From NCBI GenBank assembly GCA_017628205.1, contig JAGBZO010000008.1:1-37867 (forward strand): a stretch of DNA of 37,867 nucleotides. The letters are read 5' to 3'. Shown in pieces: positions 1 to 37,867 of this stretch (positions are counted from its first letter, which is position 1; every line of letters begins with the position of its first letter). The notes beneath the pieces are model-generated. The model saw only the letters and a list, made by a program, of their open reading frames with translations, searched no databases and was not told the origin of the DNA. The DNA is from Duodenibacillus sp. GTDB lineage: Bacteria > Pseudomonadota > Gammaproteobacteria > Burkholderiales > Burkholderiaceae_F. The position numbers and the translations under genes are program-made.

Positions 1-13
1 ACACAAAAGCCTT

Positions 14-131
14 TGCCTGACGACCATACCGAAGTGGTACCACTCCTTCCCATTCCGAACAGGACAGTGAAACGCTTTAGGGCCGATGATAGTTGGTTGT
101 ATTTCCAGTGAAAGTAGGACATTGTCAGGCT
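14..131 (+). rRNA. rrf: 5S ribosomal RNA
   Basis: The ends pair as in a 5S rRNA: GCCTGAC (15-21) with GTCAGGC (124-130). The interior carries conserved 5S blocks, including CCATTCCGAACAGG near 50-63 and the GAAAGTAGGAC segment near 110-120. The length of about 117 nt fits the family. It is probably the last gene of a 16S-23S-5S operon whose other genes lie left of the window; only 13 nt of spacer are visible before it. The exact ends are uncertain by one or two bases. Confidence 0.95.
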
Positions 132-140
132 TCCCTTTTC

Positions 141-181
141 AAGACCCCCGATATCGAAAGGTATCGGGGGTTTTGTCTTTT
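141..181 (+). terminator. rRNA operon intrinsic terminator
   Basis: A 9-bp GC-rich stem (CCCCCGATA at 145-153 pairing with TATCGGGGG at 162-170) is followed by TTTTGTCTTTT. It lies directly after the 5S gene and should end the rRNA transcript. Confidence 0.9.
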
Positions 182-256
182 CTATGCTTGCACTTTTCCG
201 AAAGCCTTTTTTGGGTTTAAACTAACCGAATCTCGTATTTATTCAGAGGCTTTCAG

Positions 257-1573
257 ATGACTGACAATCAAGAGCACTATGTCAAATTGACATTCTCGGA
301 CGGGACGCCTGAAACGGTTTTACCGATTCGTCCCAGCTCTTGCGGACCGGACGCAATCGACGTTCGCGAACTATATAAAAAGACGGGCAAATTTACCTAC
401 GACCCGGCCTATATGGCTACGGGGAGTTGTGCCAGTCACATTTCGTTTGTAGACGGTGAAAAAGGCAAGTTGCTGTACCGTGGTTATCCGATTGAAGAGT
501 TGGCCACGCAATGCAACTATTTGGAAGTCTGCTATTTATTGCTGCATGGTGAATTGCCGAACGTACGTCGTCGCGAAGGGTTCGAAGACCTGGTCATGCA
601 TCACACGATGGTGCACGATCAACTTGAATACTTCCTGCGCGGTTTTCGCCGCGACGCCCATCCGATGGCCGTGTTGACCGGTTTGGTCGGTGCCATGAGC
701 GCTTTCTATCCCAAGAGCTGCAATCTCATGGATTCGGAACAGCGCAATATGGCGGCCATTCAGTTGATCGCCAAAATGCCGACACTGGTGGCCATGACGT
801 ACAAATATTCGATTGGGGAGCCGTTCAACTATCCGAAGAACGGATTGTCCTACGCCGCCAATTTCTTGCGCATGATGTTCCGTATTCCGTGCGAAGACTA
901 CGTTGGCAATGACGTTTTGAATCGCGCCATGGATCGGATTTTCATTTTGCATGCCGACCATGAGCAAAATGCATCCACGTCGACGGTGAAGCTGTGCGCC
1001 AGCTCGGGCACGAGCCCCTTTGCCGCCATTGCTGCCGGCGTCGCCTCGTTATGGGGACCTCAACACGGTGGTGCCAATGAAGCGGCTTTGCGCATGCTGA
1101 GTGAATTGGTCGATCAAGGTGGCGAAGCTCGTATCGGCGAGTTCATCAAGCGTGTAAAAGACAAGTCGAGCGGCGTTCGCTTGATGGGTTTTGGACATCG
1201 CATTTACAAGAGCTACGACCCCCGTGCCAAGTTGATGCGGCAAACGTGTCACGAAGTTTTGAAGGAGCTCGATGCGGAAACGGATCCGTTATTCCGATTG
1301 GCGTTGAAACTCGAGCAAATCGCCCTCGAGGACGACTATTTTGTTTCCCGTCATTTGTATCCGAACGTGGACTTCTATTCGGGTATCGTACAAAAAGCCA
1401 TGGGTATCCCCACGCCGCTCTTTACCGCCATCTTCGCGTTGGCCCGCACCGTCGGTTGGTTTGCCCAAATGAACGAAATGATCAAGGATCCTCACTACAA
1501 GATCGGTCGTCCGCGTCAGCTTTACGTCGGCGAAGTCGAACGACATGTCGTGCCTGCCGAAGAACGCGCCTGA
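257..1573 (+). CDS. gltA: Citrate synthase (type II hexameric family)
   Basis: Condenses acetyl-CoA with oxaloacetate to citrate, the entry step of the TCA cycle, in the cytoplasm. The 438-aa length matches proteobacterial GltA. The active-site residues are all present: His270 in the GPQHGGA motif, His314 in [14 protein letters not shown] and Asp372 in VDFYSG; the HADHEQNAS motif is at 232-240. The ATG at 257 follows an AGAGGC Shine-Dalgarno-like site (245-250). It is transcribed alone, between the rRNA terminator and a bidirectional terminator shared with the convergent glnD. In an anaerobe with a branched TCA cycle it would mainly supply 2-oxoglutarate for glutamate synthesis; that role is inferred. 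No convincing sigma70 promoter was identified in 182-245. Confidence 0.97.
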
Positions 1574-1596
1574 TGCGCTGACGTTGGTTTTCGTTT

Positions 1597-1640
1597 AAAA
1601 GCCACGCCTTCCGATATCGGAGGACGTGGCTTTCTGTTTG
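1597..1640. terminator. Bidirectional terminator between gltA and glnD
   Basis: AAAGCCACG (1598-1606) pairs with CGTGGCTTT (1625-1633), and the inner palindrome TCCGATATCGGA extends the stem apart from two mismatches. T-rich tracts flank both sides, so it can end gltA on the plus strand and glnD on the minus strand. Confidence 0.85.
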
Positions 1641-1656
1641 ATTGCTCGGATTCGGA

Positions 1657-4224
1657 TTACTTGGCGTTTTCGATGGCCGCCAATAGTTCCTTTTCCAGCT
1701 CAATCGTCCCTTCCTGTGTTTCAAGAATTTTGCCGTTGATCAGGAAGATGTCTTCGGCACGTTCGTCCAACGTTGCGATCTTTGCTGTCTCCAAATTCAC
1801 CTCGTTGCGTGCCAAGACGGTGGCGATTGCCGACAGAAGCCCAAGTCGGTCGTTACACGTAATTTGCAGAACCCAACCTTTTTTGGCTTCACTGTGCTCG
1901 ATATCGACCATTGTCGGCGTCGGGAAGATACGGGAGCGTCTGGACAATCTCCCGGTCTTTAACGGTCCGAGCGGCTTGCGTTCTTCAATTCGCTGTTTCA
2001 ATTGCGATTCGATCTGTTCGATCAACACCATTTGATCTTCGCGATCGTTTTTATCTTCAACGAAGAACGTGTCCAAGGCCCAATTTTCTTTGGTCGTATG
2101 CACTCGAGCATCGAGTACGGAAAGCCCCTTTTGGTCGAAATACGCCACGACGCGAGCGAACAAATCTTTTTGGTCGGGGACGTACACGAGAATTTGATAG
2201 CAGCCGTTGTTCGCGATGGGGCGACAACGAACGAGCGGTCCCGCGTCTTGCGGATGCTCGGCCAACTCCTTCGTGTGCCATGCGATGTCCTCCGGCGAGT
2301 GGCGCATGAAATACACGACGTCAAACTGTTTCCAGAGTTTTTTCTGCACCCTCGGATCGATTCCCTCGCGAGCAATCAACGACAAAGCCAGTTGTTTGCG
2401 TTCTTCAAACACCGTATGTTGGGTGCTTTGAGTCGATTGTCCTTGTAAAACGGCCAATGTCGTTCGGTATAGATTTTCCAGCAGCTGTTGCTTCCAAGCG
2501 TTCCAAATTTTCGGCCCGGTGGCTCGAATGTCGGCGACGGTCAATAAGAAAAGGCCGTCGAGTCGCTCTTTGGTTTTGACCACGTCGGCAAACTGTTTGA
2601 TGACGTTCGGATCTCCAATATCTTGTTTCTGCGCGACGTTGCTCATCAGCAGATGGTTGGCAATCAGAAACGAGCAAAACGCCTCGACATCCGGTTCCAA
2701 ACCAAAGTCTTTGGCAAATTGGTGCATTTCCCGCGCGCCCAGTTCGCTATGATCGCCCCCGCGTCCTTTGGCAATGTCGTGAAACAACCCGACCAACGTC
2801 AATCGCCAATTTTCCGGCAGTTCGTTCATGACCTGCGAACACAGGGGAAATTCGTGAGCATAGGCCGAATGAGCGAATCGACGTAAAAATTTCACCACGC
2901 GCAACGTATGCTGATCAACCGTATAGGCATGAAAAAGATCGTGTTGCATTTGCCCGACGATGCGTCTGAATACCGGCAAAAAGCGCCCCAAAATACCCCA
3001 CGTGTTCATGTTTTTCAAACTGTGGTAGGGACCGTAATGCAATTTGACGATGTCAAGAAAGAAGCCTTTGTTGACCGGGTCTTCGCGGAAGGCTTTGTTC
3101 ACACGATAACGCGCATGCCACAAGGCTCGCAACAAGCGGGTCGAAAGGCGCTTGAGTTCGCGATGTTTCGCGTAAATGTAAAACGTACGTAAGACAGCGG
3201 AAGGCTCCCGAACGAACGCGTCTTCATCCATGATGTCCAAACGATTGCCTTGAGAGTAAAAGACGTGATCGATTGCGACACAGGGATTTTTCAGCTCTTC
3301 GTCTTCAAACAATCGGTCGGCGATGGCCTGCATCAAGATGGCGTTGAGCTGAACCGTGTTTTTGGCGTTGATGTAGTAACGCTTCATGAGTGCTTCGCTC
3401 GGTCGCAGGTCGGCGACGCGTTTGAAGCCGGCGTTTTCCGCCAATGCCGTTTGAACGTCAAAAATCAGACGATCCTCGTGTCGACGACGCAGCAGATGCA
3501 ATCGAACGCGCAGATTGTCTAGAAAATGCTGACATTCGGCCAGATGATAGGACTCTTGCTCGGTAATCAAGCCGGAACGCGCCAGTTCCCGCCATCCGTT
3601 GCCGTAGCCCGCGACTTTGGCGCACCATAAAAAAACCTGAAGATCGCGCAGCCCTCCCGGACTTTCCTTGATATTCGGTTCCAGGGCGTACGGCGTATCG
3701 GCATAACGCTGATGACGTTGTCGCATTTCCAACATTTTGCTCACGAAGAATTGACGGGGATCGATGTTCGTGAGGAATTGTTCGTACGTCGTTTTGAACA
3801 ACGCTTCGTTGCCGTGAATCAGACGCGCTTCCAAGAAGGCGGTGGAGATCGTGATGTCCTTTTTTGCTTCTTCGATCATTTCGGCCCGGGTGCGCACGCT
3901 GTGTCCGACGGTCAGACCGAAATTCCAGACTTCGCCTACAAACGTTTCGATGGATCGATCGACAGCCTCGTCAGGTTGATCCGGCAACAAGATCAGCAGA
4001 TCGATATCGGAATACGGAAACATCTCGCACCGACCGTATCCGCCGACCGCGACCAAAGCGCAGGATGACGGAATTTGAGAGGCCTGCGCCACGGCTTTGA
4101 CCATACGGTCGATCAAGGCCGTGTGTCGTTTCAGATAGATGCCGACACGACGATGCTCCATAAACGTTTGGGCGAGCGTCTCGCGCACCGTGTCGAAACT
4201 TTCTTTCAATGATGTCGATTGCAT
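1657..4224 (-). CDS. glnD: [Protein-PII] uridylyltransferase / uridylyl-removing enzyme
   Basis: Bifunctional nitrogen sensor. It uridylylates PII proteins when glutamine is low and removes UMP when glutamine is high, and so controls glutamine synthetase activity. At 855 aa it is full length. In order: nucleotidyltransferase motif GGYGRCEMFPYSDID at 61-75, with the metal-binding Ser72-Asp73 and Asp75; the GlnD helical region including ESPGGLRDLQ at 187-196; an HD hydrolase motif with His482-Asp483 in GLFHDIAKGRGGDHSELGA; and two C-terminal ACT domains at roughly 675-750 and 780-855 that sense glutamine. The assigned ATG has no strong Shine-Dalgarno sequence. It lies downstream of map, as often in betaproteobacteria, but a terminator (4287-4325) separates them, so it probably has its own promoter in 4225-4290. 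Confidence 0.96.
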   Translation of the reverse strand: MQSTSLKESFDTVRETLAQTFMEHRRVGIYLKRHTALIDRMVKAVAQASQIPSSCALVAVGGYGRCEMFPYSDIDLLILLPDQPDEAVDRSIETFVGEVWNFGLTVGHSVRTRAEMIEEAKKDITISTAFLEARLIHGNEALFKTTYEQFLTNIDPRQFFVSKMLEMRQRHQRYADTPYALEPNIKESPGGLRDLQVFLWCAKVAGYGNGWRELARSGLITEQESYHLAECQHFLDNLRVRLHLLRRRHEDRLIFDVQTALAENAGFKRVADLRPSEALMKRYYINAKNTVQLNAILMQAIADRLFEDEELKNPCVAIDHVFYSQGNRLDIMDEDAFVREPSAVLRTFYIYAKHRELKRLSTRLLRALWHARYRVNKAFREDPVNKGFFLDIVKLHYGPYHSLKNMNTWGILGRFLPVFRRIVGQMQHDLFHAYTVDQHTLRVVKFLRRFAHSAYAHEFPLCSQVMNELPENWRLTLVGLFHDIAKGRGGDHSELGAREMHQFAKDFGLEPDVEAFCSFLIANHLLMSNVAQKQDIGDPNVIKQFADVVKTKERLDGLFLLTVADIRATGPKIWNAWKQQLLENLYRTTLAVLQGQSTQSTQHTVFEERKQLALSLIAREGIDPRVQKKLWKQFDVVYFMRHSPEDIAWHTKELAEHPQDAGPLVRCRPIANNGCYQILVYVPDQKDLFARVVAYFDQKGLSVLDARVHTTKENWALDTFFVEDKNDREDQMVLIEQIESQLKQRIEERKPLGPLKTGRLSRRSRIFPTPTMVDIEHSEAKKGWVLQITCNDRLGLLSAIATVLARNEVNLETAKIATLDERAEDIFLINGKILETQEGTIELEKELLAAIENAK

Positions 4225-4286
4225 GTCGTCGATAGAAAAAAGGGCTTTGATACGTTAAGTGTATGGTCAAACGCAATGAGCGTCCA

Positions 4287-4325
4287 TAAAAAACGATCCG
4301 CTGTGACACGAGCACAACGGATCGA
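4287..4325 (-). terminator. Terminator downstream of map
   Basis: On the minus strand CGATCCGTTGTG and CACAGCGGATCG form a 12-bp stem with one mismatch, followed by a T6 run (the A run at 4288-4293 on the plus strand). It separates map from glnD. Confidence 0.8.
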
Positions 4326-4352
4326 TTGTCAATACGAGCCGAACGGCAGATT

Positions 4353-5186
4353 TTAAGCGAACGTCGGCTTTTTCCAGCCCTTAACCCATTCGGGAGCTTC
4401 GGGCGAGCCGGCGCTGACCGTCAAAATGTCGTAACCGGTCTCCGTGACAAGCACTTCCAATTCCCACTGGGCCGACAAGCTGCGATCCTTTGTCACGACC
4501 GTCCAACCGTCCTTGAGGTTCATGATGTGACGGCGACCGGCGTTGACCATCGGTTCGACCGTGAAAATCATGCCGGGTTCGAAAACGGCCGTTTCACGCT
4601 TCAAGGGGAAGTGGCTGACATGCGGTTCGCTGTGAAAGACCTTGCCGATGCCGTGGCCGCCGTACTCTTGAACGATCGAGAGCCCCATTTTCTCGCAATA
4701 GTTGTAACAGGCGATGCCGATGTCGTTGAAACAGTTGCCAGGCTTGACGGCTTCGATCCCGGCCCACATGCATTCGAACGTGGCGTCCACGAGGCGCTTG
4801 CCGGCGATGGTGGGCTTGCCGACAATAAACATGCGCGAGTTGTCGCCGAAGTAACCGTCTTTCACGACGGTGACGTCGATGTTGACGATGTCGCCGTTTT
4901 TAAGTTTCTTCGTTTCGCTCGGAATCCCGTGGCATACGACGTGATTGACGGAGATGCAGGTGGCCGCCGGATAGGGCGTGCCGCCGTCCGGGCAATACCC
5001 CAAACAGGCGGATGTGCATCCCAGAACGTTGACCGTGTGATCGAGCATCAGTCGGTCGAGTTCGGCGGTCGTGACGCCGGCTTTGACATACGGCGTGATG
5101 AAGTCGAGAAGTTCGGAAGAAAGACGACCGACTTCACGCATGTGCGCGATGTCTTCGGGCGTATTAATCGTAATGTTGTGAGCCAT
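4353..5186 (-). CDS. map: Methionine aminopeptidase, type I
   Basis: Removes the initiator methionine from nascent proteins. The 277-aa pita-bread fold carries all five metal ligands expected from the E. coli enzyme: Asp104 (NIDVTV), Asp115 (GYFGDNS), His178 (GGHGIG), Glu211 (FTVEPM) and Glu242 (SAQWE). The substrate histidine is His86 in CISVNHVVCHGIP. The ATG at 5186 is supported by the typical N-terminus (INTPEDIAHMREVGRL), but no good Shine-Dalgarno sequence precedes it. A strong hairpin with a T-rich tail ends only a few bases upstream (5194-5231), so this gene may be attenuated or may start from a promoter just beyond it. The usual partner rpsB is not adjacent. Confidence 0.96.
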   Translation of the reverse strand: MAHNITINTPEDIAHMREVGRLSSELLDFITPYVKAGVTTAELDRLMLDHTVNVLGCTSACLGYCPDGGTPYPAATCISVNHVVCHGIPSETKKLKNGDIVNIDVTVVKDGYFGDNSRMFIVGKPTIAGKRLVDATFECMWAGIEAVKPGNCFNDIGIACYNYCEKMGLSIVQEYGGHGIGKVFHSEPHVSHFPLKRETAVFEPGMIFTVEPMVNAGRRHIMNLKDGWTVVTKDRSLSAQWELEVLVTETGYDILTVSAGSPEAPEWVKGWKKPTFA

Positions 5187-5193
5187 GGTAAAT

Positions 5194-5231
5194 CGAGAAA
5201 ACCGTCGACGCCGCTGTCGCGATGTCGACGG
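5194..5231 (-). promoter_or_regulatory. Terminator-like hairpin between ygfZ and map
   Basis: CCGTCGAC (5202-5209) and GTCGACGG (5224-5231) are perfect 8-bp inverted arms. On the minus strand the hairpin is followed by TTTTCTCG, the form of an intrinsic terminator, and the tail ends 7 nt before the map ATG. It either ends the ygfZ transcript or acts as an attenuator in the map leader. The visible sequence does not decide between these. Confidence 0.6.
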
Positions 5232-5289
5232 AAGATAAAACGTGTTCGAAATTCAGTATCGTAATGCTAACACGGACGCACAGGACGCG

Positions 5290-6165
5290 TTAGACAGCGT
5301 AAGGCAACGGCAAAGCCGAAAGCTCGTCTTCGCCAACGCGCAAGACCAGGCCGTCCATCTTGGCCGATTCGCACTGAATCAGAGCGAGCGTACGACCCGA
5401 GACGGCGCACGATTGCACCACGATGCCGGCGGGGACGCCCTCGGCGGTTGCCACATCCTGTCCGGCTTTCAGGTCGATTTCCTTGGAACAACCGAAGAGG
5501 AAGGCGCGACGCGGCGTTTTGCCGATGTGCTGTACGCGGGAAACGACTTCCTGCCCCGTGTAGCAACCCTTGCGGAAGCTCACGCCGCCGACAAGTTCCA
5601 GATTGATGCCCTGAGGGACGAACAGTTCGCGCGTGGCTTCGAAGATCCAAGGATCGCCCGCCGCTACGGTTGCGAGCCAGTAATATGTCGACGGCTGTGC
5701 GTCAAGCGTTTGCAAGGCGGTTTCGGAGACGACGCACATACCGCGGCCCTGAGGCAGAGCCGCGCCGATGCGCGTTTGGACGGCGGCGTCGAGCTGTTCC
5801 CAAACGACGGCATCGCCGAGTCGTTCGGGAAGTTGCCCCACTAAACCGACGACGCGGGCATCGTTCAGAAGTTCGACGGACACTTTGCTGCGCAAGATGA
5901 ACATCTTGAGTCGTTTCAAAAGAGCGGGAGCCTGTTCGGTCGGAACAATGGCGTAAATCGCGTCGTCATCGGCCCACAGACGCATCGTTGCAATGAGTCG
6001 GCCTTTGGGAGAGCAATAACCCGCCGTCATCAGAGAGCCGGTGAGCTTGGTTACGTCATTGGTGACCTGTCCTTGAAGGAATGTGACGCGATCGTCACCG
6101 GTAAAGCGAAGGACGCACAATTCGGAAATGGAACAAATTACGGTTCCGGTTGCACAATTGCTCAT
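5290..6165 (-). CDS. ygfZ: tRNA-modifying protein YgfZ (folate-binding, Fe-S cluster repair)
   Basis: Folate-binding protein of the GcvT-like COG0354 family. It supports synthesis or repair of certain Fe-S enzymes such as the tRNA methylthiotransferase MiaB. The diagnostic motif K-G-C-Y-T-G-Q-E is at 199-206 with the key Cys201, and the N-terminal half carries FLQGQVTNDV, typical of the family. The start is placed at ATG 6165, giving 291 aa. A longer reading would begin at TTG 6189 and add eight residues (MTNFSGYT), but it has no better ribosome-binding site and is not expected from family alignments. It is divergent from mltG, with about 78 nt between the starts. Confidence 0.9.
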   Translation of the reverse strand: MSNCATGTVICSISELCVLRFTGDDRVTFLQGQVTNDVTKLTGSLMTAGYCSPKGRLIATMRLWADDDAIYAIVPTEQAPALLKRLKMFILRSKVSVELLNDARVVGLVGQLPERLGDAVVWEQLDAAVQTRIGAALPQGRGMCVVSETALQTLDAQPSTYYWLATVAAGDPWIFEATRELFVPQGINLELVGGVSFRKGCYTGQEVVSRVQHIGKTPRRAFLFGCSKEIDLKAGQDVATAEGVPAGIVVQSCAVSGRTLALIQCESAKMDGLVLRVGEDELSALPLPYAV

Positions 6166-6243
6166 GGTATAACCCGAAAAATTAGTCAAGTGTGGGTATT
6201 ATGGCGCACGGGCCTTAAATTTGTGTACGATCGGGGCGCATAC

Positions 6244-7317
6244 GTGGAAGACAATAACGAAAAGCTAAAACAGAATACGGATAGGGACGATTTTGCCGTA
6301 CCGAAACAACGCCGCTTTCGACTGTTAGGCAAGGTGTCGGTCGTGCTTGCCGTCGCGAGTGCGGCCGTTGTCGGTCTCGGTCTTGCGGCTTATCTGCGTT
6401 GCCCGATCCCCCTGCCCGAGGACGTCGCGCACGTCGACGTCGTCATTCCTAAAGGCGCCAGCGCTCGGCGCGTCGTTGAACTGACACGACAAGCCGGCGT
6501 GAACCTGCCGAGCTTCGTCCTTTTGTCCGCCATGAAGTTCGAAGGCGCTTCCCAATCGATTCATGTGGGACGCTATCGTTTCGAACGGGGAATGAGTTTG
6601 CACGAGGTGATCGGAAAGTTTCGGGACGCCGACGTGCAAGAGGGTACGGTGACGGTGGCCGACGGAATGACCGAATGGCAATTGCGCGCGATGCTCGCAG
6701 AGCATCCCGATTTGCAGGCCGACACGAAAGCATTGAGCGCTCAAGAGTTGTTGCGAAGTATCGGTTCGTCCCATACCCATCTGGAAGGGCTGTTCGCGCC
6801 CGATACGTATCATTTCAAATCGGGCGTCTCCGATTTGTCCGTGCTGAAAACGGCTTACAAACGGCAAATGCAATTGCTTGAGGCGGCCTGGCAGACGCGA
6901 CCGGGCGACAGTTTGCTCAAGACGCCGTATCAGGCGTTGATATTGGCCTCGATCATCGAAAAAGAAACCTCGAAAAGCGCGGACAGAACCCTGGTCAGCT
7001 CGGTCTTTCACAATCGCCTGCGCGTGCGCATGCCGTTGCAAACGGATCCCACGGTCATCTACGGTTTAGGAGCCTCGTTCGACGGCAATTTGCGCAAACG
7101 CGACTTGAAGGAGCCGGGGATCTACAATACGTACGTCAATTACGGTTTGCCGCCGACGCCCATTTCGATGCCGACGAAAGCGTCGATCGAGGCGGCGCTG
7201 CATCCGGCTCGGACGGAATTTTTGTATTTTGTCGCTCGCGGCGACGGAACGACGCAGTTTTCCAAGACGCTGGAAGAGCACAACCGTGCGGTGAATCGCT
7301 ATCAAAAAGGGAAATAA
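6244..7317 (+). CDS. mltG: Endolytic murein transglycosylase MltG
   Basis: Inner-membrane lytic transglycosylase that cuts nascent peptidoglycan and ends glycan strands. The order is: a short charged cytoplasmic N-terminus, one transmembrane segment at about 30-52, a LysM-like subdomain at about 60-130, and the YceG catalytic domain with Glu239 in ASIIEKET. The C-terminal motif YGLPPTPI follows. The reading frame is open back to 6073, but that extension overlaps ygfZ. GTG 6244 is preferred because GGGGCG lies at 6233-6238 and the resulting protein (357 aa) has family length; GTG 6223 is an alternative. Its stop is immediately followed by the ATG of tmk, forming the conserved mltG-tmk-holB cluster. 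Confidence 0.92.
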   Translation: MEDNNEKLKQNTDRDDFAVPKQRRFRLLGKVSVVLAVASAAVVGLGLAAYLRCPIPLPEDVAHVDVVIPKGASARRVVELTRQAGVNLPSFVLLSAMKFEGASQSIHVGRYRFERGMSLHEVIGKFRDADVQEGTVTVADGMTEWQLRAMLAEHPDLQADTKALSAQELLRSIGSSHTHLEGLFAPDTYHFKSGVSDLSVLKTAYKRQMQLLEAAWQTRPGDSLLKTPYQALILASIIEKETSKSADRTLVSSVFHNRLRVRMPLQTDPTVIYGLGASFDGNLRKRDLKEPGIYNTYVNYGLPPTPISMPTKASIEAALHPARTEFLYFVARGDGTTQFSKTLEEHNRAVNRYQKGK

Positions 7318-7932
7318 ATGGGGCAGCGCGGAGTATTCATTACGTTTGAGGGCATTGACGGTGCCGGAAAAACCACGCAAATCGATGCTTTGGAGCAGTG
7401 GTTGAAACAAGAAGGCGTCGAAGTCGTTCGTACCAGAGAGCCGGGCGGCACGCCGTTGGGCGAAGCCATTCGCGCAATGTTGTTGCACGAAGGCATGCAC
7501 GTGACGACCGAGACGTTGCTCTTTTTTGCGGCTCGCGCCGAACATATCTCGCGAGTCATCGAGCCCGCGCTTGCTCGCGGGGCTTGGGTGTTGTCCGACC
7601 GTTTTACCGACGCGACCTATGCTTATCAGGTAGGCGCCAAGGGCTATCCCGCCCGACACGTCGAAGCGCTCGAATCGCTTGTTCAAGGGGACTTGCAACC
7701 CGATCACACGGTGTTGTTCGACGTCGAGCCTGAGATTGCTGCAGAACGTTTGGCGCGGGTGCGAGAGCTCGATCGATTCGAAACCGAGGACGTGGAGTTT
7801 TTCCGCAACGTGCGCCAAGCTTATTTGACGCGTGCCGCACAGATGCCGTCCCGTTTTTTTATTCTGAACACGAACCGTGACAAGGAACTCGTGTGCGAAG
7901 AGTTGTTGTCGGAGGCTCGAAAATGGCGTTAG
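7318..7932 (+). CDS. tmk: Thymidylate kinase
   Basis: Phosphorylates dTMP to dTDP with ATP for DNA synthesis. The 204-aa protein has the P-loop EGIDGAGKTT at 11-20 and the family DR motif in WVLSDRFTDATYAYQ. The ATG directly abuts the mltG stop codon (TAA then ATG), which suggests translational coupling. The 3' end overlaps holB by 10 nt. Length and all motifs are normal. Confidence 0.97.
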   Translation: MGQRGVFITFEGIDGAGKTTQIDALEQWLKQEGVEVVRTREPGGTPLGEAIRAMLLHEGMHVTTETLLFFAARAEHISRVIEPALARGAWVLSDRFTDATYAYQVGAKGYPARHVEALESLVQGDLQPDHTVLFDVEPEIAAERLARVRELDRFETEDVEFFRNVRQAYLTRAAQMPSRFFILNTNRDKELVCEELLSEARKWR

Positions 7933-8954
7933 CCGTTTATCCGTGGCAAGTGGAGCTTGCCCGCGAATTGCATGCGATGCGCGATCGTTTGCCCAACGGT
8001 CTGTTGGTTTACGGTCCGCGTGGGATCGGTACGTTCGAACTCGTTCATGCTTTTGCAAAAAGTTTGTTATGCGAGCATCCGGACAGCGACGGCGCCCCGT
8101 GCGGACAATGCAAGGGGTGCGTGATGGCCCGTGCCTACACGCATCCGGACATTCGCTACGTCGTGAGCGAAGCGGAGGCGTTGCCCCGTCAAATTCCGTT
8201 TGAGGCGCCGGACAACGCGTCGGCCGACCGAAAAAATCTCTATCGAGAAATTTTGATTCATCAACCGCGAGCGCTCGCCGACTTTTTGACCATCAAGAGC
8301 CATCAGGGCGGCGTTCGCATCGTGTTGGTTTACCCGGCCGATAAAATTCGCGCCGAAGCGGCGGCCAGTCTTCTTAAAAGTCTTGAGGAACCGCCCGAAC
8401 AAACGGTGTTCTTGTTGGTGGCCGACGAGTTGGATCATGTGTTGCCGACGATTCGTTCTCGCTGTCGACTGGTACGCGCCACGCCGCCGTCGTTCGAGCA
8501 GGCTCTCGCCTGGGTCGAGCAACAGGGCGTGGAACGCGCCGAGGTTCGTTTGCAGGAGGTCGGCGGAATGCCGCTTGCGGTATTCGAGAGCGATCCGCAC
8601 CTAACCCTGGCTCCTGACGTCGAGGCCCACTTCCTCAGCGTGCTTCGTATGGGCAAGGCCGCCGATAACGATGTCATCATCGGCAACGTTCCCCGTGATT
8701 TTCCGCTTCCGGCGGCGGCATTGTTCTTCAGTCGTTGGGCCTGGGATTTGGCCGGCGTATACGCGGGCATGCAGCCGCGTTATTTCCCGGAAGAGCTCGA
8801 ACCCATGCGGCAAAGTCTTGATGGCGTCACTCCCGCCAAACTCTATCAATGGATCAACTCCGTTCGTGACGTGCGACAGGCCAGCGGGCACACGTTGAAC
8901 GCCCGCGTGGTGATCGAACAGCTGCTGTTGGCTTACGTGCGCGCGCTCAAGTAG
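7923..8954 (+). CDS. holB: DNA polymerase III subunit delta'
   Basis: Clamp-loader subunit that helps place the beta sliding clamp on DNA. At 343 aa it has a degenerate P-loop, GPRGIGTFEL at 31-40, lacking the GKT of active ATPases, as is normal for delta'. The zinc-binding cysteines are Cys50, Cys60, Cys63 and Cys66. The sensor-like segment LLKSLEEPPEQTVFLL follows. The ATG at 7923 lies inside the end of tmk; the longer frame from 7893 is rejected because this start matches the family N-terminus (YPWQ). It is the last gene of the mltG-tmk-holB unit. Confidence 0.94.
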   Translation: MALAVYPWQVELARELHAMRDRLPNGLLVYGPRGIGTFELVHAFAKSLLCEHPDSDGAPCGQCKGCVMARAYTHPDIRYVVSEAEALPRQIPFEAPDNASADRKNLYREILIHQPRALADFLTIKSHQGGVRIVLVYPADKIRAEAAASLLKSLEEPPEQTVFLLVADELDHVLPTIRSRCRLVRATPPSFEQALAWVEQQGVERAEVRLQEVGGMPLAVFESDPHLTLAPDVEAHFLSVLRMGKAADNDVIIGNVPRDFPLPAAALFFSRWAWDLAGVYAGMQPRYFPEELEPMRQSLDGVTPAKLYQWINSVRDVRQASGHTLNARVVIEQLLLAYVRALK

Positions 8955-9064
8955 GAGAAACATCGCGTATTCACGCGGTGTATGCGTCGTAAAAACTGCT
9001 AGGATTGACAGCTGATACCCGAACGGGGTCATGATGTTGGTGCGTGTGGAAAGGACGATCGGAC

Positions 9065-9892
9065 ATGAAAACGACGGTAACGACGCTGCTCAAGATGAAA
9101 GCGTCCGGCGAAAAAATCAGCATGCTCACGTGTTACGACTACACGATGGCGCGACTGATGGACGAAGCAAAGATCGAATGTTTGTTGGTCGGTGACAGTC
9201 TGGGGCAAGTGGTGTTGGGCTACGAGACGCCTCTGTCGGTCACGCTTGACGACATGATTCATCATGCCAAGGCGGTCGTTCGAGGTGCCAAACAGGCGTT
9301 CGTCGTTGTTGACATGCCGTTCATGACGTATCAAGTCAATGCCGAACAAGCGCTTGTCAATGCGGGCCGACTGATTCAGGAGACGGGAGCTCAAGCCGTC
9401 AAACTTGAGGGCGGCGAGAAAGTCGCGCCCCAAATCGCGGCCATCGTTTCGGCCGGTATTCCCGTCGTGGCGCATATCGGACTGACGCCGCAGTCGGTGC
9501 ATCAATTGGGCGGCTACAAAGTACAAGGCAAAACGCAGGCCGCCGCCCAACAATTGCTTGATGACGCTCGAGCCGTGGAGGCGGCGGGTGCCTGTGCGGT
9601 CGTGCTCGAATGCGTGCCGGCCGCCTTGGCGGCAAAGGTGTCGGAACGCTTGAGCGTCCCGACGATCGGCATCGGTGCCGGTGCCGGATGCGACGGGCAG
9701 GTTCTGGTATGGCAGGACATGCTCGGCATGTTCAAGGATTTTCAACCCAAATTCGTCAAACAGTTCGCTCAGGTGGGCGACACGATGCAAGAGGCTTTCG
9801 CTCGGTTTCGGCAGGAAGTGCGCGAAGGATCGTTCCCCGAAGCCGTGCATTCGTTCACCATTGACGAGGACGTATTGTCCCGTCTGTATTGA
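9065..9892 (+). CDS. panB: 3-methyl-2-oxobutanoate hydroxymethyltransferase
   Basis: First committed step of pantothenate synthesis: transfers a hydroxymethyl group from 5,10-methylene-tetrahydrofolate to 2-oxoisovalerate, giving ketopantoate. The 275-aa TIM-barrel protein has metal ligands at Asp44 (VGDSLG), Asp83 (VVDMPF) and Glu115 (KLEGG), and the C-terminal signature near DMLGMFKDFQPKFVKQ. ATG 9065 is chosen over the frame opening at 9044 because AAGGA (9051-9055) sits 9 nt upstream and MKTTVTTLL fits the family N-terminus. It leads the panBCD operon. A TTGACA at 9005-9010 is a possible -35 element but has no convincing -10. Confidence 0.96.
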   Translation: MKTTVTTLLKMKASGEKISMLTCYDYTMARLMDEAKIECLLVGDSLGQVVLGYETPLSVTLDDMIHHAKAVVRGAKQAFVVVDMPFMTYQVNAEQALVNAGRLIQETGAQAVKLEGGEKVAPQIAAIVSAGIPVVAHIGLTPQSVHQLGGYKVQGKTQAAAQQLLDDARAVEAAGACAVVLECVPAALAAKVSERLSVPTIGIGAGAGCDGQVLVWQDMLGMFKDFQPKFVKQFAQVGDTMQEAFARFRQEVREGSFPEAVHSFTIDEDVLSRLY

Positions 9893-9930
9893 CGGGACGC
9901 GGTCGATTTATTAGGAAGACGTTTTACGCT

Positions 9931-10794
9931 ATGACCCGATTGATTGTCGCCGACACGGTCGCGCAAGTGCGCGAATGCGTGAAAGCATGGAAAAAAGAAG
10001 GATTGACCGTCGGTCTTGTGCCGACGATGGGCTACCTGCATGAAGGGCACGCCAGCCTGGTGCAAAAGGCGAGGGAAGAATGCGACAAGGTGATCGCCTC
10101 CGTTTTCGTCAATCCGACCCAATTTGGCCCGAATGAAGATTTGGAAGCGTATCCCCGTGATTTCGAGCGTGATTGCGCATTGCTCGAGGCCTGCGGTGCG
10201 GACGCCGTGTTTCATCCCGTCCCGAGCGAAATGTATGCGGGCGATTTCTCCACCTGGGTTGACATGCAAGGATTGACGGCCGGTTTGTGCGGCAAAACGC
10301 GTCCGACCCATTTTCGCGGCGTGTGCACCGTCGTCAGCAAGCTCTTTAACATTGTCACGCCCGATCGCGCTTATTTCGGTCAGAAGGATGCCCAGCAATT
10401 GGCCGTCATCCGTCGGATGGTGCGTGATTTGAATATTGACGTTCAGGTCGTCGGATGCCCGATCGTGCGTGAAGAGGACGGATTGGCCAAGTCCAGTCGC
10501 AACACGTATTTGTCCGCTACGGAACGACAGGCGGCTTTGGTTTTGAGTCGTGCGGTCGCTCAAGGTCGAACGCTCGCTTGTGAGGGCGAAAAGGACGCCG
10601 CTCGGATCGTGGCCGAGATGCGTCGCGTGATCGAAGCCGAGCCGATGGCTCGTATCGATTACGTTGAGGCGGTCGATGCCGATACGATCGAGCCGGTCGA
10701 GCGTTTGAGCCGCGACACGCTGTTTGCCATGGCGGTCTATATCGGCAAGACGCGACTGATCGACAACTTCATTGTTCGGACGACGGAGGCGTGA
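9931..10794 (+). CDS. panC: Pantothenate synthetase (pantoate-beta-alanine ligase)
   Basis: ATP-dependent ligation of pantoate and beta-alanine to pantothenate through a pantoyl-adenylate. The 287-aa protein has the HIGH-like motif HEGH at 37-40 in [13 protein letters not shown], the FGQKDAQQ motif, and the KMSKS-like segment [15 protein letters not shown] 9931 follows a TAGGAAG site; the frame is open further upstream but the extension matches nothing expected. It lies between panB and panD, with a single base between its stop and the panD start. Confidence 0.97.
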
Positions 10795-10795
10795 G

Positions 10796-11188
10796 ATGCT
10801 GATTGAAATGCTCAAAGCAAAAATTCACCGTGCAACCGTCACGCAGGCCGAATTGCATTACGTCGGCTCCATCACGATTGACAGCGATCTGTTGCGAGCC
10901 AGCGGAATTTGCGAGTACGAGAAGGTGCAGATCGTCGATATCGACAACGGACAACGCTTCGAGACCTACACGATCGCCGGTCCGGCCGGCAGCGGCGTTA
11001 TCTGTCTGAACGGGGCGGCGGCCCGTTGCGTGAGCACGGGAGACAAGGTGATCATCATGGCATACGCGCGCATGACGCCCGAGGAAGCCAAGACGCACAG
11101 TCCCAGCGTGGTGTTTGTCGACGACGACAATCGCGTCGCACGCAAGACGAACTATGAAAAACACGGTCGACTGATCGACATGGCCTAA
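10796..11188 (+). CDS. panD: Aspartate 1-decarboxylase proenzyme
   Basis: Makes beta-alanine from aspartate for pantothenate synthesis. The 130-aa proenzyme has the self-cleavage site Gly24-Ser25 in [11 protein letters not shown], where Ser25 becomes the pyruvoyl group. The other conserved motifs [15 protein letters not shown] and GPAGSG are present. The start at 10796 lies one base after the panC stop, which fits translational coupling, and matches the E. coli N-terminus. With panB and panC next to it, the whole branch from ketoisovalerate and aspartate is here except the ketopantoate reductase (panE). Confidence 0.97.
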
Positions 11189-11243
11189 GGTTCGGACGCG
11201 ACGCTTGGCTTTCGAACGACGACAGTCGTTATCACGTACGCAA

Positions 11244-11284
11244 CGACCGATCGAGGGGGGATCTCGGTCGGTTGTTGTCGTTTT
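11244..11284 (+). terminator. Probable terminator of panBCD
   Basis: CGACCGA (11244-11250) pairs with TCGGTCG (11264-11270), followed by a T-rich tail GTTGTTGTCGTTTT. The tail is weaker than in the other terminators of this window. Confidence 0.55.
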
Positions 11285-11334
11285 AGAGCAGCACGTCAGT
11301 CGAGTCGTGGCGCGTGCGTGAAGGCGGTCGCGAA

Positions 11335-11364
11335 AAGAAAAAGGCCCGCCGAAAAAGGCGGGCC
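11335..11364 (-). terminator. Terminator of the dapC-prmB-yheS unit
   Basis: GGCCCGCC and GGCGGGCC (11343-11350 and 11357-11364) form a perfect 8-bp GC stem. On the minus strand a TTTTTTCTTTT tract follows, just downstream of the yheS stop codon. Confidence 0.9.
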
Positions 11365-11388
11365 GTAAGCCAACGATAGGAGCGGTGC

Positions 11389-13308
11389 TTAGCGGATCGA
11401 CTCGATCTCTTCGGACAACGTCATCCATTCGAGTTCGAGCTCTTCGAGCGCCGAAGCGGTTTCGCCTCGCGACTTCAATGTTTGGGCCTGCTCGGCGGAC
11501 GTGGCGTTTGCATACCAATCGGCGTCGGACATTTTGGCGTCCAGCGCGGCCAGAGCTTCAGACGCCGCGTTCATGCGTTTTTCCACGTCTTCAAGTCGAC
11601 GCAATAACGGCTTTTTCAACGCGGCGATGCGCGCGCGCTCTTGTGCTTCGAGCCGGCGTTGCTCCTTGCGGTTGACCGCGCCGTCCTCCGCAGTGTCGGA
11701 CGCTTTCGCAACGCTTTTTTCGGCTTCGAGAACCGCCTTTCGGTGTTCGAGAACCAATTCGGCGTAATCGTCCAAGTCGCCGTCATACTCGTTGACACGA
11801 CCTTCGTGCACGAGCACGAGCTTGTCACAGCACGTGCGCAATAGATGGCGATCGTGGCTGACGAGCAAAAGGGCGCCGGCAAACGTCGACAACGCGATCG
11901 AAAGGGCTTCGCGCGTGGCCATGTCCAAATGGTTTGTCGGTTCGTCCAAGACAAGCAAATTGGGTTTGTCCCACGCGATCAACGCCAAGGCCAATCGCGC
12001 CTTTTCACCGCCGGACATGGTTCTGATTCGGGCGTTTGCAAAATCGCCGGAAAATTTATATTTGCCCAAAAAGTCGCGCAACTCTTGTTCTCGAGCCAGA
12101 GGGGCTTTGCGTTTGAATACCTCGAGCGGCGTTTCATCGGCATCGAGTTGTTCAAGCTGATGTTGGGCGAAATAGCCGATGACCAGTCCTTGACCGCGGC
12201 GGATTTCTCCGTGTTGTACGGCCAACGTGCCGGCAATGGCTTTGATCAACGTGGATTTGCCGGCACCGTTGACGCCTAAAACCCCGATACGATCGTTTGC
12301 TCGGATGCCGAATTTGACTTGATTGAGAATTCGCGCGTCTTCATAGCCCAAAGCGACGTCCTCGAGGTGAACCAACTGCTCGGGTGTTTTAAGGGGTTCG
12401 GCAAATTCGAAACGCCATTCGCGTTTGGCGCGTACCGGCTCGATCGCCTGCAGCTTGTCGAGCATTTTGATACGACTTTGCGCTTGTCGGGCTTTGGTGG
12501 CTTTGGCGCGGAAACGATCGATGAAGGCGGTCAGATGAGCGGCTTCACGTTCGTAGGCGCGCGCGGCGGCATCTTGTTGACGCATTTTCTCAATGCGCTG
12601 CACTTCGTAGAACGAATAATTGCCCGCGTAGCGGGTCAGCGTACCGTTTTCAATCGCCCAGGTGGTATTGGTCGCCCGATCGAGAAATTCGCGGTCGTGG
12701 CTGATGATGACGACGCTGGCGCGGACGCGTTTGAGCCATGCTTCAAGCCAAATGACGCTGTCCATGTCCAAGTGATTGGTCGGTTCGTCGAGCAGCAACA
12801 GATCCGACGGACGCATCAGCGCGCGAGCCAATGCCAATCGGTTGCGCCAACCGCCGGAGAAACTGCGCACCGGGCGATCGCCGTCCGAAGGCATGAAACC
12901 GAGCCCCGCCATGATAGCGCCGGCTTGGGCGCGGATGGCGCCCTCGTTGAGTTCGGCCAAGGTCGCCACGGCTTGCGCCTGTCGCATGACATCGTTGTCG
13001 GCATTGGCTTCGGCCAGTTCGCGACGGGCGTTCACGAGCGGTGCATGTCCGCTCACCACGTACTCGAGACAGGGCAAATCCGTTTCTACCACGCTCTGGG
13101 CGACGTGAGAGATACGATCGAGCGCGGGCGCTTCGATCGTACCGTTTTCCGGTTGCAGTTCGTTAAGGATGGCGGCGAACAAACTCGATTTGCCGCAACC
13201 GTTTTCGCCGACGAGCGCGATACGGTCGCCATCGGACGCGACCACGCTCGCGTGCTCGTAAAGCACGCGAGTGCCGCGCTGAATCGTGACGTCAGTTAAG
13301 CGCAACAT
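11389..13308 (-). CDS. yheS: ABC-F family ATPase, YheS type
   Basis: Cytoplasmic ABC-F protein with two ATPase domains and no membrane part; such proteins bind the ribosomal E site and relieve stalled translation. At 639 aa it aligns end to end with the YheS type as remembered. First Walker A GENGCGKS at 34-41, signature SFSGGWRNRLALARAL, Walker B LLLDEPTNHLD; a linker with RFRAKATKARQAQSRIK; second Walker A GVNGAGKS; signature TMSGGEKARLALAL; second Walker B LLVLDEPTNHLD. A charged coiled-coil C-terminus follows. It starts 4 nt after the prmB stop, so translation is probably coupled. Nothing in the sequence shows antibiotic-resistance specificity. Confidence 0.93.
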   Translation of the reverse strand: MLRLTDVTIQRGTRVLYEHASVVASDGDRIALVGENGCGKSSLFAAILNELQPENGTIEAPALDRISHVAQSVVETDLPCLEYVVSGHAPLVNARRELAEANADNDVMRQAQAVATLAELNEGAIRAQAGAIMAGLGFMPSDGDRPVRSFSGGWRNRLALARALMRPSDLLLLDEPTNHLDMDSVIWLEAWLKRVRASVVIISHDREFLDRATNTTWAIENGTLTRYAGNYSFYEVQRIEKMRQQDAAARAYEREAAHLTAFIDRFRAKATKARQAQSRIKMLDKLQAIEPVRAKREWRFEFAEPLKTPEQLVHLEDVALGYEDARILNQVKFGIRANDRIGVLGVNGAGKSTLIKAIAGTLAVQHGEIRRGQGLVIGYFAQHQLEQLDADETPLEVFKRKAPLAREQELRDFLGKYKFSGDFANARIRTMSGGEKARLALALIAWDKPNLLVLDEPTNHLDMATREALSIALSTFAGALLLVSHDRHLLRTCCDKLVLVHEGRVNEYDGDLDDYAELVLEHRKAVLEAEKSVAKASDTAEDGAVNRKEQRRLEAQERARIAALKKPLLRRLEDVEKRMNAASEALAALDAKMSDADWYANATSAEQAQTLKSRGETASALEELELEWMTLSEEIESIR

Positions 13309-13312
13309 GGGG

Positions 13313-14242
13313 TCAATTCTCGCCCTTCCACGTTTTCAGATCGGCGGCGGTCACGAGGAAGACCTGATCGTCGCCCCCGCTTGTCGTGAGCCAGGTGACG
13401 GGAAGATCGGGGAAGATGCTTTCGAACGCGTCCTTGCCGTTGCCGATTTCAATGACGGCGATGCCGTTCTCGGTCAGATGATCGCCCAACACGGGCATCA
13501 TGCGACGCATGATGTCCATGCCGTCGTCGCCGGCTCCGAGCGCCAGGGCCGGTTCGTGACGGTATTCCTGCGGCAGTTCATCCATGGCTTCTTGCGTGAC
13601 GTAGGGCGGATTGGAAATGATCACGTCGAAGCGACGTCCCTGCAAATTGGCGAACAGGTCGGTTTCCACGAGTTCGAGATAATCGTCGAGCATGAAGCGC
13701 GAACGATTGATCTGCGCGACTTCCAATGCTTCGGGGCTGATGTCGGCGCCCGTCAGTTCTGCGTTCGGGAAGGCTTCGCCGGCCAAAATGGCCAAGCAAC
13801 CGCTGCCCGTGCACATGTCCAGAACCGAACCGACGCTATAGGGATCCTCGATCCAGGGTTCGAGTTGATCCTTGAGCAGTTCGGAGATGTAACTGCGAGG
13901 GATCAAAACGCGTTCGTCGCAATAAAAGCTGTAATCGGAAAGCCAGGCCTCTTGGATGAGGTACGGCGTGGGCTTTTTCATGTGAACGCGCAAATCGATG
14001 TTGCACAGTACCGTTTCGATTTCTTCGGGCGTCAAATGGGCGTTCCAGAAGGATTCGAGACGGTCAAACGGCAACTTGAGCGTGCGCATCACCAAAAACG
14101 TCGCTTCCTCCCAGTAATCGGCCGTCCCGTGTCCCAACTCGATTTCATTGCGTTCCATTTCGGACATGGCCCAACGGGTCAGGTCGCAAATCGTATTGAG
14201 GTTGGCCACGGGGTGGTGCAAGTGATGGTGCAATTGATGCAT
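13313..14242 (-). CDS. prmB: Ribosomal protein L3 N5-glutamine methyltransferase
   Basis: SAM-dependent methylation of a glutamine side chain of ribosomal protein L3 during 50S assembly. The 309-aa protein has the SAM-binding motif LDMCTGSGCLAI at 141-152 and the catalytic NPPY at 211-214. The EYRHEPALALGAG segment separates PrmB from the release-factor enzyme PrmC. ATG 14242 follows AAGGA by 7 nt. The first ten residues are unusually histidine-rich (MHQLHHHLHH). It lies between dapC (42 nt upstream) and yheS (4 nt downstream). Confidence 0.95.
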   Translation of the reverse strand: MHQLHHHLHHPVANLNTICDLTRWAMSEMERNEIELGHGTADYWEEATFLVMRTLKLPFDRLESFWNAHLTPEEIETVLCNIDLRVHMKKPTPYLIQEAWLSDYSFYCDERVLIPRSYISELLKDQLEPWIEDPYSVGSVLDMCTGSGCLAILAGEAFPNAELTGADISPEALEVAQINRSRFMLDDYLELVETDLFANLQGRRFDVIISNPPYVTQEAMDELPQEYRHEPALALGAGDDGMDIMRRMMPVLGDHLTENGIAVIEIGNGKDAFESIFPDLPVTWLTTSGGDDQVFLVTAADLKTWKGEN

Positions 14243-14284
14243 AAGATGTCCTTCGGTAGCTGATCGTTTTCGTTGAGTGTCTTG

Positions 14285-15478
14285 TCAGGCGGCGTAGTCG
14301 CGCATGAACCGTTCGATACGACGGGCCGCTTCGGTCACTTCGGCCGGTTCGGCCACAAGCGCAAGACGGACGTAGCCGTAACCGGCGTCAAAACCGTTGA
14401 CGCTACGACTCAGATAACTGCCGGGCAAGACGGTCAACGCTTGTTGTTCGTAAAGCGCCTTGGTGAAGGCTTCGTCGCTGCCGGGAACCTTCGTCCACAG
14501 ATAGAACGACGCGTCGGGCATCGGAGCGTCCAATACGCTGTTGATGATCGGTTGTGCGGCATCAAACTTTTCGCGATACAAGCGTCGGTTTTCGACAACG
14601 TGCGTCTCGTCGCTCCAGGCGACGGTGCTGGCGCGTTGAATGGCCGGGCACATGCTCGAGCCGTGGTAGGTTCGGTAGAGCAAGAAGGGCTCGATCAAAC
14701 GGGCGTCGCCGGCAACGAAACCGCTGCGCATGCCGGGAGCGTTGCTACGCTTGCTGAGACTTTGGAAGATGATGAGGTTCTTGAAGTCGGTGCGTCCGAG
14801 CTGACGAGCCGCGTCGAGCGCGCCCAAAGGCGGACGGGACTCGTCGCAATAAATTTCGCTGTAGCACTCGTCGCTGCACAACACGAAGCCGTAGCGGTCG
14901 GACATCGCAAAAAGCTCTTTCCATTCGTCCAGACCGATGGTGCTGCCCGTCGGATTGTTGGGCGAGCAAACGAATACGACCTGAGCGCGTTTGAGCACGC
15001 TTTCATCGAGGACGGTCAAATCCATGCGATACCCGGTGTCTTGCGTGAGCGGCAGGTAGACGGGTTCGGCACCGGCCAGTAAGGCAGCGCCTTCGTAGAT
15101 CTGATAAAAGGGCGTGGGCATGATCACGCAAGGATTGTCGGCCGCATTGACGTGGCTTTGAACGAAGCTGAAAAGCGCTTCGCGGCTGCCTAAAACGGGA
15201 AGAATCTGCGTGAAGGGATCGACCGCGGCGCCGAATCGGCGGGCACACCATGCGCTGATGGCTTCGCGCAAAGCGACTTCGCCGCGCATGCTCGGATAAT
15301 GAGCAATCGAGCCGATATGCTCGATCAAGGTGTCCGTAATGCACTGAGGCGTAGGATGTTTGGGTTCCCCGATGCCGAGCGAAATGGGCGTCAGATGAGC
15401 GGGCGGCGTCACGCCGGACAACAATTGATTGAGCCGGGTAAACGGATAGGGGCGGGTCTGAAGAAGCAACGAATTCAA
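14285..15478 (-). CDS. dapC: Succinyldiaminopimelate transaminase
   Basis: PLP-dependent class I/II aminotransferase of the lysine and meso-diaminopimelate pathway, converting N-succinyl-2-amino-6-oxopimelate with glutamate. The 397-aa form has the substrate-loop motif CSPNNPTG, Asp203 and the PLP lysine Lys243 in QSLSKRSNAPGMRSGFVAG, wording typical of DapC. The start is TTG 15478, preceded 5 nt upstream by GGAGAGG and giving the family N-terminus NSLLLQTRPYPF. A longer frame opens at TTG 15523 but has no Shine-Dalgarno sequence and begins at the predicted transcription start. It is first in the unit dapC-prmB-yheS. In remembered relatives dapD and dapE lie between dapC and prmB; they are absent here. 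Confidence 0.92.
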   Translation of the reverse strand: MNSLLLQTRPYPFTRLNQLLSGVTPPAHLTPISLGIGEPKHPTPQCITDTLIEHIGSIAHYPSMRGEVALREAISAWCARRFGAAVDPFTQILPVLGSREALFSFVQSHVNAADNPCVIMPTPFYQIYEGAALLAGAEPVYLPLTQDTGYRMDLTVLDESVLKRAQVVFVCSPNNPTGSTIGLDEWKELFAMSDRYGFVLCSDECYSEIYCDESRPPLGALDAARQLGRTDFKNLIIFQSLSKRSNAPGMRSGFVAGDARLIEPFLLYRTYHGSSMCPAIQRASTVAWSDETHVVENRRLYREKFDAAQPIINSVLDAPMPDASFYLWTKVPGSDEAFTKALYEQQALTVLPGSYLSRSVNGFDAGYGYVRLALVAEPAEVTEAARRIERFMRDYAA

Positions 15479-15535
15479 GGCATCCTCTCCGTCGGTTAAG
15501 GGCACTGCGTGCCGTGATGACAAGACAATTCAATC

Positions 15536-15545
15536 ATTATAGCAA
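15536..15545 (-). promoter_or_regulatory. Extended -10 promoter of dapC
   Basis: On the minus strand the sequence reads TTGCTATAAT: a perfect TATAAT with an upstream TGn extension. No good -35 hexamer is present, as expected for extended -10 promoters. Transcription would begin near 15529, leaving a leader of about 50 nt before the TTG start at 15478. Confidence 0.7.
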
Positions 15546-15569
15546 CGGCTTAAAAATCGCCGTTTTTTA
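15544..15569. promoter_or_regulatory. Inverted repeat between dapC and smc promoters
   Basis: AACGGC (15544-15549) and GCCGTT (15559-15564) face each other across 9 nt and are followed by TTTTT on the plus strand. The element covers the -35 region of the dapC promoter. It could be an operator for the divergent genes, or a small terminator for plus-strand transcripts. No regulator is identified. Confidence 0.4.
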
Positions 15570-15670
15570 CATGCTCGGCTAAAATCCGAAGGTTGATTGC
15601 GTCCGCTCCTAAGCCTTGCGTCGGGGGCGGCTATTTCCGTCTTTTTGCGTGTATTTTCTCGAGAGTAATC

Positions 15671-18600
15671 GTGCGACTTCGTCAGATTAAAATCAGCGGC
15701 TTCAAAAGCTTTGCCGACACGACCGTGATCGAGTTTCCCGGCACCGTTTCGGGGATCGTCGGTCCCAACGGGTGCGGCAAGTCCAACGTGATCGACGCCG
15801 TTCGTTGGGTATTGGGCGAAGCGCGCGTGAGCGAATTGCGCGGATCGAGCTCCATGAGCGAACTGATCTTTGCCGGTTCGACGCAGCGGCCCGCTTCTTC
15901 TCGCGCGTCCGTTGAAATGGTGTTGGACAACGGAGACGGCAGCATTGCCGGGCCGTGGGGCCGCTTTGCCGAGCTGTCGGTCAAACGCGTCGTAACCCGA
16001 GACGGCACCAACGCCTATTTCCTCAACAATCAGCAAGTGCGTCGTCGAGACGTACAGGACATTTTTATGGGAACCGGTCTGGGGCCGCGTTCTTACGCGA
16101 TCATCAGCCAAGGGATGATCAGCAATTTCATCAAGGCCAAGCCCGACGAATTGCGCGTGTATTTGGAAGAGGCGGCGGGCGTGAGCAAATACAAAGAACG
16201 CCGCCGGGAAACCGAAAGCGCGCTGACCCGAACGCGAGACAATCTCGAGCGCGTGGCGCTGTTGCAGCAAACGAAAGCCGAAGAGTTGGAGCGTCTGGCC
16301 GTCGAGGCCGAAGTGGCCGGCCGTTGGAAGGCATTGGACGACGAAAAACGTCGTTGCGAGTTGCTGTGGTTTTATCTGCAAGAAACCGAGGCCGCTCGCG
16401 CCGTCGCCGCGCTCAGCGCTCTGATTGCCGAAAAAGAGAGTCGCGCTTTGAGCGATCAAACGCAAATTCAGCAGCTGTCGCTTCAAGCCGATCAATGGCG
16501 TTTGCGCGTGTTGGAGACGCGCCAGGCATTGGAAGACGCACGTCAAGCGGCCTGGGGAATCAATACGCGATTGACGCAAACGCAGGGAAATATTCGCCAT
16601 TTGATGCAGCGTCGGGAATCGTTGCAGCAACAAAGCAAGTCGTTGCAAGAGCGTATGGAACGTCGCCGTGTGGAACACGACATGGCTCAAACCCGCCGCG
16701 AGCAGTTGTTGTCTCAAAAAAGCGCATTGATGGAGCAAGCCGAACAAGCGCGCGAAGAAATGTTCGGGCTTGAGGACGAAGCGACCGAGGCCAATGCTTG
16801 TTGTACGGAACTGAAGCAATCGTTTGAAACGGCTCGTCGCCAAGCGAACGAAAGCGAACGCCGTATTGCGGTCGTGAACGCCCGCATCGAACAGCAGTTG
16901 CGCGAATCGGATCAATTGCAGCGACGAGCGGAACAACTCGATCGGGAGTTGGCTCAAATGCAAGCGCCCGATTTGGAGGCGCTCGACGCGTTGCGCGAGC
17001 AGATCGAAGAAACGCGCGCCATGTTGACCGAGTTGCAGGAAGAGTCGGCGGCCCTTGTCGAGGAGTCGAACGAAGCGTCCGCGCTGTTGCAAGACGTTCA
17101 AGGACGACACCGTGACGCGGAGCGCGAGGCCGAACGCTTGCAGGCGCGATTGCAAACGCTGGAAATGATTCAAGCCAAGGCGGCAAAAGAAGGCGCCCTC
17201 AACGAGTGGTTGCAGAGTATGGGGCTGGACGCCTTGCGCCCGCTATACGAACAAATCCACGTGGACGAATCGTGGGCCACGGCGCTCGAATCGATTCTGT
17301 CGGTTCGTGCGGCCGCGTTGCCGATGGGCGTGATTGATCGAGCCGCCGGTTTCGAACGGCTTGCTCCGCCCGGACGACTCGTGTTTTATCACGACCAACC
17401 CGCTTCGCTCGAGGCCGGGGCGGACTCGACGCTCGTGCCGCTCGAACGGCATGTTCGTGCCGACAAGCCCGGCATTGCGGTCGCATTGCATCGTTGGTTG
17501 TACGGCGTTTACGTCGCCGAGGATTTGCACGAAGCATTGAGTTCGCGTGCCGTTTTGCAACCTCACGAGCGGATCGTGACGCGTCAAGGGCACGTGGTCG
17601 ATCGGGTATCCGTTCAATTTTGGGCCGAGGAGTCGATTGGAGCCGGCGTTCTTTCACGCTCGGTCGAGATGGAAGCGCTGGGAAAAAAAGAGCAGGCGCT
17701 TCGGGCCGCGGCACAGACGTTGCAGGCGGAGGTTTTTGACGCGCAATCGCGATATCGCCAATTGCAGGAGCGTTCCGCTCAGGCGAGTAGGAACGTTCAG
17801 GAGCAAGAGCGCCTGTTGCATCGTTTGCAACTCGAGTTGTCGCGTATCGAAGCGGCCGTCACGGCATGGAAAACACGACGCTCGCATCTGCAGTCCGAGA
17901 TGCAGGATCTGGCCGAGCGCCGGGAAGAATTGGCGGCCTTGCAGCAAGAGTCCGAAGATTTGTTCGCGCGTCTGGATGAAGAATTGGCTGTTGCGCAGCA
18001 GGAGTCCATGACGCGTCAGTTGGAGTTGGAGCGGGCGGAAAGCCGCGTGGCCGACGTTCAGTCACGAGTGCGCGAACTGCAATCGAGCGTCAACGTGGCC
18101 AACATGCAGTCGCTCAATTTGTCCGAACGCGTACGCGATTGCCAGCAGTCCGCTCAACGCGCGTTGGAAGACGTTGAGCTGTGTCGCGAAGAACTTGAGT
18201 CCGTCGCCGCCTTGCTCGAAGAGATTGACGAAGGAGCCGAACACGAAGCCTTGGCGCGCGTGACGGCAGAGCTCGACAAGGCCAAAAGGGACGAATTGCA
18301 GGCGCAAACGACGTACGACGAAGCGGAAAATCGATTGGAAGAGGTGCGTTTGGCGCACAAGGCGTTGCTCGACGCTCAGATTCCGCTTCAACAAGAAACG
18401 GCCGATCTGCAAGTCAAGCGACAGGCTTGGGTGACGCAGGCGCAAACGTTCACGCAAACGTTGAATGAATCGGGGGGCGATCGAGCGGATTTGCAAGCGC
18501 AGGTGCTCGAAGAAGGTCTCAAGTTGCCTTCCGTCAAGGCCAAGGTGACCCGTTTGGCCCAACAGATCGAAGAGCTCGGCCCCGTCAACCATGCCGCCCT

Positions 18601-19189
18601 CGAGACGCTCGAGAGTGCTCGCAAGGCCATGCAGGAAACGGAACGCCAGGTGCGCGACTTGCAAGAGGCTATCGACAACCTCGAAACCACCATTCGCCGC
18701 ATCGATGCCGAGACACGCGAACTCTTGAATACGACGTTCGAGGCGGTCAATCGGAATTTCTCGTCGATGTTTACCGGTTTGTTCGGCGGAGGTCGGGCAG
18801 AACTCAAGATGACGGGTGACGAAATTTTGGATTCCGGCGTTGAGGTCATGGCGCAACCGCCCGGCAAGCGTAACGACAGCGTTAAATTGTTGTCGGGCGG
18901 AGAACAGGCGTTGACGGCGACGGCTTTGGTATTTGCCATCTTCAAGCTCAACCCCGCTCCGTTCTGTCTGTTGGACGAAGTGGACGCCCCCTTGGACGAA
19001 GCCAATCAGGATCGTCTGGCTCGACAGATCGTGTCGATGAGCGCGAACACGCAATTCATGATGATTACGCACCATCGCGTGACGATGGAACACATGCGAC
19101 AGTTGGTCGGTGTCACGATGAAAGAACCCGGGGTGTCGCGCGTCGTCTCGGTTGACGTTGATCACGCCACTCACCTGATCGGCGAATAA
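15671..19189 (+). CDS. smc: Chromosome segregation protein SMC
   Basis: Structural-maintenance-of-chromosomes ATPase that folds and separates the chromosome with ScpA and ScpB (not in this window). The 1172-aa protein has Walker A GPNGCGKS at 31-38, a first coiled coil to about residue 510, a hinge domain at about 510-650, a second coiled coil, then the ABC signature LLSGGEQALTA and Walker B FCLLDEVDAPLD near the C-terminus. The start is GTG 15671 after a GAGAG site; the family N-terminus (RLRQIKISGFKSFAD) begins there, so the longer frame from 15593 is rejected. It is followed 41 nt later by zipA. Confidence 0.96.
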   Translation: MRLRQIKISGFKSFADTTVIEFPGTVSGIVGPNGCGKSNVIDAVRWVLGEARVSELRGSSSMSELIFAGSTQRPASSRASVEMVLDNGDGSIAGPWGRFAELSVKRVVTRDGTNAYFLNNQQVRRRDVQDIFMGTGLGPRSYAIISQGMISNFIKAKPDELRVYLEEAAGVSKYKERRRETESALTRTRDNLERVALLQQTKAEELERLAVEAEVAGRWKALDDEKRRCELLWFYLQETEAARAVAALSALIAEKESRALSDQTQIQQLSLQADQWRLRVLETRQALEDARQAAWGINTRLTQTQGNIRHLMQRRESLQQQSKSLQERMERRRVEHDMAQTRREQLLSQKSALMEQAEQAREEMFGLEDEATEANACCTELKQSFETARRQANESERRIAVVNARIEQQLRESDQLQRRAEQLDRELAQMQAPDLEALDALREQIEETRAMLTELQEESAALVEESNEASALLQDVQGRHRDAEREAERLQARLQTLEMIQAKAAKEGALNEWLQSMGLDALRPLYEQIHVDESWATALESILSVRAAALPMGVIDRAAGFERLAPPGRLVFYHDQPASLEAGADSTLVPLERHVRADKPGIAVALHRWLYGVYVAEDLHEALSSRAVLQPHERIVTRQGHVVDRVSVQFWAEESIGAGVLSRSVEMEALGKKEQALRAAAQTLQAEVFDAQSRYRQLQERSAQASRNVQEQERLLHRLQLELSRIEAAVTAWKTRRSHLQSEMQDLAERREELAALQQESEDLFARLDEELAVAQQESMTRQLELERAESRVADVQSRVRELQSSVNVANMQSLNLSERVRDCQQSAQRALEDVELCREELESVAALLEEIDEGAEHEALARVTAELDKAKRDELQAQTTYDEAENRLEEVRLAHKALLDAQIPLQQETADLQVKRQAWVTQAQTFTQTLNESGGDRADLQAQVLEEGLKLPSVKAKVTRLAQQIEELGPVNHAALETLESARKAMQETERQVRDLQEAIDNLETTIRRIDAETRELLNTTFEAVNRNFSSMFTGLFGGGRAELKMTGDEILDSGVEVMAQPPGKRNDSVKLLSGGEQALTATALVFAIFKLNPAPFCLLDEVDAPLDEANQDRLARQIVSMSANTQFMMITHHRVTMEHMRQLVGVTMKEPGVSRVVSVDVDHATHLIGE

Positions 19190-19230
19190 ATAGTAAGATG
19201 ATGCTCAAATTCTGAGAAAGGGACTGATCC

Positions 19231-22568
<3,338 letters not shown>

Positions 22569-22597
22569 TCCGCATTGACGGCGGGAAAAACAAAAGA

Positions 22598-22644
22598 GCC
22601 CGAACGCTGCCACTCATAAGGGAGGCGGCGTCGGGCTTTTTTTT
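22598..22644. terminator. Bidirectional terminator between ligA and the nitroreductase gene
   Basis: AGCCCGA (22598-22604) pairs with TCGGGCT (22631-22637), extended by CGCTGCC against GGCGGCG. It is followed by a T8 run on the plus strand and by TCTTTTGTTTTT on the minus strand. Confidence 0.9.
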
Positions 22645-22664
22645 CTTAATCGCCGTTAATCGCG

Positions 22665-23306
22665 TCAGTCTTTGATAACGACGATCGATTCGGTTGCCTG
22701 ACGGCTAGAACGGAAATGGTTGAGCGGGTGATCGGCTTCGTAGCCGATGGCGATGCCGATGGCCAGGGCGTCGGACTCGTCAATGCCCATATGACGGCGA
22801 ATGATCTCGGGGTAGCGAACCAAGTTGAAGGCGGGGACGGTGCCGAGACCGCGGTTGGCGGCGGACAAGAGCAGGGTCTGTTCGAAGCCGCCCAGATCGA
22901 GAACGGCCCAGTCGGAGTGTTTCTTCGGAATCGTGAGGTAGATCACGGCCGGAGCATGGAAGAGATGCGACTGCGCTTCAAGCTTGGCTTCAAGCAAGCC
23001 GGCATCGATGCGCGATTGAGAGAAGGCGGCCATGTTGTGTTGAGCCATTTCGGACCAATCGCCTCGATGAGCCTGAGGCAAGTCGGATTCACTCTGGGCT
23101 TCTGCCTTCAAGAGCGGAATGAATTCCTCGCGGATGGCTTCGAGCGTTTTGCCGGTTGCGATCCAAACGCGCCATTCCTGAGCGTTAACCCAGGAGGGTG
23201 CGGTTTGCGCTTCTTTGACGATTTGCAAAAGCAGATCGGTGTCGACGGGGGTGGGTTCGAAATAACGCACGGAGTGGCGTGCCTTGATGACGTCGCAAAA
23301 GTCCAT
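22665..23306 (-). CDS. Nitroreductase family protein
   Basis: Flavin-dependent oxidoreductase of the NfsB/nitro-FMN-reductase superfamily, probably FMN-binding and NAD(P)H-using. The true substrate is unknown. The N-terminal FMN signature ARHSVRYFEPTPVD is at about 9-22, with PSWVNAQEWRVWIAT following. The LGGFEQTLLLSAANRGLGTVPAFNLVR segment is the typical second FMN contact region and VGIAIGYEA-like wording (AIGIAIGYEA) closes the fold. ATG 23306 is used instead of the longer frame because GGAGA lies just upstream and the family motif begins there; this gives 213 aa. It starts 19 nt after the small transporter gene, so the two are probably cotranscribed. Confidence 0.88.
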   Translation of the reverse strand: MDFCDVIKARHSVRYFEPTPVDTDLLLQIVKEAQTAPSWVNAQEWRVWIATGKTLEAIREEFIPLLKAEAQSESDLPQAHRGDWSEMAQHNMAAFSQSRIDAGLLEAKLEAQSHLFHAPAVIYLTIPKKHSDWAVLDLGGFEQTLLLSAANRGLGTVPAFNLVRYPEIIRRHMGIDESDALAIGIAIGYEADHPLNHFRSSRQATESIVVIKD

Positions 23307-23325
23307 GTTCGATCTCCGAAAATGA

Positions 23326-23754
23326 TTAGCGTGCAATGCAGTACAAACCGATACAACACAATACCACGCCGAGACCCTGGACGGCAGTAAAGGTTTCCCT
23401 CCATGCCAGCGTGCCGATCACCAACAGGACCACGGCCAAAGAGATGTTGGCGACGAGCGAGGCCGTGCTCAACTTCCATCCCGCGCGATAGAGCCACAGA
23501 TAACCGAACTCGAGCCCGACGATGGCCAGCCCGAAGGCGACTGCCGTCCAATTGGTTTTGGCGACTTCGTCGACAAAGTGTTTGTTCGAGGCGGTAAGGA
23601 AAAACAACCCGACCGAGGACAAGGCTGCAATCGCGTACGTGACGGCGAGCGAAGCGAAAGCGTTGACGGAGCCGGGCGTGAGTTTCGCAACAATGTTGTA
23701 AACGGTATTGGCCGCTACGACGACGGCGATGGGCCAGAACATGTGCAGGGACAT
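23326..23754 (-). CDS. Small EamA/DMT-superfamily membrane protein
   Basis: A 142-aa hydrophobic protein with about five predicted membrane helices (roughly residues 4-22, 29-51, 65-86, 92-114 and 121-139). This corresponds to a single EamA repeat rather than the ten-helix double repeat of full DMT transporters. Such half-size proteins often act as dimers; the substrate cannot be told from sequence. ATG 23754 follows AAGGA, and the longer frame from 23802 would run through the upstream terminator. It precedes the nitroreductase gene by 19 nt. Confidence 0.8.
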   Translation of the reverse strand: MSLHMFWPIAVVVAANTVYNIVAKLTPGSVNAFASLAVTYAIAALSSVGLFFLTASNKHFVDEVAKTNWTAVAFGLAIVGLEFGYLWLYRAGWKLSTASLVANISLAVVLLVIGTLAWRETFTAVQGLGVVLCCIGLYCIAR

Positions 23755-23776
23755 GCGAGCATCCTTTTCAATGGTG

Positions 23777-23806
23777 AAAAAAGAGCCTTGACGGAACGTC
23801 AAGGCT
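23777..23806 (-). terminator. Terminator of the AspT/YidE-type transporter gene
   Basis: GCCTTGACG (23785-23793) and CGTCAAGGC (23797-23805) form a perfect 9-bp stem with a GAA loop. On the minus strand it is followed by TCTTTTTT. A second hairpin (ACCTGAT/ATCAGGT, 23819-23836) overlaps the stop codon of the gene just before it. Confidence 0.88.
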
Positions 23807-23830
23807 TTGAGTCAGTTTACCTGATTTTGA

Positions 23831-25513
23831 TCAGGTTATCGTGAAGTCCCACATCAACATCAAGATCAACTGGCCGGACAAGATGCGCAGGAACATGGCA
23901 AAGGGGTACACGGTGGAATAAGCGATGACGGCGGTGCTCTTTTCGGAGATGCTGCTCGCGTATGCCAACGTAGGCGTATTGGTCATGATGCCCGAGAGCA
24001 ACCCCGCCACCTCATGAAAATTCATCTTGAGTTTCAATCGGGCGATGGAACCGACCAATAAAATCGGAACGAGCGTGACGACAATGCCGAGTGCCATGTA
24101 CATCAAACCGTTGCCGTTGATGATGGCGTCAAAGAATTTGTCTCCGGCGGAAAAGCCGATGCTGGCCAGGAAAAAGGCTAGTCCCCATTCGCGCAACCTC
24201 AGGTTGGCCGAGTGGGTGGTGTAGGTGACCAAGTGGAATTTGGGACCGAAGTACCCCAACAAAATAGCGACGATCAAAGGTCCGCCCGCCAGACCGAGTT
24301 TGATGCTGACAGGCATCCCGGGAATCCAAATCGGCAAACTGCCCAAAATGATGCCCAAAGCCAAGCCGAAGAAGATGGCGACGACGTTGGGGCGTTCGAG
24401 TTGCTGAGTACGGTTGCCCATCAATGCTTCGAGACGCTTGACGGAATTGGTCGGGCCGACGCACGTCAAACTGTCTCCCAACTGCAGTCGCAACGAGTTG
24501 TAGGGGAAGAAGGTCATGCCGGCGCGCGACACACGGGTGATGTTGACGCCGTCCAAACGACTCAAGTGCAGTTCCTCAATGCGCGTACCGTTAATTTCTT
24601 CGCGCGTCACCAAAATATGTTTTGTGATGAGCGGAGAGTGTTCGGTCGCCAAATCGACGTCGGGTTCCTCATGACCGCAAAAAACGCAGATGGCGCGTTT
24701 GTGTTCCGTTCCGGCGACGATGCGCAGAATGTCGCCGGTGTGAACGACGGTATTGGCGGTCGGACTGGTAATGGTTCCGTCGTGCAAAATGCGAGAACAA
24801 ATGAACGGACGACCGATCAATTGACGAATTTCGCGCAGTGTCAACAGATCGAGGCTTTCGTTGGTGACGGAAACGTGAAAGAAAATGGGAACGTCACTGT
24901 TGCGGCGCTGTTTCTCCTCCCACAGGCGGTCTTCCTCATGGATGTCGACACGGAATATTTTTTTGAGCAAAGCGATGGCCGCAATGGAGCCGAGAATACC
25001 GCACGGGTAGGCGCATGCGTAACCGATACCGATGTCGATGCCGTTGTATCCGACGGCTTGAAGGGCTTCTTGAGCGGCACCGAGCCCGGGCGTGCTGGTG
25101 ATCGCGCCGAAGTGAACGCCGAGTAATTCGGGCAATGAGATGTGGTCTTTAAAGAAGACGTAAAGTATCAAGGTAACGGCGATGCTCGTGACGATGCATA
25201 ACGCCATCAGCGAGTTGAGCTTGACGCCGCCTTGTTTGAACGTGGCGAAAAAGGATGGCCCGACCTGCAGACCGATGAAGAAAACAAAAAGGATCAGTCC
25301 GAAATTACGAAAATAACCGACGATGTTGGGATCCAGTCGTATGCCTAGATTGCTTGCCACCAATCCGAGAAACAGCACGCACGTCAATCCAAGTGAAATG
25401 CCGAAAATACGCAATCGACCGAGATAAAGACCGATGCCGATCACGACCGAATAGACCAAGAGATTGTGGCTGAAATTGCCGGGGTCGTTCAACAAAGAGA
25501 GAAACCAGTCCAT
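23831..25513 (-). CDS. AspT/YidE/YbjL-type transporter with RCK_C domains
   Basis: Inner-membrane protein of the aspartate-alanine exchanger family. The 560-aa length fits E. coli YidE and YbjL. An N-terminal block of about five helices (residues 1-190) includes the FFIGLQVGPSFFATFKQGG motif and the HFGAITSTPGLGAAQEAL motif. Two central TrkA-C (RCK_C) domains follow at about 205-290 and 295-375, then a second helical block with GLAGGPLIVAILLGYFG and GIMTNTPTLAYAS. The paired G-x-x-T-[NS]-T-P motifs are the family hallmark. The substrate is not established for YidE/YbjL homologues; amino-acid or dicarboxylate exchange is inferred. ATG 25513 has a weak ribosome-binding site. Confidence 0.9.
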   Translation of the reverse strand: MDWFLSLLNDPGNFSHNLLVYSVVIGIGLYLGRLRIFGISLGLTCVLFLGLVASNLGIRLDPNIVGYFRNFGLILFVFFIGLQVGPSFFATFKQGGVKLNSLMALCIVTSIAVTLILYVFFKDHISLPELLGVHFGAITSTPGLGAAQEALQAVGYNGIDIGIGYACAYPCGILGSIAAIALLKKIFRVDIHEEDRLWEEKQRRNSDVPIFFHVSVTNESLDLLTLREIRQLIGRPFICSRILHDGTITSPTANTVVHTGDILRIVAGTEHKRAICVFCGHEEPDVDLATEHSPLITKHILVTREEINGTRIEELHLSRLDGVNITRVSRAGMTFFPYNSLRLQLGDSLTCVGPTNSVKRLEALMGNRTQQLERPNVVAIFFGLALGIILGSLPIWIPGMPVSIKLGLAGGPLIVAILLGYFGPKFHLVTYTTHSANLRLREWGLAFFLASIGFSAGDKFFDAIINGNGLMYMALGIVVTLVPILLVGSIARLKLKMNFHEVAGLLSGIMTNTPTLAYASSISEKSTAVIAYSTVYPFAMFLRILSGQLILMLMWDFTIT

Positions 25514-25576
25514 TGTGTGGTCTGAAAAAGTGCGCCTAACACCTTCATTGTAAACGGTGTCGAAACGGAGGATGAC

Positions 25577-25617
25577 GATAAAACAAAACAGGGTCTTGTG
25601 TCATGACAAGACCCTGT
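25577..25617 (-). terminator. Terminator of yjdM
   Basis: ACAGGGTCTTGT (25588-25599) and ACAAGACCCTGT (25606-25617) are perfect 12-bp arms with a 6-nt loop. On the minus strand the stem is followed by TTTGTTTTATCG. Confidence 0.9.
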
Positions 25618-25636
25618 CGTTCGGTCGAATGCCGAC

Positions 25637-25975
25637 TTAATTCTTTTTGACGAATTCGCTCTTGAGTTTCATGGCGCCGAAGCCGTCGATCTTGCAATCG
25701 ATGTTGTGGTCGCCTTCGCACAAACGAATGTTCTTGACCTTCGTGCCGATCTTGAGCATGGACGAAGCGCCCTTGACCTTGAGACTCTTGATGATGGTGA
25801 CGCTGTCGCCGTCGGCAAGCAAGTTGCCGTTGGCGTCTTTGACGATCAATTGGTCGGTGTCGGTTGCGGGTTCCGCGTTGCTCCATTCATGAGCGCATTC
25901 GGGACAGACGAACTGGCCGTTGTCTTCATAGGTGTAGTCGGAGTTGCACTTCGGGCAAGGGGGTAAGGTGCTCAT
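25637..25975 (-). CDS. yjdM: Zinc-ribbon protein YjdM (PhnA family)
   Basis: Small cytoplasmic protein, 112 aa, formerly called PhnA. It is now regarded as separate from phosphonate breakdown and has no firm function. Zinc-ribbon cysteines are Cys7, Cys10, Cys24 and Cys27 (CPKC and CPEC). The C-terminal beta domain contains [18 protein letters not shown] and GTKVKNIRL followed by [12 protein letters not shown]. The C-terminus is nearly the same as the E. coli protein as remembered. ATG 25975 is chosen because the motif starts there; the upstream frame to 26038 adds an unrelated stretch. Single gene with its own terminator, divergent from the phosphoribosyltransferase gene. Confidence 0.93.
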
Positions 25976-26225
25976 AAATCGTCTCGACGCAATTGAAAAG
26001 GGAAAACATGCCGATATGGCATGTGAAACAAAAGACATTCATTGTAGCACCGTTATCAACTGAAAATCTCGGGCCCCGAACATCGTTCGAGTAATCCAAA
26101 ACTTGACGTTTTGTGACAAGTTACAAGGTAAATCTATGGTTTGGGTTAACGAGTTGTTAAAATCTAACTGCTTGACACCGTGTCGACCGACTCGATTCGT
26201 AAAGCCGTAACTTGAAGGAGCCAGA

Positions 26226-26780
26226 ATGTTTTATACGATGACTATTGCGGGATTGGAACGCCGTTTACCGATGTTTCCCGTTAACGAACAAATTCAAATC
26301 GCCGCGCTCAATATGTTTGGGGACGTCGAATTGACCGAAGCGTGCGCGCGTGATTTGTTGCGTTTGGCGCCCGAGTTCGATTGCATTCTCACGGCTGAGG
26401 CCAAGAGTATTCCGCTGGCCTACGCCATGGCCCGTCAAAGTGGCAAGTCGTATTTCATCGCACGCAAGCGTTTGAAGGTTTATATGAAAGACGCCATTGA
26501 AATCAAAGTGGTTTCAATTACGACCAAGGGTGAGCAGATGCTCTACGTCGATGGTGGCGACGCCAAGGCCATGAAGGGATTGCGCGTGTTGGTCGTTGAC
26601 GACGTCATCTCCACGGGCCAAACCTTGAAGGCTTTGGCCGGCTTTGTTGCGCAGGCCGGTGCCGAACCCGTCGCGCAGATGGCCGTTTTGGCCGAAGGCG
26701 AGGCCGCCAATCGTACCGATATCATCACGTTGGGACCGTTGCCGTTGTTTGACGCACAAGGAAACGCGTTGCCCTACTGA
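26226..26780 (+). CDS. PRPP-dependent phosphoribosyltransferase (APRT/Xpt-like)
   Basis: Purine-salvage type I phosphoribosyltransferase of COG0503. It would join a purine base to PRPP, but the base (adenine, xanthine or other) cannot be fixed from sequence. The 184-aa protein has the PRPP-binding motif VLVVDDVISTGQT at 121-133. An unusual N-terminal block (FYTMTIAGLERRLPMFPVNE) and TAEAKSIPLAYAMAR at 56-70 follow the wording of a subfamily remembered mainly from Firmicutes. ATG 26226 is preceded by AAGGAG (26215-26220). The 250-nt region between it and yjdM probably holds divergent promoters; a TTGACA at 26172 and a TAAAAT at 26158 are visible but are not well paired. Confidence 0.85.
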   Translation: MFYTMTIAGLERRLPMFPVNEQIQIAALNMFGDVELTEACARDLLRLAPEFDCILTAEAKSIPLAYAMARQSGKSYFIARKRLKVYMKDAIEIKVVSITTKGEQMLYVDGGDAKAMKGLRVLVVDDVISTGQTLKALAGFVAQAGAEPVAQMAVLAEGEAANRTDIITLGPLPLFDAQGNALPY

Positions 26781-26821
26781 CATTTGTAATCGGATGCGTT
26801 TCAAACTCGAATCGCTGTAAC

Positions 26822-26851
26822 AAAAAAAGAGCCGTTGAGGCTCTTTTTTTT
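26822..26851. terminator. Terminator after the phosphoribosyltransferase gene
   Basis: AAAAAAAGAGCC (26822-26833) pairs with GGCTCTTTTTTT across a GTTGA loop. The U-rich 3' arm gives a classic intrinsic terminator that works on the plus strand and isolates the following Dcu gene. Confidence 0.92.
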
Positions 26852-26914
26852 ACAATTGGAGATGTTGCTTAAGGGATAACGCTCATAAAATCAAATGTTA
26901 GTTTACATACTGCA

Positions 26915-26944
26915 TTGACTTGAATCAATTGTGCGACCTATAAG
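26915..26944 (+). promoter_or_regulatory. Dcu promoter with FNR-like box
   Basis: TTGACT (26915-26920) and TATAAG (26939-26944) form a sigma70-like pair with an 18-nt spacer. The -35 end lies within TTGAC-TTGA-ATCAA (26915-26928), which matches the FNR/ANR consensus TTGAT-N4-ATCAA in nine of ten positions. In this arrangement the box overlaps the -35 element rather than being centred at -41.5. Either the real start is downstream of the one predicted here, or the site works differently from the E. coli class II model. Confidence 0.55.
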
Positions 26945-26974
26945 CATGACAAAATGTAAAAAAAGGAGGGTAGA

Positions 26975-27013
26975 ATGGGCTCGCGACGGGCTGTCTTGGG
27001 GAAAAATGCCTAG
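26975..27013 (+). CDS. Possible 12-codon leader peptide upstream of the Dcu gene
   Basis: AAGGAGGG (26963-26970), the best Shine-Dalgarno match in this region, is followed after 4 nt by ATG 26975 and a 12-codon frame (MGSRRAVLGKNA) that ends at TAG 27011-27013. It lies in the 5' leader of the Dcu transporter gene, 63 nt before the main ATG. It could be a regulatory leader peptide, or the site could be a decoy or standby site. No coding conservation can be shown from one sequence. Confidence 0.3.
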   Translation: MGSRRAVLGKNA

Positions 27014-27076
27014 GTTTTAATGCTTAGGGTTTTATTCGGATAGCCTCGCAGTTATCTACTAAAGGAGTTAATCATC

Positions 27077-28378
27077 ATGGTATGGGTTCACTTTGCCCTT
27101 CTGTTTGCTTGCATTATTTATGCAGCTAAATTGGGCGGCATCGGCGTTGGTATGGCCGGTGGTTTGGGTATGGCTATTGCCGTATTCGGTTTCGGTATGA
27201 AGCCTGGCTTCATCCCCGTTGACGTCATTTTGATCATCATGACGGTGATCTTTACTTGCTCTGTGATGCACATCGCTGGCGGTATGGATTACCTCGTTCG
27301 CGTTTCCGGCAACTTGCTTCGCCGTAACCCGAAGTACATCAACATTCTCGCTCCGTTGGTCACCTTCTTCTTGACCGTTCTCTCCGGTACCGGCTACACC
27401 GCCATGTCCGTTTTGAACGTTATCCAGGAAGTTGCCAAGCAGAACGGCGTTCGTCCGTCTCAGCCCTTGACCGGTGCCGTTATCGCTTCTCAGGTTGCTA
27501 TTACGGCTTCCCCGATCTCCGCTGCTACGGCCGCTATGTACGTTACGGTTGAAACCATGGGCGTTTCCTTCGGTTCCGCCATGATGGTTATCCTCCCGGC
27601 CGCTTTCTTCGGTTCCGCCGTTAGCGCCTTGATCGCTTCCTTCCAGGGTTGCGACCTCTCCAAGGATCCGATCTTCCAGCAGCGCATGGCTCAGGGCCTC
27701 GTTAACATGGCTCCCGCTGACGCCGCTGAAAAGCCCTTGCCCGCCGGTGCTAAGGCTTCCGTCGTGATCTTCTTGTGCTCCGTTTTCTTCATCGTTTTGA
27801 TGCTGTTGTTCAAGAAGCAGATCGGTCACGGTCTCGGTTCTCGCGACATCATCGTTCTCACGATGTTGACGGCCGGTTTGATCATGTTCTGGGTTTGCAA
27901 GGTTCCGCTCTCCAAGATCAAGGAATCCTCCATCTTCGCCGGTGGTTACGAAAGCTTGATCGTTATTCTCGGTATCGTTTGGTTGTCTTCCACGATCATC
28001 ATGCCGTACATCCCGGGCATTAAGGCTACCGCTACGGAAATGTTGAAGCAGTACCCCGCTTTGTTGGCTCTCGCATTCTTCTGCGTGTCCGCTCTGCTCT
28101 TCTCTCAGGGTTCTACTTCCGCCTTGTTGGTTCCGGTTGCCGCTTCCCTCGGTTGCGACGCCTCCACGATCCTCGCTTCCTTCGTGGCTTGCTCGGCTCT
28201 GTACATCACCAACGTTTACCCGACCTCTGCCTTCGCTATCTCCTGCGACGACACCGGTTCTTACATGGGTAAGTGGAGTGGCTCCTTCGTGATCAACCAC
28301 CCCTTCTTCATCCCGGGTCTCGTTGGCTTGGCCGCCGCCGTTCCGTTCGGCTTCTTGATGGCCGGTATGGTTCTCTAA
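27077..28378 (+). CDS. Anaerobic C4-dicarboxylate transporter, DcuA/DcuB family
   Basis: Inner-membrane carrier expected to exchange fumarate, malate or aspartate for succinate during anaerobic growth. The 433-aa length fits DcuA/DcuB, with about ten to twelve membrane helices. Family-like motifs are PVDVILIIMTVIF, LLRRNPKYINILAP, TVLSGTGYTAM and ASPISAATAA. AAAGGAG (27061-27067) lies 9 nt before ATG 27077. DcuA and DcuB cannot be separated with confidence. Codon use is strikingly different from most neighbours: GCT, GGT, GTT, TCC, CTC and AAG dominate, as in rpsP and rplS, which indicates very high expression. The gene is monocistronic, with an FNR-like box, a long leader and a strong terminator. 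Confidence 0.93.
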   Translation: MVWVHFALLFACIIYAAKLGGIGVGMAGGLGMAIAVFGFGMKPGFIPVDVILIIMTVIFTCSVMHIAGGMDYLVRVSGNLLRRNPKYINILAPLVTFFLTVLSGTGYTAMSVLNVIQEVAKQNGVRPSQPLTGAVIASQVAITASPISAATAAMYVTVETMGVSFGSAMMVILPAAFFGSAVSALIASFQGCDLSKDPIFQQRMAQGLVNMAPADAAEKPLPAGAKASVVIFLCSVFFIVLMLLFKKQIGHGLGSRDIIVLTMLTAGLIMFWVCKVPLSKIKESSIFAGGYESLIVILGIVWLSSTIIMPYIPGIKATATEMLKQYPALLALAFFCVSALLFSQGSTSALLVPVAASLGCDASTILASFVACSALYITNVYPTSAFAISCDDTGSYMGKWSGSFVINHPFFIPGLVGLAAAVPFGFLMAGMVL

Positions 28379-28428
28379 TTAGAGACCTGACCGTTAGCAA
28401 ACGCCTGGCGATTTGCTAAACAAGCTGA

Positions 28429-28463
28429 CAAAGGCGATTCTCTTCGGAGAGTCGCCTTTTTTG
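28429..28463 (+). terminator. Terminator of the Dcu gene
   Basis: AAGGCGATTCTC pairs with GAGAGTCGCCTT (12 bp including one G-U pair) around a TTCG tetraloop, followed by T6. A weaker hairpin, TTAGCAAA/TTTGCTAA (28394-28419), lies between it and the stop codon. Confidence 0.95.
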
Positions 28464-28544
28464 TCGATCGCCGTCGGCTTGGGAAGGAGGAAGGGGAGGT
28501 CGAAGCGATCTTGGAAGGAAAACAAAAAACAAGCCGTTTGGAGC

Positions 28545-28574
28545 TTGATTTTTCTTAATAGTTTGGCGTAAAAT
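28545..28574 (+). promoter_or_regulatory. Probable rpsP operon promoter
   Basis: TTGATT (28545-28550) and TAAAAT (28569-28574) are separated by 18 nt. A start near 28581 would give a leader of about 86 nt before rpsP. Confidence 0.55.
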
Positions 28575-28629
28575 TACGCGTTTTCGTGACGGTCGTTTAT
28601 CGGCTGTACGGAACCATCCAAGATTTCAT

Positions 28630-28651
28630 GTGCCTGGTACGGGCACTTTTT
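28630..28651 (+). promoter_or_regulatory. Terminator-like hairpin in the rpsP leader
   Basis: GTGCCT (28630-28635) pairs with GGGCAC (28641-28646) and is followed by TTTTT, directly before the AGAGGA ribosome-binding site of rpsP (28655-28660). The form is that of a small attenuator, or of a binding site for autoregulation by a ribosomal protein. The stem is only 6 bp. Confidence 0.4.
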
Positions 28652-28666
28652 CAAAGAGGAAAAAAA

Positions 28667-28915
28667 ATGGTTGTTATTCGTTTGTCTCGCTCCGGTTCCA
28701 AGAAGCGTCCTTTCTTCAACATCGTTGCCACCGATTCTCGCAATCGCCGTGACGGTCGCTTCAACGAACGTTTGGGCTTCTACAACCCGATGCTCACCGA
28801 AGGCGCTCAGCGCTTGACCATCAACATGGATCGTTTGCAGCACTGGGTTGGCAACGGCGCTCAGTTGAGCGACACCGTTGCTCGCCTCGTTAAGGAAGCC
28901 AAGAAGGCCGCCTAA
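28667..28915 (+). CDS. rpsP: 30S ribosomal protein S16
   Basis: Small-subunit protein needed for 30S assembly. The 82-aa product has the family N-terminus [20 protein letters not shown] and the [14 protein letters not shown] motif. ATG 28667 is chosen over the longer open frame because AGAGGA lies just upstream and the conserved start falls here. It leads the classic rpsP-rimM-trmD-rplS operon, but unlike in many proteobacteria it is separated from rimM by about 245 nt with RNA structure. Codon use is of the high-expression type. Confidence 0.97.
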
Positions 28916-29096
28916 TCAGCGAGACATCTGCGCCGCTCGTCCGAGCAAGCGCATTGCCTCATGCGGGCCCGTGTCCCCGATGCCGTGCCTCTCGTGTCTA
29001 CGCACACTCGAATGCATCTGGTGACTTTCCTCTTTGGTAGGGTTCGGTATCTACGTGAGACGATGTGGAATATGAGTCGAACGGTGTAAAATCTCC
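28916..29096 (+). other. Structured non-coding gap between rpsP and rimM
   Basis: No plausible coding frame was found. Hairpins can be drawn, for example TGCGC (28929-28933) with GCGCA (28949-28953) enclosing GCTC/GAGC, and CGCAT/ATGCG (28951-28965). A TAAAAT at 29087-29092 could be a -10 element for rimM but lacks a convincing -35. The stretch could be an intercistronic processing region or could encode a small RNA ended by the terminator-like hairpin at 29097-29128. Confidence 0.35.
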
Positions 29097-29128
29097 AACG
29101 GTCTCCGAGTTGTCGGAGGCCGTTTTTT
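29097..29128 (+). terminator. Terminator-like hairpin directly upstream of rimM
   Basis: ACGGTCTCCGA (29098-29108) and TCGGAGGCCGT (29113-29123) form an 11-bp stem with one G-U pair and a GTTG loop, followed by T6. It has the full form of an intrinsic terminator although it sits inside the rpsP-rimM-trmD-rplS operon. Partial termination would reduce rimM-trmD relative to rpsP. Confidence 0.75.
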
Positions 29129-29161
29129 CATATGGCAAGTTTTAAAGAGAGATCCCTTGAG

Positions 29162-29689
29162 ATGACGAACAACGACGAATTGTTGACCGTGGCTCGAACC
29201 AACGGCGCTTACGGCGTACGCGGTTGGATTCGTATCGTTCCGTTTGAGGACGGCGAAGTTCTGGCATTGACCAAGCGTTGGTGGTTTACCGACATGCGCG
29301 GAGATACCCGCACCGTTAACGTGAGCGAACTCAAAGTACACGGTAACGCGTTACTGGCCAAATTCGAAGGGGTCGACAACAAAGAAGACGCCGACCGCAT
29401 GCGCGGGCGCATTTCCGTCTTGCGTGAAGACTTCCCCGAGCTTGAAGGGGACGAACATTGGGCCGTCGACATTCTGGGTTGTCGCGTAGTCAATCGCGAA
29501 GGCATCGAAATCGGTACCGTCGTCGATATCGGCGACAACGGCGTTCAGGATATTTTGAAAATCGAAGCGCCGAAAGAATCCGATCGCGCCGGCAAGGTGT
29601 ATCTCATCCCCGTCGTCGAACAATACGTTGACGAAATGGATACCGAAAACGGCCTTATCACCGTGGATTGGCAACCTGATTGGTATTGA
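29162..29689 (+). CDS. rimM: Ribosome maturation factor RimM
   Basis: Assembly factor that binds ribosomal protein S19 and helps mature the head of the 30S subunit. The 175-aa protein has an N-terminal RimM beta-barrel (TVARTNGAYGVRGWIRIVPF) and a C-terminal PRC-barrel domain from about residue 95 (DILGCRVVNREGIEIGTVVDI). Two ATG codons compete: 29132 lies only a few bases after the T run of the upstream hairpin and has no Shine-Dalgarno sequence, whereas 29162 follows AAAGAGAG (29144-29151) and is preferred. trmD follows after 18 nt. Confidence 0.94.
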   Translation: MTNNDELLTVARTNGAYGVRGWIRIVPFEDGEVLALTKRWWFTDMRGDTRTVNVSELKVHGNALLAKFEGVDNKEDADRMRGRISVLREDFPELEGDEHWAVDILGCRVVNREGIEIGTVVDIGDNGVQDILKIEAPKESDRAGKVYLIPVVEQYVDEMDTENGLITVDWQPDWY

Positions 29690-29707
29690 TAGTCGAGAGC
29701 AAACATC

Positions 29708-30451
29708 ATGCGTTTTGACGTCATCACGCTGTTTCCCGAAATCTTCTCGTCGATTACGGATTACGGCATTACGGCACGTGCTAAAAAACGAGGGCTTTGG
29801 AGCGTCAACTTTTGGAACCCTCGAGACGTGACCGAAGACGCGCATCGGACCATTGACGATCGTCCGTTCGGCGGCGGTCCCGGTATGGTCATGATGGCCG
29901 AACCGTTGGCGCGAACACTCGAATTGATTCGTCGATCGGGCAATGAAGGACGCGTCATCGCTTTCGCTCCTTCGGGAGATCGATTGACCGATGCGCGCGT
30001 ACGCGCCTTCTCGTCGCATCCCGACGAATCCTTGGTTCTGATCTGCGGGCGATACGAAGGTATCGACGAGCGATTCCTTGGCACTTATGTTGATGAAATT
30101 ATCAGCCTCGGCGATTTCGTTTTGTCCGGAGCCGAATTGCCCGCCTGCGCTTTAATGGACTCGATCGTTCGTCAGTTGCCCGGCGCCATTAAGGATTTGT
30201 CGCACTTGGACGAGTCGTTTGCCACGGGGTTGTTGGATGCGCCCCATTACACGCGTCCCGAAGTTTGGCGCGGTATGAAAGTCCCGGAAGTCTTGCTTTC
30301 CGGTCATCATGCCAACATTTCTCGGTGGACACGTGAAAAAAGTTTGGAAATTACTTCCCAAAAGCGTCCGGATTTGATTAAAATTACGCGTTCCCTTGGA
30401 CAATTAAGTTCAAAGGACGAAGCGTTTCTGAAAACACTCGGAAACGACTGA
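29708..30451 (+). CDS. trmD: tRNA (guanine37-N1)-methyltransferase
   Basis: SAM-dependent SPOUT enzyme that methylates G37 next to the anticodon and so prevents frameshifting. The 247-aa protein has the family start MRFDVITLFPEIF, FGGGPGM at 54-60, GRYEGIDERF at 114-123, and the trefoil-knot segment SLGDFVLSGAELPA at 133-146, where the usual second Gly of SGGE is Ala141. It follows rimM in the standard order. The hairpin after its stop codon (30458-30481) precedes rplS. Confidence 0.97.
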   Translation: MRFDVITLFPEIFSSITDYGITARAKKRGLWSVNFWNPRDVTEDAHRTIDDRPFGGGPGMVMMAEPLARTLELIRRSGNEGRVIAFAPSGDRLTDARVRAFSSHPDESLVLICGRYEGIDERFLGTYVDEIISLGDFVLSGAELPACALMDSIVRQLPGAIKDLSHLDESFATGLLDAPHYTRPEVWRGMKVPEVLLSGHHANISRWTREKSLEITSQKRPDLIKITRSLGQLSSKDEAFLKTLGND

Positions 30452-30457
30452 TTTTTT

Positions 30458-30481
30458 GGCGGTTGCCTTTTGGCAATTGCC
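30458..30481 (+). promoter_or_regulatory. Hairpin between trmD and rplS
   Basis: GGCGGTTGCC (30458-30467) and GGCAATTGCC (30472-30481) form a 10-bp stem (two G-U pairs) with a TTTT loop. No U tract follows, so it is not a standard terminator. Possible roles are RNA processing, transcript stabilisation or control of rplS translation. Within the next 70 nt, AAAAC and GTTTT could pair to bring the GGAG ribosome-binding site near a second stem. Confidence 0.5.
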
Positions 30482-30553
30482 GTTAACAACCCCCATCCTC
30501 TGGACGGCCCAATAAAACACGTATGCCGCCGTATGATGGTTTTGGAGACAACA

Positions 30554-30934
30554 ATGAACATCATCCAGACTCTGGAACAAGAAGAAATCGCTCGCTTGAG
30601 CGAAGGTAAGAAGATCCCGTCTTTCCGCGCTGGCGACACGGTTTCCGTTCTCGTTAACGTTATCGAAGGTACGCGTAAGCGTACGCAGGCCTACGAAGGC
30701 GTTGTTATCGCTCGCCGTAACCGTGGCTTGAACTCTTCCTTCATCGTTCGCAAGATCTCTTCCGGCGAAGGCGTTGAACGTACGTTCCAGCTCTACTCCC
30801 CGATGATCGCTTCCATCGAAGTGAAGCGTCGCGGTGACGTCTGCCGTGCCAAGCTCTACTACCTGCGCAACCGTTCCGGTAAGGCCGCTCGCATTCGCGA
30901 ATTGCTCGTGCGCAAGGAAACGACCGCTGCCTAA
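30554..30934 (+). CDS. rplS: 50S ribosomal protein L19
   Basis: Large-subunit protein at the 30S-50S interface. The 126-aa product has the family motifs [34 protein letters not shown] and the C-terminal [23 protein letters not shown] region. ATG 30554 follows GGAG (30544-30547); the frame is open upstream to 30470 but that part lies over the leader hairpin and is unlike L19. Codon use is of the high-expression type, in contrast to the adjacent trmD. Confidence 0.97.
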
Positions 30935-30970
30935 TTCGTTAGGTTACGGCGGCTCGATTCGAGCCTTTCG

Positions 30971-31005
30971 AAGCCTTCTTGGGTTTAGCCTGAGAAGGCT
31001 TTTTG
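30971..31005 (+). terminator. Terminator of the rpsP operon
   Basis: AAGCCTTCT (30971-30979) pairs with AGAAGGCTT (30993-31001) and is followed by TTTGTTTG. Confidence 0.88.
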
Positions 31006-31051
31006 TTTGTTTGCGATCAAGGATAACTAGCCGTCGATTGCGTACAAAATG

Positions 31052-31081
31052 AAAACGCTTGCCCTTTGAGGCAAGCGTTTT
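31052..31081. terminator. Bidirectional terminator between rplS and hslO
   Basis: AAAACGCTTGCC (31052-31063) and GGCAAGCGTTTT (31070-31081) are perfect 12-bp arms with a 6-nt loop. The A- and T-rich ends allow function on both strands, serving hslO on the minus strand and backing up the rpsP operon terminator. Confidence 0.88.
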
Positions 31082-31099
31082 GTGTTTGTGAGACGCCCT

Positions 31100-32020
31100 T
31101 TAGTGTGAGACGGGCGTCGAATTCGTGGCGTAAGCGGGATCGGCGAACAAGCGTTCGACGTCCACACCGTCCAAGACGTAAGTGGAGCCGCAGAACTCGC
31201 ACGTCACTTCAATCTTGCCGCTTTCTTCAATGATGGAGCGGGCTTCGTCTCTGCCAAGACTTTTCACCATGGACTCGATGCCGGCCTGAGAGCAACGGCA
31301 ACCGAACGAAGGAGCGAGTTCTTCGAGGATTTGAGGATTGTCCTCCCAGAACAAACGCATGGCCAAGTCCTTGGCATCGAGACCGAGCAATTCTTCGGGC
31401 TTGACAGTGTTGGCGTACATTTCAAGCGTTTTCATGCCTTCGGGATCGACCTCCACATCGCTTTCCTTGCCGCCAGTGCTAGCCACTTGCTGCAACAAAA
31501 CGCCGCCGGCCGCTTCATCGGTGGCGCACAGCCACAAGCGGGTCGGGATCTGTTCGGATTGCGTCATGTAGGATTCGATGGTTTTGGCAACGCTGTCTTC
31601 CGTCAACGGGATGACGCCCTGATAGGGTTGCTCGCCGACGGCACGACCGGCCATGTCCAAAATCATGGCGCAACGGCCGTTTCCATTGACGTTGACCAGA
31701 TCCTTGAAGGTCAAGTCGGAGGCCAAGGAGTCGGCAGGGACGCGTAGTTGCGCGGTGGCGCGCGTGATCAATCCCGTACGCACTTCGACCAGAGCCAACT
31801 TGACGGGGCCGTCGCCCTGAAGTTGCAGAATCAATGCGCCGTCGAATTTCAAGCTGGCGGCCAACATGACGGCGCCGGCCGTCATTTCGCCGAGCATGTG
31901 CTTGACGCAAACGGGCAGGTCTTGATTCTTGACCATGCTGTGCCATGCATCGTCCAGATGCAAGACTTCGGCACGGCAACTTTTGGCGGGAAACAGTAAT
32001 TTGATCAGCGTATCGGACAT
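31100..32020 (-). CDS. hslO: Redox-regulated chaperone Hsp33
   Basis: Holdase chaperone switched on by oxidation; it protects unfolding proteins during oxidative and heat stress. The 306-aa protein has the redox zinc site near the C-terminus, with Cys241 and Cys243 (CRC) and Cys274 and Cys277 (CEFC), separated by the usual linker. The N-terminal substrate-binding domain contains LGEMTAGAVMLAASLKFDG. ATG 32020 gives the family length. The gene is alone, divergent from the PHP-domain gene. A TAAAAT on the minus strand near 32057-32062 is a possible -10 element. Confidence 0.96.
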   Translation of the reverse strand: MSDTLIKLLFPAKSCRAEVLHLDDAWHSMVKNQDLPVCVKHMLGEMTAGAVMLAASLKFDGALILQLQGDGPVKLALVEVRTGLITRATAQLRVPADSLASDLTFKDLVNVNGNGRCAMILDMAGRAVGEQPYQGVIPLTEDSVAKTIESYMTQSEQIPTRLWLCATDEAAGGVLLQQVASTGGKESDVEVDPEGMKTLEMYANTVKPEELLGLDAKDLAMRLFWEDNPQILEELAPSFGCRCSQAGIESMVKSLGRDEARSIIEESGKIEVTCEFCGSTYVLDGVDVERLFADPAYATNSTPVSH

Positions 32021-32208
32021 GGTAAGTTTGTGTGCAAAAACAAAAAAGTAGGGCGCATTTTACCTTGTATGCGCGCTCCTGTCTGTCCATTCATTGGAGA
32101 AAATCAAGGTTGAGGCGTGTTGATGCGGTCATTTGCACGATAACCCTTGGATTGTGGTAGTGTTTGGCAAAGGGGACGCGGATCGTCCCGAATTGCAAGG
32201 GGAGGAAA

Positions 32209-33042
32209 GTGACAGTCGATTTGCACATGCATTCGTCAAGCAGTGACGGTGCGATGGCACCCGACGCGTTGATGCGTTTTGCAAACCTTCAATGCGGTGT
32301 CAGTACGATTGCGTTGACCGATCACGATACCGTGGGGGGAGTGGCGCAGGCTCGCGCCGAGGCCTGTCGTTTGGGGATGCGTTTTATCAGCGGTATCGAG
32401 ATTTCATCCTTCTGGGCTAAAAAGAACATTCATGTTGTTGGTCTGGGGGTGGATGAAACACACGTAGAGTTGTTGGCCGAAGCGAACCGTTTGTCTCTGC
32501 AACGTGACCGTCGAGCCGTACAAATCGGCGATAAATTAGCCGAACTGGGTTATCCGGGGATGTATCAAGCCGCACTGGCCAAGGCGTTAAATAAAGACAA
32601 CATTTCCCGATTGCATTTTGCGCAAGCGTTGCTCGAGATTGGTGCCGTACCGAACATTCAAGTGGCGTTCGATCGATTCCTGTCGGACGGATGCCCTGCC
32701 TTTGTCGATGCCGGTTGGGCGCATATGACTGAAACGATCGATCTGATTCATCGTGCGGGCGGTATTGCCGTTTTAGCGCATCCCGGACGGTACAAGTATC
32801 CCGAATTGTGGCAGCTCGAAGAGTTGGTTCGCGCCTTCAAGGAAGCGGGGGGCGAGGCCATTGAGGTCTACAGCGGCAGCCAAAGCGCGGCCTATACCCG
32901 ACATTGCATGCAGTGGGCGACGATTTACGATTTCCACGTCTCGGTCGGATCCGATTTCCATTCGACACAAGGGGTTCGCCCCTTGCCCGGACAACAAGGT
33001 CAAATTCCCGAGGGCATGAAGTCCGTTCTTGATTTGCTCTAA
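32209..33042 (+). CDS. rnm: PHP-domain phosphatase/5'-3' exonuclease (RNase AM / YciV family)
   Basis: Metal-dependent PHP-domain hydrolase of COG0613. E. coli YciV (RNase AM) trims 5' ends of ribosomal RNAs, and a betaproteobacterial homologue has been characterised as a 3',5'-nucleotide bisphosphate (pAp) phosphatase; which activity dominates here is inferred. The 277-aa protein has metal ligands His6, His8, Asp13, His39 (LTDHDT) and Glu64 (GIEIS), plus the C-terminal GSDFHS motif. The start is GTG 32209 with GGAGG at 32201-32205. The TTG at 32164 would add 15 residues not expected in the family. Confidence 0.88.
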   Translation: MTVDLHMHSSSSDGAMAPDALMRFANLQCGVSTIALTDHDTVGGVAQARAEACRLGMRFISGIEISSFWAKKNIHVVGLGVDETHVELLAEANRLSLQRDRRAVQIGDKLAELGYPGMYQAALAKALNKDNISRLHFAQALLEIGAVPNIQVAFDRFLSDGCPAFVDAGWAHMTETIDLIHRAGGIAVLAHPGRYKYPELWQLEELVRAFKEAGGEAIEVYSGSQSAAYTRHCMQWATIYDFHVSVGSDFHSTQGVRPLPGQQGQIPEGMKSVLDLL

Positions 33043-33055
33043 GTCGAAGATGAAA

Positions 33056-33084
33056 GAAAAACGGGCGCCTTTAAGGCGCCCGTT
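33056..33084 (-). terminator. Terminator of lplT (and of the convergent PHP gene)
   Basis: ACGGGCGCC (33061-33069) and GGCGCCCGT (33075-33083) form a perfect 9-bp stem. On the minus strand TTTTTCTTTC follows; on the plus strand the tail is weaker. Confidence 0.85.
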
Positions 33085-33098
33085 CGTATTGATGGTGA

Positions 33099-34412
33099 TC
33101 AGTGGCGTTTTTCCTCGCCGATCAAATGTAGGCTGTCGAATTCGCGTTGATTGCGCAAGTGCTTCAAGATGACCAAGCACATGCTGCCGGCAACGAAAAC
33201 GCCGAAAACGATCATGGCCGTTTGGACGGAAAGATCGGCTTTGATCAGCAACGAATAAACGGCGAGCATGACCAGAATCGACAGGTTTTCGTTGAAGTTT
33301 TGTACGGCAATGGAGCGACCGGCACTCATCAGGACATGACCGCGATGCTGCAACAGGGCGTTCATGGGAACGACGAAGAAACCGGCGCAGATACCGACCA
33401 GAACCATAATGACGCAAGCGACCAAAACGCCGTAGGAGATCGTCACGGAGCCGATGGAGAGCGCACCAGAGACCATTGAGCCGTTATAGTGGCTCGTGCA
33501 AGCAACCAGCAGTCCCATGATGACGCCCATCGGCAAAACGTTGAGCGACTTTTTAAGCGGAATAAAGGCTGCGGCGCAAACGGCGCCGATGGCGATGCCA
33601 ATCGAGACGACAGCCTGCAAGATGGCGCCTTGAGACAGATTCATGCCCAAAGCGGCTTCAGCCCACTTCAATACGAGGAACTGCAAAACGGCGCCGGCGC
33701 CCCAGAATAAGGTGGTGACGGACAAAGAAATTTGGCCCAAACGATCCTTCCACAACAGGGAGCAGGAGTGGGCGAAATTCTTGATGCTGGCAATCGGCTC
33801 GAACGTGTGATGCGGATAGCGTGCGCCGGTATCGGGGATGGCCAGATTGACCGCGGCGGCTGCAGCATAAATCAAGACGATGACGGCGATGGCGGCTTCG
33901 GCGTGGTTGTTCACGCCCAAGAAATCCAACAGCCCAAGATTCAAAATGAAATCGGCCACGGCGGGGCTGATCAGAACGCCGCCAAAAACTACACCCAAAA
34001 TAATGGAGACCACGGTCAGGCCTTCGATCCAGCCGTTGGCGATCACGAGTTTTTCAGCGGGCAACAGTTCGGTCAAAATGCCGTATTTGGCCGGCGAATA
34101 AGCGGCGGCGCCGATACCCACAATAGCGTATGACAAGAGCGGATGAGAACCGAAGAGCATCAACAAACAGCCGCCGACTTTGATGGCGTTCGTGATGAAC
34201 ATGACGCGCCCCTTGGGCATGAGATCGGCAAAGATGCCGACCCAGGCGGCCAGTAAAACGTAGCTGATGACGAAAAAGAGTTTCAGAAGCGGGGTCATCC
34301 ATTCCGGTGCGCTCAGCGTCGTGAGCAGAGCGATAGCAGCGATCAACAGCGCGTTGTCTGCCAAAGAGGACAGAAACTGCGCGGCCATAATGGTGTAAAA
34401 GCCTCGTTTCAT
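33099..34412 (-). CDS. lplT: Lysophospholipid transporter LplT
   Basis: Major-facilitator protein of the inner membrane that flips lysophospholipids inward for reacylation. The 437-aa protein has about twelve membrane helices, the family N-terminus (MKRGFYTIMAAQFLSSLADN) and the conserved SPAKYGILTELLP motif after helix 4. The usual partner acyltransferase Aas is neither fused nor adjacent. The ATG at 34412 has no clear Shine-Dalgarno sequence but matches betaproteobacterial LplT starts as remembered. It is divergent from alr-radA, a common betaproteobacterial arrangement. A long bulged hairpin (34507-34553) lies in its probable leader. Confidence 0.93.
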   Translation of the reverse strand: MKRGFYTIMAAQFLSSLADNALLIAAIALLTTLSAPEWMTPLLKLFFVISYVLLAAWVGIFADLMPKGRVMFITNAIKVGGCLLMLFGSHPLLSYAIVGIGAAAYSPAKYGILTELLPAEKLVIANGWIEGLTVVSIILGVVFGGVLISPAVADFILNLGLLDFLGVNNHAEAAIAVIVLIYAAAAAVNLAIPDTGARYPHHTFEPIASIKNFAHSCSLLWKDRLGQISLSVTTLFWGAGAVLQFLVLKWAEAALGMNLSQGAILQAVVSIGIAIGAVCAAAFIPLKKSLNVLPMGVIMGLLVACTSHYNGSMVSGALSIGSVTISYGVLVACVIMVLVGICAGFFVVPMNALLQHRGHVLMSAGRSIAVQNFNENLSILVMLAVYSLLIKADLSVQTAMIVFGVFVAGSMCLVILKHLRNQREFDSLHLIGEEKRH

Positions 34413-34506
34413 AAAGAATTTTTCAAATTTCGAATCAAAAACGGAGCGACGAAAATCGCTCGAACGTAACAGCGACGGATAAATCTGAAGCAGTTTAAAC
34501 GCAAAC

Positions 34507-34553
34507 TACGAGGAAAGAAAATATCGAACCCAAACACATGGTTCGACCTCGTA
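34507..34553. promoter_or_regulatory. Long bulged inverted repeat between lplT and alr
   Basis: TACGAGG (34507-34513) pairs with CCTCGTA (34547-34553), and TCGAACC (34524-34530) pairs with GGTTCGA (34540-34546), giving 14 perfect base pairs. The two right arms are contiguous; the left arms are separated by a 10-nt A-rich bulge, and the loop has 9 nt. No U tract follows on either strand, so it is not a terminator. It would sit in the leader of lplT or upstream of alr. Confidence 0.55.
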
Positions 34554-34650
34554 AAGAAAAACAACACATTTTCAGTCGATCGATGGGGGAAATCGATTCG
34601 ATCGGACGTGCGATTGTGCCGCAATTGGTTTAGGATTAACGTCTACGCTA

Positions 34651-34672
34651 CGGTTGAGCAAATTGTCAACCG
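34651..34672 (+). promoter_or_regulatory. Inverted repeat upstream of alr
   Basis: CGGTTGA (34651-34657) and TCAACCG (34666-34672) are perfect 7-bp arms across 8 nt, ending 28 nt before the alr ATG. It may be an operator or a leader hairpin. No regulator is known. Confidence 0.4.
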
Positions 34673-34700
34673 ATTCTTTGACTCCACAGGTCTTTACGTC

Positions 34701-35792
34701 ATGTCTCGTCCAATTTCCGTCACCATCCATATGAATGCACTTCGTTCGAATCTGGAACGCGTTCGAGTGACGGCCGCCGGACGCGATATTTGGGCGGTTG
34801 TCAAAGCCAATGCCTACGGGCACGGCTTGACCAACGCGGTTCAAGCATTCGAAAAGGCCGAAGGATTGGCCGTATTGGAAGTCGGCGAAGCGATTCGCGC
34901 TAGAACGCTTGGCTGGAAAAAGCGTATTTTGTTGCTCGAAGGCTTCTTCGAGGATGCGGATATCGACAATCTCGAAAAATACGATATCGAAACCGTCATT
35001 CACTCGACGTGGATGATCGACGCGCTCAAGCGTCACGCACCTCACAGCAAGATCAAATGTCACATCAAGATCAATTCGGGGATGAACCGCCTCGGTTTCT
35101 TGAATTTCGAGTGTCCGGAAGTCCATGCCATGCTCGAAAGCATTCCCGGCGTGAGCGTCGTCGGCGTGATGACGCACTTTGCCAATGCCGAACCCACGTA
35201 TCTGGCGGACGGTCCCGCGACCGTTGACAAGCAATTGGCTCGTCTCGGCCGACTCAAGCAGTTGGACGGGGGCGTGTGCCTGGCCAACTCGGCCGCCACG
35301 CTGTTTCGTCCCGAAGTGGGCGGGGATTCCGTTCGTGCAGGGATCGTTTTGTACGGTGCCAGTCCCGACAAGCACATCAGCAATGCGGAACTCGGTATTC
35401 GTCCGGCCATGACCTTTGCAGCCAAAATCATTGCGGTTCAACAAATTGCTCCGGGCGAAGCCGTCGGTTACGGTTCCCGTTGGGTGGCCAAGCGGCCGAG
35501 TCGCATCGCCGTCGTGGCGTGCGGGTATGCCGACGGATACCCGCGTACGATGCCTGACGGAGCTCCCACTTACGTCGAAGGAAAAATTGCCCCCTTGGCG
35601 GGAGCCGTCTCGATGGATATGTTGGCCATTGACGTGACCGACGTTCCCGAAGCCGACATTGGCAGCGTCGTCGAGCTTTGGGGCGAACATATCCTGGTCA
35701 ACGATTTGGCCGATTATTGCGGAACGATCGGCTACGAACTGCTGTGCGCTTTGGCTCCCCGCGTCCCCATCCGAATTAGTGAGAACAACTGA
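34701..35792 (+). CDS. alr: Alanine racemase
   Basis: PLP enzyme that interconverts L- and D-alanine, supplying D-alanine for peptidoglycan. The 363-aa protein has the PLP lysine Lys35 in WAVVKANAYGHG and the catalytic tyrosine Tyr257 in AVGYGSRW, with SMDMLAIDVTD near the C-terminal barrel. ATG 34701 is chosen because MSRPISVTIHMNALRSN is the typical N-terminus; the frame is open to 34608 but that part covers the upstream inverted repeat. radA follows 5 nt after its stop codon. Confidence 0.96.
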   Translation: MSRPISVTIHMNALRSNLERVRVTAAGRDIWAVVKANAYGHGLTNAVQAFEKAEGLAVLEVGEAIRARTLGWKKRILLLEGFFEDADIDNLEKYDIETVIHSTWMIDALKRHAPHSKIKCHIKINSGMNRLGFLNFECPEVHAMLESIPGVSVVGVMTHFANAEPTYLADGPATVDKQLARLGRLKQLDGGVCLANSAATLFRPEVGGDSVRAGIVLYGASPDKHISNAELGIRPAMTFAAKIIAVQQIAPGEAVGYGSRWVAKRPSRIAVVACGYADGYPRTMPDGAPTYVEGKIAPLAGAVSMDMLAIDVTDVPEADIGSVVELWGEHILVNDLADYCGTIGYELLCALAPRVPIRISENN

Positions 35793-35797
35793 CGACC

Positions 35798-37180
35798 ATG
35801 GCTAAGAGCAAAGTCGAATACGTTTGCAGCGATTGCGGCGGTACGAGTGTCAAATGGCAGGGGCGTTGCCCGCACTGCGGACAATGGAACACCATGCAGG
35901 AGTTCAAAGTGCCGACCTCAACCGCATCGCGTTTCGGCTCGGACAAGCACCGCAGCCGCTCGCTGATCGAAGCGTGCGAGGTGGTTGATCTTGCTCAGGT
36001 CGACGCGCAGGAAGTTCCGCGCGTCGTTGTCGGGATCGAGGAGTTTGATCGCGTCATGGGCGGCGGGCTCGTTCCCGGAGGAGTCAGTTTGATCGGCGGC
36101 GATCCCGGTATCGGTAAATCCACATTGCTTTTGCAAGTGATGAGCCGTCTTGTCGCTCAGGGGCGTTCCGCCTTATATGTTTCTGGCGAAGAGTCCGCCG
36201 GCCAAGTGGCGTTGCGCGCCCATCGTCTGGGAATCAATCCTCAGGGGATGCGTTTGATGAGCGAAATCGAACTCGAGAAAATTGAGGCGGCGCTCGTTGC
36301 GCATCGTCCCGAGTTCGTGGTCATCGACTCGATACAAACGCTATTTAGCGGAGAGTTGGACAGTGCTCCGGGCAGCGTCACGCAAGTACGCGAGTGCTCG
36401 TCCCGCTTGACGCGCTTGGCCAAAACAACCGCAACGACGCTGGTTTTTGTCGGTCACGTGACGAAAGAAGGGAATCTGGCCGGCCCGCGCGTTCTCGAAC
36501 ACATCGTCGATACCGTTTTGTACTTCGAGGGAGACACGCATTCCAGTTTCCGTTTGATCCGCGCCTTCAAAAATCGTTTTGGGGCAGTCAACGAATTGGG
36601 CGTTTTCGCCATGACGGATCGCGGGCTCAAAGGCATTTCCAATCCCTCGGCCATCTTCTTGTCGGAGCATCGAGACAATGTTCCCGGCAGCGTCGTGATG
36701 GTCACCCAAGAAGGCACGAGACCGTTATTGGTGGAAGTTCAAGCCTTGGTGGACGGTACGCATTTGCCAAGTCCCAAGCGATTGAGCGTCGGTCTGGAAC
36801 AACAACGTTTGTCTATGCTTTTGGCCGTCTTGCATCGTCATGCGGGCGTGTGCTGTTACGATCAGGACGTCTTTGTCAATGCCGTCGGCGGCGTCAAAAT
36901 TACCGAACCCGCCAGCGACTTGGCCGTGTTGTTGGCCATTGTCAGTTCAATCGGCAATCGTCCTGTGCCGACCGGATTGGTCGTGTTCGGGGAAGTAGGC
37001 TTGGCCGGAGAAATTCGACCGGCGCCAAGAGGACAAGAGCGCTTGAAGGAAGCGGCCAAGTTGGGTTTCTCGAAGGCGATCGTGCCCCGCGCCAATGCGC
37101 CGAAATCTCCCATCGAGGGGCTGGACGTGATTCCCGTCGAGCGTCTGGCCGATGCCATAGCCGCCATTCGCGAAGCCTGA
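35798..37180 (+). CDS. radA: DNA repair protein RadA
   Basis: RecA-like ATPase that processes recombination intermediates and branch-migrates DNA. The 460-aa protein has an N-terminal C4 zinc finger (Cys10, Cys13, Cys24, Cys27), Walker A GGDPGIGKST at 100-109, Walker B near FVVIDSIQTL, the RadA-specific KNRFG motif in RAFKNRFGAVNELGVF, and a C-terminal Lon-like domain with GEVGLAGEIRP. It starts 5 nt after the alr stop codon, so the two are cotranscribed. A hairpin with a T5 tail ends the unit. Confidence 0.97.
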   Translation: MAKSKVEYVCSDCGGTSVKWQGRCPHCGQWNTMQEFKVPTSTASRFGSDKHRSRSLIEACEVVDLAQVDAQEVPRVVVGIEEFDRVMGGGLVPGGVSLIGGDPGIGKSTLLLQVMSRLVAQGRSALYVSGEESAGQVALRAHRLGINPQGMRLMSEIELEKIEAALVAHRPEFVVIDSIQTLFSGELDSAPGSVTQVRECSSRLTRLAKTTATTLVFVGHVTKEGNLAGPRVLEHIVDTVLYFEGDTHSSFRLIRAFKNRFGAVNELGVFAMTDRGLKGISNPSAIFLSEHRDNVPGSVVMVTQEGTRPLLVEVQALVDGTHLPSPKRLSVGLEQQRLSMLLAVLHRHAGVCCYDQDVFVNAVGGVKITEPASDLAVLLAIVSSIGNRPVPTGLVVFGEVGLAGEIRPAPRGQERLKEAAKLGFSKAIVPRANAPKSPIEGLDVIPVERLADAIAAIREA

Positions 37181-37199
37181 CCGCTCACATTGATATGTG

Positions 37200-37229
37200 A
37201 CGTTTCACCCGAAGGTGTAAACGTTTTTA
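37200..37229 (+). terminator. Terminator of alr-radA
   Basis: ACGTTT-CAC pairs with GTG-T-AAACGT around CCGAAG (37200-37224), followed by TTTTT. One base is bulged. GCTCAC and GTGAGC also face each other outside this hairpin and may extend it. Confidence 0.7.
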
Positions 37230-37302
37230 ACGTGAGCGATGTGCCGAGCCTTTATTTTTCAATTTTGCTATTCCACGCCTGATGCATCGGACATAAATCG
37301 GG

Positions 37303-37330
37303 TTGATCGGATTAGGGCATCTGCTAAAAT
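37303..37330 (+). promoter_or_regulatory. Promoter of the UreE-like gene
   Basis: TTGATC (37303-37308) and TAAAAT (37325-37330) are 16 nt apart, and TGC directly before the -10 makes an extended -10 (TGCTAAAAT). Transcription would start near 37337. In the leader TAGCTTG and CAGGCTA (37350-37366) form a short hairpin before the AAGGAA ribosome-binding site. Confidence 0.65.
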
Positions 37331-37397
37331 CAAAAAATCGGCCTCCGTAGCTTGCGGCAGGCTAGACACGTATTGTTTTTGAAGGAAATAAGTAATT

Positions 37398-37867
37398 ATG
37401 AAGATGACCAAGTTGTTGGCCGCGGACTCTCTCCCGGCTCCGATCGTTATGGCTCGTGCTCCCGAAGTTTCGTTGACGTACGAACAGCGCGTGAAGCCGC
37501 CCGCCGTATTTACGGTGGACGGCGTCGAGTATGAGAACGCGGTGGAACTTGAACGCGCTATTGAAGTCGGCGACGCGTTGTTGGATGAAGAGGGCAACTT
37601 CTTCGTTGTTACGGCCGCCACCGACACGATCATGAAGGTCAGCGGCGACATCGACATGATGCAAGAAGCCGTATACGCATTCAGCGCTCGCGGCATTCGC
37701 TTGGCTCCGACCGAAGACGGTTTTGCTCTCATGCCCAACGAACAGTTTAAGGGAATGCTCGAAAACGTCGGTTTGACGGTCACGATGTCCGACGAACCGT
37801 TTGTGCCCGTTCCGTTGCCCACCGGCGGTTGCGGTTGTGGCGGCGGCTGCGGTTGCGGCGGTCACGG
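37398..37867 (+). CDS. UreE-like metallochaperone with Cys/Gly-rich tail (3' end outside window)
   Basis: At least 156 residues; the gene runs off the right edge. The order follows UreE: an N-terminal domain (YEQRVKPPAVFTVDG, then EVGDALLDEEGNFFVV resembling the GGDVLSNEEG region of Klebsiella UreE), and a ferredoxin-like C-terminal domain ending MLENVGLTVTMSDEPFVP, which parallels MLRQFGLTVTFGQLPFEP. The dimer-interface histidine of UreE (NRHVP) is not present in the matching ARGIRLAP, and the HHDH pair is also absent. Instead of a His-rich tail there is GGCGCGGGCGCGGH at 143-156 with Cys145, 147, 151 and 153. It may handle a thiophilic metal or act outside urease; that is inference. ATG 37398 follows AAGGAA (37382-37387). 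It has its own promoter and is separated from radA by a terminator. Confidence 0.75.
   Translation, partial: MKMTKLLAADSLPAPIVMARAPEVSLTYEQRVKPPAVFTVDGVEYENAVELERAIEVGDALLDEEGNFFVVTAATDTIMKVSGDIDMMQEAVYAFSARGIRLAPTEDGFALMPNEQFKGMLENVGLTVTMSDEPFVPVPLPTGGCGCGGGCGCGGH

Follow-up and report, generated by a model that had tools for sequence, protein, structure and literature searches.

A radA-linked UreE-like gene with a long Cys/His-rich tail in gut bacteria without a detected urease, and its possible connection to [NiFe] hydrogenase

The window, a 37,867-nucleotide contig of Duodenibacillus sp., ends inside a gene for a UreE-fold protein with a Cys/His-rich tail (37398..37867, forward strand). 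The reading frame (37398-37865) meets no stop before the window end, and position 37867 is also the end of contig G000:C37, one of 50 contigs in a 1.83 Mb genome that is 85.7% complete. The truncated gene comprises (i) a UreE-like core of residues 1-141 that lacks the UreE interface histidine (37398..37820, forward strand) and (ii) the first 15 residues of a Cys/His-rich tail, TGGCGCGGGCGCGGH (37821..37867, forward strand), the remainder of which lies past the contig end. A candidate promoter of its own, TTGATC - 16 bases - TAAAAT (37303..37330, forward strand), was picked out by eye as a consensus match. Upstream on the same strand lies radA (35798..37180), a neighbor by synteny only, together with lplT on the reverse strand and alr on the forward strand (33099..35792), which form the remainder of an lplT-alr-radA block. 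The closest named relative is Duodenibacillus massiliensis (64% identity), which NCBI places in the Sutterellaceae. A structured 5′ leader was also suspected by eye; in 13 loci, only tRNAs exceeded the Rfam gathering score, and the folding z-scores of 29 upstream stretches ranged from +1.7 to -5.4, with values below -4 only in G033 and G007, and this candidate was dropped.

The window protein resembles UreE up to approximately residue 140, carries SARGIRLAPTEDG in place of NRHVP, and has the C-terminal letters GGCGCGGGCGCGGH. Alignment to 1gmu pairs the NRHVP motif with ARGIR and leaves no histidine opposite the HHDH stretch, the place of the HxH site. The interface histidine (His96 in Klebsiella, His102 in Helicobacter) is described in an excerpt of PMC7055735 as a conserved nickel ligand at the dimer interface; its place is taken by glycine in all 33 relatives, the cores of which hold 0-3 His and 0-1 Cys (one Cys in seven of the 33). 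The alignment and the relatives bear out the initial annotation, made on the window alone, in its description of a UreE-like layout to residue 140, absent nickel histidines, and a paired-Cys end. Structure prediction, which it had proposed as a check, models the core of ~140 residues at high confidence as the two-domain UreE fold. A profile search, named there as a means of overturning the assignment, gives a divided answer: all NCBIfam matches of the protein are UreE models, and all fall far under their cut-offs (best 49.2 bits vs 221). The Pfam UreE_N model scores 11.7 bits against a cut-off of 26.9, and among 15 family members at E 0.01, two match UreE_C and one matches UreE_N. No FKBP domain is matched in the window protein by Pfam at E 1.

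The gene is complete in 28 of the 33 relatives, and all 28 complete copies carry a Cys/His-rich C-terminal tail of 91-219 aa (median 128.5) with 14-38 Cys (median 21) and 26-61 His (median 38.5), made up of CGCG or CCCG, HHHH, and acidic stretches. The Cys-rich end noticed initially is genuine and amounts to only about the first 15 residues of such a tail, cut off where the contig ends. Four Cys within the final 15 residues of the window protein have a chance probability of ~9e-5, given the Cys content of ten neighboring genes, and the existence of tailed relatives makes chance irrelevant for this cluster. UreE-type reading frames outside the family hold 1-5 Cys in the 11 that were read (ten with the NRH motif and that of G123). 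At the DNA level, the tail contains 42-base and 36-base repeat units in the two loci examined. The remaining five copies end within the tail at contig ends (G000:C37, G006:C42, G063:C56, G085:C143, and G087:C19), as is expected of assemblies that break inside a tandem repeat. The frame is intact in all 33 copies, with no stop within the matched part. Ten gene pairs were compared for dN/dS, of which seven have dS < 1.5 and five a finite tail dS; the former give core values of 0-0.155 and the latter tail values of 0.010-0.059, with repeats that align loosely. Both tail and core are under purifying selection, and a long tail in which Cys and His are both abundant is maintained.

A single-sequence scan of the genome contigs returned no match, and profile A1, used instead, yielded 14 loci. 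Searched over 67 family genomes, profile A1 gives 33 matches at E <= 1.3e-49 and nine at 1.6e-12 to 1.8e-7, with a gap between the two sets, which defines 33 carriers (source genome included) and 34 non-carriers. Five of the nine weaker matches were read and contain NRHV; G068, G074, G075, and G076 are outside those five. Carriers belong to four genera, which we infer to be Duodenibacillus (g1, 8/10), Mesosutterella (g2, 5/5), Parasutterella with Candidatus Aphodousia (g9, 8/9), and Sutterella (g11, 12/12), while the other 14 genera have none (0/31). The misses inside carrier genera (G001, G004, and G064) are genomes 80-87% complete, and gene presence follows genus. An order-wide search of 399 drawn genomes, with at most ten candidates scored per genome, found 18 matches at 1e-12: seven tailed proteins of the family and 11 others, ten of which have the NRH motif. 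The only plasmid record retrieved with the protein is annotated ureE in Mitsuaria.

In 30 of the 33 carrier loci, the gene follows a co-oriented radA at a distance of 24-291 bases. The exceptions are G005, where the contig ends 256 bases upstream, G033, with no RadA in the locus, and G008, with radA on the opposite strand beyond the 3′ end. A tRNA-Leu(tag) is found downstream in all 13 loci scanned. The same lplT-alr-radA block occurs in G123, a member of a different family, in which a divergent UreE-like gene directly follows radA (L241:9710-10384); its product reads GGEHVPL in the nickel-motif position and contains 39 His and 2 Cys. A first tree placed the long-branched L015 (from G039, branch 3.4) among the tailed rows, and this sequence was left out of the rebuilt tree. 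There, the 33 tailed proteins lie on one side of a branch with support 100/98, and the G123 protein, itself a long branch, joins them against 12 ordinary UreE proteins (100/99). Locus and tree together suggest an old radA-linked UreE paralogue with a tail that was His-rich before it became Cys/His-rich, and the G123 gene is likely an older form of the tailed gene.

No carrier has ureC at E 1e-20 (0/33), as opposed to ten of the 34 non-carriers. At E 1e-3 (61 genomes), weak partial matches appear in carriers G002 and G007 (24.1 and 20.5 bits, cut-off 23), and the frames behind them, of 475 and 490 aa, are taken for other amidohydrolases. A UreG-type GTPase, a type assigned from the score, length, and place of the PF02492 match with rows read by eye, is likewise found in none of the 33 carriers. 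UreG-type matches (E 6.6e-43 to 1.3e-38, frames of 199-459 aa) occur in 12 genomes, all non-carriers, and each carrier match is either HypB or in a frame of at least 332 aa. A single PF02492 match at E 2.7e-58 to 5.4e-54, which we infer to be a CobW/COG0523-type GTPase, is present in 32 of the 33 carriers, including three without HypB, and in 28 of the 34 non-carriers. Additional PF02492 matches lie in very long ORFs (555-672 aa) of Sutterella (G085:C71, G087:C71, and G088:C4). The analysis shows a protein of predicted UreE fold that has lost the interface nickel histidine, in genomes where neither ureC nor a UreG-type GTPase is found at these thresholds. The initial interpretation, a thiolate-based metallochaperone or store acting outside urease, retains this fold, the histidine loss (33/33), and the role outside urease; the exchange of histidine for thiolates is contradicted by complete tails that hold more His than Cys, and no pointer to the copper it proposed was found.

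A different client enzyme, also suggested at the outset, is plausible as [NiFe] hydrogenase. Its large subunit is found at E 1e-20 in 30 of 33 carriers and 23 of 34 non-carriers (Fisher p = 0.033, with shared ancestry, which weakens this test, ignored), and HypA and HypB are each found in 30 of 33 carriers. Because hydrogenase, HypA, and HypB are all not found in G006 (94% complete), G086 (85% complete, in one contig), and G087 (89% complete), this link is no more than suggestive. The G019/G086 pair has a core dN/dS of 0.051, although G086 is without hydrogenase. G006 carries an ORF with a weak PF00374 match, presumably HupK-like, that adjoins murJ (L118:7551-8711), with hydrogenase, HypA, and HypB not found there. 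In the source genome, one strand of the hydrogenase locus carries genes for the small and large subunits, cytochrome b, HyaD, and HypC plus a HyaE-like gene, and the other carries HybE, a HupK-like gene, hypA, hypB, and hypF; the UreE-like gene sits on a different contig. No linkage to a hydrogenase, hyp, or urease operon was seen in the loci read, for which neighborhood frames were chosen mechanically, in places on the wrong strand, and most neighbors lack names.

HypB N-termini were compared in 30 loci. MCxxCGCG together with 6-32 His is present in all 18 carriers read and also in non-carriers G011, G015, G021, G032, and G076; G026 is outside the motif pattern. HypB of g5, g6, and g14 non-carriers has neither MCxxCGCG nor a His stretch (6/6; CxxCGCG and the His stretch are absent at L153, L157, L158, L161, L164, and L174), and these genomes keep hypA, hypB, and, except for G013, hydrogenase. 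A search of 18 genomes for SlyD-type FKBP proteins gave 12 that were read (nine from carriers), presumably SlyD, each with 0-1 Cys and 3-6 His and hence no metal tail. No weak SlyD-type match is among the matches listed for carriers G019, G033, G086, and G087, and the final 60 residues of 21 other FKBP frames contain 0-2 Cys and 0-3 His. Tail-less SlyD also occurs in non-carriers G022 and G034; being common to both groups, it fits a replacement of the SlyD tail without discriminating. Some ORFs contain two or three FKBP domains (G000:C26:17173-17781 and G010:C12:209068-210039).

UreE is textbook urease machinery. The Klebsiella (1gmu), Proteus (9zlo), and Helicobacter (3tj8) proteins share the two-domain fold of ~140 residues with the tailed family, and many UreE members likewise have a metal-rich C-terminal tail. 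The tailed family differs in its missing interface histidine, in a genomic background with neither a urease nor a UreG-type gene, and in a long tail with 14-38 Cys. SlyD of E. coli and H. pylori also bears a flexible Cys/His/Asp/Glu-rich tail on a folded domain and may share the function of supplying nickel to HypB and hydrogenase; its folded domain, however, is FKBP rather than UreE, and its tail is presumably the shorter of the two. The CxxCGC and His-rich N-terminus of HypB represents nickel storage on a hydrogenase maturation factor in the same genomes, but HypB is a GTPase with few Cys and no UreE fold. Hpn and Hpn-2 of Helicobacter and metallothioneins are similarly low-complexity metal stores; they are bare tails, whereas the tailed family has a separate folded core of 140 residues.

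The reading we tentatively place foremost, at not quite an even chance, is that of a UreE-derived scaffold freed from urease, the tail of which serves as a nickel reservoir for hydrogenase. The folded core would still dimerize and dock on a partner, while metal binding would have shifted to a flexible tail that may accommodate numerous ions, with Ni(II) the likeliest and Zn(II) a possible further metal. Such a cytosolic reservoir or buffer could pass nickel through HypA/HypB to the [NiFe] uptake hydrogenase, the role played by the SlyD Cys/His tail in E. coli; in carriers without hydrogenase, it might act as a general metal buffer. In passages of PMC7055735, the UreE core site matters for urease and the UreE tail is dispensable, hydrogenase maturation requires the SlyD tail, and HypA binds UreE through its C-terminus. 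These statements make a hand-over to HypA/HypB plausible. The reading is weakened by the 23 hydrogenase-bearing non-carriers that lack a tailed UreE-like gene, by the five non-carriers with an MCxxCGCG and His-rich HypB, and by the position of the gene outside hydrogenase, hyp, and urease operons in the loci read. A fuller account, that an old and distinct radA-side UreE paralogue escaped urease and abandoned the nickel site of its core, and that its Cys/His repeat tail took the SlyD-tail role for [NiFe] hydrogenase in Sutterellaceae, with tail growth reflecting nickel scarcity for H2-consuming gut bacteria, is conceivable, though the odds are against it.

The strongest argument against a role confined to hydrogenase comes from the three carriers without it, which leave as the main rival a general buffer or detoxifier of Zn, Cu, Cd, or Ni: a UreE scaffold that bears a metallothionein-like tail and serves no dedicated client enzyme. 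Repeats that combine Cys with His would suit a wide range of metals, and the gene resides beside radA, distant from nickel operons; a UreE fold instead of a bare tail nevertheless points to docking or delivery, as does the hydrogenase system of 30 of the 33 carriers to a client, and we consider this rival unlikely, if a serious contender. Another metalloenzyme might instead be supplied by way of the CobW/COG0523-type GTPase. This proposal draws on the near-universal PF02492 match, which extends to the carriers without HypB, but the frequency of that match among non-carriers removes specificity and renders the proposal improbable.

The absence of detected urease and UreG-type genes, along with tail lengths that vary as in tandem DNA repeats, would also suit a decaying urease relic with a neutrally expanding tail. 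The open frame in every copy, the purifying selection on core and tail, and the presence of at least 14 Cys and at least 26 His in each complete tail make that very improbable. Least credible of all is a conventional UreE that serves a urease missed by the searches: the profile matches of the window protein are indeed all UreE, but neither ureC (at E 1e-20) nor a UreG-type gene is found in any carrier, and the interface histidine is missing throughout.

No literature was found under the term “UreE-like.” The family appears to reverse the arrangement of UreE, with the core site lost and the tail elaborated in the absence of urease, and seemingly evolved in the common gut genera Sutterella, Parasutterella, Mesosutterella, and Duodenibacillus. 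In an excerpt of PMC12613782, transcripts of H2-consuming NiFe-1d hydrogenase in the rumen under methane suppression are reported to come mainly from a Duodenibacillus, and part of PMC12911397 counts Parasutterella among inferred hydrogenotrophs; nickel holding in these bacteria would thus bear on gut H2 disposal. For annotation, a “ureE” match alone is an unsafe sign of urease.

Two minor observations concern other genomes. The lplT-alr-radA block of Mycetohabitans has a hypothetical gene after radA. The urease-bearing G039 encodes a second UreE-like protein (L015; L040:9678-10250), His-rich at both ends and devoid of NRHVP, the gene for which adjoins a family M1 peptidase gene and is separate from the ordinary ureE of that genome.
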